Assembly: GCF_024345535.1 (NCBI RefSeq)
Contig: NZ_JAGQBH010000005.1
Coordinates: 62,001-126,000, forward strand
Direction: 5' to 3'
DNA: 64,000 nucleotides
From: Cyanobium sp. N.Huapi 1H5
GTDB lineage: Bacteria > Cyanobacteriota > Cyanobacteriia > PCC-6307 > Cyanobiaceae
Shown here one piece after another: positions 1 through 64,000 of the stretch; the stretch's first letter is position 1; every line of letters starts with the position of its first letter. The position numbers and the translations under genes are program-made. The notes beneath the pieces are model-generated. The model saw only the letters and a list, made by a program, of their open reading frames with translations. It did no database searches and was not told the origin of the DNA.

Positions 1-656
1 CGGCCCGCCGGCAGGTCCCGCCGCTGCACCGGATCCACCCTGGCCCGCAGCACCCCCACGGCCGCCTCCAGATCCCGCTGGTCGTCGGCGCCCCACTGGC
101 CCCGGTAGAGCAGGGCCAGGCCATCGGGCTTGAGCAGGGGCACCAGGTATTCGGCCACCACCGGCGCGCTGGCCACGGCGCGGGCCATGGCGCGATCGAA
201 GCGTCCCCGGCAGTCCCGGGCGCGGCCGGTGCGCTCGACCCGCTCGCAGCGCAACCGCAGCCGCCCCTCCAGCCCCAGGCTGCGGGCCATGGCCCGCACC
301 GCCTCCAGCTTGCGGCCCACCGAATCCACCAGGGTGATCCGGGCCGTCGGCAGGGCGATCGCCAGGGCCAGCCCGGGGAAACCGCCGCCGGTGCCCACGT
401 CGATCAGCTCCAGGCCGTCCGGAACGCCCCCCGGGGCCGTGAGCAGGGGCACCCAGGGCCAGAGGCTGTCGAACACCTGGGCGATCCAGAAATCGTCGCC
501 CTCCACCAGCCGGGTGAGGTTGACCCGGCCGTTCCACAGCCGCAGCTGCTCCTGCAGGGCCACCAGCGCCGCCAGCTGGTCGTCGGTGGGGGTCCAGCCG
601 AGCGCCTGCCAGAGGCCGGCATCGGCAGGGGCGCTGGGGTCGGGGCTGGCGGCCAT
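1..656 (-). CDS. rsmG: 16S rRNA (guanine527-N7)-methyltransferase RsmG, 3' end outside window
   Basis: Methylates G527 N7 of 16S rRNA, using SAM, in the cytoplasm. Reading the minus strand from the ATG at 656 gives a continuous frame to the window edge. It begins [10 protein letters not shown], followed by the family's [10 protein letters not shown] segment and the SAM-binding loop [14 protein letters not shown] (about residues 86-99), then a KLEAVRAMA helix and FDRAMARAV, all typical of RsmG/GidB. About 218 residues are visible, so only a short C-terminal piece is missing. It is divergent from the J-domain gene at 728 with about 70 bases between, which should hold both promoters. Family assignment is firm; the start is the first ATG and fits the family length. 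Confidence 0.9.
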
Positions 657-727
657 CCGCTACGGCAGTGGTGCTTCTCCCTAGGATCCCTCACGCCGGG
701 CAGGCTGCCATCGCCGCCGCAGGGACC

Positions 728-1243
728 ATGTCCTCCACAGCCAAGCCCTCCACCCCCACCCATTACCAGGTGCTGCAGCTGCAGCCCACCGCCACCGATC
801 AGGAGCTGCGCCAGGCGTTCCGGGGCCTCAGCAAGCGCTACCACCCGGACACCACCGCCCTGCCTGCGAGCGAGGCCGAGGTGGCCTTCCGGCAGCTGCG
901 TCAGGCCTATGCCGTGCTGAGCGACCCGGCCGCCCGCCGGCTCTACGACGCCGCCCTGGCCCAGCCGGCCCCCCCGGCGCCGCTGCGGCCGCCCGCGGCG
1001 CCCGTCGTCCGGCCCGTGCCGGTGCGCCGGGCCCTGTCCGGCGGCGAGTGGTTCGCCTTGCTGCTGCTGGCCGTGGCCCTGGTGCTCAGCCTGGTGCTGG
1101 GACTCGGGGTGGCCTGGGCCCGCGGCACCGAACTGATGGCCTGGCCCAGCTGGTGGTCGGAGCTGGAGGCGGCATCGGCGCCCCCGGCCCCGCTGGCTCC
1201 GGCGTCCGAGGCGCCCCCGCTCCCCCAGCCGCCCGCCGCCTGA
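728..1243 (+). CDS. J-domain (DnaJ-like) protein with one C-terminal membrane segment
   Basis: This 171-residue protein has an N-terminal J domain (about residues 10-75) with the diagnostic HPD tripeptide in KRYHPDTT and the helix IV region QAYAVLSDPAARRLYDAAL. A proline/alanine linker follows, then one hydrophobic segment (about residues 110-132, EWFALLLLAVALVLSLVLG) and another Pro/Ala-rich tail. It lacks the zinc-finger and C-terminal substrate domains of DnaJ, so it is probably a membrane-tethered co-chaperone that recruits an Hsp70 to a specific place. The ATG at 728 is preferred over an upstream in-frame start at 668 because the extra 20 residues do not belong to the domain. The partner Hsp70 cannot be told from the sequence. 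Confidence 0.8.
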   Translation: MSSTAKPSTPTHYQVLQLQPTATDQELRQAFRGLSKRYHPDTTALPASEAEVAFRQLRQAYAVLSDPAARRLYDAALAQPAPPAPLRPPAAPVVRPVPVRRALSGGEWFALLLLAVALVLSLVLGLGVAWARGTELMAWPSWWSELEAASAPPAPLAPASEAPPLPQPPAA

Positions 1244-1266
1244 CTTTTCCCTCCCCTGCTGATCTG

Positions 1267-1536
1267 ATGGCGACCCTGCCCCCCGAGCCCACCACCCCCC
1301 TCTACAACCACCCCCTGCCCGCCTTGGAGGACTGGCTGCGGCAGCTCGGGGCCAGCCAGTCGCGCAGCAACGTGGCCCACTGGGACCTGCACCGCCCCGA
1401 GTGGAGCGCCCGGATCGAGATGGACGTGGAGGAACTGCGGGTGAGCTGGCACCAGGAGGGCCGCACGACGGCACGTCAGTTCCCCTACGGACTGTCACGG
1501 GCCGATGTGGAGGCGGCGATCCTGGCGGGACCCTGA
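1267..1536 (+). CDS. Conserved cyanobacterial protein, DUF3143-like
   Basis: A small soluble protein of 89 residues starting MATLPPEPTTPLYNHPLPAL. The opening LYNHPLPALEDWLRQLGA, the central WDLHRPEWSARIEMDVEELRV and the ending PYGLSRADVEAAILAGP match my memory of the cyanobacterial DUF3143 family, whose function is unknown. It starts 23 bases after the J-domain gene on the same strand, so the two are probably co-transcribed. The downstream neighbour bioA is convergent, with only 15 bases between stop codons. No catalytic motif or membrane segment is visible. Confidence 0.75.
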   Translation: MATLPPEPTTPLYNHPLPALEDWLRQLGASQSRSNVAHWDLHRPEWSARIEMDVEELRVSWHQEGRTTARQFPYGLSRADVEAAILAGP

Positions 1537-1551
1537 GCGCTGAGCGCCGGC

Positions 1552-2826
1552 TCAGAGGCTCGAGAGGGCTTCCCCAATAACCGCGTAGCACCGGGCCAGC
1601 TGGTCGTCGTCGAGGCACAGCGGCGGCAGCAGGTAGACCACCTGCCCCAGGGGCCGCAGGAACACGCCCCGCTCCAGGGCCAGCCGCTGCAGCCGCTGGC
1701 CGACGGGATTGAGGTAGCCAGGGGCGTCGGTGGCCACCTCGAAGGCGGCGACGCTGCCCAGCAGCCGCGGCCGCCGCACCAGGGGGTGGCGCGCCAGGGC
1801 CTCCAGGTGGGGGCGGTGGCGCGCCTCGAAGCCCTGGTGGCGCTCCGGCCGCTCCTGCAGCAGCTCCAGGCTGGCCAGGGCGGCGGCGCAGCCCAGCGGG
1901 TTGGCGGTGAAGCTGTGGCCGTGGAAGAGGGTCAGGCCGGGGGCGGTGCCGATGAAGCCCTCGAAGATGGCTTCCCGGGCCAGGGTGACGCCCATGGGCA
2001 GGAAGCCGCCCGTGAGCCCCTTGGAGAGGGCCATCAGGTCAGGGCGGATGCCGGCCCGCTGGCAGGCGAACAGGTGGCCGCTGCGGCCGAAGCCCGTCAT
2101 CACCTCATCGGCGATCAGCAGGGCGCCGCTGGCGCGCACCAGCCCCTCCACCTGGCGCAGGAACTCCTCCCGCACCAGGGCCATGCCGCCGGCCCCCTGC
2201 ATCAAGGGTTCGAGGATCACCGCCGCGGTGGGCGTTTCCAGGAGTTGCTCCAGCCGCTCCAGGGCTTCCGCCTCCCGCGCCTCCACCCCCTCGTCGCCCC
2301 ACCAGGTGGCGGGCCAGGGGGCCCGGGCCACGGCGAACAGCAGCGGCTCGAAGGCCTCGGAGAACAGGGAGCGCTCCCCCACCGCCATGGCGCCGAAGGT
2401 GTCGCCGTGATAGGCCCCATCAAAGGCGATCAGCTGCCGGCGCGGTTCGCCCCGGTTGCGCCACCACTGCCAGGCGATCTTGAGGGCCACCTCCACCGCC
2501 GTGGAGCCGTTGTCGGAGAAGAACAGGCGATCCAGCCCGCTGCAGGCGGCCAGGCGCTCGGCCAGCTGCTCGGCGGCCGGGTGGCGGAAATCGGAGAAGC
2601 CCACCTGCTCGAGGGTGCGGGCCTGGCGGGCGACGGCCTCGGCGATGGCGGGCTCGCCGTGGCCGTGCAGGGTCACCCACCAGCTGCTGATGGCATCGAT
2701 CAGCCGGCGGCCGTCCTCCAGTTCCAACAGGGCGCCTTCGCCGCGCACCACCCGCAGGGGCGGGTCGGCGGTGGCCACCTGGGTGAAGGGGTGCCAGAGG
2801 TGGGGATGCCAGCCAGGGCCGGTCAC
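1552..2826 (-). CDS. bioA: Adenosylmethionine-8-amino-7-oxononanoate aminotransferase BioA
   Basis: PLP-dependent class III aminotransferase that converts KAPA to DAPA in biotin synthesis with SAM as amino donor. Visible landmarks are the N-terminal HLWHPFTQ substrate motif, SSWWVTLHGHGEP, the FSDNGSTAVEVALKIAWQ phosphate-binding segment, LLIADEVMTGFGRSG with the PLP-contacting Asp, and LMALSKGLTGGFLPMG carrying the Schiff-base lysine, then LFHGHSFTANPLGCAAA. The GTG at 2826 gives 424 residues, the usual length; upstream in-frame codons overlap another gene and do not look like BioA. It is the last gene of the minus-strand biotin operon, 8 bases after the small gene ending at 2835. Confidence 0.93.
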   Translation of the reverse strand: MTGPGWHPHLWHPFTQVATADPPLRVVRGEGALLELEDGRRLIDAISSWWVTLHGHGEPAIAEAVARQARTLEQVGFSDFRHPAAEQLAERLAACSGLDRLFFSDNGSTAVEVALKIAWQWWRNRGEPRRQLIAFDGAYHGDTFGAMAVGERSLFSEAFEPLLFAVARAPWPATWWGDEGVEAREAEALERLEQLLETPTAAVILEPLMQGAGGMALVREEFLRQVEGLVRASGALLIADEVMTGFGRSGHLFACQRAGIRPDLMALSKGLTGGFLPMGVTLAREAIFEGFIGTAPGLTLFHGHSFTANPLGCAAALASLELLQERPERHQGFEARHRPHLEALARHPLVRRPRLLGSVAAFEVATDAPGYLNPVGQRLQRLALERGVFLRPLGQVVYLLPPLCLDDDQLARCYAVIGEALSSL

Positions 2827-2834
2827 GGTGGGGC

Positions 2835-2990
2835 TCAGCGGCAGACCTCCGAACGGCGTTCGCCCTCGGTGGCGATCGGCCCGCAGTTGACCCAGCGGGT
2901 GACGCTGGTCTCGATGTCGGTGAACAGCACCAGGATGCCCGCACAGAGCGCGGCCACGGCAGCTGTCACGAGCAGATGCTTGCGGCTCAT
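2835..2990 (-). CDS. Small single-pass membrane protein inside the biotin operon
   Basis: A 51-residue reading frame begins at the ATG at 2990 (MSRKHLLVTAAVAALCAGIL) and ends EGERRSEVCR. It overlaps the bioD stop by four bases (ATGA) and stops 8 bases before bioA, so it is placed exactly like an operon gene. Residues about 6-23 form one hydrophobic helix, followed by a short tail with two cysteines (VNCGP and EVC). I do not recognise a family and do not infer a biotin function. Its operon position and the overlap argue that it is translated; it is too short for many gene finders. Confidence 0.6.
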   Translation of the reverse strand: MSRKHLLVTAAVAALCAGILVLFTDIETSVTRWVNCGPIATEGERRSEVCR

Positions 2991-3610
2991 GGCTGCAGGC
3001 TACGGGCCAGGCCACTGCGCTGCCATTGCCGCTCCAGGCCCTCCCGGTCGAGGGGATCGAGGGGCGGCAGCTCCGCCAGCACCGGCACGCCGCCGAGGGC
3101 CTCCAGGGTGCGGGGATTGTCGGGGTGGGGATCGCCGTTGAGCACCAGGCCGAGGACGGGGATCGAACGCCGGGAGAGGGCCTCCAGAGACAGCAGGGTG
3201 TGGTTGAGGGTGCCCAGGCCGCTGCGGGCCACCAGCAGCACCGGCAGCCCCCAGACGGCGATCTGCGCGATCTGCAGCCAGTTGCGCCGCAGGGGCACCA
3301 GCAGCCCCCCCGCCGTCTCCACCACCAGGGGGCCGTCCCAGGCCGGCAGGGCCAGCCGGGCCGGATCGATGCTGACCCCGTCGCGCTCGGCCGCCCAGTG
3401 GGGGGAGACGGGGGCGGTGAGGCGGTAGGCCTCCGGCCACACCCGTTCCGGCGGCAGCCCCAGCAGCTGCTGGACCCGGCCCGTGTCGCCGCCCCCCTCC
3501 ATCCCGCTCTGCACCGGTTTCCAGTAGTGGGCCCCGAGGCCCTGCACCAGCAGGGCGCTCACCACCGTCTTGCCCACGTCGGTGTCGGTGCCGCAGACCA
3601 CCAGCCTCAT
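2987..3610 (-). CDS. bioD: Dethiobiotin synthetase BioD
   Basis: ATP-dependent carboxylase that closes the ureido ring of DAPA to give dethiobiotin. The 207-residue product opens MRLVVCGTDTDVGKTVVSAL, where GTDTDVGKT is the family P-loop, followed by YWKPVQSGMEGGGDT with the catalytic lysine and the substrate-binding segment. LVVETAGGLLVPL matches the conserved VEGAGG-like loop and VLGLVLNGD the nucleotide-base pocket. The ATG at 3610 overlaps the bioC stop (3607) by four bases, and the BioD stop overlaps the small membrane gene. Length and motifs are normal. Confidence 0.93.
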   Translation of the reverse strand: MRLVVCGTDTDVGKTVVSALLVQGLGAHYWKPVQSGMEGGGDTGRVQQLLGLPPERVWPEAYRLTAPVSPHWAAERDGVSIDPARLALPAWDGPLVVETAGGLLVPLRRNWLQIAQIAVWGLPVLLVARSGLGTLNHTLLSLEALSRRSIPVLGLVLNGDPHPDNPRTLEALGGVPVLAELPPLDPLDREGLERQWQRSGLARSLQP

Positions 3611-4380
3611 GCGATCCTCCGGCCTACCAGCAGCAGCACGTCCCACGAGATTGCCGCACCGGAGGGCCAGTGGCGCAGCAGGCGGCGCAGCTGGGCTGGG
3701 CTCAGCGGCGCGGTGCGGCTGCTGCCCGCGCCCAGATCGCGCAGGCGCCGCAGGGTGGCCAGGCCGTTGCCGGCCGGGCGGCTGAAGCGCAGCCGTTGCT
3801 GGAGGGTGGTGGCCAGGCCGGCGCGGGCCATGGCGCTGATCAGGTCGTCGGCGTCCGGCAGCTCCAGGGCGGTGCAGGGCACCCCGGCGGCGGCGGCGGC
3901 CTGGCGCCACTGGGGAAAGCTGCCGCGCACGGGCACCGCCAGCGCCAGCCAGCCGCCCGGGGCCAGGGCACGCCCCCAGCGCTCCAGTTCCCGGGCCGGC
4001 GCCTCCAGCCACTGCAGCGCGAAGCTCGACACCAGTAGCCCCGCCGGCTCCAGGGCGGCGGGCAGGCCGCCGTTGAGGTCCCACACCAGCGGCGGCGGGC
4101 CGGCGGTGGCCAGGGGATTGCGGGCGAGCAGCTCGGGGCAGAGATCGAGCTGCAGCAACGGGCGGCCGGCGAGGCCGGGGCAGTGGTGCAGGAGGGCGCG
4201 GCTGAGCAGGCCGCTGCCGGCGCCCAGATCGGCCCGGGGGGACTCGGGCGGTGGGGGAGGCAGGTCGCGGCAGAGGCGGGCGAGCCGCCAGGCGATGCCC
4301 CGCTGCAGGCCGGCCTGGCCCTCGTAATCGGCGGCATGGCGGCCGAAGGCCCCGACCACCTGCAGGGGGAAGGCGGTCAT
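3607..4380 (-). CDS. bioC: Malonyl-ACP O-methyltransferase BioC
   Basis: BioC methylates malonyl-ACP to start pimeloyl-ACP synthesis by disguised fatty-acid elongation. The 257-residue protein opens with VVGAFGRHAADYEGQAGLQR, the BioC-type N-terminal helix, then the SAM loop ADLGAGSGLLSRALL (about residues 50-64), LLQLDLCPELL, and the motif LVSSFALQWLE with the WL pair typical of BioC. The C-terminal half is a normal class I methyltransferase region with ALAPGGWLALAVPVRGSF. It overlaps both neighbours by four bases, so coupling with the hydrolase gene (4377-5123) and bioD is likely. The context makes BioC more certain than the motif set alone. Confidence 0.87.
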   Translation of the reverse strand: MTAFPLQVVGAFGRHAADYEGQAGLQRGIAWRLARLCRDLPPPPPESPRADLGAGSGLLSRALLHHCPGLAGRPLLQLDLCPELLARNPLATAGPPPLVWDLNGGLPAALEPAGLLVSSFALQWLEAPARELERWGRALAPGGWLALAVPVRGSFPQWRQAAAAAGVPCTALELPDADDLISAMARAGLATTLQQRLRFSRPAGNGLATLRRLRDLGAGSSRTAPLSPAQLRRLLRHWPSGAAISWDVLLLVGRRIA

Positions 4381-5123
4381 GGGCCGAGGGTGCCGGTGAT
4401 CCAGCGGCGCAGCTCCGTCGGCAGGGGCGCCTGCAGCAGGCAGTGGCCCGCCCCCTCGAAGCTGAGCACCTCGGCGTGGGGCAGGCGTTGGCGCAGCAGA
4501 GCGCGCGCCTCGGGCCCCACGATCCGATCGGCGCCGCCCTCCACGATCAGCACCGGCACGTCCTCGGGAAAGCCGGGCGGCAGATCGGCGCAGGCCGCCA
4601 GACGCTCCAGGTCGTCGCGCAGCCGCTGCCGGCCCTCGGGCCCCACCGGCTGGCTGGCGGGGCCGTGGGGCAGGAGCTCGGGCGGATCAGGGGAGGCCGC
4701 CTTCTCCAGAAAGGCCTGCAGCATGAGCTGGGCGCGGCGGGCCGTGTCGGTTTCGTCGGGACCTTCGGCGAGCTGGGCCGCCATGCCGGCGAGGGCGGTC
4801 TGCAGCCGGCGGCCCTCGCGGCCCGGAGGCAGGAAACGGGCGAAGCTGGCCAGCAGCACCACGGCCTCGGCCTGGGCCAGCAGCGAGGGGGGCAGCAGGT
4901 GGGGGCCCATCGAATGGCCGATCAGCAGCCGCCGGCCGCCGGGGGGCCACTGGGGCAAATCGGGGGTGCGGCCGCCGTAGCCCCGTTCGCCGCACTGCCA
5001 GTGCCAGTCCGGCGCGGCGAGGGCCTGGCGCAGCAGGTCCCAGCCCAGGCCGTCGCCGGCCCAGCCGTGCATGGCGATCACCTGCAGGGACGAAGCCGGG
5101 GCGGCGTCATGGGGCGAGGGCAT
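4377..5123 (-). CDS. bioK: Alpha/beta hydrolase, likely pimeloyl-ACP methyl ester esterase (BioK/BioH-like)
   Basis: Predicted to hydrolyse the methyl ester of pimeloyl-ACP, ending chain elongation and handing pimeloyl-ACP to BioF. The protein has the nucleophile elbow LLIGHSMGPHLL (Ser about residue 70), an acid residue in VEGGADRIVGPEA and the catalytic histidine in FEGAGHCLLQAP. It opens LQVIAMHGWAGDG, giving the oxyanion-hole HGW. Picocyanobacteria are known to use the BioK family in place of BioH; the position between bioF and bioC fits. I cannot separate BioK from BioH or another esterase by sequence reading alone, so the symbol is a context-based choice. The start at 5123 overlaps bioF by 17 bases. 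Confidence 0.75.
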   Translation of the reverse strand: MPSPHDAAPASSLQVIAMHGWAGDGLGWDLLRQALAAPDWHWQCGERGYGGRTPDLPQWPPGGRRLLIGHSMGPHLLPPSLLAQAEAVVLLASFARFLPPGREGRRLQTALAGMAAQLAEGPDETDTARRAQLMLQAFLEKAASPDPPELLPHGPASQPVGPEGRQRLRDDLERLAACADLPPGFPEDVPVLIVEGGADRIVGPEARALLRQRLPHAEVLSFEGAGHCLLQAPLPTELRRWITGTLGP

Positions 5124-6351
5124 GGCGGGGGGCGAGGGGGCCGGGCCCGAGCGCGGCCAGCAGCCGCTCGAGGGAGCCGGTGGGGAGATCCTGGCGCAGC
5201 ACCAGCCGCAGCCTGGCGGTGCCCTCCGGCACGGTGGGCGGCCTGATCGCCACGGTGAGCAGGCCGGCCGCTTCCAGCCGACGCTGGGCCGCGAGGGCCT
5301 CGGCGTCGGCGCCGAGGAGCAGCGCCAGGATCGGCCCGTCGCCGGGGGACCGGGGCCAGCCGGCGGCTTCGATGGCGTCGCGCCAGCGGGCGGCCCGCTC
5401 CGCCAGGGCCGGGCCCACGGACGGTGTGGCCTGGAGATGCCGCAGGGCCGCCAGGGCGCCGGCCGCCAGCGGCGGGGCGAGGGCGGTGGTGTAGCGGAAG
5501 GCGCCGCTGCTCTGCAGCAGCCAGTCGGCCACCAGGGCGTCGGCGGCGAGGAAGGCGCCGCCGCTGCCGAAGGCTTTGCCGAAGGTGCCGCTCACGATCG
5601 CCACGGAGCTGACGCCATGGGCGAGGCCGCGGCCGCCGGGGCCGAGCACGCCGAGGGCATGGGCCTCATCCACCAGCAGGGGCGCGTCGTGACGGAGGCA
5701 GAGGCCCGCCAGGGCGGCGACGGGCGCGCTGGTGCCCTCCATGCTGTAGAGGCTTTCGCAGAGCACCAGCAGCCGGCCATCGGGCCGTTCGCGCCGGGCG
5801 GCGAGCAGGCGGCGTTCCAGATCCGCCGGGTCGTTGTGGGCGAAGCGCCGCAGCCGAGCGCCGCTGGCGCGCACGCCCACCAGCAGGGAGTGGTGGATGA
5901 GCCGATCGGCCAGCACCAGGGTGTGGCGATCCGCCAGGGACGCCACGGCGGCGAGGTTGGCCTGGAAGCCGCTGGGAAAGAGCAGCACCCGCTCGCGGCC
6001 GAGCCAGGCGGCCAGGGCGGCCTCCAGCTGCTGGTGGATGGGCCGCGTGCCGGTGACCAGGCGGGAGGCGCCGGCACCCAGGCCACTGGCGGCCAGTTCG
6101 GCCGCGGCGGCCGCGAGCACGGCGGGGTGGCGGCTGAGGCCGAGGTAGTCGTTGCTGGCCAGATCCAGCAGGGGGAGCGCGTCGCCGGCGGGTGAGGGCT
6201 GGAGGCTGGCGGCGGCGGCGGGCTCAAGGGTGCGCAGGGCGCGGCTGCGGGCGGCGGGCAGGGCTTCGAGGGCCGAATGGAGCCTCTGGCGCCAGGGGGG
6301 CTGGGGGGCGGTGGGGTCGCCGGCTTCGGTGGTGGGGGGAGGAGGGATCAG
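5107..6351 (-). CDS. bioF: 8-amino-7-oxononanoate synthase BioF, start codon unresolved
   Basis: PLP enzyme that condenses pimeloyl-ACP with alanine to make KAPA, the first gene of this biotin operon. Recognisable parts are PPWRQRLHSALEALPAARSR, LLDLASNDYLGLSRHP, GAGASRLVTGTRPIHQQLE, LLVDEAHALGVLGPGGRG and IVSGTFGKAFGSGGAF with the PLP lysine. The frame is open from an in-frame TGA at 6370-6372, yet upstream of the conserved N-terminus it has no ATG, GTG or TTG; the first is a GTG at 6120, inside the protein after LSRHPA. I extend to a CTG at 6351 only as a placeholder. A TTG lies nearby in another frame and a one-base change in a C-run would join it. The missing start coincides with the left edge of the accessory island. 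Confidence 0.85.
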   Translation of the reverse strand: MIPPPPTTEAGDPTAPQPPWRQRLHSALEALPAARSRALRTLEPAAAASLQPSPAGDALPLLDLASNDYLGLSRHPAVLAAAAAELAASGLGAGASRLVTGTRPIHQQLEAALAAWLGRERVLLFPSGFQANLAAVASLADRHTLVLADRLIHHSLLVGVRASGARLRRFAHNDPADLERRLLAARRERPDGRLLVLCESLYSMEGTSAPVAALAGLCLRHDAPLLVDEAHALGVLGPGGRGLAHGVSSVAIVSGTFGKAFGSGGAFLAADALVADWLLQSSGAFRYTTALAPPLAAGALAALRHLQATPSVGPALAERAARWRDAIEAAGWPRSPGDGPILALLLGADAEALAAQRRLEAAGLLTVAIRPPTVPEGTARLRLVLRQDLPTGSLERLLAALGPGPLAPRHALAP

Positions 6352-6528
6352 GGTGGCCCGATACCAAGGTCAGGGGGCAGTCTGGGATGGGGGGTGGGTG
6401 AAGGCTCGATTCGGCCGTCTCTGAACCCTTGGCAGGCAGTGGCAGGGAGATTCAGGTGGGTCTGGAGTCAACGCTTGGGCTGTGTCACTTCAGACATGCG
6501 TTTCATCGGTGTAGCCCGGGATACAGGT

Positions 6529-6548
6529 GGTTCTCGGTTCCGAGAACC
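6529..6548. repeat. 20-bp near-perfect palindrome upstream of the radical SAM operon
   Basis: Two 9-base arms, GGTTCTCGG and CCGAGAACC, are separated by two bases. The core GGTTCTCGG recurs at 6662-6670. The pair could be operators for a regulator of the island or mRNA hairpins. Confidence 0.6.
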
Positions 6549-6661
6549 AGAGGCGAGCTCTTCGTGAGTGGGGTGGATAAGCTATGTGCTGACTGTGTTC
6601 TGGCCGTGGTGATGTTCGGGGTGTACCTGTGGTTCACGGAAAGGACAGGCGACTGAAGCGT

Positions 6662-6674
6662 GGTTCTCGGAACC
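6662..6674. repeat. Second copy of the GGTTCTCGG palindromic motif
   Basis: GGTTC-TCG-GAACC forms a 5-bp stem with a 3-base loop and repeats the first nine bases of the palindrome at 6529-6548, 133 bases away in the same orientation. It lies about 80 bases before the radical SAM start codon, a sensible place for an operator or a 5' leader hairpin. Confidence 0.5.
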
Positions 6675-6752
6675 GTCTAATGACTAGTTAGCGGCACAGA
6701 AGATCATGTTGCCACCAGTTCGGCGAGAAGCACGAAACGACGACATTGGTCC

Positions 6753-7736
6753 ATGCGAGCTATGGTGCTTCGACAGCGAAGTAGTAAGGTTGTGAACGGC
6801 TCGACTGTCTACCGTCAGTCTGGCGATTGGAAGCTGCGCGGCGGTCCAGCCGGGCTACACGTCTTCCACCGCAATACCGGTCTGAACGTCCTCATCGACG
6901 AGATTTTCGTTCCAACAGCTCTCCACGCGCGTGCTCCTCGTCAGGTCTCTATCGCGCTCTCAAACCGCTGCGATCTATCGTGCGCCCACTGTTACGCACC
7001 GAAGTTTCGCGGAGAGCTGCGGTTTGATAGTGTCACCCAGTGGCTCGCTGAATTGGACGCGGCAGGTACACTCGGAGTCGGCTTCGGTGGGGGTGAGCCG
7101 ACGCTCCATCCCGATTTCATGGAGCTTTGTCAATACGCGGCCCACGAGACGCAGTTATCGGTGTCGTTCACTACCCACGGACACCACGTCGACGCCGAGA
7201 TGGCCGACCACCTTCGCGGCAGTATCCACTTCATCCGTGTGAGCATGGATGGCGTCGGTCTGACCTATGAGTCCATCCGACGACGATCATTCGCCCAGCT
7301 GCTTGTGCGGCTCAAGGACGTTGGAACCATTTCGCGCTTCGGCGTGAACGTGGTGGTCAACGAACACACGCTCCCCGAACTTGATGAGGTCGCCCGTGTC
7401 TCCGCGGACGCTGGAGCCTGCGAACTTCTCCTGCTCCCCCAGATGCCCCTTCGGAGCGTGCTGGCCGCCTCCGCGGACACGCTTCAGGGGCTGCGTCGCT
7501 GGGTCGAGGGTTACAAGGGCCCACTGAAGCTCTGCATTAACGAGTCGAGCGCGGAAGGCTTCCCGACCTGCGATCCACTGGTGCAGGAAGGCGGCCTCCG
7601 CGCGTATGCCCACATCGACGCGACGGGAGTGCTCAAGCCCTCCTCCTATGCGGACACCGGTGTGCAGCTCGGCGATGGCGACGTGCTGCTGGCGCTCGCC
7701 CAACTCGAACACGACCTCGAGGAGAACGACAAATGA
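6753..7736 (+). CDS. Radical SAM protein with degenerate SPASM-like C-terminus, island gene 1
   Basis: A 327-residue radical SAM enzyme. The [4Fe-4S]/SAM motif CX3CX2C is in NRCDLSCAHCYAPKF (Cys73, Cys77, Cys80), followed by VGFGGGEPTLHPDF with the GGE SAM-amine motif at about 113-115 and the beta-strand FIRVSMDG. This is the PqqE/MoaA/SPASM branch. The C-terminal segment YAHIDATGVLKPSSYADTG resembles the G-x-V-x-P-C strand of SPASM domains, but serines stand where the cluster cysteines would be, so auxiliary clusters are probably absent. The substrate is unknown. Its stop overlaps the next ATG by four bases. ATG 6762 is an alternative start. It does not match viperin, whose cluster motif differs. 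Confidence 0.85.
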   Translation: MRAMVLRQRSSKVVNGSTVYRQSGDWKLRGGPAGLHVFHRNTGLNVLIDEIFVPTALHARAPRQVSIALSNRCDLSCAHCYAPKFRGELRFDSVTQWLAELDAAGTLGVGFGGGEPTLHPDFMELCQYAAHETQLSVSFTTHGHHVDAEMADHLRGSIHFIRVSMDGVGLTYESIRRRSFAQLLVRLKDVGTISRFGVNVVVNEHTLPELDEVARVSADAGACELLLLPQMPLRSVLAASADTLQGLRRWVEGYKGPLKLCINESSAEGFPTCDPLVQEGGLRAYAHIDATGVLKPSSYADTGVQLGDGDVLLALAQLEHDLEENDK

Positions 7737-8146
7737 AGATCTGGGTCCAGCATGGCTCCGAGCACTCCGCGAATCTCGTCATGATTGGGCACTTCGAGAA
7801 CGTCGCTGATGCGATGAAGGCAAAAGAGATCATCGACACACTGACGCAGCAAGTACGCGAGGAAGAGTTGGACGGCACCCGGACCATCGGTCATCGGTCG
7901 GAGCGGTACGGCGACGCGATGCTCGACCTTCTTGGGAAGCTAGACATTGGGTCGATCGGGCCGAGCGAACTCGAGCAGTTTTCATACGAGGTCGACATCA
8001 AAGCGGAGGGGAACGACCTCGTTCTGACGACTGAGGAACTCGACATTTCGGCGTTCCTCAAGGTGATGTTCCTGAATGGCGCACGCGTCGAGGTCTACTC
8101 GGCGCACGACTACCCTGACAGCGAGCACGGCCGGGGGCGCCGATGA
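7733..8146 (+). CDS. Small soluble partner protein (DUF6375-like), island gene 2
   Basis: A 137-residue protein opening MKIWVQHGSEHSANLVMIGH. The GSEHSANLVMIG start and the following AMKAKEIIDTL helix recall a domain of unknown function that I associate with DUF6375; this is from memory and unverified. The rest is acidic with alternating strands and helices, for example SYEVDIKAEGNDLVLTTEELDISAFLKVMFLNGARVEVYSAHDY, which might form a compact alpha/beta fold. There is no transmembrane segment, metal motif or leader-peptide-like cleavage site. It is coupled to the radical SAM gene by an ATGA overlap and ends 13 bases before the NTPase gene. It may be the substrate, adaptor or regulator of its neighbours. 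Confidence 0.7.
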   Translation: MKIWVQHGSEHSANLVMIGHFENVADAMKAKEIIDTLTQQVREEELDGTRTIGHRSERYGDAMLDLLGKLDIGSIGPSELEQFSYEVDIKAEGNDLVLTTEELDISAFLKVMFLNGARVEVYSAHDYPDSEHGRGRR

Positions 8147-8159
8147 GCATAGAACTGCT

Positions 8160-11100
8160 ATGCCAGCGCTGAACTGGGACATCTTCGCGGGGCTACCGGG
8201 GAGCGCGGAGAAGAACTTCGAACTGCTCTGCCGGGGTATCGTGCGCCAGAACTTCGGCAGCTACGGTATCTTTCGTGCTCTCGCGAACCAGCCCGGAGTT
8301 GAGTTCCACCTCAAGCTCGACAACCCCTGCGATGCGCTCGGTGATCCAGGGCGTTGGTGGGGCTGGCAGTGCAAGTGGTACAACCTCGCAGCGAACGGCG
8401 CACTGGGATCGACTAGGCGAACGAAGATCGAGGAAGGGCTAAGCAAGACTGAAGAGCACCTGCCCGACCTCACGGACTGGGTGCTGTGGACGCGCCGGAC
8501 GCTTACGAAGGACGACCAAGAATGGTTCAATGGTCTGGCGTCCAAGATGAGACTGCACCTGTGGACGGGTGACGAGGTCGATAACCTTCTAGCCGGGCCG
8601 GCCGCAGTTCTTCGCGGCACCTACTTCGGCGAGCTGGTTCTAACACCCGACATCCTGCGCGAGCGTCACGAACAGGCTGTCGCTCCGATTCGAGCACGAT
8701 GGCAGCCCAACGTGCATCACGTCGGTGAAATCGAGCGCGAGCTGCGGCGCATGCTCGGTGAAGTGGAAGCGTGGAGCACGCTTCGCGAGCTCGCGACCGA
8801 ACTGCGCGCCAGCGCGGAGGCAGTGGAATCCTCGCCAGCCGTGCCTGCTCCGCTTAAACCGTTCGTGACGGGCGTCGTCGCCACGTCCCGGCAATCGGCA
8901 GACACCCTGGACAGGGTCGCGGCAGTCATCGGCGTCGGCGACCTGGACCTCCTTCGTGACGAGCTCACCGCTCGGCCACGCGCGCTTCCTGCCGAGGTGG
9001 CAACGGCCCCAAGGAGGCTTCGTGCAAGCAACCACCGTGCGGGGCTCTATGCGACGAACGCCGTGGCGGGGTGCCACGATGAGTTGCTGCTGCTGAACGA
9101 GGTTGAGGCAGGCTTCTCTTCACGGCTCGTCGTGCTCATTGCGCCCGCTGGCTGCGGGAAGACGCACCTGTCGGCGCAACTTACGGCCGGAACGACTGCT
9201 CGCCCACCCGGATTTCTTCTTCACGGTCGCGACCTCCACGCGAGTCACACACTCGACGATTTAGCTCGTCGTGTGACAATCGCAGCGCAGCCTGTGCCGA
9301 GCATGGAGGCACTTCTCGCGGCAGTTGATGCTGCCGGACAACGTGCTCAGAAGCGTCTCCCCATTTTCATCGACGGCCTGAATGAGTCGGAAGATCCGAG
9401 GACGTGGAAGCCGCTGCTCGCCGCCCTGGAGACCACACTCGCGAAGTACCCGTACGTGCTGCTCATTTGCACGTTGCGCCCCGAGTTTGTGAGCGACGCT
9501 GTTCCTGAAGCAACCCGACGTGTTGAGATCAAGGATTACGGCGACGCGACCCTTGGTGCAATTCTTGCGCACTTCCGGCATTGGAGGATCGACGCCACCG
9601 ACGCCTACTTGCCCAGTTTCCTGCGCCATCCGCTCACACTCCGACTCTTCTGCGAGGTGACGAACCCCACCCGGCAGCAGGTCGTCGGGCTCGGCGCGAT
9701 GCCGGGTTCTTTGGCATCGCTCTTCGAGCGCTACCTAGAGCAAGTGGGCGTTCGAGTCGTTGAGCTCGCCTCACGCACGCACCGGTTCTTCGCGCAGGAC
9801 GTCAACGCGGCTATCGCGGCCATAGCGAACAAGCTGTGGGAGTCCCAAGCTAGGGCCATCGAGCTTGGTGAGCTTCAAGCCATGCTCGGAGATGCGCAGC
9901 GCCCGTGGGACCAGAGCATGGTGCGCGCGTTGGAGCATGAGGGCGTTCTGCTCCGGATGCCTTCAAACGGTAGCGATACGTTCGTACCGGTGTACGACAT
10001 GCTCGGTGGCCACATCATCGCCAACGCGCTGCTGGCGAGACACGGCCATAGCAGCTTCGAGACGTGGATCAAGGATCCTTCCACGACGACGCTGCTGTCT
10101 GGAAGCCACGGCGTTCGGCACCCGCTCGCGGATGACGTCCTCGGCTCGTTGGTTGGACAGGTCCCTCGTCGGTTCTACGCGAAGCAACTCTGGCAGTTGG
10201 TGGAGGAGCCGCTGCGTGGACGAGCGCTGCGATTGGCGGCGCACCTCGAACCCGCGTTCCTCGATGCGGTGACCATCGACGCGCTGATCGGCCTCGTTAG
10301 GACCGGAGATAATGAGATCCTTGACCGCCTGTGGCAGGTACGCGGCGCGCAAGGTCACCCGCTGAACGCCGAGGGGCTGGATCAAGCACTGCGAACGATG
10401 TCGGTCGCGGATCGCGATCTTCGGTGGACGGAGTGGGTCCGCAGGAACCATGACGACGTTTTGGGCAGAGGTCGAAGCTTGCTCCGCGACCTCGAGACTC
10501 TGGGCGGGCGCTGGCGAGGCGGGAACGTTCGTACGGGCGATAGGCTGCGCGCGCGCTGGGTTATGTGGACGCTCACGAGCACCGTTCGACGGCTGCGCGA
10601 TCAGGCGACATGCGCTCTGTATTGGTTCGGACGCGCCGATCCCGAAGGGCTCTTCGCGCTGACCATCGATTCGCTGCCGGTAAACGACGCCTATGTGGGC
10701 GAGAGGATGCTCGCGGCCGCATACGGCGTGGTGATGAGCCATCAGAGGGTAGACGCTGACTTTGGAGATCCTCTACGGCCGCTTCTCGAACAGCTTGCGT
10801 CGGCGCTCGTGGGGCAGTCGGCGACCGCACCGACGAACCACTATCTCGCGCGGCACTACGTACGGGGCATCGTCGCTTTCGCCGCGAAGTTCTACCCGGC
10901 CTCGAGGCCCTTCTCGCTTAGCGGCACATGGGCGTTCGCCGCACCGAGGCCAGTCCACGTACTCCCCGAAGGAGCCCTAGGAGCCGACGAAGCAGGGCGA
11001 ACGCTTCGCATGGACTTCGAGAACTACACGCTGGGAAGGCTGTTCGCCGATCGTGGGAACTACGACATGAACCACGCGGGGCATCAGGCCGCCGTGGCTC

Positions 11101-12278
11101 ATGTACGCGGGGTTGTGTGGGCGCTCGGATGGAGAACGGCGACGTTCGACGCGCTGGACAAAGGGATCGCCGAGGACGCCTATCGCCACGGTCGTGGAGA
11201 TCGATCGCTCGTAGAGCGCTACGGGAAGAAGTATGGGTGGATCGGCTTCTTCACGTATGCCGGGATCCTCGATGACCAAGCGCTGTTGCCGCATGAGAGA
11301 CCCTTCTCCGCCGTCGACATCGATCCTTCGTTTCCGGAGAAGCCACCGAGCGACGGTTCTTCTTCCGTTCCGGAGGTGTGGCTATCGCCGAGCATCGCAA
11401 GTCACGAGAGTTGGATGCGCGCCTGCGCGACCTCTCTGCCTGTCGGCATCATTCGTCGTGAGAGCATCGGAGGGCACATTGGACCATGGCTCGCCGTTCA
11501 TGGGTACCTCAGCGCCGAAGACAGGGTGCTTGGTCGCAGTGCGCGGGCATTCCTCTCAGCGTTGGTGCTCTCGAATGGGCACGAGCCACGACTCGTGGCT
11601 GCTCTGAAGGCTGGGGTCCGCCCCTGGGGAACTCGTGACGTGCCGAGTGACCACTACACCTTCGCGGGCGAGATCCCATGGCACCCAGACTTCGCCTCTG
11701 CGGCTCTCGCTGAGGGCGCGTACCGCGAGCACGTTCGGACAGGCACTCAAGCCGTCGACCTGGAGGTCGTTGCTCACGACTACGCCTGGGAGAGCAACCA
11801 CAGTGAGATGAATCGCGCGCGGAGTGCCCGCGTGCCATCTCAGCTCTTCTCTGCGCACTTCAACCTGCGCGGCCTCGCTCAGTCGTTCGATCAGGTCCTC
11901 CCCGACGGAAGCCCTGCGGCGATCACGCTCAGCGGCGTCGATGGCCTCGTGGGAGACGTTGTCTACATTCGGGAGGACCTGCTTCGGCAATACGTTGCCT
12001 CCCGCGCCATCGTGTGGTTCGTTTTCGGTGAGCGTGAGCTAAGACCCTATCCACCTTCACCGCCGCAATGGCTCATGGACGCTCAGCAGCAACAGACGAA
12101 CTCCTGGCAACAGGTTTTTACCGAGGCCGACGTCTTCCACAATGGGACACCAGCTCGAAGCAGGATGGCATCCGGGCGGCAGGCGGCGAAGCCGAGCACA
12201 GCGAAGAAGCGCTCCGGCAAGAAGGCTACGAAGCAGCCAACTCCCAAGGGTGCGAAGCGGTCCAAAAGGAAGCCGTGA
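8160..12278 (+). CDS. Large PD-(D/E)XK nuclease-like STAND/NACHT NTPase, island gene 3
   Basis: A 1372-residue multidomain protein. Residues about 15-110 look like a restriction-endonuclease fold: GVEFHLKL (46-53), Asp62 in GDPG and WGWQCKWY with QxK at 70-72. A helical linker leads to a P-loop NTPase: Walker A APAGCGKTHL (Lys334), Walker B PIFIDGLNE (Asp405), CTLRPEF and the STAND/NACHT-type LRHPLTLRLFCE. The long C-terminal half carries ENYTLGRLF, RGNYD (965-969) and ERYGKKYGWI (1019-1028) and probably acts as sensor. The last 37 residues are Lys/Arg-rich. Nuclease-STAND fusions such as Avs proteins sense phage proteins and then cut DNA; that role is inferred here. ATG 8160 is preferred over 8076, which overlaps gene 2. 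A 9-codon frame (8143-8172) overlaps the start. Confidence 0.85.
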   Translation: MPALNWDIFAGLPGSAEKNFELLCRGIVRQNFGSYGIFRALANQPGVEFHLKLDNPCDALGDPGRWWGWQCKWYNLAANGALGSTRRTKIEEGLSKTEEHLPDLTDWVLWTRRTLTKDDQEWFNGLASKMRLHLWTGDEVDNLLAGPAAVLRGTYFGELVLTPDILRERHEQAVAPIRARWQPNVHHVGEIERELRRMLGEVEAWSTLRELATELRASAEAVESSPAVPAPLKPFVTGVVATSRQSADTLDRVAAVIGVGDLDLLRDELTARPRALPAEVATAPRRLRASNHRAGLYATNAVAGCHDELLLLNEVEAGFSSRLVVLIAPAGCGKTHLSAQLTAGTTARPPGFLLHGRDLHASHTLDDLARRVTIAAQPVPSMEALLAAVDAAGQRAQKRLPIFIDGLNESEDPRTWKPLLAALETTLAKYPYVLLICTLRPEFVSDAVPEATRRVEIKDYGDATLGAILAHFRHWRIDATDAYLPSFLRHPLTLRLFCEVTNPTRQQVVGLGAMPGSLASLFERYLEQVGVRVVELASRTHRFFAQDVNAAIAAIANKLWESQARAIELGELQAMLGDAQRPWDQSMVRALEHEGVLLRMPSNGSDTFVPVYDMLGGHIIANALLARHGHSSFETWIKDPSTTTLLSGSHGVRHPLADDVLGSLVGQVPRRFYAKQLWQLVEEPLRGRALRLAAHLEPAFLDAVTIDALIGLVRTGDNEILDRLWQVRGAQGHPLNAEGLDQALRTMSVADRDLRWTEWVRRNHDDVLGRGRSLLRDLETLGGRWRGGNVRTGDRLRARWVMWTLTSTVRRLRDQATCALYWFGRADPEGLFALTIDSLPVNDAYVGERMLAAAYGVVMSHQRVDADFGDPLRPLLEQLASALVGQSATAPTNHYLARHYVRGIVAFAAKFYPASRPFSLSGTWAFAAPRPVHVLPEGALGADEAGRTLRMDFENYTLGRLFADRGNYDMNHAGHQAAVAHVRGVVWALGWRTATFDALDKGIAEDAYRHGRGDRSLVERYGKKYGWIGFFTYAGILDDQALLPHERPFSAVDIDPSFPEKPPSDGSSSVPEVWLSPSIASHESWMRACATSLPVGIIRRESIGGHIGPWLAVHGYLSAEDRVLGRSARAFLSALVLSNGHEPRLVAALKAGVRPWGTRDVPSDHYTFAGEIPWHPDFASAALAEGAYREHVRTGTQAVDLEVVAHDYAWESNHSEMNRARSARVPSQLFSAHFNLRGLAQSFDQVLPDGSPAAITLSGVDGLVGDVVYIREDLLRQYVASRAIVWFVFGERELRPYPPSPPQWLMDAQQQQTNSWQQVFTEADVFHNGTPARSRMASGRQAAKPSTAKKRSGKKATKQPTPKGAKRSKRKP

Positions 12279-12312
12279 ACACATCAGGCGGAAGGAGCCT
12301 GTCGAGCCGGCC

Positions 12313-12374
12313 GCTAACAACCGGTTGCAGCGGACGGCCCGCTGCGCGGCCCGCCGCTGAACCGGAACGTTAGC
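12313..12374 (+). repeat. Integron attC-like recombination site
   Basis: A 62-base imperfect inverted repeat begins GCTAAC and ends GTTAGC. The inner arms CCGGTT and AACCGG are separated from the outer arms by unequal spacers (2 against 3 bases), and a central stem CAGCGG...CCGCTG encloses a GC-rich loop. Outer core sites, unequal spacer and central hairpin are the attC (59-base element) architecture. It lies 34 bases after the NTPase stop and 8 bases before the next frame, the usual position between integron cassettes. The final core reads GTTAGCC rather than the strict GTTRRRY. No integrase gene is in the window. Confidence 0.75.
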
Positions 12375-12382
12375 CGAATTAA

Positions 12383-13357
12383 GTGATACCCACCATGAAA
12401 CCTTTTCATCTCAGTAACGAGGAAATCATTTTCTGGGTGACCGTTCTGACAGCGTGGGCTACAATAATCAGCCTTGCATATACCGCTTTAACTTTTCGCC
12501 TTAAGTCGGGAATGCAGATAAGAGGCAGCTATGGTCTAGTTGCCTCAAGTGTTTCATGCAATGACGGGTACATAAAAAGCATCACTCTTGAGAATCTGAA
12601 AGATAAAGCAGTAGTCATTTACGAAATTTGCTTAAGGCTCGCTTCAAATTGCTATTTGGTATTAGAAACCCTTGAGGCTGACCCATTAATTTTAAAACCC
12701 TTTGAGGTGTACACCAAGGAGTACGACCCAGTGGACTTTTATGGCATGAGCATGAAGACTCTCGATCTCAGGCCAATGTTCAAAGCAGAGAGAATGAATA
12801 AGATCAGAATTGTCTTGTCGACAGGAGAAGGTCTGTATCATGTTAAGCAATCAATTCGGATTAGAAGGGCATATGAGTTGTTCTTTAAGAACTACCTTAC
12901 TGCAATAGCTCAGCCGATACGATTAACCCACGAAGGAAGGGCGTATGGTGGAAACGCAATATATCTCTTAGAGCTTGTCGATTCTAAGGGTGAAGAGGCT
13001 TGTGTTCCAATTTATCCTGAAGACTATAGGGTGAAGAGGTTTAGAGACTTTCCTCTAACGCGTGAGTCCCTTATTTCTCGAGACAGTTTAGAGAAGTATT
13101 TGCAATCTAAGCAAGAGGAGGGGGTTCTCAAATGCGCCAGACTGAATGTCATTGATATGCAGGCAAGAAGGGAGATGCTCTACGCAGATTACAATCGAAA
13201 TCCAATCATAGTTAAACCCATGAGCAAGATAGCCCATGAGCTAATTGGCTTTGCCTATACAGTACTAGGAATGCAAAGAACTCATGGAGAAATCGGCGAG
13301 CTCGCTCTAGGATCAGTACCAAGCCCATGTTTTGCAGAAGGCTCAGGGCAGCTCTGA
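12383..13357 (+). CDS. AT-rich membrane-anchored protein of unknown function, island gene 4
   Basis: A 324-residue protein with strikingly lower GC and different codon use from every other gene here, so it is very likely acquired from a different source. One N-terminal hydrophobic segment (about residues 12-36, IIFWVTVLTAWATIISLAYTA) is followed by a soluble region. That region starts with an Ig-like beta-rich stretch (IRGSYGLVASSVSCNDGYIKSITLENLKDKAVVIYEI...) and continues with mixed helices. I do not recognise a family. Single N-terminal TM proteins of this kind occur in mobile islands, but no effector motif is visible. It starts at ATG 12383 (or 12395) right after the attC-like site, as a cassette gene would. 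Its link to the three upstream genes is uncertain. Confidence 0.75.
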   Translation: MIPTMKPFHLSNEEIIFWVTVLTAWATIISLAYTALTFRLKSGMQIRGSYGLVASSVSCNDGYIKSITLENLKDKAVVIYEICLRLASNCYLVLETLEADPLILKPFEVYTKEYDPVDFYGMSMKTLDLRPMFKAERMNKIRIVLSTGEGLYHVKQSIRIRRAYELFFKNYLTAIAQPIRLTHEGRAYGGNAIYLLELVDSKGEEACVPIYPEDYRVKRFRDFPLTRESLISRDSLEKYLQSKQEEGVLKCARLNVIDMQARREMLYADYNRNPIIVKPMSKIAHELIGFAYTVLGMQRTHGEIGELALGSVPSPCFAEGSGQL

Positions 13358-13565
13358 AGCGCTTATGGAGATTTCGTTAGATGTGGTGTGTCATCCTGCA
13401 CTCAGCGAGGATCGGCTAACAATGCCATACACCTGAGCCGCCTCCAAATCATTCTGTAATGATCTCTAGGCTTACTGCGGCCAGATGATTACAAGCGTTC
13501 AGCTTGTCAACAAGCCCAGTATCTTCATCGAGCCACCGCCTTATCAATGCAGATCAGGTGTGCCT
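13358..13565. other. Non-coding right edge of the island
   Basis: About 210 bases of intermediate composition between the AT-rich gene and the host gene ending at 13566. Two integron-like core motifs occur: GTTAGAT at 13376-13382 and GGCTAACAATGCC at 13414-13426. They are in the wrong order for a single attC and no matching arms were found. A small inverted repeat ACAAGC/GCTTGT lies at about 13491-13507. I see no tRNA end, IS remnant or terminator. Confidence 0.5.
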
Positions 13566-14111
13566 TCAGGCCATAGGCACATGCTCCACAAACACAAGCC
13601 TTCGGCCGGTCTTGGTGCTGGTCATGCTGTGGCGCGGGGCTGGACCATCGATGGCGTATTCCTCGCACTCGGCGATCACCAGTTGTAGCTCTGCGCCGTC
13701 CGGTTCGGGCAGATCGATCCGCCCGTCCCAGAGCGGCGGACGCAGCCAGAGCTGTTCCGCCCCGACCCCAAGGGCCAGGGCTTCGGCGAAACGGCGTTCG
13801 GCGATCAGCTCGCGGCCCAGTGCCAGCCGTTCCGGTGCCGGGGCGAATGGTCCGCCGGCCCGCTCCCCGTCGGCGGCAACGCCGTCGCCGATCCGGACCC
13901 TGCCGAAATTGGATCCGAGCGTGGGTTCCAGCCGTTCCAGCCACACCTCCACCACCGGTTTTGGCGTCACCGGCGTGACCTGATTCACCTGCCCGCTCTG
14001 AACGTCGATTTCGGAGCGCGGCCGCACCTCGCGCGAGCGTCCGCCTGCGGGGTCGCGGCTCCGCATCCAGCCCATCTCCTCCTGGCCTTCCAGCGCGATG
14101 GCCTTCATCAA
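13566..14111 (-). CDS. Conserved hypothetical protein
   Basis: A 181-residue GC-rich frame with host-like composition. It opens MMKAIALEGQEEMGWMRSRD and ends GRRLVFVEHVPMA. The middle PKPVVEVWLERLEPTLGSNFGRVRIGDG and LALGRELIAERRFAEALALGVGAEQLWLRPPLWDGRIDLP look like real protein, with a beta-strand-rich domain and a helical pair. I do not recognise a family, and no signal peptide or membrane segment is seen. It is the first host-like gene right of the island and divergent from the helicase at 14226, with about 115 bases between. A downstream ATG at residue 13 (MGWMRS) is also possible. An overlapping frame on the same strand (13525-14130) looks like its shadow. Confidence 0.6.
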   Translation of the reverse strand: MMKAIALEGQEEMGWMRSRDPAGGRSREVRPRSEIDVQSGQVNQVTPVTPKPVVEVWLERLEPTLGSNFGRVRIGDGVAADGERAGGPFAPAPERLALGRELIAERRFAEALALGVGAEQLWLRPPLWDGRIDLPEPDGAELQLVIAECEEYAIDGPAPRHSMTSTKTGRRLVFVEHVPMA

Positions 14112-14225
14112 GCCCGCTGGCCGAGCTCAAGGGCAGGCGTGCTGGTGCTCAACCCATTCTCGCGCATCGGCTCCCACGGCGCCTGAGCCGCGCGCCCCGG
14201 GGCGGCCGCGCCATAGGATCACCCG

Positions 14226-17015
14226 ATGCCCTCCAGCCCCACCGTCGGCTCCGCTGACACCACAACCGGTGGCGTGCCGTCGCTGGAGCAGCTGTTCCCC
14301 TTCCCCCTCGACGGCTTCCAGCTGGAGGCGATCGATGCCCTGAACCAGGGCCACTCCGTGGTGGTGAGTGCTCCCACCGGCTCCGGCAAGACCCTGGTGG
14401 GCGAGTACGCCATCCACCGGGCCCTGGCCCATGGCCAGAAGGTCTTCTACACCACACCCCTCAAGGCCCTCTCCAACCAGAAGCTGCGGGATTTCCGCGA
14501 GCAGTTCGGCCACGAGCGGGTGGGCCTCCTCACCGGTGATCTCAGCCTGAACCGGGAGGCCCAGGTGGTGGTGATGACTACCGAGATCTTCCGCAACATG
14601 CTCTACGCGGAGATCGACCACGCCGACGACGACCCCCTGGCCGATGTGGAGGCCGTGGTGCTCGACGAGTGCCACTACATGAACGACACCCAGCGGGGCA
14701 CGGTCTGGGAGGAATCGATCATCCACTGCCCGTCGCGGGTGCAGCTGGTGGCCCTCTCGGCCACGGTGGCCAATGCGGGCCAACTCACCGACTGGATCGA
14801 GCGGGTACACGGTCCCACCCGCCTGATCCACAGCGACTTCCGCCCCGTCCCCCTGGCCTTCAGTTTCTGCAGCGCCAAGGGTCTGCACCCCCTGCTCAAC
14901 GACGAGGGCACCGGCCTGCACCCCAACTGCAAGGTCTGGCGCCCTCCCAAATCCACCCGCCGCAAGGGACCGAAGGAACCGCGGCCGCCCCAGCCGGAGG
15001 CGCCGCCGATCGGCTTCGTGGTGGCCCAGATGGCGGAGCGGGAGATGCTGCCGGCCATCTACTTCATCTTCAGCCGCCGCAACTGCGACCGCTCCGTCCG
15101 CGACCTGGCCAAGGTGTGCCTGGTGGATCCTGAGGAGCAGGCGCGCATCCGCCAGCGGCTGGACGCCTTCATGGCGGTGACCCCGGAGGCGGTGCGGGAG
15201 GGCGGCCATGCCGACGCCCTGCTGCGGGGCATCGCCGCCCACCACGCCGGCGTGCTGCCGGCCTGGAAGGAGCTGATTGAGGAGCTGTTCCAGCAGGGGC
15301 TGATCAAGGTGGTGTTCGCCACCGAGACCCTGGCCGCCGGCATCAACATGCCCGCCCGCACCACCGTGATCTCGGCCCTCTCCAAGCGCACCGAGCGGGG
15401 CCACCGGCCCCTGATGGGCAGCGAGTTCCTGCAGATGGCGGGCCGTGCCGGCCGCCGCGGCCTCGACACCCAGGGCTATGTGGTGACGGTCCAGAGCCGG
15501 TTCGAAGGGGTGCGGGAGGCCGGGGCGCTGGCCACCAGCCCGGCCGATCCGCTGGTGAGCCAGTTCACCCCCAGCTACGGCATGGTGCTCAACCTGCTGC
15601 AGCGCTACGACCTGGCCAAGGCCCGGGAGCTGGTGGAACGCAGCTTCGGCCGCTACCTGGCCGGGCTGGATCTGGCCGAGGACGAGGCCCGCATCACCGA
15701 GCTGATGGCCCAGCTGGCCACGCTCGAATCCAGCGGCGGCGAGGTGCCCTGGGACGACTTCGAGGACTACGAGAAGGTCCGCGGCCGCCTGCGGGAGGAG
15801 CGGCGCTTGCACCGGATCCTGCAGCAGCAGGCCGAGGAGACCCTCGCCCACGAGCTCACCCTGGCCCTGCAGTTCGCCAGCGAGGGCACCCTGGTGAGCG
15901 TCAAGGCGCCGGCCCTGCGCAGCCGGGTCACCCCGGCGGTGATCGTGGCCAAGGTGCCGGGATCCGGCCAGTTCCCGCTGCTGCTCTGCCTCACCGACGA
16001 GAACGTCTGGATCCTGCTGCCCTGCCACGCGGTGGTGACCCTGCACGCGGAGCTCAGCTGCCTGCAGGTGGACCAGCTGGAGCCGCCGGAGCTGCACCAT
16101 GCCAACGAGCTGCGCCATGGCGACAACGCCAGCGGCGGCCTGGCCCTGGCGGTGGCCTCGATGGCCCGCCGCCACGACATGCACACCCCCCGCTACGACC
16201 TGGCCGGCGAGGTGCGGCAGCAGGGTGAGCTGGTGCAACGGCTGGAGCAGGAGCTGGAGGCCCACCCGGCCCACCGCTGGGGCGACCGCAAGCACCTCAA
16301 GAAGCACCGCCGCCGCATGGAGGAGCTGGAGGAGGAGATCGGCGAGCGCCAGCGGCTGCTGCACCACCGGGCCAACCGCCACTGGGACACCTTTCTGTCC
16401 CTGATCGACATCCTGCGCTTCTTCGGCGCCCTCGATGGTGAGGAGGGGCTCGAGCCCACCGAGGTGGGCCGCACCGTGGCGGCCCTGCGGGGCGACAACG
16501 AGCTCTGGCTGGGGCTGGCCCTGATGAGCGGCCACCTGGATGCCCTCGATCCGGCCGAGCTGGCGGCGGTGCTGGAGGCCATCTCCACCGAGGTGAACCG
16601 GCCCGACCTCTGGTGCGGCTACCCGCCGCCACCGGCCTCCGAGGAGGCCCTCCACGACCTGCGCAGCCTGCGGCGCGAGCTGCAGCGCCAGCAGGAGCGG
16701 GCCTCGGTGGTGGTGCCGGTGTGGTGGGAGCCCGAGCTCACCGGCCTGGTCCACGCCTGGGCCAGGGGCGCCAGCTGGAACGACGTGATCGCCAACACCT
16801 CCCTCGATGAAGGCGACGTGGTGCGGATCCTGCGCCGCACCGTCGATCTCCTGGCCCAGATCCCCTACTGCGAGGCGATCTGCGAGCAGCTGCGCCGCAA
16901 CTCACGGCTGGCCCTCAAGAGCATCAACCGCTTCCCGGTCTGTGAGATCGAGGATCTGCTGGCGGGCGGCAACGGCAAGCTGGATCCGGCGACGGAGCGG
17001 CCGCCGGCCGGGTAG
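14226..17015 (+). CDS. Ski2-like DEAD/DEAH-box RNA helicase
   Basis: A 929-residue superfamily 2 helicase of the Ski2/Mtr4 branch found across cyanobacteria and chloroplasts. Motifs in order are SAPTGSGKTLVGEYA (I, about residue 56), TPLKALSNQK (Ia), GLLTGDLS, MTTEIFRNM, LDECHYMND (II), LSATVAN (III), IYFIFSRRNCD (IV), AAHHAGVLPAWKEL, VVFATETLAAGINMPART (V) and LQMAGRAGRRGLDTQG (VI). The C-terminal half includes the arch/ratchet-type helical domains (RWGDRKHLKKHRRRMEELEEEI, a likely coiled coil). It probably unwinds RNA in processing or decay. Convergent with purB, with a hairpin-rich gap between them. Confidence 0.9.
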   Translation: MPSSPTVGSADTTTGGVPSLEQLFPFPLDGFQLEAIDALNQGHSVVVSAPTGSGKTLVGEYAIHRALAHGQKVFYTTPLKALSNQKLRDFREQFGHERVGLLTGDLSLNREAQVVVMTTEIFRNMLYAEIDHADDDPLADVEAVVLDECHYMNDTQRGTVWEESIIHCPSRVQLVALSATVANAGQLTDWIERVHGPTRLIHSDFRPVPLAFSFCSAKGLHPLLNDEGTGLHPNCKVWRPPKSTRRKGPKEPRPPQPEAPPIGFVVAQMAEREMLPAIYFIFSRRNCDRSVRDLAKVCLVDPEEQARIRQRLDAFMAVTPEAVREGGHADALLRGIAAHHAGVLPAWKELIEELFQQGLIKVVFATETLAAGINMPARTTVISALSKRTERGHRPLMGSEFLQMAGRAGRRGLDTQGYVVTVQSRFEGVREAGALATSPADPLVSQFTPSYGMVLNLLQRYDLAKARELVERSFGRYLAGLDLAEDEARITELMAQLATLESSGGEVPWDDFEDYEKVRGRLREERRLHRILQQQAEETLAHELTLALQFASEGTLVSVKAPALRSRVTPAVIVAKVPGSGQFPLLLCLTDENVWILLPCHAVVTLHAELSCLQVDQLEPPELHHANELRHGDNASGGLALAVASMARRHDMHTPRYDLAGEVRQQGELVQRLEQELEAHPAHRWGDRKHLKKHRRRMEELEEEIGERQRLLHHRANRHWDTFLSLIDILRFFGALDGEEGLEPTEVGRTVAALRGDNELWLGLALMSGHLDALDPAELAAVLEAISTEVNRPDLWCGYPPPPASEEALHDLRSLRRELQRQQERASVVVPVWWEPELTGLVHAWARGASWNDVIANTSLDEGDVVRILRRTVDLLAQIPYCEAICEQLRRNSRLALKSINRFPVCEIEDLLAGGNGKLDPATERPPAG

Positions 17016-17048
17016 GGGCGGCCGCCGGGGCTGGCGGTGAAGGACCTT

Positions 17049-17108
17049 TATTGGCAAATCTGCCAATACGCAGCCGGTATTGGCCGTTGGCAGCCACCAG
17101 CCAATACC
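17049..17108. repeat. Two adjacent hairpins built from the same TATTGGC motif
   Basis: The first hairpin, 17049-17068, pairs TATTGGCA with TGCCAATA around four bases. The second, 17076-17108, pairs GGTATTGGC with GCCAATACC around a 15-base loop. The motif thus occurs four times, alternately inverted, in the 117-base gap between convergent helicase and purB stop codons. There is no T-tract, so neither is a classical intrinsic terminator; they may still protect mRNA 3' ends or bind a protein. Confidence 0.65.
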
Positions 17109-17132
17109 CCACCTGCTCGCCGCCCCCGCGTC

Positions 17133-18428
17133 TCAGATCCCCAGCCGCTCCCAGATCACCCCGAGATTCGCCTGGTGCAGCTCGGTGGCGAAGCACTCTG
17201 CCAGTTGTTCAGCGCTGAGGTGGGCGCTCACCGCCGGATCGCCCGCCAGGTTGGCGCGGAAGTCGCCACCCTCGGTGTTCCAGGCCGCGTGGGCGTGGCG
17301 CTGCACGATCCGGTAGGCCTCCTCCCGGCTGAGCCCCGCCTCCACCAGCGCCAGCAGCACCCGCTGGCTGAAGACGACGCCGCCGTAGACGTTCATGTTG
17401 CGGGCCATGTTCTCGGGGTACACCCCCAGCCCGTTCACCACGGCGGTCATCTCCCGCAGCATGAAGTGCAGGGTGACCGAGCAGTCGGGCAGCATCATTC
17501 GCTCCACCGAGCTGTGGCTGATGTCCCGCTCGTGCCAGAGGGCCACGTTCTCCAGGGCCGCCACGGTGTAGCTGCGCAGCACCCGGGCCAGGCCGCTGAT
17601 GCGTTCGCTGCGGATCGGGTTGCGCTTGTGGGGCATGGCCGAGCTGCCCTTCTGGCCCTTGGCGAAGTTCTCCTCCACTTCCAGCACGTCGGAGCGCTGC
17701 AGGTTGCGGATCTCGGTGGAGAAGCGCTCCAGGGAGGTGCCCACCAGGGCCAGGGTCTGCACGTACTCGGCATGGCGGTCGCGGCCGATCACCTGGGTAC
17801 TGGCGGTGTCGGGCTCCAGGCCCAGCAGCCGGCAGGTGATCGCCTCCACCTCGGGGTCGGTGTTGGCGTAGGTGCCCATGGCGCCGCTGATCTGGCCCAC
17901 GGCCACCACCCGCTCCAGCCGCTCCAGCCGTTCCCGGTTGCGCTCGGTTTCGGCCAGCCAGCCGGCCACCTTGAAGCCGAAGGTGATCGGCTCGCCGTGG
18001 ATGGCGTGGGAGCGGCCGATCATCACCGTGTCCTTGTGGGCCCGGGCCAGCCGGCGCAGGGCATCGGCGAGGCCATCGAGCTCGGTGCGCAGCAGGGCCA
18101 CCGAGGCCTTCAGCTGCAGGGCTAGGCCGGTGTCCAGCACGTCGGAGCTGGTCATGCCCACGTGGATGTAGCGGCCCGCATCACCGACGTGCTCGTTGAC
18201 GTTGGTGAGGAAGGCGATGACGTCGTGGCGCACCTCCGCCTCGATCTCCAGGATCCGCGGCACCTCAAAGGCCGCCTTCTCGCGGATCGTGGCCAGCGCC
18301 TCGGCGGGCACCCGGCCCAGCTCCACGTTGGCGGCGGTGGCGGCGATCTCCACCTCGAGCCAGCTCTGGAACTTCGCTTCCTCGCTCCAGAGGCGGCCCA
18401 TTTCGGGCAGGGTGTAACGCTCGATCAA
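17133..18428 (-). CDS. purB: Adenylosuccinate lyase PurB
   Basis: Catalyses two fumarate-releasing steps of purine synthesis (SAICAR to AICAR and adenylosuccinate to AMP). The 431-residue protein opens MIERYTLPEMGRLWSEEAKF, typical for the family, has VHVGMTSSDVLDTGLALQL with the serine/threonine-rich substrate loop, IGRSHAIHGEPITFG containing a catalytic His, and the fumarase-superfamily signature GSSAMPHKRNPIRSE (about residues 260-274). Length is normal and all three signature regions are present. It is a single gene on the minus strand, separated by 50 bases from the next minus-strand gene upstream (18481-18693). Confidence 0.95.
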   Translation of the reverse strand: MIERYTLPEMGRLWSEEAKFQSWLEVEIAATAANVELGRVPAEALATIREKAAFEVPRILEIEAEVRHDVIAFLTNVNEHVGDAGRYIHVGMTSSDVLDTGLALQLKASVALLRTELDGLADALRRLARAHKDTVMIGRSHAIHGEPITFGFKVAGWLAETERNRERLERLERVVAVGQISGAMGTYANTDPEVEAITCRLLGLEPDTASTQVIGRDRHAEYVQTLALVGTSLERFSTEIRNLQRSDVLEVEENFAKGQKGSSAMPHKRNPIRSERISGLARVLRSYTVAALENVALWHERDISHSSVERMMLPDCSVTLHFMLREMTAVVNGLGVYPENMARNMNVYGGVVFSQRVLLALVEAGLSREEAYRIVQRHAHAAWNTEGGDFRANLAGDPAVSAHLSAEQLAECFATELHQANLGVIWERLGI

Positions 18429-18480
18429 GGGCCGGGCGGTGGTGAACGATCCCCCAACCTATCGAGCCGCCCCCACCGGC

Positions 18481-18693
18481 TCAGGCGGCGGCGGTGAGGC
18501 GGCGGTAGGGCAGCTCCAGATGCACCATCGACCCCCAGGCCTGCTGGCGCACCCAGCAGCGGGTGCCGCGGCGGCGGATCAGCTGGAAGGGGGGCAGATC
18601 CTCCGGATGGTCCCGCAACCGCACAAAGCTGCCGGGGTGGAGCAGCTCCACCACATTGGACCCGGGGGCCGCCGTCGATCCTGGGCCAGCCAT
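18481..18693 (-). CDS. Small conserved hypothetical protein, 70 residues
   Basis: A 70-residue frame from ATG 18693 opens MAGPGSTAAPGSNVVELLHP and ends LELPYRRLTAAA. The segment LLHPGSFVRLRDHPEDLPPFQLIRRRGTRCWVRQQAWG has the look of a small beta-barrel (SH3-like) with many basic residues, and could bind nucleic acid. I do not know its family by name. The upstream extension of the same frame overlaps tlyA and is not coding. It is divergent from tlyA (18835) with about 140 bases between them and is followed by purB on the same strand. Confidence 0.6.
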   Translation of the reverse strand: MAGPGSTAAPGSNVVELLHPGSFVRLRDHPEDLPPFQLIRRRGTRCWVRQQAWGSMVHLELPYRRLTAAA

Positions 18694-18834
18694 GGCAGGG
18701 AACAGGGGGAGAAGTGGAGCCATCCTGCGACTGTTCCGCGCCGAACCGTCTGCCCATCGGTTTTTGTTCGGTTTGGATCGCTGTTCGGTGACAACATGCC
18801 GGTGGAGCGGCAGGACCCATGGCCGAAAAGCAGC

Positions 18835-19665
18835 ATGGCCCGTAAGCAGCGGCTCGATCGCCGGCTGGTGGATCTGGGCCTGGTGGCCAGCCGCCAGCAG
18901 GCCCAGCAGCTGATCCGGGCCGGCCGGGTGCGCGGCGGCGGCGAGGTGCTCGACAAGCCCGGCACCGAGGTGGCCGAGAGCCTGCCGCTGGAGGTGGAGC
19001 AGCCGCCCCGGTTCGTCTCCCGGGGGGGCGAGAAGCTGGAGGGGGCCCTGGCGGCCCTGCCGATCCGGGTGGAAGGCCGGGTGTGCCTCGATGGCGGCAT
19101 CTCCACCGGCGGCTTCACCGATTGCCTGCTGCAGCACGGGGCCGCGCGGGTGTACGGCATCGATGTGGGCTACGGCCAGACGGCCTGGAGCCTGCGCACC
19201 GATGAACGGGTGGTGCTGCGGGAGCGCACCAACCTGCGCCACCTCACCCCGGAGCTGCTCTACAGCGACGGCGATCCCTGGCCCGACCTGGCCGTGGCCG
19301 ATGTGTCGTTCATTTCCCTCACCCGGGTGCTGCCGGCCCTGCGGGCCCTCCTGGTGGGATCGGGTGAGGCGCTGCTGCTGGTCAAGCCCCAGTTCGAGGT
19401 GGGCCGCCAGCGGGTGGGTAAGGGTGGCGTGGTGCGGGATCCGGCGGCCCACGCGGACGCCATCACCGGCGTGATCACGGCGGCGGGGGAACTGGACTGG
19501 CACCCGGCGGGGCTGGTGGCGTCACCCCTCACAGGACCCGCCGGCAACCACGAATACCTGCTCTGGCTGGTGCCGAGCGGGGCCGGGGTCGAGGCTCCCT
19601 CCGAGGGCACGGACTGGTCCGGCCGGATCGCGGAGCTGGTGAAGGAGACCCTGGCCGGGGCCTGA
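18835..19665 (+). CDS. tlyA: TlyA-family rRNA (cytidine-2'-O)-methyltransferase
   Basis: A 276-residue protein with an N-terminal S4 RNA-binding domain (about residues 4-65: KQRLDRRLVDLGLVASRQQAQQLIRAGRV) and an FtsJ-like methyltransferase domain with VCLDGGISTGGFTDCLLQ as SAM loop, VYGIDVGYGQTAW, DLAVADVSFISLTRVLPAL and LLLVKPQFEVGR. TlyA proteins methylate ribose 2'-O of 16S and/or 23S rRNA. The ATG at 18835 is chosen because the S4 domain starts directly there; the frame is open upstream but not conserved. It is convergent with glnB, 40 bases apart. Confidence 0.88.
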   Translation: MARKQRLDRRLVDLGLVASRQQAQQLIRAGRVRGGGEVLDKPGTEVAESLPLEVEQPPRFVSRGGEKLEGALAALPIRVEGRVCLDGGISTGGFTDCLLQHGAARVYGIDVGYGQTAWSLRTDERVVLRERTNLRHLTPELLYSDGDPWPDLAVADVSFISLTRVLPALRALLVGSGEALLLVKPQFEVGRQRVGKGGVVRDPAAHADAITGVITAAGELDWHPAGLVASPLTGPAGNHEYLLWLVPSGAGVEAPSEGTDWSGRIAELVKETLAGA

Positions 19666-19705
19666 GGGGCCCACGGCCAGGGTCAGGCAGGCAGGACGGT
19701 GGGGC

Positions 19706-20156
<451 letters not shown>

Positions 20157-20259
20157 GCGCGCTCCGGGGCGCTGACGGGCGGCCCGGGCCGCCGGCGGGA
20201 GCTCCGCCCCCTCCGCCAGCTCCTGTACGGTCAAAATCCGTTCCCCTGTCCCCCTGACC

Positions 20260-20676
20260 ATGGCTTCCGGTGTCGCCGACGAGCCCCAGACCGTGACGCC
20301 CCTCTACGGCGAACGGGCCATCGCCGAGGCCCAGCTGATCTGTTTCCCCAACCCCCGGGAGGGCCGGCCCTACGAGGTGGCGATCGAGCTGCCGGAGTTC
20401 ACCTGCACCTGCCCGTTCTCCGGCTACCCCGATTTCGCCGTGCTGCGGCTGCTGTACCAGCCCGGCCCCCGGGTGCTGGAACTCAAGGCCCTCAAGCTCT
20501 ACGTCAACAGCTACCGCAACCGCTCCATCTCCCATGAGGAGGCGGCCAACCGGATCGTCGACGACCTCGTGAGCGCCTGCGACCCCCTCTGGATGCAGCT
20601 GGAGGCCGATTTCAACCCCCGCGGCAACGTCCACACCGTGGTGCGGGTCAGCCACGGCGAGCGCCGGCCCTGCTGA
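20260..20676 (+). CDS. queF: 7-cyano-7-deazaguanine (preQ0) reductase QueF
   Basis: NADPH-dependent nitrile reductase that converts preQ0 to preQ1 for queuosine tRNA modification. The 138-residue protein is the single-domain (YkvM-type) form. It has FTCTCPFSGYPDFA, which holds the catalytic cysteine, and the QueF signature LELKALKLYVNSYRN (matches E-L-K-A-x-K-x-Y), plus ADFNPRGNVHTVV near the end. It is divergent from glnB and shares its upstream region. Its stop is one base away from the convergent ccs1 stop, so transcripts probably overlap. Confidence 0.94.
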   Translation: MASGVADEPQTVTPLYGERAIAEAQLICFPNPREGRPYEVAIELPEFTCTCPFSGYPDFAVLRLLYQPGPRVLELKALKLYVNSYRNRSISHEEAANRIVDDLVSACDPLWMQLEADFNPRGNVHTVVRVSHGERRPC

Positions 20677-20677
20677 G

Positions 20678-21997
20678 TCAGGGCTGGGGTTCCAGCCGCT
20701 GCAGCAGCACCGGCAGCTCGGCGGCGAAGGCGGTGAGGTTGCGGTTGCACAGGCCCGCCACGTGCAGCCGGCCGCCGGGGCCATCGGCGATGGCCCAGAG
20801 CTGGCGGGTGGCCACCAGGCTCAGGGCACCGCCCGCCAGGGCGATGGCGAAGCCGGTGTACACGAGGGGCACGCCAGGGTCCCGTTTGAACAGGATGCCG
20901 CTGGCCGGCAGCACGCTCGCCACCCGGATCGGCAGCCCCTTCACCTCCTGGGCCTCGCCGCCAGGCACCAGCTGGGCCAGGGCCACGCCATCGGGGCCGA
21001 ACACCTGCACCGGCCCCTGTTCGCTGGTGAGGCTCAGCAGCACCGGCTCGGTGCCATCGGGGCGGGTGGGCAGCACCAGCCCCCAGAGCTGGTCGCCCAG
21101 CTGGGGGAAGGTCTGCAGCGGCAGCTCCAGCACCGGGCTGCGCCCCAGCTGCAGGCTGATCGTCGCCAGGGACCAGTCGGCCTGGTAGAGCGTCATGCCC
21201 CGGTAGCGCAGCGGGTGGTTGACGCTGATGGCGGCATCGGTGGTGGGGGCACCGTCGCCGGGGGAGATCAGCCGCAGGCTGGAGGAGAACTGCTCCGGGC
21301 GGCCGGCGGGATCCCGCTGGATGCGGAAGTCGTCGAGGGCCAGGGTCACCTGGGTGCTGCCGCGGCTGTCGAGCAGCTCCAGCTCCCGGCCCGGGGCCAG
21401 GAAGCGCTCCAGGCGCTGGCCCCCCAGGGCGCCCCAGGCCGCCCCCACCATCAGCACCACCATGCCGGCATGCACCAGCAGGGGGCCCACCCGGCCCAGC
21501 ACGCCCCGGCGGGCGGCCAGGCGGTCGTCCTGGCGCTGGATCTGCCAGCCCGCGCCGCGCAGTTCGGCCTCCAGCCTCCCGAGGCCGGCGACGGGCTCGG
21601 CGGTGACGAGGGTTTCGGCCACGCTCAGCTTGCTGAGCTGGCGGGGGCTGCGGTAGTCGATCCAGCGCAGGGAGGCCTGCAGGGCGGGCCACTGGCGGCG
21701 CCAGCTGCACAGGATCAGGGACAGGCCCAGCCAGGCCAGCAGGGCCAGGAACCAGCCACTGGAATAGACGTGATCCAGCTGCAGGCGCAGCACCCCGTCA
21801 CCATCCAGCAGCCCCAGCCAGGGGGCGGGGTCGTAGAGCTGGTGGTAGAAGGCGGCCTCCTCCTTCTGGGGAATGGCCGTGCCAATGCCGCTGGCGATGG
21901 CGATGACCAGCAGCAGGCCGATCGCCAGGCGCAGGTCGGAGATCCAGGCGGCCAGGCGCTGCAGGGGGCGCCAGGGCGAGGCTGCCGTGCCGCTCAT
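20678..21997 (-). CDS. ccs1: Cytochrome c biogenesis protein Ccs1/ResB
   Basis: Part of the system II (Ccs) haem-delivery complex that attaches haem to c-type cytochromes on the lumenal/periplasmic side. From ATG 21997 the 439-residue protein opens [20 protein letters not shown] and has a first membrane segment at about 24-42 ([21 protein letters not shown]), a second near [18 protein letters not shown] and a third near [20 protein letters not shown], then a long soluble domain and a C-terminal membrane segment ([19 protein letters not shown]). The start overlaps the ccdA stop by four bases (21994-21997); CcdA supplies reductant to the same pathway. The upstream extension to 22066 lies inside ccdA and is not conserved. 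Confidence 0.9.
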
Positions 21998-22722
21998 GGC
22001 AGCACCGACAGCAGGGTGAGGCCGCCGCTGGCGAGCAGCACCACGCCGCTGATCGGCGGCACCCACTGGCCCAGGCGGCGCAGCTGCAGCAGTCCGGGCA
22101 GGGAGGCGGCCACCGTGCCGGCCAGCAGCAGGGGCATCACCTGGCCGGCCCCGAAGCTGGTGAGCAGCGCCATGCCCACCAGGGGCTTGCCGGCCTGGGC
22201 CATCCAGGCCAGCAGCACGGCCAGCACCGGGGTGGTGCAGGGGGTGGCGGCCAGGCCGAAGGCCAGGCCGGCCGCCAGCGGGGCCAGCGGCGCCGGCACC
22301 CGCCGCCGCCAGCGCTCGGGGTCGGGCCCGGCCGGCAACGGCAGCCGCAGCAGGCCCAGCAGGTTGAGGCCCATCACCACGGCCACGACGGCCACCAGCA
22401 GCGGCAGCTGGCCGGGAATGCGGCCGTAGAGGCGACCCATCAGGCCACTGGCCAGGCCGAGGAGCACCAGGGCCGCCACGATGCCGGCCGCGAAGCTGGC
22501 GCTGCGCTGCCAGGGGGGACGCCCCTGATCCTCAGCGCCGAAGCCGGCCAGGTAGGCCAGGGTGACGGGCAGCAGCGACAGGGAGCAGGGGCCGAGGCTG
22601 GTGAGCAGGCCGCCGCTGAACACCACCGCCAGGGTCAGGGGGCCGGGGTGGGCCAGGGAACCCTGGAGCAGCAGTTCGCTGCTGCGGGCCCAGTCGGCGA
22701 ACGGCAGCCCGGGGCTGAACAT
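21994..22722 (-). CDS. ccdA: Cytochrome c biogenesis protein CcdA (thiol-disulfide transporter)
   Basis: Polytopic membrane protein of 242 residues that moves reducing power across the membrane for apocytochrome c maturation. The two redox-active cysteines are in [16 protein letters not shown] (about residue 47) and [16 protein letters not shown], each in the P-C-x-x-P or G-P-C context of the DsbD/CcdA family. Six hydrophobic helices can be read. It overlaps ccs1 by four bases and sits 25 bases from the ftsW stop. The start ATG 22722 is followed by [20 protein letters not shown], as in cyanobacterial CcdA. Confidence 0.92.
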
Positions 22723-22747
22723 GGCCGATCCAGATTTTCAGCAGGGC

Positions 22748-23974
22748 TCAGCCTATCGGGGCAGGCCGGGGGGCCCGCCGGCGGGGGCGGACCGGCTCGA
22801 GTCCGGAGGACTCCAGGGAGCAGCGCAGCAGCAGGCCGGCCAGGAACAGGCTGCTCAGCAGGGAGTTGCCGCCGTAGCTGATCATCGGCAGGGGCAGGCC
22901 GGTGGTGGGCATTGAGCCGCTGGCCACGGCGATGTTGAGGATCGACTGGCCCACCAGCAGGGTGGTGCAGCCGATGGCCACCAGGCGGTGCTGGTTGCTC
23001 CGGCAGGCCATGGCCACCCGCAGGCCCACGAAGCCGAAGATCATCAGGAACAGCAGCAGCATCACCGAGCCGACGTAGCCGAACTCCTCGGCGAAGACCG
23101 CGAAGATGAAGTCGGTGGTCTGGATCGGCAGGTACTGGAGCTTCTGGGTGGAGAGTCCGAAGCCCGAGCCGAGCACGCCCCCCGAACCGATGGCCAGCAG
23201 GCTCTGCACCAGCTGGTAGCCGTCCCCCTGGGCGACGCGCCAGGGGTTGAGGAAGGAGGTGACCCGGTCGAGCTGGTAGGGGTTGATCATGATGCTGATG
23301 CTGCCCAGCACGATTCCGCCGCCGGCGGCCCCCAGCAGCAGCGTCAGGGGCAGGCCGCCGGCCAGCGCCATCAGCCAGAGCAGCAGGCCCAGGAGGGCGG
23401 CGGTGCTGAGGTTGGGCTGCTTGAGGATCAGCAGGATCACCATCCCGAAGATGCCGATCCAGAGGAGTTTCTGGTCGAGGGCGATGCGGCGCCAGTGGGA
23501 GAAGATCACGGCCCCCTGCAGCACGATGAAGGGCTTGATCAGTTCCGAAGGCTGCAGCTGCACCGGCCCCAGCACCAGCCAGCGGCTGGCCCCGTTGACG
23601 GTGGTGCCCACCACCAGGGTGGCGGCCACCATCAGGGCCCCCACCAGCAGGGCCGGCGCCGCCAGGTGCAGCCAGCGCCGCATCGTGGTGCGCATGGCCA
23701 GCCAGAGCAGGCCCCAGCTGGCCACCAGCCAGATGGCCTGGCGCTTGAGGTAGTAGGCCCCGTCGCCCATCTCCCGCTCGGCCACCCACCAGCTGGCGGA
23801 GGTGAGCACCAGCAGGCCCACCAGGCTCCAGAGGGCCACCAGGCCCAGCAGCAGGCGGGCTTCCGCCGGCCACTGCTGCCAGGGCAGCGGCAGGAGGCCG
23901 GCGCCGGGACGGCCGTGGAGCAGGCGGGGTGCTGGGGTGGACAAGGCCGCGGGAGGGTTCCGGGAATGGCCCAT
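22748..23974 (-). CDS. ftsW: FtsW/RodA/SpoVE-family peptidoglycan polymerase, probably FtsW
   Basis: SEDS glycosyltransferase of the division machinery, 408 residues with about ten membrane helices. Diagnostic segments are VVGTTVNGASRWLVLGPVQLQPSEL, QPNLSTAALLGLLLWLMALAGG, VQSLLAIGSGGVLGSGFGLSTQKLQYLPIQTTDFIFAVFAEEFG and the C-terminal TTGLPLPMISYGGNSLLSSLFLAGLLL. The first and last are the SEDS signatures. FtsW and RodA are hard to separate by eye; the GxGxSTQK-LPxxxTDFIF version is the FtsW-like one. Starts at ATG 23974 on the minus strand, convergent to nothing: apcC lies upstream on the same strand with its own terminator between. Confidence 0.88.
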   Translation of the reverse strand: MGHSRNPPAALSTPAPRLLHGRPGAGLLPLPWQQWPAEARLLLGLVALWSLVGLLVLTSASWWVAEREMGDGAYYLKRQAIWLVASWGLLWLAMRTTMRRWLHLAAPALLVGALMVAATLVVGTTVNGASRWLVLGPVQLQPSELIKPFIVLQGAVIFSHWRRIALDQKLLWIGIFGMVILLILKQPNLSTAALLGLLLWLMALAGGLPLTLLLGAAGGGIVLGSISIMINPYQLDRVTSFLNPWRVAQGDGYQLVQSLLAIGSGGVLGSGFGLSTQKLQYLPIQTTDFIFAVFAEEFGYVGSVMLLLFLMIFGFVGLRVAMACRSNQHRLVAIGCTTLLVGQSILNIAVASGSMPTTGLPLPMISYGGNSLLSSLFLAGLLLRCSLESSGLEPVRPRRRAPRPAPIG

Positions 23975-24062
23975 TCAGCCGTGCCCGAGGTGGGTTTGTC
24001 GAGTCGCAGTGAACATTTCGCCGCCTGCACCGCTGCCGCCGCCGTTCCCGCTCGAAGGCAAC

Positions 24063-24087
24063 AAAAAAGCCCGGCCATGGGCCGGGC
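24063..24087 (-). terminator. Rho-independent terminator after apcC
   Basis: On the minus strand GCCCGGCC pairs with GGCCGGGC around a two-base centre and is followed by six T. It lies 27 bases beyond the apcC stop codon and should end the apcABC transcript. Confidence 0.85.
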
Positions 24088-24114
24088 GGAGGGGTGGGAA
24101 CGCCGTGGGCGTCC

Positions 24115-24315
24115 TCAGTTGCCGCAGTTCTGCTGACGACGGCCGGTGGCCAGTTCCACCTTCAGGATCCTGCCGCCCTGCTTCATGATCCGCTGCTGCT
24201 CGGCGAACCAGCTGTGATAGGGCACCCACTTGGTGAAGTAGGTGTTCTGCAGTTCCCTCTGGCTGCGCACCTTTTCGGGGCAGGGGATGCAGGCCGTGAT
24301 CTTGAACAGGCGCAT
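24115..24315 (-). CDS. apcC: Phycobilisome 7.8-kDa core linker ApcC
   Basis: Small linker that caps allophycocyanin core cylinders. The 66-residue product opens MRLFKITACIPCPEKVRSQR and has TYFTKWVPYHSWFAEQQRI and QGGRILKVELATGRRQ, all as in CpcD/ApcC linkers. It follows apcB by 46 bases and is the last gene of apcABC, with an intrinsic terminator after it. The frame is open further upstream, but the conserved protein starts at ATG 24315. Confidence 0.95.
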   Translation of the reverse strand: MRLFKITACIPCPEKVRSQRELQNTYFTKWVPYHSWFAEQQRIMKQGGRILKVELATGRRQQNCGN

Positions 24316-24361
24316 GGAGTGATCCTCGGAAAACGTGCCGTGGGGAGGGCGTTGCTGGGGA

Positions 24362-24850
24362 TCAGTTGCCCAGGCCGGAGCTGATGTAGTCGAAGTAGAC
24401 GCCCATCTCACGACCGGCATCGGGGCCGACGAGGGAGGCGGTGGCTTCCTTCATGGCCTGGATCGACTGCACCGTGGCGCCGATGGGCACACCCAGGGAG
24501 TTGTAGGTCTCCTTGAGGCCGTTCAGCACGCGCTCGTCGAGGATCGACGTGTCACCGGCCAGCATGGCGTAGGTGGCGTAACGCAGGTAGTAGTCGAGGT
24601 CGCGGATGCAGGCCGCGTAACGACGGGTGGTGTACATGTTGCCGCCCGGACGGGTGATGTCCGAGTAGAGCAGGGCCTTGGCGACGGCTTCTTTGATGAT
24701 GGCCGAAGCGTTGGCGCTGATCGTGGCGGCGGCACGCACCCGCAGCTCACCGCTGGCGAAGTACTGCTCGAGGCGGCCCATGGAGCTGCCGTCGAGATAG
24801 AGCCCCTGGACGTCGGCCTGGTTGATGACGTTGGTGATGGCGTCTTGCAT
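24362..24850 (-). CDS. apcB: Allophycocyanin beta subunit
   Basis: Phycobiliprotein of the phycobilisome core; 162 residues, opening [20 protein letters not shown]. The phycocyanobilin attachment cysteine is in the conserved [19 protein letters not shown] segment, followed by [20 protein letters not shown]. The length equals the family standard. The gene sits 43 bases after apcA and 46 before apcC on the minus strand. The ATG at 24850 is chosen because it reproduces the invariant N-terminus. Confidence 0.97.
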
Positions 24851-24893
24851 GGATCCTGGGTTTGATGGCTTTGGACGATAGGGAGGTGAAACC

Positions 24894-25379
24894 TCAGGAG
24901 AGGGCGCCGACCACGTAGTCGAAGTAGAAGCCGGCCTCTTCGGCATCGGAGCCGGTGAGGAGGCCCGTGGCTGCGGTCTTCATCTCGCGCACGGCTTCCG
25001 CCATGGCTTCGAGGGGGGTGCCGAGGGCGCGATACATCTCGCGGGCCCCGATGACGCCGATCTCTTCGATCGGGGTCACATCCCCGGCGACCACGCCGTA
25101 GGTGACCAGGCGGAGGTAGTAGTCCATGTCGCGCAGGCAGGAAGCCGTCATCTCTTCCCCGTAGGCGTTGCCGCCGGGGGAGACGAGATCGGGGCGCTTC
25201 TGGAAAAGCTGGCCTCCGGCCTGCTTCACGATGCGCTCCCGGCTTTCAGCCAGGACCTGGGCGACGCGCAGACGACGCTGACCTCCTGCCACGAACGACT
25301 TGATCTGGTCAAGTTCGCCAGGGCTGAGGTAGCGGGCTTCGGCGTCCGCGTTGATGATCGAGTTGGAGACGATGCTCAT
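24894..25379 (-). CDS. apcA: Allophycocyanin alpha subunit
   Basis: Core phycobiliprotein of 161 residues, opening [20 protein letters not shown]. The bilin-binding cysteine is in [20 protein letters not shown], and [15 protein letters not shown] is the normal C-terminus. It pairs with ApcB to form the alpha/beta monomer of allophycocyanin. It is first in apcABC, preceded by a roughly 290-base leader/promoter region that separates it from apcE's terminator. Confidence 0.97.
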
Positions 25380-25650
25380 GCAGTTCTGCCTCGAAACAAG
25401 CGGTCACCGTGAAGGAGACCGGTATCCGGTGGGTAAGGGTGATCGGCTTGGCCGACCGTCGCATCATTCTGTGGCAAGGGCCGTCGCTCCCATGGCAGCC
25501 GGTAACAGTTCTTCACGGCGGATCGGCCCCCGAGATCCCTTGGCTTGCAACGGCTTTGGCCGGAGTTGTTATCACCGTCCAAGCGCAGCAATTGTTCATC
25601 TTTTGACTACGCCGTCCACGGTGTCGCAAGTGCATCGACAGCCCATTCTC
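25380..25650 (-). promoter_or_regulatory. Upstream region of the apcABC operon
   Basis: About 270 non-coding bases between apcA and the apcE terminator. Phycobilisome core genes are usually very strongly expressed with a long 5' leader, and this gap is of the expected kind. On the minus strand a GTGATAACA stretch (about 25567-25575) resembles an extended -10 element, which would give a leader of about 190 bases, but I cannot find a convincing -35. No riboswitch or small gene is recognised. Confidence 0.4.
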
Positions 25651-25672
25651 TCCGTCTCGTTGTAGAGACGGA
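25651..25672. repeat. Perfect 8-bp stem hairpin next to the apcE terminator
   Basis: TCCGTCTC pairs with GAGACGGA around a six-base loop and directly abuts the apcE terminator. It has no T-tract of its own on the minus strand, so it may be a second stem that protects the apcE mRNA 3' end or a protein-binding site upstream of apcA. Confidence 0.55.
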
Positions 25673-25704
25673 CCAAAAGAAACCCCCCGGGACTGACCCG
25701 GGGG
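25673..25704 (-). terminator. Rho-independent terminator after apcE
   Basis: On the minus strand CCCCCGGG pairs with CCCGGGGGG around a short loop and is followed by TTTCTTTT. It lies about 60 bases after the apcE stop, which makes apcE a separate transcript from apcABC. Confidence 0.85.
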
Positions 25705-25763
25705 ATCATCGGAGGCGCCGCAAGGACGCCTTCTGGGGTGTGTCGGGATGGCCCTGGGGCGGA

Positions 25764-28700
25764 TCAGATCGCGCCCTTCACGGAGGGGGTGAGCCCGGCG
25801 TTGCCGCCGTAGAGGGCGGCGGTGCGGTTCACGGTCGTCAGGGGGACGCCGTCCTCGGTGCCGAGGCCGCGCAGGTAGGGCACGGTGTCCTGGCCGAAGG
25901 CGGTGGCGTACTCCCGGGCGTTGAGCAGTTCGGCGACGGCGGCCTGCTGGCCGGCGGTGGCCCGGGTGGCAAGGAACCGGCTGACCTCGCCCGGCATGGC
26001 GGCCCGGCCGAGCAGGGCCAGGTAGGCGGCGGAGGCCGCCCGCAGGGGAGCCATCCGCTGCAGCCGCTGCTGGAAGAGATCGCTGCCGGCGATCTGGGCC
26101 ACGAACTCGGCCACCGAGAGCTGGCCGTCCCGCAGCTGGGACTCGGGATCCATCTGGCGCTCGGCCGCGAAGGGCACGCGGTTGAGGAGCTGGCGGTAGA
26201 CCGCCTGCACCACTTCCTGCACCTGGGTCTCGCTGGGATCGCGGAGCAGCTGCACGGGCCTGGACAGGCTCTGACGGCGACCGAAGCCCTGCGGGGCACC
26301 GGGTTTCAGGGCCTTGGCCATGGCGCCGTCGGGGGCCGTGGCGACACCGCTCAGGAGGTTGGTGCCCACCAGGGCCTTCCAGCCACTGGCGATGCCGATG
26401 CTGGCGGGGGCCACGTAGCCATTGCCGCCGCTGGCGGAGGAGACGCCGCTGCGCCAGACGGGGGCGGCGCCACCGCCGGGCTGCCAGGGGGACTGGCTCC
26501 AGCTGCGGGTGGGGGCCGGAGGCTGCCTGAGGGTTCCGGGACCGCTGGCCACGCCCGTGGCGGCCGCCGCCGTCTGGCCACCGGCCACGTCCGCCTTCCA
26601 CTGGCCGCGCACCTTGGGCCTGGCCGGCAGGTTGCGGGGGACGAGATCGCCGACGGTGCGGATCTCCTGGGCCACCGGCACGGTGGGCCGCTGCAGGGGC
26701 GTGATGTCGGCGACCGTCTCGAGGGTGCGCACCAGGCCGGGAACCCGGCGGGCGTTGCGATCGGCCGGGGTGATGAAGCGCTCGTAGGGGACGGTGTCCT
26801 CGCCGAAGCAGTCGTTGTACTCGCGGCCTTCGATCATGGCGTCGACGACGCCGTAGAAGCCCTTGCGGGCGGCGGTGTCGAAGTAGGCGTTGATCTCCCA
26901 GCGACCGAAGGTGGGGCGGCCGAGGATGCGGCGGTGCATCACCTCGATGGCCTTGGTGATGTACAGGCCGCTCCAGTAGCGACGGCGGAAGGCGTTGGAG
27001 CGGGCCACCTGGCGCACGAACTCCCGCAGGCTGATGTCGCCGTTCTCGAGCTTGATCTCCTCGACCTTGTTGCGCTCACCGGCGTAGCCGGCGGTGCCGA
27101 GCACCTGCACGTAGACCGCATTGATGACGGCCTGGGTGCTGGATTCGGTGCCGCGGATGCTGGGCTGGCCGCCCCGGCGGGGGGTGGAGCTGCCGCCGGT
27201 GGCGATCTGGCGCAGGCGCACCACCTTCGGCCCCACCCGGCGCGGGGTGGCCTTGCGGAACTGGGCGCTGTCCATGGGCCCGGGCTGGGCCATGCCGTTG
27301 CCGATCAGGATCCGGCGGGTGTCGTAGCTGAACGGGGCCGGGCGGGTGGCCACCGACGCCGTGCTGGACGGGAAGATCGCCCCGTAGGTGAGGGCCAGGG
27401 GATCGTTGCCGCCGCCGTAGGGGTGCTGGTCGGCGAGGGGCTGGCGGTAGGAGGCGTAGAGGGTGATGTACTGGGGCGCCCCCTCGAACGGCGCACTGAA
27501 GCGGAAGAGGTTGCGGTTGGATCCCCAGCCGGCGCTCTCCTGGGCCTCCTCGCCGATGTCGCGGAGGTACGGGACCGTTTCCTCACCGAAGACCCGGGCG
27601 TACTCCATGCCGTTGACCAGCGCATCGACGAGGCCATTGAGGCCCTTGGCGCTGACGATGGCGAAGTACTGGCGGAACTCCTCGATCGAGCTCACGCCAC
27701 GGCCCAGGAAGTGGCGGAAGGCGAGCTCAACCACCCGGCTGTTGGAGAAGCGGCCGTAGAACTGGCGGCGATAGACCTTGCTGCGGCCCAGGGCGCGGAT
27801 GAACTCCCGCATCGAGAGCTGGCCCTGGCGCACCTGGGTGGCCTCCACCGGGCAGACCACCTGGGAGTAGCCCTTGACGATGTCCCGCTCGAACACCTGG
27901 CGGTAGGCGGCACGGATGATCTCGGCCTTCTCGGCACCGGAGAGACCCGGCTTCATCACGAAGCGCTGGGAGCCTTCGGCGGCCAGGGCGTAGATCGCCG
28001 GCAGCTGCAGGCCCTGGTTGACGGGGCTGCCGAGGCGGGCCCGGGTGGAGGGGGTGGGGATCTCGAGCTCCTTGAGGAGCACGTTGAAGCAGTCGATCAC
28101 CAGCTGGCGGGAGTCCGGCTCCCCCTTGAACAGGCCGGCGGCGGCGGCACGCATCTCCTGCAGGGCCACGTTGGTGGCGGCCAGGGAGCAGGCCTTCTCG
28201 AGCACGTCGCGGAGACCGCGGGTGTTCACCGCCAGGATGCTGGGATCGCCGGCGATCACCGCATAGCCGACGTAGCGGAGGAACCAGGCCAGGTCCCGCA
28301 GCGACTTGCGCATGCGGGCGTTGCCGTAGATCGCCACCGAGATGGGGTTGAAGCCGCTGGGCAGCACGACCCGCACGTCGGCGTCGGCCTGGACACCTTC
28401 GAGGATGCGGCCGAGCAGGCCACTGCCGCCGGATCCCTGGGCGAAGGTGCGCACCGAGCGCTGGAACGCGGCCTGGTCGGCGGCGAGGGCGACCCCATCG
28501 CTGGCGCCCGCACTGGGCGTGCTGAGGGGGGCGTCGAGATAGGAGAGGGGCGTGCCGCCGGTGAAGATCCGGTTGGCGGCCCGGGCCACGATCGCGTCGG
28601 CGTTGGCGGAGATCCGTCGGGCGGCTTCGACGCGGATCTGGCCGCTGCGGAAGAAGGTGGTCAGGGCGTCCAGTTCGCCGCCGTCGGGGAAACGGTCCTG

Positions 28701-28790
28701 CTGCTCCGCTTTCCGGACGCTGGAGAGCGGCAGGGTGTCGTAGCGCTGGGGGGCGACCCTGGTGCTGCCGCTGCTGGCGGTCACGGTCAT
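25764..28790 (-). CDS. apcE: Phycobilisome core-membrane linker ApcE (LCM)
   Basis: Scaffold and terminal energy emitter that anchors the phycobilisome core to the thylakoid. The product is 1008 residues from ATG 28790 (MTVTASSGSTRVAPQRYDTL). The N-terminal phycobiliprotein domain (about 20-240) contains SLRDLAWFLRYVGYAVIAGDPS; the Ser before LRD and the Cys in LEKACS fit ApcE, where the bilin sits on the latter. Three linker repeats follow at about residues 290-400 (EIIRAAYRQVFERD), 555-660 (VINAVYVQVLG) and 860-960 (VVQAVYRQLLN), each with an FxRxYxG-like tail. Three repeats imply a three-cylinder core. Long Ser/Gly/Pro-rich arms lie between them. Confidence 0.96.
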   Translation of the reverse strand: MTVTASSGSTRVAPQRYDTLPLSSVRKAEQQDRFPDGGELDALTTFFRSGQIRVEAARRISANADAIVARAANRIFTGGTPLSYLDAPLSTPSAGASDGVALAADQAAFQRSVRTFAQGSGGSGLLGRILEGVQADADVRVVLPSGFNPISVAIYGNARMRKSLRDLAWFLRYVGYAVIAGDPSILAVNTRGLRDVLEKACSLAATNVALQEMRAAAAGLFKGEPDSRQLVIDCFNVLLKELEIPTPSTRARLGSPVNQGLQLPAIYALAAEGSQRFVMKPGLSGAEKAEIIRAAYRQVFERDIVKGYSQVVCPVEATQVRQGQLSMREFIRALGRSKVYRRQFYGRFSNSRVVELAFRHFLGRGVSSIEEFRQYFAIVSAKGLNGLVDALVNGMEYARVFGEETVPYLRDIGEEAQESAGWGSNRNLFRFSAPFEGAPQYITLYASYRQPLADQHPYGGGNDPLALTYGAIFPSSTASVATRPAPFSYDTRRILIGNGMAQPGPMDSAQFRKATPRRVGPKVVRLRQIATGGSSTPRRGGQPSIRGTESSTQAVINAVYVQVLGTAGYAGERNKVEEIKLENGDISLREFVRQVARSNAFRRRYWSGLYITKAIEVMHRRILGRPTFGRWEINAYFDTAARKGFYGVVDAMIEGREYNDCFGEDTVPYERFITPADRNARRVPGLVRTLETVADITPLQRPTVPVAQEIRTVGDLVPRNLPARPKVRGQWKADVAGGQTAAAATGVASGPGTLRQPPAPTRSWSQSPWQPGGGAAPVWRSGVSSASGGNGYVAPASIGIASGWKALVGTNLLSGVATAPDGAMAKALKPGAPQGFGRRQSLSRPVQLLRDPSETQVQEVVQAVYRQLLNRVPFAAERQMDPESQLRDGQLSVAEFVAQIAGSDLFQQRLQRMAPLRAASAAYLALLGRAAMPGEVSRFLATRATAGQQAAVAELLNAREYATAFGQDTVPYLRGLGTEDGVPLTTVNRTAALYGGNAGLTPSVKGAI

Positions 28791-28939
28791 GAACGAGAGC
28801 GAGCCGGGCTGGGTCACGTTACGGCTGGCCCCCTGGCCCCCCGGGGCGGCATGAACAAATGTTTGCAGCCATCCGGCAGGTTCCTGCTGAACGGCGGTCC
28901 GCGCCGTGGAATGCTGCCCGGACCTGCACCAAGGCACGG

Positions 28940-30175
28940 ATGGATCACCCCCTGGAGGCCCCGCTGGATGCCGCCACGCCGGTGGTGAGCGCCTTCTACG
29001 ACCGTTTCCCCTACCCGGGGGACCCCCTCCAGGACGGCCCGCCACCGGGATACAACTGGCGCTGGTGCGTGGACAGCGTGGTGGCGGCCGTGGACGGGGC
29101 CCTGCCGCCGCCGCCACGGCCCTGGCGGATCCTCGACGCCGGCTGCGGCACCGGGGTGAGCACCGACTACCTCTGCCATCTCAACCCCGGCGCCAGCGTG
29201 CTGGCGGTGGACATCAGCGCCGGTGCCCTGGCGGTGGCCCGGGAGCGCACCGCCCGCTCCGGCGCCGCAGCCCAGGTGGCGGAGCTGCGCATCGAGCAGC
29301 GCAGCCTGCTCGACCTGGCGGGGGAAGGCCCCTTCGACTACATCAACTCGGTGGGAGTGCTGCACCACCTCGACCGGCCGGAGGAGGGCCTGCGGGCCCT
29401 GGTGCCCCTGCTGCGGCCAGGCGGGCTGCTGCACCTCTTTCTCTATGCCGACGGCGGCCGCTGGGAGATCCACCGCACCCAGCGGGCCCTGGCCCTGATG
29501 GGGGTGGGCACCGGACCGGCGGGTCTGCGGCTGGGCCGGGAGCTGTTCGCCACCCTGCCGGAGACCAACCGCCTGCGGCGGCACCACGAGCAGCGCTGGG
29601 CCCTCGACACCGCCGCCGATGCCAATTTCGCGGATATGTACCTCCACCCCCAGGAGACCAGCTACGACCTGGAGCGCCTGTTCCGCTTCGTCGACCAGCC
29701 CGGCATCCACTTCGCCGGCTTCTCCAATCCCGAGGTCTGGGATCCGGCCCGGTTGCTGCAGGGGGAACTGCTGGAGCGGGCCCGGGCGCTGTCGCCGCGG
29801 CAGCAGTGGGCCCTGGTGGAGAGCCTCGATCCCGACATCAGCCACTTCGAGTTCTTCCTGCGGCGCCAGGACGGTGACGGGGCGCCGGAGGCCTGGAGCG
29901 GCACGGCGCCGCAGGAGTGGAGCGACGCGGCCCTGCTGGCGGCCGGCGGCGAGTGCAACCGCTGCCTGTGGGGCTGGCCCTCGACGGCGCTGCTGGGTCC
30001 CGACCTGCGTCCCCTGACCATCGCGGCGGAGGAGCTGGCCCTGATGGAGGCCCTGGAGGCGGCCCCCGCCGGCACGCCGATCGGGGCGCTTCCCCTGGCC
30101 CAGGGCCCCGCTGAGCGGGTGGCGGCGGCACGGCGGCTGCTGGCGGAGCGGGTGCTTCTGTTGCTTAGAGCCTGA
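28940..30175 (+). CDS. Class I SAM-dependent methyltransferase of unknown substrate
   Basis: A 411-residue protein opening MDHPLEAPLDAATPVVSAFYDRFPYPGDP. The SAM loop ILDAGCGTGVSTDYL is at about residues 61-75, followed by VLAVDISAGALAVARERT, and FDYINSVGVLHHLDRPEEGLRALVPLLRPGGLLHLFLYAD, which is the usual motif order. The N-terminal FYDRFPYPG motif is seen in a group of bacterial methyltransferases with large C-terminal extensions. The last 200 residues are helical and carry no known motif. It is divergent from apcE, about 150 bases apart, and precedes the atp operon by 46 bases, so co-transcription with atpI is possible. Confidence 0.8.
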   Translation: MDHPLEAPLDAATPVVSAFYDRFPYPGDPLQDGPPPGYNWRWCVDSVVAAVDGALPPPPRPWRILDAGCGTGVSTDYLCHLNPGASVLAVDISAGALAVARERTARSGAAAQVAELRIEQRSLLDLAGEGPFDYINSVGVLHHLDRPEEGLRALVPLLRPGGLLHLFLYADGGRWEIHRTQRALALMGVGTGPAGLRLGRELFATLPETNRLRRHHEQRWALDTAADANFADMYLHPQETSYDLERLFRFVDQPGIHFAGFSNPEVWDPARLLQGELLERARALSPRQQWALVESLDPDISHFEFFLRRQDGDGAPEAWSGTAPQEWSDAALLAAGGECNRCLWGWPSTALLGPDLRPLTIAAEELALMEALEAAPAGTPIGALPLAQGPAERVAAARRLLAERVLLLLRA

Positions 30176-30221
30176 ACGGGCCGAGTGATAAAGTCCGCAC
30201 GCCAAGACGGAGCCTCGTCGG

Positions 30222-30695
30222 TTGCAGGCTGCCCTGACCCCCTCCCCGGATGCCGTCCCCCCCGCGGAGACGTCGACCGTCGAGGTCGCAGTCCATCCGA
30301 CCATCGAGCCTCCCCCCCAGCCTGAAGTCGCCGCCGCTCCGTCGACGGTGAACAACGGGATGGACGGTTACCTGCGGCTGCAGCGCCGGATGCTTGTTTC
30401 CACGGTCTGTGCCACCGCCCTGGCGGTGCCCCTCACGGCCCTGTGGTTCGACCTCCCCACCGCTTTCAGCCTGCTGGTGGGAGCCCTGGCGGGACTCCTG
30501 TACCTCCGCCTCCTGGCCCGCAGCGTCACCCGCTTCGGCGTCGAAACCAAGGGGGTGGGCAAGGCCCAGCTGCTGGTGCCCGTGGTGCTGGTGGTCGCGG
30601 CCGCCAGGCTCCCCGTCCTTGAGATCCTGCCCGCCGTGCTGGGATTTCTTCTCTATAAGCCCGCTCTGATCGTTCAGGCCGTCCTCGACACCTGA
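30222..30695 (+). CDS. atp1: ATP synthase protein I (Atp1/AtpI)
   Basis: Small membrane protein at the head of the ATP synthase operon, thought to assist c-ring assembly. The core [54 protein letters not shown] holds the first two hydrophobic helices, and [40 protein letters not shown] the C-terminal two. The TTG at 30222 gives 157 residues; the ATG at 30360 (MDGYLRL) gives 111 and matches the usual length, so the Pro/Ala-rich first 46 residues may be untranslated leader. Confidence 0.85.
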
Positions 30696-30708
30696 ATCCA
30701 TCCCTGTC

Positions 30709-30771
30709 CAGCCGCCTCGGCGGCCCTTTACAGCCGCTCCGGCGGCCCTCTTCAGCCGCTCCTGCGGCACC
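30709..30771 (+). repeat. Three tandem 22-bp hairpin repeats between atp1 and atpB
   Basis: Units start at 30709, 30731 and 30753, each CAGCCGC followed by a short loop and a GGCGGC- or TGCGGC-type arm. The first two are 22 bases long and nearly identical; the third is shorter and more diverged. Each can fold into a small GC-rich stem in the mRNA just before the a-subunit gene. Confidence 0.7.
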
Positions 30772-30796
30772 GACGTTCCGCCAGGCCCTACCCCCG

Positions 30797-31525
30797 ATGG
30801 CTCCGTTGCCCCTCGCCCTTCCCTTTGCCGCCCTCGAGGTCGGCCAGCACCTCTACTGGCAGCTCGGCAATTACAAGATCCACGGCCAGGTCTTCCTGAG
30901 CTCCTGGGTCGTGATCGGCGCCCTGCTCGCCGTGGTGGTGGTCGGCACCCGCCGCCTGGAGCGCGATCCCAGGGGCGTGCAGAACCTGCTGGAGTTCCTC
31001 TGGGATTACCTGCGCGACATCGCCCGCGAATACATCGGTGAGAAGGCCTACCGCGACTGGCTTCCCTTCATCGGCACCCTGTTCCTGTTCATCTTCGTGA
31101 GCAACTGGGGCGGGGCCCTGATCCCCTGGAAGCTGGTCCACCTGCCCAACGGTGAACTGGGCGCCCCCACCGCCGACATCAACACCACCATCGCCCTGGC
31201 GCTGCTGGTGTCGCTGGCCTACTTCTATGCCGGCCTGAGCCGCAAGGGTTTCCGGTACTTCGAGTACTACGTGGAACCCACGCCGATCATGCTGCCGTTC
31301 AAGATCGTCGAGGACTTCACCAAGCCCCTCTCGCTCTCCTTCCGTCTGTTCGGCAACATCCTTGCCGACGAACTGGTGGTGGCGGTGCTGGCCTTCCTGG
31401 TGCCCCTGGTGGTGCCCCTGCCGGTGATGTTCCTCGGCCTGTTCACCAGCGCGATCCAAGCCCTGATCTTCGCCACCCTGGCGGCCTACTACATCGGTGA
31501 GGCCGTCCACGAGGAGCACCACTAG
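30797..31525 (+). CDS. atpB: ATP synthase F0 subunit a
   Basis: Stator subunit forming the proton half-channels, 242 residues. The essential arginine is in [21 protein letters not shown] (about residue 185), and [28 protein letters not shown] and [21 protein letters not shown] are conserved in cyanobacteria. Five to six membrane helices are visible. In cyanobacterial naming this gene is often called atpI. It is preceded by the tandem hairpin repeats and followed by a 153-base gap to the c subunit. Confidence 0.97.
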
Positions 31526-31924
<399 letters not shown>

Positions 31925-32024
31925 TCGGAGGCCTTCGCGGGGATGACAGGGCCGCCCGTCCGTTGCGGCCCTTCTCCACCCCCGGCTCCATCCACGCCTC
32001 CACCACCGCCCGCCTTATTGCCCC

Positions 32025-32507
32025 ATGACCAGCTGGCTTCTGCTTGCCGAGGCAGGTGCGACCGCAGGGTCGCCCGAGGGAGGTCTGTTCGACCTCGATG
32101 CCACCCTGCCGCTCATGGCGCTGCAGGTGGTGATCCTCACCTTCATTCTCAACAGCCTGTTCTTCCGACCGGTCGGCAAGGCCGTCGAGGATCGTGAGGG
32201 TTACATCGCCACCAGCCGGACCCAGGCGAAGGAGAAGCTCGCCCAGGCCGAACGCCTCGAGGCCGATCTCAAGGAACAGCTGAAGGGGGCCAGGCTCGAA
32301 GCCCAGAAGGTGATTCTGGAGGCCGAGCAGGATTCCGACCGTCTCTACCGGGAGGCCCTGGCGGTGGCCCAGGCGGACGCCATTGCGAGCCGCGAAAGTG
32401 CCCGCAGCAAGATCGATGCTCAGCGCTCCGAAGCCCTGAGCGCTCTTGAGGCCGATGCCGACAGGCTCGCCGACCTCATCGTCGACCGTCTCCTGACCGC
32501 CTCATGA
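32025..32507 (+). CDS. ATP synthase F0 subunit b'
   Basis: One of two different b-type stator subunits of photosynthetic bacteria. The 160-residue protein has an N-terminal hydrophobic helix (about 24-46, [24 protein letters not shown]) and a long charged coiled coil ([31 protein letters not shown]...). Its stop overlaps the b-subunit start by four bases (32504-32507). In cyanobacterial naming this is atpG. The N-terminal [14 protein letters not shown] is typical of b' rather than b. Confidence 0.93.
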
Positions 32508-33022
32508 TGATCTCTCCACTTCTGGCCAGCCACGGCAGCTTCGGCCTCAACTTCGACATCTTCGAGACCAACATCATCAACCTGGCGATCGTGATCGCCG
32601 GTCTGACGTGGTTCCTGAGGGGATTCCTCGGCGGCATCCTGGAGCGCCGCCGCGAGCGGATCCTGGGGGAACTCAAGGACGCCGAGGAGCGCCTGAACGC
32701 CGCCACCGCCTCCCTCGCCGAGGCCCAGAAGAGCCTGGGTGAGGCCCGCGCCCGCGCCGAGAAGATCCGCGCCGACGGCAAGGTCCGTGCCGAGGCCATC
32801 CGCTTCGAGAGCGAGAAGCGCACCGTCGAGGAGATGGCGCGCCTGAAGCAGGACTCCCAGTCCGACCTGGATTCGGAGGTCTCCCGCGTCAGCCGGCTGC
32901 TGCAGCGCGAGGCCGCCGAGATGGCCATCGCCAAGGCCTTGGTCAGCCTGCCCGGCCGCCTCGACGCCAGCACCCAGGCCCAGCTGATCGATCAGTCCAT
33001 TCAATCGATGGGGAACGCCTGA
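32504..33022 (+). CDS. atpF: ATP synthase F0 subunit b
   Basis: Stator subunit of 172 residues. It has a membrane segment at about 21-43 ([31 protein letters not shown]) and a long amphipathic coiled coil ([23 protein letters not shown]...). The C-terminal region [35 protein letters not shown] contacts delta. It overlaps b' by four bases and shares one base with the atpH start (TGATG), so b', b and delta are translationally coupled. Confidence 0.95.
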
Positions 33023-33570
33023 TGCCTCTGCTCAACACCATCACCACCCCCTACGCCGACGCCTTCCTGCAGGTCTGCGACGCCAACGGCGACACCGAGG
33101 CGGTGATCGATCAGGCCCGGGCGATCCTCGCCCTCTGGCACGACTCCAGCGACCTGCGTGAGGCGATGGCCTCCCCGGTCCTCGAAGTCGAAGGCAAGAA
33201 GGCGGCACTCGAGCAACTCTTCGGCAAGGACATCTCCCCCTCCTTCCTCAACCTGCTCAAGCTGCTGGCCGACCGCCAGCGCATCGGCTTCCTCGATGCC
33301 GTTCTGGAACGGCTCCTGGATCTCTACCGCGAGCAGAACCAGATCGCCCTGGCCACCGTGACCTCGGCGAGTCCCCTGAGCGAGGAGCAGCAGGCCCTGC
33401 TCGCCGAAAAGGCCAAGGCCGTAGCCGGCACCGACAAGGTGGAGATCAGCCTCGCGGTGGATCCTGCCCTGATCGGCGGGTTCGTCCTCAGCGTCGGATC
33501 CCGGGTGATCGACGCCAGCCTCGCCGGTCAGGTGCGGCGCCTCGGTCTGACGCTCGCCAACGTGAGCTGA
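33022..33570 (+). CDS. atpH: ATP synthase F1 subunit delta
   Basis: The stator cap joining F1 to the b/b' stalk (OSCP homologue), 182 residues. It has [26 protein letters not shown], the N-terminal six-helix bundle, [42 protein letters not shown], and the C-terminal [28 protein letters not shown] signature. In cyanobacterial naming it is atpD. The start overlaps the atpF stop by one base. Confidence 0.95.
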
Positions 33571-33631
33571 CGCTTCCTTCCCTCCCCCACTCCTCCCCAC
33601 TTCATCGCCTCCCCTCCGGGGACTCCCACCC

Positions 33632-35149
<1,518 letters not shown>

Positions 35150-35162
35150 GGAGTCTCCATCC

Positions 35163-36113
35163 ATGGCCAATCTCAAGGCAATCCGTGACCGGATCAGTTC
35201 GGTCAAGAACACGCGCAAGATCACCGAAGCCATGCGGCTGGTGGCCGCCGCCAAGGTGCGTCGCGCCCAGGAGCAGGTGCTTCGCACCCGACCCTTCGCC
35301 GACCGCCTGGCCCGCGTGCTCCAGAACCTCGAATCCCGCATGGGCTTCGAGGGGGCCGATGCACCGCTGCTGGCCGAGCGCAGGCCGGTGGGCACCATCA
35401 CCCTGCTGGTGGTCACCGGCGACCGGGGCCTCTGCGGCGGCTACAACGCCAACGTGATCCGCCGGGCCGAGCAGCGCTTCGCCGAGCTCAAGGGCCAGGG
35501 CTTCACGGTGGACATGGTGTTGATGGGCCGCAAGGCCATCACCTACTTCACCAACCGCTCCTACCCGATCCGGGCCACCTTCACCGGTCTGGAGCAGGTG
35601 CCCACCTCCCAGGAAGCGAACGAAATCGCCAACGAAGTGCTCGCCGAGTTCCTCTCCGCCAGCACCGACCGCGTCGAGATCGTCTTCACCCGCTTCATCA
35701 ACCTGGTGAGCTCCCAGCCGGTCGTCCAGACCCTGCTGCCCCTCGATCCCCAGGGCATCGCCAGCTCCGATGATGAGATCTTCCGTCTCATCACCCGTGA
35801 CGGCCGCCTCGGGGTGGAGACCGGCAAGGTGGAGAACACCGAGCCGGCCCTGCAGCCGGACTTCGTGTTCGAGCAGAGCCCGGAGCAGCTGCTCAATGCC
35901 CTGCTGCCCCTCTACCTGGCCAACCAGCTGCTGCGCTCCCTCCAGGAAGCGGCCGCCAGCGAACTGGCCAGCCGGATGACGGCCATGAACAACGCCAGCG
36001 ACAACGCCAAGGCGCTCGCCAAGACCCTCACCCTCGACTACAACAAGGCCCGCCAGGCGGCCATCACCCAGGAGATCCTGGAAGTGGTGGGTGGCGCGGC
36101 GGCGATGGGCTGA
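35163..36113 (+). CDS. atpG: ATP synthase F1 subunit gamma
   Basis: Central rotor shaft, 316 residues. The N-terminus [33 protein letters not shown] and C-terminus [37 protein letters not shown] are the conserved coiled coil; [17 protein letters not shown] is in the Rossmann part. The insert around residues 197-232 ([29 protein letters not shown]...) is the cyanobacterial/chloroplast insertion and lacks the redox cysteines of plants. It is called atpC in cyanobacterial naming. The 3' end overlaps the convergent PPC-domain gene by 50 bases. Confidence 0.96.
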
Positions 36114-36495
36114 TCGTCAGCTCCAGGTGGCCGGTGGCGGCATCCCGCCGCCGGCCCAGCTCCCAGCCTTCCGGGCAGACCAACAGCAATTCCATGGTGG
36201 TTCGCACGCGGCTTCCGTGGCAGAGGTGGCCGCCCAGGGTGTGCCCCTCGGCGTCGGCCACCACCAGGTGCAGGTGGGCCCCATCCCTGCTGAGGCTGCC
36301 GGACAGTGTGATCACCTCCTGCGGACCGGCCAGCACGACCCCCCGCTCCTGATCGGCGAAGCGCAGCACGGGATCCTCGAGGCTGCCGATGCCGCAGACG
36401 ATGAAGCCGCAGCACTGCGGATCCGCCCGGGCCAGCCGTTCCAGTTCGCTGCGCAGATCCACGCCCGGTGGCAGACGGAGGGGGCGGTACGGCAT
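36064..36495 (-). CDS. PPC/DUF296-domain protein
   Basis: A 143-residue protein with a PPC (plants and prokaryotes conserved) fold, opening [41 protein letters not shown] and [38 protein letters not shown] contain the typical G-x-G-S-L...A and H-x-H-x-x-x-x-x-x-G-x-x-x-G-G-H-L patterns. Such proteins form trimers; in plants the domain is linked to AT-hook DNA binding, while bacterial roles are unknown. The end is a proline-rich tail ([14 protein letters not shown]) and overlaps the 3' end of the convergent gamma gene by 50 bases. It follows the HD-GYP gene by 16 bases on the same strand. Confidence 0.8.
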
Positions 36496-36511
36496 GGAGT
36501 GGGGGTGGCCT

Positions 36512-37690
36512 TCAGGCGTCAGGCCCCGCGCAGCGGTAGCCTCTCTCGCGGAAGACCCGCAGACAGGCATCCACCACGGCGGGGTCGTAGAGCAGGCCGC
36601 GGTTTTTCTCGATCTCCCGGAGGGCGGCTTCGGTGCCCAGTCCGGCCCGGTAGGGGCGGTGGGCGCACATCGATTCCACCACGTCGGCGACGGCCACGAT
36701 CAGGGATTCCGGCAGCAACTGATCGCCGGTCAGGCCGTTGGGGTAGCCACTGCCGTCCATGCGCTCGTGGTGTTCATGGACGATGCGGGCGATCGGCCAG
36801 GGGAAGGCCACGTCCTTGAGGATCTGGAAGCCGGCCTCGGCATGTTCCCTGATCAGGTCGTACTCCAGGCAGGTCAGCCTGGTGGGCTTGCAGAGAATTT
36901 CCGCCGGCACCATGATCTTGCCGATGTCGTGGACGGAGGCGGCCAGCCGCAGGCCCTCCAGCTCCTCGGGTGAGAGTCCCAGCTCCGCCCCGATGGCGAC
37001 CGCCAGGTTGGCCACCCGCTTCTGATGGCCGGCGGTGTAAGGGTCGCGCATCTCCGCCATCCCCCCCAGCACCGTGACCAGCTGCCGGTAGAGCAGCTCC
37101 TGTTCCCGGAGGGTGTCGATCCAGCCCGCCTCCGCCAGCTCCCTGGCGACGAGGCTGCCAAGTCGGGTGGCAATCGTGTCCAGCAGCAGGCGCTCTTCCG
37201 CCAGAAAGGGCCCTTCGCTGGCGTCGTCGAAACGGTCGGTGTAGCCCACGTCCACCGAGCCGTAGACCCTGTCGTTGACCCTGATCTCCGAGGACTGCAC
37301 CGACTGGCAACGCTCCAGCTCACCCGTCTGGTAGCGGCGGTCGCCGTGGCGGATTCTGGCGATGGCGTTGGCGGGATGCAGCCAGGCCGCGGGAATCGTC
37401 GTGACGATCTCCGCCAGCATCTCGTCGATCGTGCCCTGGCTGGTACTGATGATGCGCTCGATCTGGTGGAGGCAGTGGAGCTCCTTCATCCGCTCGATGA
37501 GGGCCTGCTCCAACGGCAGCGACAGACCGGAGCCGGAGGGGGGGGCCACGGTGTGGGTGGCCGAGCAGCCGCCACAGGAGCACGTCCCATTGTCATGACT
37601 ACGCACACTTCCATTCCCTATCGCGCGCCCTGAGGAAGGGCCGATGGATGCGTTCATATCGCCCTCGTTCCCGGAGGAACAGATCAGCAC
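36512..37690 (-). CDS. HD-GYP domain protein with GAF-like sensor
   Basis: A 392-residue signalling protein. An N-terminal GAF-like region (about residues 65-205, ELHCLHQIERIISTSQGTIDEML... to LLDTIATRLGSLV) precedes an HD-GYP phosphohydrolase domain with AGHQKRVANLAVAIG, AASVHDIGKIMVP (HD), HAEAGFQIL, HEHHERMDGSGYPNGLTG (H...GYP) and VADVVESM. HD-GYP enzymes degrade cyclic di-GMP, and the catalytic HD and GYP residues are intact, so activity is likely. Start may be ATG 37690 or, 11 residues later, ATG 37657. A cysteine pair CSCGGC lies near the N-terminus, which is unusual and may bind metal. Confidence 0.88.
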   Translation of the reverse strand: MLICSSGNEGDMNASIGPSSGRAIGNGSVRSHDNGTCSCGGCSATHTVAPPSGSGLSLPLEQALIERMKELHCLHQIERIISTSQGTIDEMLAEIVTTIPAAWLHPANAIARIRHGDRRYQTGELERCQSVQSSEIRVNDRVYGSVDVGYTDRFDDASEGPFLAEERLLLDTIATRLGSLVARELAEAGWIDTLREQELLYRQLVTVLGGMAEMRDPYTAGHQKRVANLAVAIGAELGLSPEELEGLRLAASVHDIGKIMVPAEILCKPTRLTCLEYDLIREHAEAGFQILKDVAFPWPIARIVHEHHERMDGSGYPNGLTGDQLLPESLIVAVADVVESMCAHRPYRAGLGTEAALREIEKNRGLLYDPAVVDACLRVFRERGYRCAGPDA

Positions 37691-37745
37691 GAAGCACCGG
37701 CGACGGCGGTCGTTGCCCTTCTGTTTTTTTCACCCTACTCCTGTG

Positions 37746-38153
37746 TCAGCAACCACGCACGTCCGGTGTCGCTGACGTTTGCCGGACGCGGCGCTCCTGG
37801 CGGGGAATCCCGTGGGGCAGCGCGCCGGCCGGCAGCATCACCGTCGCCAGTGGCGACCGCACGGCATGGCCGACCACGTCGATCCCTTCCCGCTGCAGCA
37901 GCTGGGCCTGGGTGTCGCCGTTGGGATCGCGCTTGGGCACGCCCAGGCTTCCGTCTGCTGACACGACGCGATACCAGGGAACCTCCATCTTGGTGCTGTC
38001 GTCCAGCTGGCTGAGGATGTAGGCAACATGCCTGGGCATCACTGCCAGATGCTCGCCGATGGATTGGTAGGTGGTGATCTTCGATTCGGGAATCGTCGTG
38101 ACGATCCGGAGCACCTGAGCCTTGATGCGCGCGAAAGCCTCGGACTTCGCCAT
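37746..38153 (-). CDS. Alkyltransferase-like protein (ATL), DNA-damage recognition
   Basis: A 135-residue relative of O6-methylguanine-DNA methyltransferase. The helix-turn-helix segment KITTYQSIGEHLAVMPRHVAYIL and the arginine finger region are kept, but the active-site PCHR is replaced by PWYRVVSADGSLG, so no alkyl transfer is possible. ATL proteins bind O6-alkylguanine lesions and recruit nucleotide excision repair. It is the last gene of a four-gene minus-strand operon and starts 6 bases after the oxidoreductase stop. Confidence 0.85.
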   Translation of the reverse strand: MAKSEAFARIKAQVLRIVTTIPESKITTYQSIGEHLAVMPRHVAYILSQLDDSTKMEVPWYRVVSADGSLGVPKRDPNGDTQAQLLQREGIDVVGHAVRSPLATVMLPAGALPHGIPRQERRVRQTSATPDVRGC

Positions 38154-38159
38154 GGGGGA

Positions 38160-39140
38160 CTAGTTCTGATCGCGCACGGAGATGATGACGTTACCCTTCT
38201 TGCGTCCCGTGTCGACATAGCGGTGGGCTTCCACAATCTGCTCGAGCGGATAAATCCGATCGATCACCGGTTGGAACGCTCCTGCCTCAGCCAGGGCGGC
38301 CAGGGTGTTCAGATCGTCGTGTCTCACGGTTGCGGGGCCGGCGATCACCCTGCGACCGGATGTCAGCGACACCCACAGCCCCTTCAGCATGTCGGGCAGT
38401 CCGGCCAGCACCAGCAGCAGACGTCCCCCCGTCTTCAGTGAGCGCCGGCAGCGAGAAAAGGGAGCCGTGCCGACCGTGTCGACAATCACGTCATAGGTTT
38501 CGCCGTTGCGGCTGAAGTCCTCCCGGGTGTAGTCGATGACCCGGGCGGCCCCCAGGGAGCGCGCCAGATCCAGGTTCGCCGCGCTGCACACCCCGGTGAC
38601 CTCGGCGCCGGCGTGCCGGGCCAGCTGGACGACGGCGCTGCCCACCGCCCCGGACGCCCCGTTCACCAGCACCCTCTCGCCGGGACGCACCCTGGCCCGG
38701 CGCAGGAAGTCCAGGGCCGTCGTGCCGCCGAAGCACAGCGCCGCCGCCGTTTCGTCGGTGAGGCCGGGCGGTGTGGCCACCACCATGGCGTCCTGGGGCA
38801 GGCAGAGGTATTCCGCATGGCAGCCCAGGCGCATGTCGCTGAAGGCGAAGACCCGCTGCCCCACCTGGAATCGGGTGACGTCCCTGCCGATCGCCGCGAC
38901 CACCCCGGCCAGCTCCGAGCCGAGGATCGGCTGCCTGAGCTTCCGCAGGCCGAACACCAGCCGCATGATCAGGCCGAATCCCGGCGGCACCGTCTGGCTT
39001 CGAAGGCGCCAGTCGGCCGAGGTGACCGTGGTGGCATGGATCCGGATCAGGATCTCATCGGCCTTCGGGGTGGGGGTGGCGATCTCGCGGATCTGCAGCA
39101 CCTCCGGCGGCCCGTAGCGTTCGGCGAGGACGGCCTTCAT
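38160..39140 (-). CDS. Zinc-less medium-chain dehydrogenase/quinone oxidoreductase
   Basis: A 326-residue NAD(P)H-dependent oxidoreductase of the quinone-reductase group. It opens MKAVLAERYGPPEVLQIREI, has LGSELAGVVAAIGRDVTRFQVGQRVFAF, and the coenzyme loop VLVNGASGAVGSAVVQLARHAGAEVTGV (about residue 144 on). YVDTGRKKGNVIISV is the normal end. No zinc-ligand pattern of alcohol dehydrogenases is present. The ATG at 39140 overlaps the stop of the DUF4336-type gene by four bases, so they are co-translated. Substrate unknown. Confidence 0.88.
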   Translation of the reverse strand: MKAVLAERYGPPEVLQIREIATPTPKADEILIRIHATTVTSADWRLRSQTVPPGFGLIMRLVFGLRKLRQPILGSELAGVVAAIGRDVTRFQVGQRVFAFSDMRLGCHAEYLCLPQDAMVVATPPGLTDETAAALCFGGTTALDFLRRARVRPGERVLVNGASGAVGSAVVQLARHAGAEVTGVCSAANLDLARSLGAARVIDYTREDFSRNGETYDVIVDTVGTAPFSRCRRSLKTGGRLLLVLAGLPDMLKGLWVSLTSGRRVIAGPATVRHDDLNTLAALAEAGAFQPVIDRIYPLEQIVEAHRYVDTGRKKGNVIISVRDQN

Positions 39141-39853
39141 GGCAGGGGGGATCCGAGAAAGGAGGAATAGGCCCTGGTGAGGGCTTGCTTGCCGCCCGTT
39201 TCCACCACGGTGCCGTGGGCCACGATCACCCTCTCGAAGTCCCACCGCAGGAGAGCCTGCATGGCCCTGCCCAACGAAGACCTGTCGGTGGTGGCCAGGC
39301 GCTCGAGAAGGGTGGGCTCCAGGCGAGCGTAACCACCGCCGATCCGCGTCAGGCAGCGGGTGAGCCAGGGGGCGGAGGCATCGAAGTGGAAGGCGCTGTC
39401 CGTCAAGACGAGGGTCCGGCTGGGGGTGTGGCAGAAGGCCACCTCATGCAGCGGCGCTGGGCCGGTGGGCCCCAGGGTCTGGAGCCCGCTGAGGCCACAC
39501 AGCAGCAATCCCGGCCATGGGGAAGGCTCTTGCGCGTTGAGCAGCCGGTCCAGCTGCAGATGGGGACGCTTCTGCCTCAGGAAGGGGGGACCCCAGCTGA
39601 TGGCCTGGGGAAAGCGCTGCTGGAAGGCCTGGAGATAGAGATGGTGGAAGGCATTGGGCGCCACGATGTCGGTGACGACTCCGATGGCGGCCAGTTCGAT
39701 TTCGAGTTCAGGGGTTGGCTGAATCGGCGAAAGGATCACCAGCCGGTTGCTGTTCACCAGGCGGATGACGGTCATCCGGGTGCCGATGCTCAGGCCGACG
39801 TAGGTCTGCGGTTGTTCGGCCACCCAGAGATCATCGGCGAGGCGCCGCAGCAT
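39137..39853 (-). CDS. DUF4336-like protein (metallo-beta-lactamase-like fold)
   Basis: From ATG 39853 the product has 238 residues and opens MLRRLADDLWVAEQPQTYVG. The segments RMTVIRLVNSNRLVILSPIQPTPELEIEL, GVVTDIVAPNAFHHLYLQAFQQRFP and ALLRWDFERVIVAHGTVVETGGKQAL are what I associate with DUF4336, a degenerate metallo-beta-lactamase relative common in plants and cyanobacteria. The histidine in APNAFHHLY and VAHG are the main remnants of the metal site. Function is unknown. It is followed immediately by the oxidoreductase gene with a four-base overlap. Confidence 0.75.
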   Translation of the reverse strand: MLRRLADDLWVAEQPQTYVGLSIGTRMTVIRLVNSNRLVILSPIQPTPELEIELAAIGVVTDIVAPNAFHHLYLQAFQQRFPQAISWGPPFLRQKRPHLQLDRLLNAQEPSPWPGLLLCGLSGLQTLGPTGPAPLHEVAFCHTPSRTLVLTDSAFHFDASAPWLTRCLTRIGGGYARLEPTLLERLATTDRSSLGRAMQALLRWDFERVIVAHGTVVETGGKQALTRAYSSFLGSPLP

Positions 39854-39909
39854 GGATGGGGCGGAAGGCTGGGCCCAACCTAAGGGCCTGGGCCAGGCGG
39901 TGGCTGGCA

Positions 39910-40596
39910 TCAGCTGGCCGGGCGAAGAATCCGCAGCATCGCGTTGCCGCCGCGCTGAAATTCGTAGGGCACCGGTTCGATCGCCACCGTGAAACCCTCC
40001 GCGCGCAGGGCTGTCGCGCTCCCCTCGAGATGGGGCGACATTTCACCGCCCAGGGTGAGCAGCGGAAACACCCGCACCTCCCGCGCCACGCGGACCAGCT
40101 CCAGCAGCGAGGCCCGATGGAAGGCGGCATCGAGCTGCAGGCTGTACAGAAACAGCAGATGGGAGCAGAGGGCCAGCGCGAAGCTGGCGTCGGCGAAGGG
40201 CAGGGAGGGCAGCGCGGCCTCCACATAGCGCCCCTGCGCCACACCGGCCGGATAGTCGTCCAGGAAGGCCCCCATGGCCTGCAGGCGGCGGCGGCCGAGT
40301 TCCTCCGGGGAGGGGATCGCCTCCCAGACGAAGTCGCTCTGGTTCTGGCGGATCTGTCCGATCACCTGGTCGTAGGTGGCGGCGATGCGGGAGCCGATCT
40401 CCTCCCGGCTGAAGCGATAGATCGGATCGCAGGAGATCACCGTCGTGCCCCTGCGGCTGGCTTCGGCATTGAAGCCGGCCGGTCCATCCCCGCAGCCCAG
40501 GATCCGGCCCGCCAGGTCGTCCGCCGTGAGGGCGAACATGGCCCCGTACTCCTCGAAGGAGCGGCCCCAGGGGACGACCTGATCCAGGGTGAACAT
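39910..40596 (-). CDS. SAM-dependent methyltransferase-like protein
   Basis: A 228-residue protein opening MFTLDQVVPWGRSFEEYGAM. The glycine-rich loop ILGCGDGPAGFNAEASRRG (about residues 31-49), VISCDPIYRFSREEI and SFALALCSHLLFLYS form the class I methyltransferase outline, with the start FEEYGAMFALTADDLAGRILGCGDGPAGFN typical of a group annotated only as methyltransferases. It heads the minus-strand operon of four genes, 56 bases before the DUF4336-like gene. The substrate cannot be told. Confidence 0.75.
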   Translation of the reverse strand: MFTLDQVVPWGRSFEEYGAMFALTADDLAGRILGCGDGPAGFNAEASRRGTTVISCDPIYRFSREEIGSRIAATYDQVIGQIRQNQSDFVWEAIPSPEELGRRRLQAMGAFLDDYPAGVAQGRYVEAALPSLPFADASFALALCSHLLFLYSLQLDAAFHRASLLELVRVAREVRVFPLLTLGGEMSPHLEGSATALRAEGFTVAIEPVPYEFQRGGNAMLRILRPAS

Positions 40597-40679
40597 GGTG
40601 GACCTGGGGGAGGACGGCGAGCCAGGGAATGATGGTCCCGTTCCCTGGCCGCCGCCTCCCGGTTCTCTCCCCGTTCGCC

Positions 40680-41429
40680 ATGGCCGATGCCGCCGCCCCC
40701 GCCGCCACCCCCGCCGCGCTGGCGATCGAGCCCCTGTTCCCGATGGCCCTGGGCCGGGTGCAGCTGGCGCCCGATCCCCTCGACACGGCCCTGCTGCTGC
40801 AGCGGGTCCTGGCGCTGCGGGAGCGAGATCCCAGCGAGGAGGGGGTGGCCTGGACCGGCGATGTGCGCGGCGCCGGGGAGCTGCACCGCGACCCCCTGTT
40901 CGCCCCCCTGATCGACCGGCTGGCACTCCATGCCCGGGCGTATCTGGAGGCCCTGGGCTTTGATCGCCGGCGCCTGGCCCTGCATGTGCAGCGCAGCTGG
41001 CCGGTGATCAGTGAGGCCGGCGAGCAGGTGGGGCGCCACCACCACCCCAACGCCCACCTCAGCGCCGTCTATTACCTCAATGGCGACGGCAGCGGCCGCA
41101 GCGGCTGCCTGCGCCTGTTCACTCCCCGCCAGGTCAATGAGCTGGTGCCGGGGCTGGCGGTGGGCCAGGACGGGCCGATCGGGGCCGATGCCGCCCTCAA
41201 CTGTCCCTGGCATGACGTGGCGCCCCGGGCGGGGCTGCTGCTGCTGTTCCCCGCGTCGGTGGACCACGCGGTGCTCCCCAACGAAGACCCCGACGACACC
41301 CGCTTCTCGCTCAGCATCGACTTCGTGCTCACGGCCCCGGCGAACGCGCCCGATCCGGGCGAGTACCTCGCCCCCCACCCCGGTCGCTGGCTGGCGATCG
41401 GGGAAGATGGGACCGAGCCGGGAGCCTGA
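40680..41429 (+). CDS. 2-oxoglutarate/Fe(II)-dependent oxygenase-like protein
   Basis: A 249-residue protein opening MADAAAPAATPAALAIEPLFPMALGRVQLA. GRHHHPNAHLSAVYYLNGDGSGRSG supplies the first metal histidine and Asn/His context, and LLLFPASVDHAVLPNEDPDDTRFSLSIDFVL the second His and the 2-oxoglutarate-binding Arg. This pattern belongs to the putative 2OG-Fe(II) oxygenase group seen in cyanobacteria and phages. It probably hydroxylates an unknown substrate. The start at 40680 is 83 bases from the divergent methyltransferase start. Confidence 0.8.
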   Translation: MADAAAPAATPAALAIEPLFPMALGRVQLAPDPLDTALLLQRVLALRERDPSEEGVAWTGDVRGAGELHRDPLFAPLIDRLALHARAYLEALGFDRRRLALHVQRSWPVISEAGEQVGRHHHPNAHLSAVYYLNGDGSGRSGCLRLFTPRQVNELVPGLAVGQDGPIGADAALNCPWHDVAPRAGLLLLFPASVDHAVLPNEDPDDTRFSLSIDFVLTAPANAPDPGEYLAPHPGRWLAIGEDGTEPGA

Positions 41430-41470
41430 GCCGCCCTGCCGACGCCGCCCCTCCCCGACCCCTATCCCCC

Positions 41471-41824
41471 GTGTCCGAGACCACTCCAGCGACCACCCCA
41501 GAGCTCCCCGTCTTCCAGGTCAGCGCCAGCCTGGATGGAACGTCTTACAGCTTTCCCTGCCGCAGCGACCAGACGGTGCTGAACGCCGCCGAGGCCGCCG
41601 GGGTGCCCCTGCCCAGCTCCTGCTGCTCGGGCGTCTGCACCACCTGCGCCGCCCTGCTGCGCAGCGGCACCGTGCACCAGCCCGACGCCATGGGCGTCAA
41701 GGCCGAGCTTCAGGCCAAGGGCTATGCCCTGCTGTGCGTCTCCTATCCCCTCGCCGACCTCGATCTGGTGGCCGGCCAGGAGGACGCCCTCTACGAGGCC
41801 CAGTTCGGTCAGTTCCAGAAGTGA
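41471..41824 (+). CDS. Plant-type [2Fe-2S] ferredoxin
   Basis: A 117-residue ferredoxin; VFQVSASLDGTSYSFPCRSDQTVLNAAEAAGVPLPSSCCSGVCTTCAALLRSGTV gives the C-x4-C-x2-C cluster triad and YALLCVSYPLADLDL the fourth ligand. The N-terminal extension is rich in Thr/Pro. It starts a three-gene unit: its stop overlaps the GTG of the next gene by four bases (GTGA). The partner enzyme is not evident from neighbours. Confidence 0.92.
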   Translation: MSETTPATTPELPVFQVSASLDGTSYSFPCRSDQTVLNAAEAAGVPLPSSCCSGVCTTCAALLRSGTVHQPDAMGVKAELQAKGYALLCVSYPLADLDLVAGQEDALYEAQFGQFQK

Positions 41825-42036
41825 GCGCCCTGGTGCCCCTGGAGCTGTGGTTGCAGGCCTCCCCTGGTCCGCTGCTGCCCCAGCTGCGGCAGGGGCTGGC
41901 AAGGGAGGCGCGCCGCCTGGCCGGTGAGGGCGCCGAGCCCCTGCGCTGGGCGATCACGGCGGTGGATCCCCGCCGCGGCCTGCGGCTGGAGGGGATCGTG
42001 GTGGCGCCGGTGCCGGCGCCGGCCCCCGGCCCTTGA
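41821..42036 (+). CDS. Small protein between ferredoxin and DUF3326 gene
   Basis: A GTG at 41821 starts a 71-residue frame reading MSALVPLELWLQASPGPLLPQLRQGLAREARRLAGEGAEPLRWAITAVDP and ending VVAPVPAPAPGP. It overlaps both neighbours by four bases (GTGA, TTGA), a strong sign of real translation. The pattern LRWAITAVDPRRGLRLEGIVV resembles a small alpha/beta fold. I do not recognise a family. The longer open frame upstream in the same phase is a shadow of the oxygenase. Confidence 0.65.
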   Translation: MSALVPLELWLQASPGPLLPQLRQGLAREARRLAGEGAEPLRWAITAVDPRRGLRLEGIVVAPVPAPAPGP

Positions 42037-43091
42037 GCGCGGCGGCCCCGCCCCTGCCCACCCTGCTGGTGATCCCCACCGGGGTGGGCTGCGCCGTGGG
42101 CGGTTTCGCCGGTGACGGCCTGCCGGCGGCCCGGCTGCTGGCGGCGGCCAGCGGCTGCCTGATCACCCACCCCAACGTGATGAACGCCGCCTCCCTCTAC
42201 TGGAGCGACCGGCGCCTGCATTACGTGGAGGGCTGGAGCCTCGACCGCTTCGCCGCCGGCGAGCTGGCCCTGGCTCCGGTGCCCAGCCAGCGGGTGGGCG
42301 TGCTGCTGGATGCGGGCATCGAAGCGGAGCTGCTGCTGCGCCACCGCCAGGTGATCGACGCCTGCCGCGCCAGCCTGGGGCTGACGATCGGCCCGGTGCT
42401 GAGCAGCGACGTTCCCCTGGAGGTGAGCCTCACGATCGGCCCCAGCGGCAGTAGCTGGGGCAGCCTGGGCCGGCCTGAGGCGCTGCTGCGGGCCGGTGAA
42501 GCGCTGCGGGACGCCGGGGCCACGGCCATCGCCGTGGTGGCCCGCTTCCCCGACGAGCCGGGCAGCGACGCCCTGGCGGCCTACCGCCACGGCACGGGGG
42601 TGGATGCCCTGGCCGGGGCGGAGGCGGTGATCAGCCACCTGCTGGTGCGCCACCTGGGGGTGCCCTGTGCCCATGCCCCCGCCCTGGCGCCCCTGCCGCC
42701 CGACCCCGCTCTGGATCCGCGGGCGGCGGCGGAGGAACTGGGCCACACCTTCCTGCCCTGCGTGCTGGTGGGCCTCAGCCGGGCCCCCTCGCTGCGGCCC
42801 GAGCCGGCCAGCGGCAACGGCCTGCTGCACGGCGCCGATGTGGGGGCGGTGGTGGCGCCGGCGGGGGCCCTGGGGGGGGAGGCGGTGCTGGCCTGCGCCG
42901 GGCGGGGTGTGCCCGTGATCGCCGTGGAGGGGAACCCCTGCCTGCTGCAGGTGAGCGGCGAGGCCCTGGGGCTGCCGGTGATCCCGGCCGCCAGCTACGC
43001 CGAGGCGGCCGGGATCGTGCTGGCCCTGCGGGAGGGCCTCGATCCGGCGGCCCTGCGGCGGCCCTTGCCGACCCTTAATGGGCCCGGCTGA
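42033..43091 (+). CDS. DUF3326-family protein
   Basis: A 352-residue soluble protein beginning at TTG 42033. TLLVIPTGVGCAVGGFAGDGLPAARLLAAASGCLITHPNVMNAASLYWSDRRLHYVEGW is characteristic of DUF3326, a family of cyanobacteria and plants without known activity. AVISHLLVRHLGVPCAHAPALAP and GADVGAVVAPAGALGGEAVLACAGRGVPVIAVEGNPC follow. The fold looks Rossmann-like, with glycine-rich turns. Its start overlaps the small gene by four bases, so it is co-translated with the ferredoxin unit. Confidence 0.85.
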   Translation: MSAAAPPLPTLLVIPTGVGCAVGGFAGDGLPAARLLAAASGCLITHPNVMNAASLYWSDRRLHYVEGWSLDRFAAGELALAPVPSQRVGVLLDAGIEAELLLRHRQVIDACRASLGLTIGPVLSSDVPLEVSLTIGPSGSSWGSLGRPEALLRAGEALRDAGATAIAVVARFPDEPGSDALAAYRHGTGVDALAGAEAVISHLLVRHLGVPCAHAPALAPLPPDPALDPRAAAEELGHTFLPCVLVGLSRAPSLRPEPASGNGLLHGADVGAVVAPAGALGGEAVLACAGRGVPVIAVEGNPCLLQVSGEALGLPVIPAASYAEAAGIVLALREGLDPAALRRPLPTLNGPG

Positions 43092-43109
43092 GGGGTCGGG
43101 CTGGGGTGG

Positions 43110-43616
43110 CTAGGGCTCGCCCAGAAAGTCCCGCTTGCCCAGCTCCACGCCGTTGTGGCGCAGGATGTCGTAGGCGGTGGTGACGTGGAAATAGACGTTG
43201 GGCAGGACGAAGAACAGCAGGAAGCTCTGGCCGCTGAAGCGGAGGGTCTCGCCGCGGATCGGCAGTTCGATCGCCTTGGTTTCGGTGCCGTCGATCTGCT
43301 CGGGGGTGAAGGTCTCGAGGCTGGCCAGGGTCGTCTCGATGCGGCCGATGAGGTCGTCGAAGCCGGCTTCGTTGTCCTCCATGGAGGTGCTCTCCACCCC
43401 GGCCAGCCGGGCCAGGCCGCGGCGGGCGATGTCGGTGGCGATCTGCACCTGGCGCACCAGGGGGAACATGTCGGGGTAGAGGCGGGCCTGCAGCAGCACC
43501 GCCGGATCGATCCCTTTGGCTTCGGCGTGGGCGGCCGCCTTGGCCAGGATCGCCGCCAGGTTGCGCAGGCTGCGGGCCAGGGGCGGAACGGCCGCCTCGA
43601 ACATCGAGAGCGTCAT
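43110..43616 (-). CDS. DUF1993-family protein (DinB-like helical bundle)
   Basis: A 168-residue protein opening [73 protein letters not shown] and [40 protein letters not shown] are the family's conserved parts. DUF1993 proteins are thought to be four-helix DinB/YfiT relatives, usually with histidines that could bind metal; function is unknown. The start is ATG 43616. It is convergent with the DUF3326 gene, 18 bases apart, and divergent from the peroxiredoxin gene. Confidence 0.85.
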
Positions 43617-43799
43617 GGCTGGGGCGGGGGCCGGGGGCAGGCGAAGCGGACTGTAGGCCGGTCGAGCGGCTGGCCCGGCAGTGGCGATGAGCAGAAACAC
43701 TCAGCCGGTTTCCCCCCTAAGGCGGACCGATTGCGAGTTAAGCTCTCTGCGATCGCTGCTCCGGGCGGCGCGTCGTCAAGTCGTTCTTCACACATTCAC

Positions 43800-44372
43800 A
43801 TGGCTGTCATCGAAAAGGTCCCCAGCGTCGTCTTCAAGACCCGCGTGCGCGATGAATCCGTGCCCGGCCCCAACCCCTTCCGCTGGCAGGACCTGACCAC
43901 CGACGACATCTTCAAGGGCAAGAAGGTGGTGGTGTTCTCGCTGCCCGGCGCCTTCACCCCCACCTGCTCCTCCAACCACCTGCCCCGCTACGAGGCCCTG
44001 TACGACGAGTTCAAGGGCCTGGGTGTGGACAGCATCGTCTGCGTGTCGGTCAACGACGCCTTCGTGATGTTCCAGTGGGGCAAGCAGGTGGGCGCCGACA
44101 AGGTGTTCCTGCTGCCCGATGGCAACGGCGAGTTCAGCCGCAAGATGGGCATGCTCGTCGAGAAGGACAACCTGGGCTTCGGTGCCCGCTCCTGGCGCTA
44201 CTCGATGCTCGTCAACGACGGCACCATCGAGAAGATGTTCGTGGAGCCCGGCCTCGAGGACAACTGTCCTACCGACCCCTTCGAGTGCTCTGACGCCGAC
44301 ACGATGCTGGCCTACCTGAAGGGCACCGCCCCCGCCGGCGTCTCCGCCCCCAGCCGCGAGTTCGTCGGCTGA
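43800..44372 (+). CDS. Peroxiredoxin (Prx5/hybrid type)
   Basis: A 190-residue thiol peroxidase, opening [20 protein letters not shown]. The peroxidatic cysteine is in [29 protein letters not shown] (about residue 51), with the T-x-x-C context and the arginine further on in [14 protein letters not shown] second cysteine pair is near the C-terminus ([21 protein letters not shown]). It removes H2O2 and organic peroxides with a glutaredoxin or thioredoxin. A strong intrinsic terminator follows 25 bases after the stop, so it is a monocistronic gene. Confidence 0.93.
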
Positions 44373-44396
44373 GGCCGCCGCAGCGCTGAGATCCTC

Positions 44397-44430
44397 ACCC
44401 CCGTTCCGTCCGCGGATCGGGGGTTTTCCT
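44397..44430 (+). terminator. Rho-independent terminator after the peroxiredoxin gene
   Basis: ACCCCCG pairs with CGGGGGT around a 14-base loop and is followed by TTTTCCTTT. It lies 25 bases past the peroxiredoxin stop. Confidence 0.8.
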
Positions 44431-44499
44431 TTGCCGGGAGGATGTCCCACCGGCGTCGCCTCGCCAGCATGGGCCCAGCGGACGACGGCAGGCGAGACG

Positions 44500-45768
44500 G
44501 TGGGCGAAGCGGGGTCCGAAGCTGTGGACGAGGCGGTAACCAGTGCCACCGGCACCACCAGCTTCCGTTTCCGGCCCGTGGGTCCCGGCCGCTTCTTCGT
44601 GGCGGCCTTCCTCTCGCTCTGGCTCTGCGGCTGGCTGGCGGGGGAGGTGTTCGCCCTCTGGGCTCTCTGGAGGATCCTGGGCGCGTTGCTAACCGGCGGT
44701 GAGGGGCCCCTGCCGGTGGCCCTGTTCCTGCTGGTGTGGCTGAGCTTCTGGACCCTCGGGGGTGCGGCGGCCCTGCGGGAGCTGCTGCGGGCGCTCTGGT
44801 CGGAGGACCGGCTGACCGTCGCGGCGGATGGGGAGGTGGAGCGGCAGGTGCAGCGCGGACCCTTCCGCCGCCGGCGGGCCCTGAGCGGCCGGGAGATCCG
44901 TCGCTTCCAGGTGCGCGGAGCGGGCGCCTGGGGTGGGCCGCTGGTGGCCGAGCTGTCCGGTCGCAGCCTCGAGATCACCCGGCTCGGCAGCCTGCGGGAG
45001 CGGCAGGAGGCCGCCGAGCAGCTCAACCGGAGGCTCGGCCTGCGCCCCGTGGCCGAGGACCCGGCCGAGGACCCGGGCCAGGCCCAGAGCCGGATCCCGG
45101 CGGTACCGGCCCTGCCGGTGGGCTGGCAGGAGTCCACCCCCTCCTTCGGCAGCCCTTTGCTGGTGCCCGACCAGGCCCTGCGGCGGCAGCAGCGCCGCGT
45201 GATGGGCCTGGTCAACCTGGTGCTCTGGGGGCTGCTGGCCCTGCTGCTGCGGGGCGGCCCCGCCGGGCCGGGGTTCTGGGCCCTGGGGATTCCGCTGGCG
45301 CTGCTGGCCCTGGCCGGCGGCTGGGGCCAGCTGTGGCTGGCCTTCGGGCGCCTGGAGTGGCGGCTGGAGCCTCGGGTCCTGGTGCTGCAGCGCCGTTTCG
45401 GCCAGCGCCTGCGCACCCTGGGGGAAGCCCGGGCCCTGGAGCTGGTCGAGCGGGTCGATTCCGACGGCGACCGCTCCTACCGCCTCCAGGCCCTCCGGCC
45501 CCCCGATCCGCCCCTGCGGGTCGACGACCACGCCACCGATCCGACTCCCCTGCGCCACCTGGGGGCCTGGCTGGCGCAGCGCGCCCACGTGCCCTTCGAC
45601 GACCGGGTGCCCAGCGAGGAGCAGCGGCGCCAGCAACGGCGCGATGAGATGGAGCGGCTCCGCCAGCAGCTGGTCGGCTCCGGGCGCCTGGGGCGCTGGG
45701 CGGCTCGGCAGCTGGAGCGGGCCGAGGCCGCCGGGGCCGAAGCGGCACAGCGACGGCCAGACACCTGA
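44500..45768 (+). CDS. Membrane protein of unknown function
   Basis: A 422-residue protein from GTG 44500; the TTG at 44431 also in frame lies against the terminator and is unlikely. Two hydrophobic segments lie near the N-terminus (FFVAAFLSLWLCGWLAGEVFALWALW and PLPVALFLLVWLSFWTLGGAAAL), then a soluble part beginning LTVAADGEVERQVQRGPFRRRRALSGREIRRFQVR, a second pair of membrane segments (VNLVLWGLLALLLRGG, LGIPLALLALAGGWGQLWLAF) and an Arg/Gln-rich C-terminal tail that may form a coiled coil. The two halves look alike, each a two-helix unit followed by a beta-rich PH-like domain, so an internal duplication is possible. I do not know the family. Confidence 0.7.
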   Translation: MGEAGSEAVDEAVTSATGTTSFRFRPVGPGRFFVAAFLSLWLCGWLAGEVFALWALWRILGALLTGGEGPLPVALFLLVWLSFWTLGGAAALRELLRALWSEDRLTVAADGEVERQVQRGPFRRRRALSGREIRRFQVRGAGAWGGPLVAELSGRSLEITRLGSLRERQEAAEQLNRRLGLRPVAEDPAEDPGQAQSRIPAVPALPVGWQESTPSFGSPLLVPDQALRRQQRRVMGLVNLVLWGLLALLLRGGPAGPGFWALGIPLALLALAGGWGQLWLAFGRLEWRLEPRVLVLQRRFGQRLRTLGEARALELVERVDSDGDRSYRLQALRPPDPPLRVDDHATDPTPLRHLGAWLAQRAHVPFDDRVPSEEQRRQQRRDEMERLRQQLVGSGRLGRWAARQLERAEAAGAEAAQRRPDT

Positions 45769-45788
45769 GGGGCCCGGATCCCGCAGGG

Positions 45789-47807
45789 ATGAACCATCCG
45801 CTGGCTCCAAACATCTGCCGGGGATTCCTGCTTCTGCCGGTGCCATCGGCGCTGACGACACGATGGCTGAAGCAGGAAAGTCGACTAGCCTTTTTTCGTG
45901 ATCTCTGCGGATTTACCGCAGAAGCGCTTCTTCACCCCAGTGCTTCTGCCCCGGATCTGCATCACGCCCCATGGAGATGGTCAGCGGTTTCGATGGGCTT
46001 TTCCGACACGTTTTCCTTCCTGCATCCGGTTGCCCGGCAGAGAAATCGAAAAAAAGTGATCAGCGATACCGCCAGCAAGTGTGAACCTCTTCTTGAAAGG
46101 TTGACGGCGATTGCTGAGTCCCCGAAGTCTCCCTTCCCGGGCGCCCCGATGGCGGCTGCGGGTGCGGCGGCCGGCCTCCAGCCGGTTCTCGACGCCCTGC
46201 CGAATCCGCTCCTGCTGCTGCGGCCCGAGAGGGGCGCCGGCGGCACGATCCGCGATTTCATCTGCACCTATGCCAACGGGGCGGCCTGCCACTTCCATGG
46301 TCACCCGCTCGACCGGATCGTGGGGGCCCGGCTGCTGGATCTCCATCCGTCCCCGTGCTCCAGCGGCCTGCTCGCGCACGGTGTCCGGGCCTTCGAGGCG
46401 GGCCAGACCGTGGAGGTCCCGGCCCCCGGCCGACCGGGCGATGCCCCGGCGGCGCCAGGGACCCTGCGGCTGTTCCCCGCCGGCGGATGGCTCTGCTGCC
46501 ACTGGAGTGGGGCGAGCGAACCGGCCGACCTGCGCCGACAGTTGTCGGAGCTCGACCACAGCCAGCGCCACGACGCCGTCACCGGCCTGGCCGTCCGCAG
46601 CGTCGCCCTAGCCCGGATCCGCCAGACCCTTGATCGCCAGGCGGGCACCGGCGCGATCCTGGCGGTGCTCAGCATCGGCGTGGACGGCCTCACCTCGGTG
46701 AACGATGCCCTCACCCATGCCGGCGGCGACCAGCTGATCGCCTTCCTGGCGGGGAGGATCGTCCGGGCGATCGGCGAGCCGGACCGGGTGGGCCGCGGCA
46801 CCGGCGACGAATTCATCGTCCTGCTCAGTGATCTGACGTCCGCGGCCGAGGCCGCCCAGATGGCCGAACGGATCCTCGCGGCCTGCCGGGCGCCGATCAC
46901 CATTGGCGGCCAGCCAATCGATCCCACCGTGAGCATCGGCATCGCCACCACCGCCGCCGGTGCCCTCCCCGACGAGCTGCTGCGGGACGCCAGCCTGGCC
47001 ATGCGTCAGGCCAAGGCTCGGGGCCGCAACTGCTTCGCCCTGCTCGATAACGCCCTGGCCACCGAGGCCCACACGCGCCTGCTGTTCGCGGCCGAGATCC
47101 AGCGGGGGCTGGTGATGGAGGAGTTCGCCGCCTGGTTCATGCCGATCGTCTGCTTCGCAAGCGGCGAGGTCACCGGCTACGAGGCCCTGGCCCGCTGGGT
47201 GCGCCCCGATGGCCTCGAGGTCGGTCCCGTCGAGTTTCTGCCCTGCGCCGAGCGCCGCGGCCTGATCGTCCGGATCGACCGGCTGGTGCTGCGGCAGGCC
47301 CTGGCGGCCCTCTCCCGGCTGCCCGATGGCCTCACCATGGCGGTGAACGTGTCGGCGGCCTCCCTCGCCCAGCCCGATGTCGCCCAGCTGGTGGGCCAGG
47401 CCCTCCAGGCCGCCGGGGTGGGCCCGGAGCGGCTGCATCTGGAGGTCACCGAGACCGCCCTGCTCAGCGTCACCGAAAGGATCCGGCAGCAGATGGAGCA
47501 GCTCGCCGGCCTTGGGGTCCGCTGGTACGTGGATGATTTCGGCACCGGCTATTCCTCGATCAGCCATCTCCGGGATCTGCCCATCGCCGGGCTGAAGCTG
47601 GACCGGTCCTTCACCTGTGCGATGCGGTCGAAGGACACCAAGAGCCTGCGGCTGTCCCAGGCGCTGGTGGGGGTGGCCGAAGGCCTGGAACTCGACACCG
47701 TGGCCGAGGGGGTGGAAACCATCGACGAGGCCCGTCTGCTCACCTCCCAGGGTTGGCTGCGGGGCCAGGGCTGGCTCTACGGCAAGGCGGCACCGCTGGC
47801 GCCGTAG
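45789..47807 (+). CDS. GGDEF/EAL protein with degenerate GGDEF motif and intact EAL
   Basis: A 672-residue cyclic-di-GMP protein. A sensor-like region (LQPVLDALPNPLLLLRPE, PAS-like) precedes a GGDEF domain whose motif reads GRGTGDEF, not GGDEF, so cyclase activity is doubtful. The EAL domain has YEALARWVRPDG, MAVNVSAASL, LEVTETALL, VDDFGTGYSSIS, LKLDRSF and EGVET, all expected for an active phosphodiesterase. The start is uncertain: the first 120 residues come from a less GC-rich stretch and are not domain-like, so the protein may begin at ATG 46149, leaving about 380 non-coding bases before it. Confidence 0.8.
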   Translation: MNHPLAPNICRGFLLLPVPSALTTRWLKQESRLAFFRDLCGFTAEALLHPSASAPDLHHAPWRWSAVSMGFSDTFSFLHPVARQRNRKKVISDTASKCEPLLERLTAIAESPKSPFPGAPMAAAGAAAGLQPVLDALPNPLLLLRPERGAGGTIRDFICTYANGAACHFHGHPLDRIVGARLLDLHPSPCSSGLLAHGVRAFEAGQTVEVPAPGRPGDAPAAPGTLRLFPAGGWLCCHWSGASEPADLRRQLSELDHSQRHDAVTGLAVRSVALARIRQTLDRQAGTGAILAVLSIGVDGLTSVNDALTHAGGDQLIAFLAGRIVRAIGEPDRVGRGTGDEFIVLLSDLTSAAEAAQMAERILAACRAPITIGGQPIDPTVSIGIATTAAGALPDELLRDASLAMRQAKARGRNCFALLDNALATEAHTRLLFAAEIQRGLVMEEFAAWFMPIVCFASGEVTGYEALARWVRPDGLEVGPVEFLPCAERRGLIVRIDRLVLRQALAALSRLPDGLTMAVNVSAASLAQPDVAQLVGQALQAAGVGPERLHLEVTETALLSVTERIRQQMEQLAGLGVRWYVDDFGTGYSSISHLRDLPIAGLKLDRSFTCAMRSKDTKSLRLSQALVGVAEGLELDTVAEGVETIDEARLLTSQGWLRGQGWLYGKAAPLAP

Positions 47808-47816
47808 GCGGCCGCT

Positions 47817-48527
47817 TCAGGCCAGCTCGGCGCAGCAGGCCGCGAAGGCCGCCGCCGGGTCGGCGGCACCGCTGATCGGGCGCCCGATCACCAGCTGGCT
47901 GGCGCCGGCCGCCATGGCCTGCGCCGGTGTCATCACCCGCCGCTGATCGGCCGTGGCACTGCCGGCGGGACGGATCCCGGGGGTCACCAGGGTGAAGGGC
48001 CGGGGATGGGCGGCCCGCAGCCGGGCCACCTCCAGCGGCGAGCAGACCGCACCGGTGAGGCCCGCCGCCGCCGCCAGCGCCGCCAGCTGGCCCGCGTAGG
48101 CCTCCAGCGGTGCTTCGATGGCCAGCTCGCGGCGGAAGCGGTCGGCATCCCAGCTGGTCAGCACGGTCACCGCCAGCAGGGTGGGGGCGCCCAGCCCCTC
48201 CTCGGCGGCCCCTTCCTCGGCCGCGGCCTGGGCAGCGGCGAGGGCGTCGCTGCCGGCGCAGGCGTGCACGGTGATCAGTTCCGCCCCCAGCCGGGCGGCG
48301 CTGCGGCAGGCGCCGGCCATGGTGGCGGGGATGTCGTGGAACTTCAGATCCAGGAACACCCGCAGGCCCCGCCGCCGCAGCTCCCGCACCACCCCGGGTC
48401 CGGCGGCGGTGAACAGCTCCAGGCCCACCTTCACCCAGCGCAGTTCCGGGACCGCCGCCACCAGGGCCAGGGCCGCCTCGGCGTCGGGGCGGTCCAGGGC
48501 GAGGATGATCCGCTCGGCCGGATCCAT
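47817..48527 (-). CDS. pyrF: Orotidine 5'-phosphate decarboxylase PyrF
   Basis: Decarboxylates OMP to UMP, the last step of de novo pyrimidine synthesis. The 236-residue protein opens [20 protein letters not shown], carries [17 protein letters not shown], and the catalytic [11 protein letters not shown] motif with the Lys-Asp charge network, then [12 protein letters not shown] and [14 protein letters not shown]. Length is normal. Its start shares one base with the tyrS stop (48527), so the two are coupled. It is convergent with the EAL gene, 9 bases apart. Confidence 0.95.
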
Positions 48528-49831
48528 CAGGCCACCAGGCGCCGGAAGGTTTTCCTGCCCAGCTGCAGCACCTTGCCGTCCAGTTCCTCGGCGCTGGCGA
48601 ACTCCTGGTTGGGGTCGCTGAGCTTTTCGCCGTCGAGCTTGACGCCGCCCCCCTGGATCTGGCGCCGCCCCTCGCTGCTGCTGGCGCAGACCTGCAGGGC
48701 GCTGAGCAGGTAGAAGGCCTTCAGCGGGAAGGTCAGCCCGGCCAGGGAGGCCTCAGGGACGCTGTCCGCGCTTAACTCCCCCGATAACTTGCCCGCTCCG
48801 GCGAGGCCGGCGCCCACCAGCCCGGCCGCATCCCCCTGGGCCTGCAGGGCCGCGTCGCGCCCATGGCGGCTGGCGGTGACCTCCAGGGCCATGGCCTTCT
48901 GGCGCTCCCGGGGGTTGGTGGGCAGGGCCGCCGTGTCCAGATCGGTGAGCAGGGTGAGGTAGTCCTCCACCACCGCGTCCGGCACCTTCTCGAGCTTGGA
49001 ATACATCGAGAGGGGGTCCTCCATCAGCCCCACCGTGTTGCCCAGGCTCTTGCTCATCTTCTGCACCCCGTCGAGGCCGGGCAGGATCGGCAGCAGCAGC
49101 CCGAACTGGGGTCGCTGGCCGAAGTGGCGCTGCATGTCGCGCCCCATCGCCACGTTGAACTTCTGGTCGGTGCCGCCCAGTTCCAGGTCGGCGGCGACGG
49201 CCACCGAGTCGTAGCCCTGCAGCAGGGGATAGAGGAACTCGTGCAGGCTGATGGGGGTGCCCGAGCCGTAGCGGTTGGCGAAGTCCTCCTTGGCCAGCAT
49301 CTGGCCCACGGTGCTGATGCCCAGCAGCTCGATCACCTGGGGCAGCGCCAGGCCGGCGAGCCACTCGGAGTTGCGCCGCACCTCCAGCCGGCCGGGGGTT
49401 TCGAAGTCGAGCAGGGAGCGCTTGGGGGGCTGGCCCTGGCCCAGCTGGGCCAGGTAGGTGGCGGCATTGGCCTCCACCGCCGCCGCGTCCAGCTGCACGC
49501 GGGTGCTGCTCTTGCCGGTGGGATCACCGATGCGGGCCGTGAAGTCGCCGATGATCAGGACCGCCGTGTGGCCGGCGTTCTGGAAGGCCCGCAGCTTGCG
49601 GAACAGAATGCTGTGGCCGAGGTGGATGTCGCTGCCGGTGGGGTCGATGCCCAGCTTCACCCGCAGCGGCCGGCCCTGGCGTTCCGCCTCCGCCAGCCGG
49701 GCCTCGAGCCGCTGATCCGGGTCGGGCTCCCGGCCGGCGGGGAACAGGTCGGCCATGCCCCTGGCCAGGGCGTCGGCCAGCGGTGGCACCGTTGGCGGCG
49801 CCGCCTGATTCGCCTGCTCCGCTTCCCCCAT
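48527..49831 (-). CDS. tyrS: Tyrosyl-tRNA synthetase
   Basis: Class I aminoacyl-tRNA synthetase charging tRNA-Tyr. The 434-residue product opens [20 protein letters not shown]. The HIGH-type motif is [18 protein letters not shown] and the KMSKS motif [21 protein letters not shown]; a C-terminal S4 domain (about residues 370-434) ends [39 protein letters not shown] is the ATP-binding part. This is the larger TyrRS form with the S4 domain intact. The ATG at 49831 is chosen because the upstream frame is not conserved. Confidence 0.95.
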
Positions 49832-49886
49832 CGACACCCGCCGCCTGCCTGGGGGGGATGGTAGGCAGCCGGGGTGCTCCCCTCGT

Positions 49887-51311
49887 TCAGCCCAGCAGGG
49901 CCACCACGTCGGCCGCGGCCCGCTCGCCGCTGGCCACCGCCCCCTCGAAGAAGCCCGGCCAGCGCTCCGCCACCTCCGTGCCGGCCCAGAACACCCGGCC
50001 GTGGGGCCGCAGCAGGGCGTCGCCGCTGCCGGTCCACAGCCCGGGGGGCATCCAGCCGGCAAAGGCGCCGCCGACGAAGGGCTCCCGCGGCCAGTCCTTC
50101 TCGACGTAGTCGAGCGGCTCCAGCGCCATCGGACCGAAGTAGGCGGCCAGATCCCCCAGCACCGCCGCCCGCCGCTCCGCAGGATCCAGGGCCGACCAGC
50201 GCTCCTGGCGGCGCCCCGCCACGAAGGCGGCGATCACCCCCAGACCGGTCTCGGGATCGGAGCTGTCGGCGCACAGTTCCACCCAGGGGCGGTCGCCGAT
50301 GCCGATGCCGGCCAGCCCGGCCTGCCGCCACCAGGGGCTGCGGTAGGCGACCAGCACCTTGGTGCAGCGGCCCATGGCCATGCCCTCCTGGAGGGCGCGC
50401 CGGTCGGCCGGCAGCTCCGGTGTGAAGCGGATCGCCGCCGCCAACGCCGGTGGCATGGCCACGATCACCGCCCGGCCGTGGTGGCTGCCGTTGTCGGTGG
50501 TCACCGTGACGGCACCCTCCGCACCGGGGCCGGTGGGGCCCTCGGGCTGATGGATCTCCCGAACGGGCTCCCCCAGCACCAGGGCGTCCCCCAGCTCTTT
50601 GGCCAGCAGCGCCGGCAGCTGGCCGGCACCCCCGTGGATCAGCTCCTCCTCGGGGTGGTCGCCCTGGGAGGCCGTGCGCTGGCCCCAGGCCACGTGCAGC
50701 AGCGACACCTGGTCCGGCTCCGCCGGCCCGAGAAAACCCACCGCCCGGCAGAAGTAGGCGAAATACCAGGCGGCGAAAGGGGTGTGGGTGTGGGCCTCGA
50801 TCCAGTCCTGGAAGCTCAGCCGGTCAAGGGCGGCGGCGTCGGGATGGTGATGGGGATGGCCCTCCGGCAGGGACGCCACCAGCTCCTGGAAGCGCTCCAG
50901 GGCCTGCATCGCGTCCTCCCAGTCCGCTCTGGGCACCGAGGGCGGCTGCCCCTCCGGGAACCCCTGGAAGAAGCCGCTGAAGGTGCAGCGATGGGAGCCG
51001 AAACAGAGGACGGTCTCACCGTCGTGGGGGGAGGGGAAACGGCGCAGGCCGTGCTCCTCGAGCAGGGACCGGAAGCGGGCGTGGGTGGCGCCCACCCACT
51101 GGCCGCCCAGGTCGATCCAGGCGGCACGCTCCGCCCCGGCTGGCCCGGCCCCCGCCACGTTCAGGGGTGCCCGCACCATGCGGCCGCCCACGGCCGGCGC
51201 CGCCTCGATCACCTGCACCGACAGGCCGGCCCTGCGCAGCTCCCTGGCGGCCACCAGCCCGGCCAGCCCCGCCCCGACGACGATGACGTCCTTCACGATG
51301 ACGTCCTTCAC
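49887..51311 (-). CDS. FAD-dependent amine oxidase family protein
   Basis: A 474-residue flavoprotein. [37 protein letters not shown] is the FAD-binding Rossmann motif with the GG-R-M extension, and [26 protein letters not shown] the C-terminal FAD site of the monoamine oxidase family. The middle FKEL-like region [17 protein letters not shown] belongs to the substrate domain. The substrate is unknown; relatives act on amines or carotenoid-like compounds. The N-terminus carries a tandem repeat ([14 protein letters not shown]) encoded by a 15-base duplication at about 51279-51308, so translation may start at the first or second copy. The gene ends near tyrS and follows the DUF1825 gene. Confidence 0.88.
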
Positions 51312-51317
51312 TGCCGA

Positions 51318-51641
51318 TCAGCCCGCCGCATCGAGCTGGCCCTTCATCCGCTCGAGGGTGAGGGTCATCTGTTCGAACATCTTCTCTGGGGTGAGGCCGA
51401 ACTGGCCCAGCTGGGTGCGCAGCTGCTCGACAGTGAGCTTGGCCTGGAAGTCCTCGGAGAGTTCGAAGCGCTTCATGAACACCTGATAGCGCTCCATCAT
51501 CTCCTCCATCCGCTCGATGTACAGCTTCTTGCCCTCGCGGTCGAACTTGCCGTATTCACTGCCCAGCTGCATCAGCTGCTGGTAATCGCTGAACAGCCGC
51601 TTCGCTTCGTCCTGGACGATCTCGGAGTCGAAGAAAGCCAT
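51318..51641 (-). CDS. DUF1825-family cyanobacterial protein
   Basis: A 107-residue helical protein opening MAFFDSEIVQDEAKRLFSDYQQLMQLGSEYGKFDREGKKLYIERMEEMMERYQVFMKRFELSEDF and ending LTPEKMFEQMTLTLERMKGQLDAAG. The whole chain matches DUF1825, a family nearly confined to cyanobacteria, with no known function. It is rich in charged helices likely to form coiled coils. It precedes the amine oxidase by 6 bases on the minus strand and is divergent from the LuxR regulator. Confidence 0.9.
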   Translation of the reverse strand: MAFFDSEIVQDEAKRLFSDYQQLMQLGSEYGKFDREGKKLYIERMEEMMERYQVFMKRFELSEDFQAKLTVEQLRTQLGQFGLTPEKMFEQMTLTLERMKGQLDAAG

Positions 51642-51775
51642 GGGGACGTCTGCTCCGGACTGCGGGAGAGATCGATTCTGCAGAGACCGGGCACGCCTGG
51701 GGAGTGCGGATCCACGTATCGCGGTGTCCGGCCCGCCATGGCCGATACCGAAATGGAGCCGATTCCCTGGCGAGG

Positions 51776-52525
51776 ATGGCAGTACCCCATCGCTCGGGTG
51801 TCCCCGCCGCTGCGCCCGTGGACCTCACCCCCCTGCTGCCCCAGGTGCGTGACGACCTCAGCCGGGGGCTGGCGCTGCTCAACGGGGTCCGGCTGGTGCT
51901 GTGCCTGGGCAGCCGGGCCCAGATCACCCTGCTCATGGGCACGCCGGCCCGGATCCTGGGGGCCGCCACCACCGCCGCCGAGGGGCTCGCCCAGGTGCGG
52001 CGCCATCGGCCCGCCCTGCTGCTGGTCAGCGACCGGCTGGAGGAGGGCTGCGGCGTCGACCTGGTGGTGCAGGTCAAGGCCCGCCACCCCGAGGTCCGCA
52101 CCCTGCTGGTGGTCTCCCAGGAGCACCGCTTCGCCCGGATCCGCCAGGCCCTGCAGGCGGGCTGCGACGGCATCGTGTCGGAGTCGCGGCTGCTCCAGGG
52201 CCCCGGCCTGCAGGCCCTGCACGCCGTGCTCAGCGGCGACCTGTACCTCGACCGTGCGCTGGTCGGGGCGGTCCTGACGGACCAGGAGCCCGGCGGCGAC
52301 GCCGCCGAGCCGCTCAGTGCCCGCGAGCGGCAGGTGCTCGAGCGGGTGGTGCACGGCCTGACGAACCATGAGATCGCCGGGGAGCTGATGGTTTCCGTCG
52401 ACACCATCAAGACCCACGTCCGCAACGTGCTGCTCAAGCTGCGGGTCCGGGGCCGGATCCAGGCGGTGGTGATCGGCCTGCAGCTGGGGCTGGTCGACTG
52501 GCCCCGACCGGGAGGCACCCGCTAG
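51776..52525 (+). CDS. LuxR/NarL-type response regulator-like transcription factor
   Basis: A 249-residue DNA-binding regulator starting MAVPHRSGVPAAAPVD. The N-terminal half (about residues 25-145) resembles a receiver domain with HRPALLLVSDRLEEGCGVDLVVQVKARHPEVRTLLVVSQEHRFARIRQALQAGCDGIVSE, where the Asp in VSDRL may be the phospho-site. The C-terminal LuxR helix-turn-helix is clear: PLSARERQVLERVVHGLTNHEIAGELMVSVDTIKTHVRNVLLKLRVRGR. No histidine kinase lies next to it. Divergent from DUF1825, 134 bases apart. Confidence 0.85.
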   Translation: MAVPHRSGVPAAAPVDLTPLLPQVRDDLSRGLALLNGVRLVLCLGSRAQITLLMGTPARILGAATTAAEGLAQVRRHRPALLLVSDRLEEGCGVDLVVQVKARHPEVRTLLVVSQEHRFARIRQALQAGCDGIVSESRLLQGPGLQALHAVLSGDLYLDRALVGAVLTDQEPGGDAAEPLSARERQVLERVVHGLTNHEIAGELMVSVDTIKTHVRNVLLKLRVRGRIQAVVIGLQLGLVDWPRPGGTR

Positions 52526-52558
52526 CTTCAGGCCCGACGTGCGCGCGCTCGGGCCTCC

Positions 52559-53242
52559 ATGGCAGGACGCCACTGGCTGGATCCCCTGGCCCGCCGCCTG
52601 CTGGAGGCCACCGGCCAGCTGCCGCCCCTGCCGCCGCAGCCAGGGGCCGCCGGGACTGGGGCCGCCGGGATGGGCGCCGAAGAAGCGGTCGAACGGGAAC
52701 TGCTCGCCCTCAAGCTGGCCCTGAACCCGGCGCTGCGGTTCCGGGATGGGGCCGAGGTGCGCCAGGCGGCCGCCCTGGGCTGGAGCCTCGAGGTCAACCG
52801 CGCCGAGGCCGGCGACTGGCTGCGGCTGCCCGGCTGTCCGCCTGAGCTGGTGGACCGGCTGATCCGGCTCCAGGGCGAGGGTCAGCAGTGGTCGGGCCCC
52901 GGGGATCTGGCCGCCGGGCTCCGGGTTTCCTCCGCCCGGGTGGGGATCTGGCTGCCGGTGCTGCGCTTCCGGCGCCGGGGCCAGCCCAGGTCTGCGCCCC
53001 TGCCGCCACCGCTGGCGATCAACCAGGCCTCTGAACGGCTGCTCCAGGAGCGGCTCGGCCTGGGGCCGGAGCGTTGCCGCTGGCTGCTGCAGGAGCGGGC
53101 CCGCCAGCCCTTCCGGGATCTGGCCGATCTCCAGCGCCGCCTGGAGCTCTCCCCCGAGCAGGTGGAGCGCTGGATCGGCCGGTTCCGCTACGACGCCGCC
53201 CCGGGGCCGGTGCTGCCGCCGGCCCGGAGGCGGGCCCGATGA
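52559..53242 (+). CDS. Helix-hairpin-helix (ComEA-like) protein
   Basis: A 227-residue protein opening MAGRHWLDPLARRLLEATGQ. Two HhH-like segments are visible: VNRAEAGDWLRLPGCPPELVDRLIRLQ (about residues 78-104) and INQASERLLQERLGLGPERCRWLLQERARQPFRDLADLQRRLELSPEQVERWIGRF (about 155-208), both with the ComEA/PsbU style of N-A-x-x-x-x-L...L-x-G. No signal peptide is present, so it likely acts on DNA in the cytoplasm. Its stop overlaps the GIY-YIG-like gene by four bases. Confidence 0.7.
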   Translation: MAGRHWLDPLARRLLEATGQLPPLPPQPGAAGTGAAGMGAEEAVERELLALKLALNPALRFRDGAEVRQAAALGWSLEVNRAEAGDWLRLPGCPPELVDRLIRLQGEGQQWSGPGDLAAGLRVSSARVGIWLPVLRFRRRGQPRSAPLPPPLAINQASERLLQERLGLGPERCRWLLQERARQPFRDLADLQRRLELSPEQVERWIGRFRYDAAPGPVLPPARRRAR

Positions 53243-53856
53243 GCCGGCAGGGGGAACTGTTCCCGGCGGCCGCGGTGGCCGGCGCGCCGCCGGCCCCGTC
53301 GCTGCCCCTGTGGCGGGAGCAGCTGCTCGCCTGGCAGGCCCGTCTCGCCGACCATCAGGCGCCGCTCTACGCCGCCACCGGTGCCGCCGCCGCTGCCGCC
53401 GCCCCACTCCAGCAGGGGCAGCTCTTCCCCGTCCCCGCCGACCCCGGCGATCCCCTGGAGCAGGCGCGGCGCCTCGATCCCCTCAGCCTCAGCCCCCAGA
53501 GCCTGTCCTTCTGGCGCTGGCCCCGGCTTCCCCAGCAGGGGGCAGCCCTTTACCTGGTGATGGACCGGCCGCCCCAGCTGCCGCTGCCCCTGCTGCTCTA
53601 CGTCGGCGAGACGGGCCGGGCCGACCAGCGCTGGAAGGGCGACCACGACTGCAAGGACTACCTGGCGGCCTACGGCGAGGCCCTGGCGCGGGCGGGCCTG
53701 GAGGCGCGGCCGAGTATCCGCTTCTGGTCGGACGTGCCGGCGGCGGTCGGCCCCCGCCGGGCCCTGGAGCAGGCCCTGATCCGGCGCTGGCTGCCGCCCT
53801 TCAACAAGGAGACCCGGGACCGCTGGGCCACCCCGTTCACGGCCGATCCCGCCTGA
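53239..53856 (+). CDS. GIY-YIG nuclease-like protein
   Basis: A 205-residue protein opening MSRQGELFPAAAVAGAPPAPSL. A divergent GIY-YIG core begins at ALYLVMDRP (GIY position) and continues LLLYVGETGRADQRWKGDHDCKDYLAAYGEAL (YIG position, Arg, and a later His/Asp), followed by RRALEQALIRRWLPPFNKETRDRW, which supplies the metal-binding Glu and the Asn. The insertion between GIY and YIG is longer than usual. It overlaps the HhH gene by four bases; HhH plus GIY-YIG is a UvrC-like pairing, so a DNA-repair or DNA-cleavage role is plausible but unproven. Confidence 0.72.
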   Translation: MSRQGELFPAAAVAGAPPAPSLPLWREQLLAWQARLADHQAPLYAATGAAAAAAAPLQQGQLFPVPADPGDPLEQARRLDPLSLSPQSLSFWRWPRLPQQGAALYLVMDRPPQLPLPLLLYVGETGRADQRWKGDHDCKDYLAAYGEALARAGLEARPSIRFWSDVPAAVGPRRALEQALIRRWLPPFNKETRDRWATPFTADPA

Positions 53857-53904
53857 ACGCCAGGGCTGAACTGGCTACGATCACGGGTCGCCTGCGCTGG
53901 GTCC

Positions 53905-55410
53905 ATGGAGTTTCGCTGTCTTGCCGTTGACCGGGACGGCCAACGTCCGCTCACCGAGAGCTGGGCGGGGGACACCCTGGTGGTGGGGCTGTTCGCCGGC
54001 GGCGGCAGCGGCGACGGGCGGGGCCTCGCCGAGGAGCTGGTGGGGGAAGCCCTCGAGGGCTGGCTGCAGCGCCGCCGCTTCGAGGCCAAGAGCGGCCAGA
54101 CCCTGACCCTGGAGCGGCCCGGCGGCACCCCTGCCACGTTGATCCTGGTGGGCCTGGGGGAACCGGCCGAGTTCGGCCTCGACGCCCTGCGCCAGGCCGG
54201 TGCCGGTGCGGCCCGCACGGCCGCCAGCGCCGGTGCCGAGGACCTGGGCCTGTGGTTCCCGCTGGAGGGGCTCGAGCCGGCGGCAGCGGCGGCGGCCATG
54301 GCGGAGGCGGTGCGGCTCGGCCTCTATGACGACCAGCGCTTCAAGAGCGAGGCCGAGCCCCGCTCCCTGCCGGCCCGGGTGACCCTGCTCGGGCTGGGGG
54401 AGGCCGCGGCGGCGGGCCTGGCCCACGTTGAGGCCACCTGCAGCGGCGTGGAACTGGCCCGGCGGCTGGTGGCGGCCCCGCCCAACAAGGCGACCCCCCA
54501 GTCGCTGGCCGAAGAGGCCGCCGCCATCGCTGACGCCTTCGGCCTCGAGCTCAAGGTGCTGGAGCGGGCCGACTGCGAGGCCCTCGGCATGGGGGCCTAC
54601 CTGGGGGTGGCCCAGGGCTCCGACCTGCCCCCCAAGTTCATCCACCTCACCTTCAGGCCCACCGGGGAGGTGACCCGGCGGGTGGTGCTCGTGGGCAAGG
54701 GACTCACCTTCGATTCGGGCGGCTACAACCTCAAGACGGCCGGCTCCCAGATCGAGATGATGAAGTACGACATGGGCGGCAGCGCGGCGGTGCTGGGGGC
54801 GGCCCGTGCCATCGCCGAGATCCGCCCCGCCGGACTGGAGGTGCACGTGATCGTGGCCAGCTGCGAAAACATGATCAGCGGCGGCGCCATCCATCCGGGC
54901 GATGTGCTCACCGCCTCCAACGGCAAGACCATCGAGATCAACAACACCGACGCGGAGGGGCGCCTCACCCTGGCCGACGCCCTCGTCTATGCCTGCGGCC
55001 TGGAGCCCGACGCGATCGTCGATCTCGCCACCCTCACCGGCGCCTGCGTGATCGCCCTGGGCGAGGAGATCGCCGGACTCTGGTCCCCGAGTGACGGCCT
55101 GGCGGAGGCCCTGATCGCCGCCGGCACTGCCGGTGGCGAGGCCCTCTGGCGCATGCCCCTGCGCAGCTCCTACAAGAAGGGCCTCAAGAGCCACGTCGCC
55201 GACATGAAGAACACCGGCCCGCGGCCCGGGGGCTCGATCACCGCCGCCCTCTTCCTGCAGGACTTCGTGACCCGGGGGCTGCCCTGGGCCCACCTCGACA
55301 TCGCCGGCACCGTCTGGAGCGACAAGGTGAGGGGGCTGGATCCGGCGGGGGCCACCGGCTTCGGGGTGCGCACCCTGGTGGCCTGGCTGGTGGCGGGCGC
55401 CGCGGCCTGA
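53905..55410 (+). CDS. pepA: Leucyl aminopeptidase PepA
   Basis: Cytosolic two-metal M17 aminopeptidase, 501 residues. The N-terminal domain (about 1-170) is typical, and the catalytic domain has VGKGLTFDSGGYNLKT (Lys and Asp ligands), YDMGGSAAVLGAARAIAEI, and the family signature NTDAEGRLTLADALVYA (metal-binding Asp/Glu and Arg). MKNTGPRPGGSITAALFLQDFV follows, then AHLDIAGTVWSD. It hydrolyses N-terminal residues of peptides, mainly leucine. The ATG at 53905 gives MEFRCLAVDRDGQRPLTESWAGD, a natural start. It follows the GIY-YIG gene by 48 bases. Confidence 0.95.
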   Translation: MEFRCLAVDRDGQRPLTESWAGDTLVVGLFAGGGSGDGRGLAEELVGEALEGWLQRRRFEAKSGQTLTLERPGGTPATLILVGLGEPAEFGLDALRQAGAGAARTAASAGAEDLGLWFPLEGLEPAAAAAAMAEAVRLGLYDDQRFKSEAEPRSLPARVTLLGLGEAAAAGLAHVEATCSGVELARRLVAAPPNKATPQSLAEEAAAIADAFGLELKVLERADCEALGMGAYLGVAQGSDLPPKFIHLTFRPTGEVTRRVVLVGKGLTFDSGGYNLKTAGSQIEMMKYDMGGSAAVLGAARAIAEIRPAGLEVHVIVASCENMISGGAIHPGDVLTASNGKTIEINNTDAEGRLTLADALVYACGLEPDAIVDLATLTGACVIALGEEIAGLWSPSDGLAEALIAAGTAGGEALWRMPLRSSYKKGLKSHVADMKNTGPRPGGSITAALFLQDFVTRGLPWAHLDIAGTVWSDKVRGLDPAGATGFGVRTLVAWLVAGAAA

Positions 55411-55494
55411 ACGGCAGCGCCGCCGTCCCCGGCGGCTTTGGCGGCCGGAGCTTGCGGCCTAGGTTTGCTTCCAGACCAGACAACGCATCGCCCC

Positions 55495-55770
55495 ATGGCC
55501 GTTCACAAGATCCGCTGGTACGTGAAGGCCCAGCTCGGTGTGCTCCTGCTCCCCGCCGGGCTGTGCCTGTTCGGGGAGGGGGTGATCCGCAAGGGCATTC
55601 AGACCTGGTCGGCCCTGGCGGCGGCGGCCGACCAGGGGCAGTCGCTGCCGGAGGCCGGACCCTGGGTCTGGTACGGGGCCCTGGGCCTGATCCTGATCAA
55701 TGCCGGGGTCGGGCTGATGATCGAGAGCGGCCTGCTGCGCGGCTATCCCCGCACTCCGCCGCGGGCCTGA
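55495..55770 (+). CDS. Small two-helix membrane protein
   Basis: A 91-residue protein opening MAVHKIRWYVKAQLGVLLLPAGLCLFGEGVIRKG. Hydrophobic segments lie at about 14-32 and 58-78 (VWYGALGLILINAGVGLMIES). I do not recognise a family, though similar small proteins occur in cyanobacteria. It starts 84 bases after pepA and is convergent with the next gene, 8 bases apart. The longer open frame upstream to 55438 is not conserved-looking. Confidence 0.65.
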   Translation: MAVHKIRWYVKAQLGVLLLPAGLCLFGEGVIRKGIQTWSALAAAADQGQSLPEAGPWVWYGALGLILINAGVGLMIESGLLRGYPRTPPRA

Positions 55771-55778
55771 GGCACCGC

Positions 55779-55982
55779 TCAGACGGCCACCGGTTCGGTG
55801 TCGCCCCTGCCGGGGAAGTGGGCGTGCAGTTCGGCGGGGGATTCCAGGCGGTGGATCTGCCAGGTGGCCTTGTCACCGAAGCTGGCCTGGAGCTTGTCGA
55901 GATCGTCGGACGCCTGCCTCGGGCTCCCGTAGGGCCCGATGTGGCGCGTCTGCAGACCGTCCCGGATGGTCAGCAGATACAT
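55779..55982 (-). CDS. Small hypothetical protein, 67 residues
   Basis: A 67-residue frame from ATG 55982: MYLLTIRDGLQTRHIGPYGS, then PRQASDDLDKLQASFGDKATWQIHRLESPAELHAHFPGRGDTEPVAV. It looks like a small alpha/beta domain with a helix (RQASDDLDKLQASFG) between strands. I do not recognise it. It has host-like composition and lies convergent to the small membrane protein gene. The long frame upstream in the same phase overlaps msrA and is a shadow. Confidence 0.6.
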   Translation of the reverse strand: MYLLTIRDGLQTRHIGPYGSPRQASDDLDKLQASFGDKATWQIHRLESPAELHAHFPGRGDTEPVAV

Positions 55983-56089
55983 ACAGAAGCCCTCCGGTGA
56001 TGGAACAAACGCTAAGGCATTTTCCCGGTCGCGACAGGGGGCAAGGGCCGTTCGGTTTCCCCTGCGGCGGATCGGCAGCACTGCCGATG

Positions 56090-56713
56090 TCAGCCCTGCC
56101 AGCGCTGGCTGGTGCGGGCCCGCCGGCCCCAGACCGTGTCCAGGCGCCGGTCGCGGCCGCAGGACCAGCGGTAGTAGTTGTACCGGACGCCGTTGCGTTT
56201 GGCGTAGTTCTGGTGGTAGCCCTCCGCCGGCCAGAACTTCGCCAGGGGCCGGATCGCCACCTTGATCGCCGCCGCCGGCTTGCCCAGCTCCCGGGCGGCC
56301 GCCACCAGGCTGTTGCGGGCCTCCACGGCCTGGTTGGCGCTGGTGGTGAAGATCACGGGCCGGTAGGAATCGCCGCGGTCGCAGAACTGGCCGCCGCCGT
56401 CGAGGGGGTCGATGTTGCGCCAGTAGGCCCGCAGCAGGGTGTCGTAGCGGATCTCGGTGTTGTCGAAGCGCACCCGCACGACCTCCTGATGGCCACTTCC
56501 CCCGGCCGAGACCTGTCGGTAGGTGGGGTTGGCCCCCTTGCCGCCGCTGTAGCCGCTCTCCACGTCGAGGACCCCGGGGAGCACCTCCAGATCGTGCTCC
56601 AGGCACCAGAAGCAGCCGCCGGCCAGCACGGCCTCCTCGGTGGCCGCCAGGGCCGGTGCCACCGGCCCGCCGAGGGCCAGCAGCAGACCAAGCACCAGGG
56701 CGATCAGTCGCAT
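56090..56713 (-). CDS. msrA: Exported peptide-methionine (S)-S-oxide reductase MsrA
   Basis: Repairs methionine-S-sulfoxide in proteins. The 207-residue product starts with a signal peptide ([24 protein letters not shown]), so it acts in the periplasm or lumen. The catalytic [17 protein letters not shown] follows directly, then [27 protein letters not shown] and [25 protein letters not shown] with conserved Glu/Asp and [28 protein letters not shown] ends the domain with a resolving-type Cys. It overlaps the lpxB stop by ten bases and is the last gene of the lipid A operon. Confidence 0.94.
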
Positions 56714-57903
56714 GGGGTGAGTCCCGGGAAGGGTTCCAGAATCGCCGTCGCGGCCCGGCGGGTGACGCCCGGCTCTCCGAGCTTCTCCCTGAGACGAACG
56801 TAGCCCTCCAGCACCCGCTCCCGCGCCCCGGAGGCGGGATCGAACAGGGGTCGCAGGGCCGCCAGGATGGCGTCCGGGGTGAAATCATCCTGGAGCAGTT
56901 CCGGCACGAGCCGTTCCCCCAGCACCAGGTTCACCGGGGAAATGTGGGCCACGTTGAAGTGGATCACATGTTTCGCCAGGAACGCCGTCGGCCGGCTCAC
57001 CCGGTAGCCGGTCACCTGGGGCACCCCCCGCAGGGCCAGTTCCAGGTTGGCGGTGCCGGATTTGGTCAGGGCGGCGTCGGCAGCGGCACAGAGCAGGGGC
57101 CGCAGGGCATCGGCCTCACCGGCTGGGATCACCCGCACCGCCGTGGCTCCGGCCGCCCGCATGGTCTCCGCCAGGACCGCCTCGAACCCCGGCAGGCCGG
57201 CTGGAAGCAGCACCTGCAGGTCGGGATGCTGCCGCTGCAGCAGGGCGACCGCGGCGGCCATCGGCGGCAGCACGTAGCGCAGCTCCTGCCGCCGCGAGGC
57301 GGGCAGCATCAGCAGCACCGGCGCCTCCGCCGGCAGGCCGAGCTGTTGGCGGGCCTCCTGGCGCGAGGGTCGCTGCTGCAGGGTGTCGATCAGGGGATGG
57401 CCCACCCAGGTGACCTGGGCGCCCCGATCGGCGTAGAAGCTGGCCTCCTCGGGGAAGATCGCCAGGATGCGGTCGGTGAAGCCGATCAACCGGGTGGTGC
57501 CGCCGTCGCCGAGGCGGAAGGCCCACTCCTGGGGGGCGATGTAATAGGTGATGGGCACATCGGGGTACAGCCGCCGCAGGCGCAGCCCCAGATTGACGTT
57601 GGCCCCCATGTAGTCGATCAGCACCACGGCGTCGGGGGGGTGCTGCTTCAGCCAGCGGCGCACCCTGGCCTGCAGCTTGAGGGTGGGAATGACCAGGGGG
57701 ATCGGTTCCCACAGGCCGATGGCCCCGAGCTTGGTGGTGTCCGCCAGGAGCCGGGCCCCGGCCCGTTCCATGCGGCTGCCGCCGAGGGCCACCACATCCA
57801 GGGGCAGGGAACGGCGGGCGGCCTCCTCGTGCAGGGCCTTGACCAGCAGGGAGCCCTGCAGATCACCGGAAACCTCCCCGGTGCTGACCAGCAGTCGCAC
57901 CAT
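56704..57903 (-). CDS. lpxB: Lipid-A-disaccharide synthase LpxB
   Basis: Glycosyltransferase that joins UDP-2,3-diacylglucosamine and 2,3-diacylglucosamine-1-phosphate. The 399-residue protein opens [24 protein letters not shown], matching the LpxB N-terminus with the catalytic [45 protein letters not shown] and [19 protein letters not shown] (GSR-type UDP-binding) follow, and [23 protein letters not shown] is the donor site. It shares one base with the lpxA stop. Length is normal. Confidence 0.94.
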
Positions 57904-58724
57904 CAGCGCTGGGCCGGCAGCGGTCCGCGCCGGCCCGGCCCCACCGAGGCCTCCAGGAAGGCGCACAGCTCGTCGGCCGCGGCCAGCAGGGGCCGCTCCC
58001 TGGCCTGGCGCAGGGCGGCGGCCAGCACCAGGTCGCTGCGGTAGATGAGGGTCCAGAGATCCTGGAGCTGGCGGAACTGGGCGCCGTCGTCGAGCTGGGC
58101 CATGCCGCTGCGGCGCAGCCCGACGCGGTTCAGACCGCGGATGCGGCCGGGGTGGCCCTCCACCGTCATGAACGGGGGCACGTCCCGGTCGATGCGGCTC
58201 ATGCCGCCCACCATCGCCAGGCTGCCGATGTGGACGAACTGGTGGATGCCGAGCACGCCGCCGATCACGGCCCGCTCACCGATCACCACGTGGCCCGCCA
58301 CGGCCACCCCGTTGGCGATGACGATGCGGTCGGACAGCTGGCAGTTGTGGCCGATGTGGCTGTAGGCCATCAGCAGGTTGCCGTTGCCCAGCACGGTCCG
58401 CTCGCCCTCGGCGGTGGCGCGGTTGATGGTCACGCACTCCCGGATCGTGTTCTCATCGCCCATCACCACTTCGGTGGGGGCGCCGCCGTACTTGAGGTCC
58501 TGGGGCTCGAGGCCGATGCAGGCCCCCGGGAAGATCCGGTTGCCCTTCCCCATCCGCACCCGCCCGTCGATCACCACATGGGGACCGATGCGGCTGCCCT
58601 CGCCGATCTCCACCTCCGGACCGATCACCGCATAGGGACCGATCTCCACACCGGAGGCCAGCCGGGCCCTCGGATCGACCAGGGCGGTGGGATGCACCGA
58701 TGTCGTCATGGCTGCACTCGACAT
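57903..58724 (-). CDS. lpxA: UDP-N-acetylglucosamine acyltransferase LpxA
   Basis: First step of lipid A synthesis: transfers 3-hydroxyacyl from ACP to UDP-GlcNAc. The 273-residue protein is built of hexapeptide repeats forming a left-handed beta-helix ([45 protein letters not shown]...) followed by a C-terminal helical domain. The catalytic histidine is in [14 protein letters not shown], and [12 protein letters not shown] is the acyl-chain region. The start is ATG 58724 or 58709 (MTTSVHP). It is four bases downstream of fabZ. Confidence 0.94.
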
Positions 58725-58728
58725 CGCG

Positions 58729-59250
58729 TCAGTCCACGAGCGAGAACATCAGCTCGCCGGAGCAGACCCGCTCGCCATCGACGGTGGCGGTGGCCTGCAC
58801 CTTGCCGAAGCGCTTGCGCTTCAGGCTGAGCAGTTCGCAGGTGATCAGCAGCTGGTCGCCGGGCACGACGGGCCGCCGGAAGCGGACCCCGTCGATGCCG
58901 GCGAAGACGAACAGGCCCTTGGGCAGATCCGGCATCTGGGTGACGATCAGGCCGCCCACCTGGGCCATGGCCTCGACGATCAGCACGCCCGGCATCAGGG
59001 GCCGGCCGGGGAAATGGCCCTGGAACTGCGGTTCGTTGAAGGTGACGTTCTTCAGGGCCACCGCCCGCTGGCCGGGGACGTACTCGATGACCCGATCCAC
59101 CAGGGCGAAGGGATAGCGATGGGGCAGCAGGTTGAGGATCTGTTCGCTGCTGAGCACCACGGCCCGGGCCGTGTCCGCAGCGGGGCCAGCGGGCGTGGCG
59201 GGGGCAGCGGCCGTGGCGGCCTCGGGAGCGGCGGAGGGGAGAACGGTCAA
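58729..59250 (-). CDS. fabZ: 3-hydroxyacyl-ACP dehydratase FabZ
   Basis: Hot-dog-fold dehydratase of fatty acid synthesis, acting on 3-hydroxyacyl-ACP. The catalytic His is in [17 protein letters not shown] and the Glu in [35 protein letters not shown] is the family signature. The frame has no ATG near the conserved part; TTG 59250 gives 173 residues with an Ala/Pro-rich lead of about 30, and the core begins at VVLSSEQIL. Placed between lpxC and lpxA, as in many cyanobacteria and proteobacteria, where the enzymes share the hydroxyacyl-ACP pool. Confidence 0.93.
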
Positions 59251-59254
59251 GGAT

Positions 59255-60127
59255 TCAGTGGGTCGGTACGGGTACGGGCAGGCGGGGCGCCTGGGCCGCA
59301 AGGGCCGCGGCCATGGCGGTGTGCAGGCCATGGGAACCGCGGTAGGCAAAGACGTGGGCCGTCGGCAGGCCCACCAGCGCCAGATCTCCCAGCAGGTCCA
59401 GCAGCTTATGGCGCACCGGTTCGTCGGCGAAGCGCAGGGGCGGATTCACCCAGTGGTCCCCGTCACAGACCAGGGCATTGTCGAGGGCGCCGCCGCGGAT
59501 CAGGCCCGCCGCCAGCAGCTGCTCCACCTGCTCCCGGAAGCCGAAGGTGCGGGCCGGCGCGATCTCGGCCACGAAGCTCTCGGGGGTGAGATCGATGGCA
59601 TAGAGCTGGCGACCGATGGCCGCCTGGGGGAACTCGATCGCCGCCGCCAGCCGCAGCCGGTCGTTGGGGAGGGCGGCCACGAACCCCAGGCCCTGGCCCA
59701 GGGTGAGGGGCAACGGGGGCAAGGGGGGCTCGATGCGCTCGCCCCGGTCGCTGAGGCCCGCCTCGGCGATCGCTTCCACCCAGGGCAGGCCGGAGCCGTC
59801 GAGCAGGGGGATCTCCTCCCCGTCCACCCACAGTTCCGCCTGGCTCACCCCGGTGCCGGCCAGGGCCGCCAGCAGATGCTCCACTGTCGCCATGCGGCGA
59901 TCGCCGAGCTGCAGGCAGGTGCAGAGGCGGGTGTCGCTGACCTGGGTGGGGCCGAGACGCTGCAGGGGGCGTTCCGGGGCATCCAGCCAGCCCAGCCAGT
60001 AGCCGGGCCGCTCTGAGGGGCCGAGACGGACCCGGGAGACGGCGCCGCTGTGCAGCCCCACCCCGGTGCGCTCCACGCTGGAGCGCAGGGTCCAGGCCTG
60101 GCGATAGTCGCTGGGCCAGCTGGTCAC
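59255..60127 (-). CDS. lpxC: UDP-3-O-acyl-N-acetylglucosamine deacetylase LpxC
   Basis: Zinc deacetylase, committed step of lipid A synthesis. From GTG 60127 ([12 protein letters not shown]) the product has 290 residues. [16 protein letters not shown] is the N-terminal motif, [15 protein letters not shown] carries the first zinc His, [19 protein letters not shown] is the second signature, and [19 protein letters not shown] has the second zinc/catalytic His and Asp. The start shares a base with the bamA stop. A much longer frame (to 61777) is open across bamA but is only a shadow there. Confidence 0.93.
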
Positions 60128-62541
60128 TAGAACTTCCAGCCCACGCCGAGGTTGAAGCGCCACTCGCCGGTGAAGTCCTGGCTGGCCACCTCCAGGCGCA
60201 GCGGGCCGACGGGGGTGGTGACGATCAGGCCCGTGCCGATCGAGAAGCCCGAGCCGGGCTTGTTGAGCAGACCGCCGAGGTTGCCCGGCACCTTCGTCTG
60301 GCTGCCGAAGGTGGTGCCGCCGTCGATGAACAGCTCGCCGCTGACGATGCTGAACAGGGGGAAGCGGTATTCGATCGTGGCCTCGCCGAAGCTGCGGCCG
60401 ACGCCGAGATCGCAGTCGAAGTAACCCCGCACCGAGTTGCCGCCGCCCAGACAGAAGGCCTCGTAGGGCGGCAGGTCGCCGATCACCGTGCCGGCGGACA
60501 CCTGGAAGGCCAGGGCCTGCTTGCAGTCCTCGGTCTCGCCGGCCTTGGGCCGGCAGCCCTTGTAGAACTTCAGCCAGCGCACCGGGATGTAGTGGGTGAA
60601 GCTGCCCCGGATCCGGTTGAAGGTGGGGGAATCGGGGCCCACCGAGAAGAACTGCTCGGTGCCGATGCTGAGGAAGTTGCCCTTGGTGGGGTTGCGGGGA
60701 TCGTTGAGGGTGCTCATCGTCGCCGCCAGCCGCAGGCCCACCAGCTGGTTGCGGGCGGCGCAGTTGTAGGCGAGGCAGATGAACGAACTGGTGGGGGCGG
60801 CCAGCAGTGAGGTGGCCTCGTTCGGGGTGGCCAGCGCGAAACGGCGGGAGGTGCCGGAGAAGTCCATCGGCGTGGCCACCTGGCCGGTCAGGCCCAGCAG
60901 CACCGTCCAGGGCGCCCGCTTGAAGGGGTTGCCGCCGTTGAGGGGACGCACGAACTGGACGTTGGCCCCGACGCGCTGGATCAGCACGCTGTTGCCGTCG
61001 AACTGGAACCAGCTGAGGTTCTGGCCGCTGGTCTCGGCGGCGATGCGGGCGGCCGTCACCGACGGGAAGACGTCGAGGAGCGGGTTGAACGGCGAGAAGA
61101 TGTTGTAGGCGACCTGGGTGCCCGGGGCCTGGTAGAAGTCGGAAACGGTGAAGAAGTTGCCGTTGTTCTGGCTCTGGAACACCTGGGGGGCGTCCCGGCT
61201 GACGAAGGCCTTGAAGCGGAAGGCGGTCCGGTACTTGTCCCCCTTGATCCAGGGGTCGCTGAAGGAGATGTCGGCCAGGCCGCCGAACTGGCCGTAGGTG
61301 AAGCTGGTGGAGAGGTCCCAGGCCCGGCCGAACAGGTTGCTGTCCTGCACCTGGATCTGGCCGAAGACGCCCTGGCTCTGGCTGTAGCCCAGACCGCCGG
61401 AGAGGGAGCCGGTCGACTGCTCGACGACCCCCAGCACGATCACCACCGAGCCGGGATCCTCCGGTTCGGGGCGCAGGGTCACCTTGACGTCGCTGAACAG
61501 GCCGGTGCCGTACAGGCGCTTGAGGTCGTCCTCCAGGTTGCGGCGGTTGAAGATCTCGCCGGTCTTGATGGAGATCTCCCGGGTGATCACCCACTCCTTC
61601 GTCTTGCCCTTGATCGGCTGGCCCTTGTCGTTGGTGGCCGATCCCTCCTTGTTGAGGAACTGGACCTCCACGCCCTTCACGGTCCCCTGCCGCACCAGCA
61701 GTTGCACGTCGCCGTCGGGTCCGATCCGGGAGGGGCCGGTGACGCGGGCCAGGGAGAAGCCCTGGTCGGCGTACCACTTCTGCAGCTCCTGCATGCGGCC
61801 CTGCAGGGTCACCAGGTTGAGGGTCTTGCCGTAATCGCTGGCGAAGGTGTCCTGCACCACCGTTTCCGGCACCTTGGCGTCGGCCGGATCCAGGCTCACC
61901 TTGGTGAGCACCGGGTTGGGTACCACCGAGACCACCAGCCGCACCCCCAGGGGGCCGTCCTGGGGCTGGATCCGCACATCGGAGAACCAGCCCGTGGCGT
62001 AGATGGCCTGCAGGTCCGTTTCCAGCTCGCTGCGGGTGATGGCGTTGCCGGGGGTCACCGCCATGGCGGCATAGGCCGCCAGCTCGAGGCGCTCACGCTC
62101 GGGGTGGTCGGCCAGGCCTTCGATCACCACCTCGCTGATCAGCACCCGGGGTTCGGTGGAGGCCGAAGGGGTGGGGGCCGGGCCCAGGGAGGGCTTGCCC
62201 GGCCGGTCGTCGCGGGCAGCGGGGGGGCTGGGCGTGGCGCCGGGGGTGTCGGCCGGTGCCGGTGTGGCCGCGGGGGCCGGGCTTGCGGGGGTGGCTCCGG
62301 GGGCGGGCGTCACCGGGGTCGCCCCGGCCGGCGGGGTGGCGTCCGCCGGACCGGCGAAGGGATCGGCGCCGGCCTGGGCCACGGGGCCCGCGGGGGTCTG
62401 GCCCTTGCCGGGGGGACTTTCGGCCGCCCGGGCCTGGCCACCGGCCAGCAGCAGGGCCACCAGCAGGGGCAGGGAGGCGGTCGCCGCCCGGGGCGTGACG
62501 CTTCGAAGGATGTGGGGCCTGCCGAGGCGAACGCCAATCAT
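60127..62541 (-). CDS. bamA: Outer-membrane assembly protein BamA/Omp85
   Basis: Outer-membrane beta-barrel insertase, 804 residues from ATG 62541. A signal peptide (ATASLPLLVALLLAGGQARA) is followed by a Pro/Ala-rich linker of about 80 residues (repeats of ATP/APA), then three POTRA domains (about 140-400; for example RVLISEVVIEGLADHPERERLEL, PVLTKVSLDPADAKVPETVV, KGVEVQFLNKEG) and the 16-strand barrel, ending TGEWRFNLGVGWKF with an aromatic C-terminus. The VRGYFDCDLG segment is the conserved VRGF/Y motif of Omp85. Three POTRAs match cyanobacterial Omp85. It leads the lipid A operon. Confidence 0.95.
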   Translation of the reverse strand: MIGVRLGRPHILRSVTPRAATASLPLLVALLLAGGQARAAESPPGKGQTPAGPVAQAGADPFAGPADATPPAGATPVTPAPGATPASPAPAATPAPADTPGATPSPPAARDDRPGKPSLGPAPTPSASTEPRVLISEVVIEGLADHPERERLELAAYAAMAVTPGNAITRSELETDLQAIYATGWFSDVRIQPQDGPLGVRLVVSVVPNPVLTKVSLDPADAKVPETVVQDTFASDYGKTLNLVTLQGRMQELQKWYADQGFSLARVTGPSRIGPDGDVQLLVRQGTVKGVEVQFLNKEGSATNDKGQPIKGKTKEWVITREISIKTGEIFNRRNLEDDLKRLYGTGLFSDVKVTLRPEPEDPGSVVIVLGVVEQSTGSLSGGLGYSQSQGVFGQIQVQDSNLFGRAWDLSTSFTYGQFGGLADISFSDPWIKGDKYRTAFRFKAFVSRDAPQVFQSQNNGNFFTVSDFYQAPGTQVAYNIFSPFNPLLDVFPSVTAARIAAETSGQNLSWFQFDGNSVLIQRVGANVQFVRPLNGGNPFKRAPWTVLLGLTGQVATPMDFSGTSRRFALATPNEATSLLAAPTSSFICLAYNCAARNQLVGLRLAATMSTLNDPRNPTKGNFLSIGTEQFFSVGPDSPTFNRIRGSFTHYIPVRWLKFYKGCRPKAGETEDCKQALAFQVSAGTVIGDLPPYEAFCLGGGNSVRGYFDCDLGVGRSFGEATIEYRFPLFSIVSGELFIDGGTTFGSQTKVPGNLGGLLNKPGSGFSIGTGLIVTTPVGPLRLEVASQDFTGEWRFNLGVGWKF

Positions 62542-62584
62542 GGATGTCGTCTGCAGAGCGGCCAGGCCGCAAATTCCGCTGACC

Positions 62585-63343
62585 TTACCCGTAGACCCGC
62601 GGTTCGGGACAGACCCCTTGGACCCGTTTGAGGACCTCCCCGTAGGCCTCGACAACGCCGCCCAGGTCCTGGCGGAATCGGTCCTTGTCCAGGATCCGCT
62701 CCTGGGCATCGCTCACGGCCCGGTTCCAGAGGCGGCAGGTGTCCGGGCTGATCTCGTCCGCCACCACCAGGGCGCCGTCGGCGGTGAACCCCAGTTCGAT
62801 CTTGAAATCCACCAGTTCGAGCTCCACCCGGGCGAAAAGATCGCGCAGGGCGTCGTTGACCCGGAAGGCCAGTTCCCGGATCGCCCCCAGCTGGTCGGGC
62901 GTGAGCAGTTGCAGACGCTCCAGCCGCGCTTCGCTGAGCAGCGGATCCCCCAGGGCGTCGTCTTTGTAGTACAGGTCGAGCAGGGGCGGCTCCAGGGGGG
63001 TGCCCGCCGGGATCGGCATCTGGCGGCAGAGGGAACCGGCGGCCACGTTCCGCACCACCACCTCCACCGGCACCACCCGCACCGGCCGCACCATCATCCA
63101 GCGGTCCCCCTGCAGGCCCAGGTAGTGGGTGGGCACCCCCAGCCCCTCGAGGTGCTCGAACAGCAGGGCGGAGATGCGGCAGTTCAGGGCCCCTTTGCCG
63201 AGGAGCTGGGCCTTCTTGAGGGCATTGAAGGCCGTGGCGTCGTCCTTGTACTCCACCGCCACCAGATCGTCCTGGTCGGTGGCGTACACCCGCTTCGCCT
63301 TGCCTTCGTAGAGGAGGGGGCCGGTGGCAGGGGAGAGGGTCAT
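62585..63343 (-). CDS. purC: Phosphoribosylaminoimidazole-succinocarboxamide synthase PurC
   Basis: ATP-dependent ligation of aspartate to CAIR in purine synthesis. The 252-residue product opens [26 protein letters not shown] with the YEGKAK motif; [21 protein letters not shown]-like and [24 protein letters not shown] follow, then [30 protein letters not shown], the PurC signature. Length is normal. It overlaps the upstream gene by four bases and lies 43 bases ahead of bamA, so read-through into the outer-membrane operon is possible. Confidence 0.95.
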
Positions 63344-64000
63344 GGGGCAGGGGAAGGGGTCGGAGCCGGAGCCGGAGTCGGGGCCGGCACAGGCAGGTCG
63401 GCGGCGTGGCCGCCCGGATCCCGGGGGGAGCGCAGCCGGATCTCCAGCTGGCGGGTGCGCGGCGCCGCCGCCGGATCCTCGCGCCGCCAGCGCCATTCGC
63501 CGTAGGCGTCGTCGATGCGCCCGCTGAGCCGCAGGCGGCGGGCCACGGCCCGCTCCGACGGCAGGGCGGCCTGGGTGTCCAGCAGCTCGGCCACCAGGCC
63601 CCAGGCCTTCGCCGCCGCCGCCTGCTCCAGGGCCGCCTCCAGCAGGGCCTCCCGCTGGGATGCCGGCAGCTCCGCCAGCAGCGCCACCGCCTGCTGCAGC
63701 CGCAGGGCGCCGCCCAGGCCGCCCTGGCGGGCCCGGACCAGCAGCTCGCCGCCGACCCGGGGGAAGCCCCTCGATTCCAGGTGCAGGGCCAGCAGCTCCA
63801 GGGCCGAGCGGCTGATCACGGTGCCATCCTCCCGGCGCTGCAGCGGCAGGGCGATGCCATCGAGGGACGTGCCGCTTTCCTTCCGCAGCCGCTCCAGGGC
63901 CAGGGCGGCCCGTCGGTGGTCCAGCCCGGCGGCGGCGGCCCGCCACTGCAGCTGCAGCCACTGGACCCGCTCGGCTCCGGCGGCCGGGCCGTAGCGGTTG
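63340..64000 (-). CDS. Hypothetical protein, 5' end outside window
   Basis: The minus-strand frame is open from the window edge to a stop that overlaps the purC start by four bases (ATGA), so about 219 C-terminal residues are visible. The sequence reads [29 protein letters not shown], later [50 protein letters not shown] and ends with a Pro/Ala tail ([16 protein letters not shown]). It is helical and looks TPR-like or helical-repeat, but I name no family. The overlap with purC says it is co-translated with it. Confidence 0.65.

Follow-up and report, generated by a model that had tools for sequence, protein, structure and literature searches.

Avs2, the closest described relative of the system considered here, is the product of a single gene and combines a nuclease-like N-terminus, a STAND NTPase and a large C-terminal part. 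According to the accessible parts of the sources, it recognises the large terminase subunit of phages (PMC12724215), and the prevailing view of the known Avs receptors is that they sense phage proteins unaided (PMC12724215, PMC12931631). Radical SAM enzymes are also tied to antiviral defence, as in the prokaryotic viperins (pVip). Others, the peptide maturases of the MftC, PqqE and SkfB families, are encoded next to the gene of a small protein. For vWA-MoxR conflict systems, which are NTP-dependent, a radical SAM domain was suggested to modify the peptide of a neighbouring gene (Kaur et al. 2020, PMC7159879); these systems have other NTPases and another architecture, and the accessible part of that article mentions neither nuclease-STAND proteins nor DUF6375. 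Phage defence cassettes carried by integrons have been described as well (Darracq, Getz, Kieffer 2025, as cited in the accessible part of PMC12444791).

Within the 64,000-nucleotide stretch of Cyanobium sp. N.Huapi 1H5 analysed here (the window), three genes follow one another on the plus strand: a radical SAM enzyme (6753..7736, 327 aa), a DUF6375 protein (7733..8146, 137 aa) and a nuclease-STAND NTPase (8160..12278, 1372 aa). ORF calling recovered them as the sequence-only reading of this DNA had described them, with a 4-base ATGA overlap at the first junction and 13 bases at the second, and the three-gene unit is confirmed. For the third gene, the ORF finder also offers an upstream ATG at 8076 (1400 aa), but relatives in the alignment keep the start at 8160 (MPALNWD). 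Rfam gave no match within 6100-14300. Compared with known Avs receptors, the new element is the dedicated radical SAM/DUF6375 pair. The claim that no named system has this gene set holds in PADLOC 2.0.0 (2023) and NCBIfam, where only the STAND protein partly matches Avs2, and no such system was found among the literature matches listed. In the literature searched, with subscription papers and most preprints outside its scope, no paper names DUF6375, and none treats radical SAM enzymes together with Avs2, or Avs2, terminase and Mrr together. The one paper on radical SAM enzymes with AVAST and STAND proteins deals, in its accessible part, with viperin. The words 'radical', 'STAND', 'Avs' and 'SAM' are absent as whole words from the main text of DefensePredictor.

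The sequence-only reading made its case dependent on recurrence of the trio elsewhere, and the genes do recur as a block. All three are present at 11 of the 12 distinct DUF6375 loci, in cyanobacteria, planctomycetes, Deinococcus, Vibrio plasmids and a tailed-phage contig; the twelfth locus (L006) holds the pair without the STAND gene. In 10 of the 11 trio loci, the first two genes share the 4-base overlap. The linkage goes beyond chance because gene order and overlap recur across phyla. Three rows were dropped from the comparison, two with DUF6375 below the cut-off (L012, L013) and one that holds 73 residues of a different radical SAM protein (L077). Strong matches of all three proteins coincide in four of 386 cyanobacterial genomes, when DUF6375 is required to exceed its cut-off, the radical SAM match to reach E <= 1e-96 and the STAND match to cover about 1180 residues at least; the next-best radical SAM match in these genomes is 6.6e-17. 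DUF6375 exceeds its cut-off in 4/386 genomes of the phylum and 1/150 of the order, both counts including the genome of the window. These genome searches are samples, in which at most two or at most five candidates per genome were scored in two of the 386-genome searches, and home genomes count among the matches (G000, that of the window, and G150 in separate searches). A housekeeping role, which the sequence-only reading had named as a way to be wrong, is rejected on this sparse distribution, and the site is empty or otherwise filled in relatives.

The trio moves horizontally and is carried by a phage. Among the plasmid records with DUF6375, the radical SAM gene is found in 16/16 and an adjacent related STAND gene in 15/16, and 11 of the 16 records are predicted to be conjugative. 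Some copies lie on large chromosomal contigs. On the phage contig, a complete trio stands ahead of the genes for the head maturation protease, head decoration, major head, tail sheath and tail tube proteins. This copy was detected with the radical SAM alignment; neither tblastn in phage records nor an alignment scan of viral contigs returned DUF6375. In a DNA search of phages, three Gordonia records gave 51-base matches, and a DNA search of E. coli genomes with the Vibrio pair gave none. Five single-gene plasmid STAND loci were compared, and no annotated radical SAM gene lies within their 3-4 kb flanks.

The site occupied by the trio in the window has no insert in two relatives, and in a third it contains candidate defence genes (PADLOC). 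In the trio locus L016, AbiEi/AbiEii genes lie immediately upstream. The ends of the trio resemble those of an integron cassette. The core consensus of integron recombination is GTTRRRY-like, and the bottom strand of attC sites forms a hairpin in which the R boxes pair and some bases stay unpaired. On the left, where the cargo changes, similarity to the relative G147 ends exactly at GTTAGC (6687..6692, plus strand); GTTAGCG in the window fits the consensus only in part. On the right, an attC-like site (12312..12375, plus strand) lies directly 3' of the STAND gene, with a bottom-strand fold at z -6.2 that none of 200 shuffles equalled. Its homologue in L002 is 92% identical over 76 bases, where similarity stops, but has degenerate R boxes and a fold z of only -2.1. 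No close DNA copy of the site was found elsewhere in the window's own genome. A simple attC scan gave one match in 20 kb against 0.2 expected, the controls being single-base shuffles within 200-base blocks, 10 each. Of 17 stretches scanned, five had matches (the window, L035, L007, L073 and L074), that of L007 being placed 3' of a later gene and not of the trio; the other 12 had none. The scan reported is a loosened one; a stricter scan, with another threshold and on fewer stretches, missed sites of the L007, L073 and L074 type. The degenerate L002 site, the lack of a second copy in the genome and the sparse scan matches speak against a cassette. Contig C1 of the genome has two integron integrase matches above the cut-off, both outside the window, and 0/14 control genomes had one. 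The locus shares an attC-like site, defence-type cargo and integrases elsewhere in the genome with integron defence cassettes, but differs from them in its three genes of about 5.7 kb, and eight other trio loci (L002, L003, L004, L005, L015, L016, L045 and L046) lack an attC match. A 324-aa protein at 12383..13357 (plus strand, 43% GC) is a possible second cassette outside the conserved trio; it matches nothing in Pfam, PADLOC or NCBIfam at E 0.1.

The STAND protein matches the PADLOC Avs2 profile at 1.2e-87 (293 bits, best stretch residues 3-910), a profile on which the proteins of L055 and L059 score 1687 and 1682 bits. On the NCBIfam Avs2 model it reaches 187.4 bits, below the curated cut-off of 1000. 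In the tree, whose root is unknown and whose composition is uneven, 8 trio STANDs and 11 others fall on opposite sides of a 100/100 branch. The tree leaves out STAND pieces (L018 and the Streptomyces hit H52), a locus found later (L076), and L045 and L046, because their contigs end within the gene. Canonical Avs2 identity is therefore rejected, and the trio STAND is a distant Avs2 relative on a branch of its own. The sequence-only reading had noted Walker motifs and a PD-(D/E)XK-like N-terminus. In Walker A (APAGCGKT, 9141..9164, plus strand), A330, G331, G333, K334 and T335, and in Walker B (IFIDGLNE, 9363..9386, plus strand), I404-E409 (IDGLNE), are invariant in seven homologues, as are NQPGVEF and GWQC (NQPGVEF ... 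GWQCK, 8286..8375, plus strand). We take the latter two to be motifs of a PD-(D/E)XK (Mrr-like) nuclease and the residue after GWQC to be the nuclease lysine. Pfam returned no nuclease match in this protein; the Avs2 profile match begins at residue 3, and GVEF/GWQC are conserved. The presumed lysine is present in 8 of the 11 trio loci, including the window, and is an arginine in L005, L045 and L046, so that not all of these proteins can be assumed to cut DNA. The trio STANDs vary over their final few hundred residues, with long gaps; in single-gene Avs2-like proteins the trio-STAND profile extends as far as the C-terminal part. As the structure model of this presumed sensor part is too poor (mean pLDDT 46.2), the case for phage sensing is one of analogy.

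The radical SAM enzyme belongs to PF04055 (1.3e-15). As the sequence-only reading had noted, it carries a CX3CX2C motif (residues 73-80, 6969..6992, plus strand), and across 11 homologues the window protein has no invariant cysteines besides C73, C77 and C80. No SPASM-type C-terminal cysteine is invariant in this alignment, which makes auxiliary clusters unlikely and sets the enzyme apart from the peptide maturases, although these provide its best matches: the mycofactocin maturase MftC in NCBIfam (67.8 bits, cut-off 265) and SkfB in the PDB. Its partner differs too, being a folded domain whose N-terminus forms the conserved tail. The earlier analogy with viperins proved weak. Two prokaryotic viperin models are the enzyme's only PADLOC matches (1.1e-16 and 2.3e-12), but the NCBIfam viperin model gives 46.6 bits, short of its cut-off (180), and is outscored by seven other NCBIfam models. 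Viperin identity is rejected on this score, and the trio enzyme further differs from pVip in its linkage to DUF6375 and STAND genes.

The small protein is a DUF6375 member (PF19902, 9.6e-41, 140 bits against a Pfam gathering score of 27.5) without a matching PADLOC model. An AlphaFold2 model from eight sequences (mean pLDDT 78.9) predicts a ferredoxin-like domain with residues 1-11 disordered (pLDDT < 50). Foldseek found no match at E 0.001, the sequence profile nothing in the PDB below E 0.36, and the fold matches are weak (best Z 6.8; PII-like PstA and CutA1 at about 6). The ferredoxin-like matches were set aside as a functional clue; they go no further than a shared overall arrangement. Residues 1-12 (MKxWxxYGSEHS, 7733..7768, plus strand; window peptide MKIWVQHGSEHSANL) are 83% identical to the majority against 56% for the remainder, and include 7 of the 14 invariant residues. 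Their conservation advantage is moderate: they form the sixth-ranked 12-residue window of the alignment, those starting at residues 6-10 and reaching the first strand score above, and residues 8-19 rank best. Codons 2-12 show silent changes in 4/5 compared pairs. Since the tail is disordered in the model yet highly conserved, with silent codon changes, we regard it as a candidate site of radical SAM modification. It could just as well serve for docking and fold upon a partner.

The sequence-only interpretation as a defence system withstood the three refuting conditions it had set and is supported by the Avs2 profile match, the candidate defence genes at the site in a relative, AbiEi/AbiEii in L016 and the phage-borne trio; an anti-phage role is strongly indicated by analogy. 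With middling confidence, we favour a reading of the trio as mobile anti-phage defence: the radical SAM enzyme would modify the DUF6375 tail, and DUF6375 would license or tune the Avs2-related receptor. The single-cluster enzyme would bind DUF6375 and modify MKxWxxYGSEHS, and the modified protein would join or license the receptor as a co-sensor, lock or activator. By analogy with Avs2, the C-terminal part of the STAND protein would sense a phage protein, its NTPase domain would then oligomerise and the N-terminal Mrr-like nuclease would cut DNA. From the linkage we infer that the NTPase is what the pair serves; the tail as substrate and the action of DUF6375 on the receptor are proposals. A more speculative form, which we consider unlikely, is an NLR-like receptor armed or guarded by radical SAM-modified DUF6375. 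The receptor would read the state of DUF6375, and phage interference with the tail, SAM or the enzyme would free the nuclease, a bacterial guard mechanism.

Other arrangements of the same parts have to be weighed. The STAND protein itself might be the radical SAM target, with DUF6375 acting as adaptor or chaperone and docking, through its tail, on either the enzyme or the receptor. The gene linkage, the adaptor-sized predicted domain with its conserved tail and the separate clade of trio STANDs all agree with this, but the variable last few hundred STAND residues, with their long gaps, do not. Nor is any segment peculiar to trio STANDs known that might be modified, and we consider this arrangement improbable. 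The viperin models as sole PADLOC matches and the PII-like PstA and CutA1 among the DUF6375 fold matches would fit an enzyme whose product is a small molecule, either viperin-like or a signal, that DUF6375 binds to switch the receptor. Given that MftC outscores viperin and that the fold matches reflect a common arrangement only, this is decidedly improbable.

Plasmid carriage, the many records predicted to be conjugative and the pair without STAND in L006 bring to mind a plasmid or phage toxin-antitoxin or addiction module, in which the pair restrains a toxic nuclease-STAND protein and no phage is sensed. The copies on large chromosomal contigs, one of them at a site with candidate defence genes in a relative, argue against it, as do the Avs2 relatives, which are immune receptors in the accessible part of PMC12724215; we think such a module very doubtful. 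That the three genes are unrelated passengers of a shared mobile element would suit the location of most copies, which is a plasmid, a phage contig or a variable site, but order and overlap are repeated on unrelated replicons and in different phyla. The linkage counts speak strongly against this explanation, which is next to negligible.

A radical enzyme and a small protein found repeatedly beside the receptor gene suggest that this receptor type can depend on a chemically modified partner, and an Avs2-like clade found only beside such a pair would depart from unaided Avs sensing. The trio spreads with conjugative plasmids and a phage, and also in cassette-like form, and DUF6375 becomes testable as a substrate, its candidate site being defined. 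If the reading is true, receptor-based immunity in bacteria can include a modification made by radical chemistry.

The locus at 6753-12278 holds three co-directed genes, recognised from open reading frames and profile matches: a radical SAM enzyme (6753-7736, 327 aa), a DUF6375 protein (7733-8146, 137 aa) and a nuclease-like STAND NTPase (8160-12278, 1372 aa), all on the forward strand. The coordinates of the sequence-only reading, its 4-base ATGA overlap and its 13-base gap were all borne out when the sequence was re-read. Its statement that it knew of no named system of this kind also held: neither PADLOC 2.0.0 nor NCBIfam nor the literature searched yielded one that combines radical SAM, DUF6375 and STAND. 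At 0.63, the GC content of the trio lies below that of its upstream (0.76) and downstream (0.71) flanks; the genome measures 3.1 Mb and is cyanobacterial by its kin. The trio is very probably an anti-phage system.

The block recurs elsewhere. DUF6375 was matched by tblastn in 16 plasmid records, its start being overlapped by a radical SAM gene in all of them, and the radical SAM protein as query (tblastn, E <= 1e-10) returned the identical 16 accessions. The STAND query recovered 15 of these, adjoining DUF6375 by coordinates; the sixteenth, from Deinococcus peraridilitoris, has no STAND match and carries an IS3 element after DUF6375. Vibrio accounts for 12 of the 16 records; DUF6375 is at least 99% identical in these, and in two of them an IS3 element lies inside the STAND match. 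Gene context was read in five of the 16. Further trio loci lie on a 1.9 Mb cyanobacterial contig (L015), on a viral contig (L076) and on a contig labelled as a Rhodopirellula MAG (L002), whose binning may be wrong because the contig measures 12 kb. Another three (L016, L045, L046) are in genomes sampled from the MAG's phylum or its class. In G186, a genome of the same class as that of the window, DUF6375 sits on a 33,025-base contig, placed as in the S. elongatus PCC 11801 plasmid. With Vibrio counted once, DUF6375 adjoins the radical SAM gene at 12 distinct loci and the STAND gene is present at 11, including L045 and L046, where the STAND start alone is visible because the contigs end there. 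At L016, the STAND frame is split by one stop (10165-10167) after ~134 residues, past the nuclease-like part. Fragments resembling the C-terminal half of STAND were seen on a Paraburkholderia plasmid (L018), where no radical SAM gene is annotated, and on a Streptomyces plasmid (match H52, 49% identity across ~120 query residues).

The trio block is rare and patchy. Within the order, DUF6375 scored above cut-off only in the window's own genome, out of 150; within the phylum it did so in 4/386, two weaker matches being left out of the latter count. The corresponding figures are 2/294 in the phylum of the Rhodopirellula-labelled MAG and 3/297 in its class, the MAG itself being counted in both. 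Across the 386 cyanobacterial genomes, scanned with few candidates scored per genome, the four DUF6375 genomes were exactly those with a radical SAM match at E <= 1e-96 and a STAND match across at least ~1180 residues. The next-best radical SAM match reached 6.6e-17, and the four remaining STAND matches showed 24-27% identity over 278-596 query residues. Neither a radical SAM gene nor DUF6375 was seen beside these four in the ORF lists of 12-13.5 kb stretches, nor was DUF6375 matched anywhere in their genomes.

The trio is mobile cargo. The interval between bioF and the DSHCT helicase gene, taken between their aligned ends, spans only ~340 bases in the relatives G132 and G010 and ~8 kb in the window. 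A third relative, G147, has a helicase 99% identical to the window's; there the site is filled by ~7 kb of other genes, and similarity to the window ends on the left exactly at GTTAGC (6687-6692). This content (L035, 10183-15726) is another integron-type cargo, with two attC-like sites, an AAA/NACHT-like ATPase, a trypsin-like protease, a third gene and a PDC-M02A/B pair, which is a PADLOC candidate system. The stretch preceding this helicase gene in a further relative, G127, includes a radical SAM gene distinct from that of the trio (L036, 11638-12987).

The ends of the trio look like those of integron cassettes. A 64-base attC-like site (12312-12375) lies directly 3' of the STAND gene; its bottom strand folds better than 200/200 shuffles (z -6.2), and its top strand gives z -4.8. 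The site is 92% identical across 76 bases 3' of the STAND gene of L002, where similarity ends; in L002 the site is degenerate, with a weak fold (z -2.1). Next to the window site comes a gene for a 324-aa protein without family match (12383-13357, 43% GC), which may be a second cassette; near 13413, the attC-like start GGCTAAC has no right end to match. The window genome carries two integron integrases on another contig, and none scored above cut-off in 14 control genomes. Four attC-like matches were found in the stretch around one integrase and one around the other. The four, on L073 (6459-19127, contig C1 of the window genome), lie some 8-11 kb beyond their integrase, where the genes include an AAA_21 ATPase resembling AriA/PtuA models and a methyltransferase. 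Since 12 of the 17 scanned stretches, eight other trio loci among them, gave no match in the attC scan, the cassette form is at most one of several vehicles. On a conjugative Vibrio plasmid (L007, 13118-16372), the trio lies ~640 bases before the integron-type genes qnrVC6, dfrA and DUF3265. Carriage of phage defence by integrons has been published (PMC12444791 and references in it).

The trio is also carried by a phage. All three genes are complete on L076, a segment of an IMG/VR contig 16.6 kb long, with identities to the window of 45% (radical SAM), 44% (DUF6375) and 34% (STAND); its STAND is 41% identical to that of Vibrio. Downstream, in the direction of the trio, lie an LRR-like protein (6524-7510), a head maturation protease, a lambda-type head decoration protein and the major head protein, and further along are head closure, tail terminator, tail sheath, tail tube and tape measure genes. 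Accessory genes at such phage positions often exclude other phages. At L016, the radical SAM gene is directly preceded by AbiEi and AbiEii genes, which share its strand.

The window STAND scores 293 bits (best stretch, residues 3-910) on the PADLOC Avs2 profile, which gives 1687 and 1682 bits for two single-gene relatives; its 187.4 bits in NCBIfam are well below the cut-off of 1000. Sequence comparison with PDB chains gave a single match with E < 0.1, the Avs2 chain 9o4e. The trio-STAND profile extends to C-terminal sequence of single-gene Avs2-like proteins. In a tree of uneven composition and unknown root, a 100/100 branch splits 8 trio from 11 other STANDs. Judging from the profile, PDB and tree results, the trio STAND would work like Avs2 but is not filed as Avs2. 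Avs1-3 sense the large terminase, according to PMC12724215. No Pfam nuclease matched the window STAND, and the presumed nuclease lysine, after GWQC, is arginine in three of 11 trio loci (L005, L045, L046).

The best NCBIfam match of the radical SAM enzyme is mycofactocin maturase (67.8 bits, cut-off 265); on viperin, it scores 46.6 bits against a cut-off of 180. Auxiliary clusters appear unlikely, because only the three cysteines of the cluster motif, among seven in the window protein, are invariant in 11 homologues. As for its target, the best reading, to which we give roughly even chances, is that the enzyme acts on DUF6375; the STAND protein itself or a small molecule would be the alternative targets. 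Modelled from 8 sequences (mean pLDDT 78.9), DUF6375 forms a predicted ferredoxin-like domain; its fold matches reach Z 6.8, the level of a common arrangement, and residues 1-11 have pLDDT below 50. Over positions 1-12, identity to the majority residue averages 83%, against 56% elsewhere, and seven of 14 invariant residues lie there, although windows beginning at residues 6-10 and reaching into the first strand are slightly more conserved. Selection seems to be on the protein, since codons 2-12 carry silent differences in four of five pairs (0 to 4 of 11 codons; pairs not independent). A conserved tail, predicted to be unstructured, on a protein whose gene overlaps that of a radical SAM enzyme is what would be expected of an enzyme target, and equally of a segment with a docking role instead. 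Modification of DUF6375 by the enzyme has a precedent in kind: for a different NTP-dependent conflict system, it was proposed that a radical SAM effector modifies a peptide (Kaur et al. 2020; PMC7159879).
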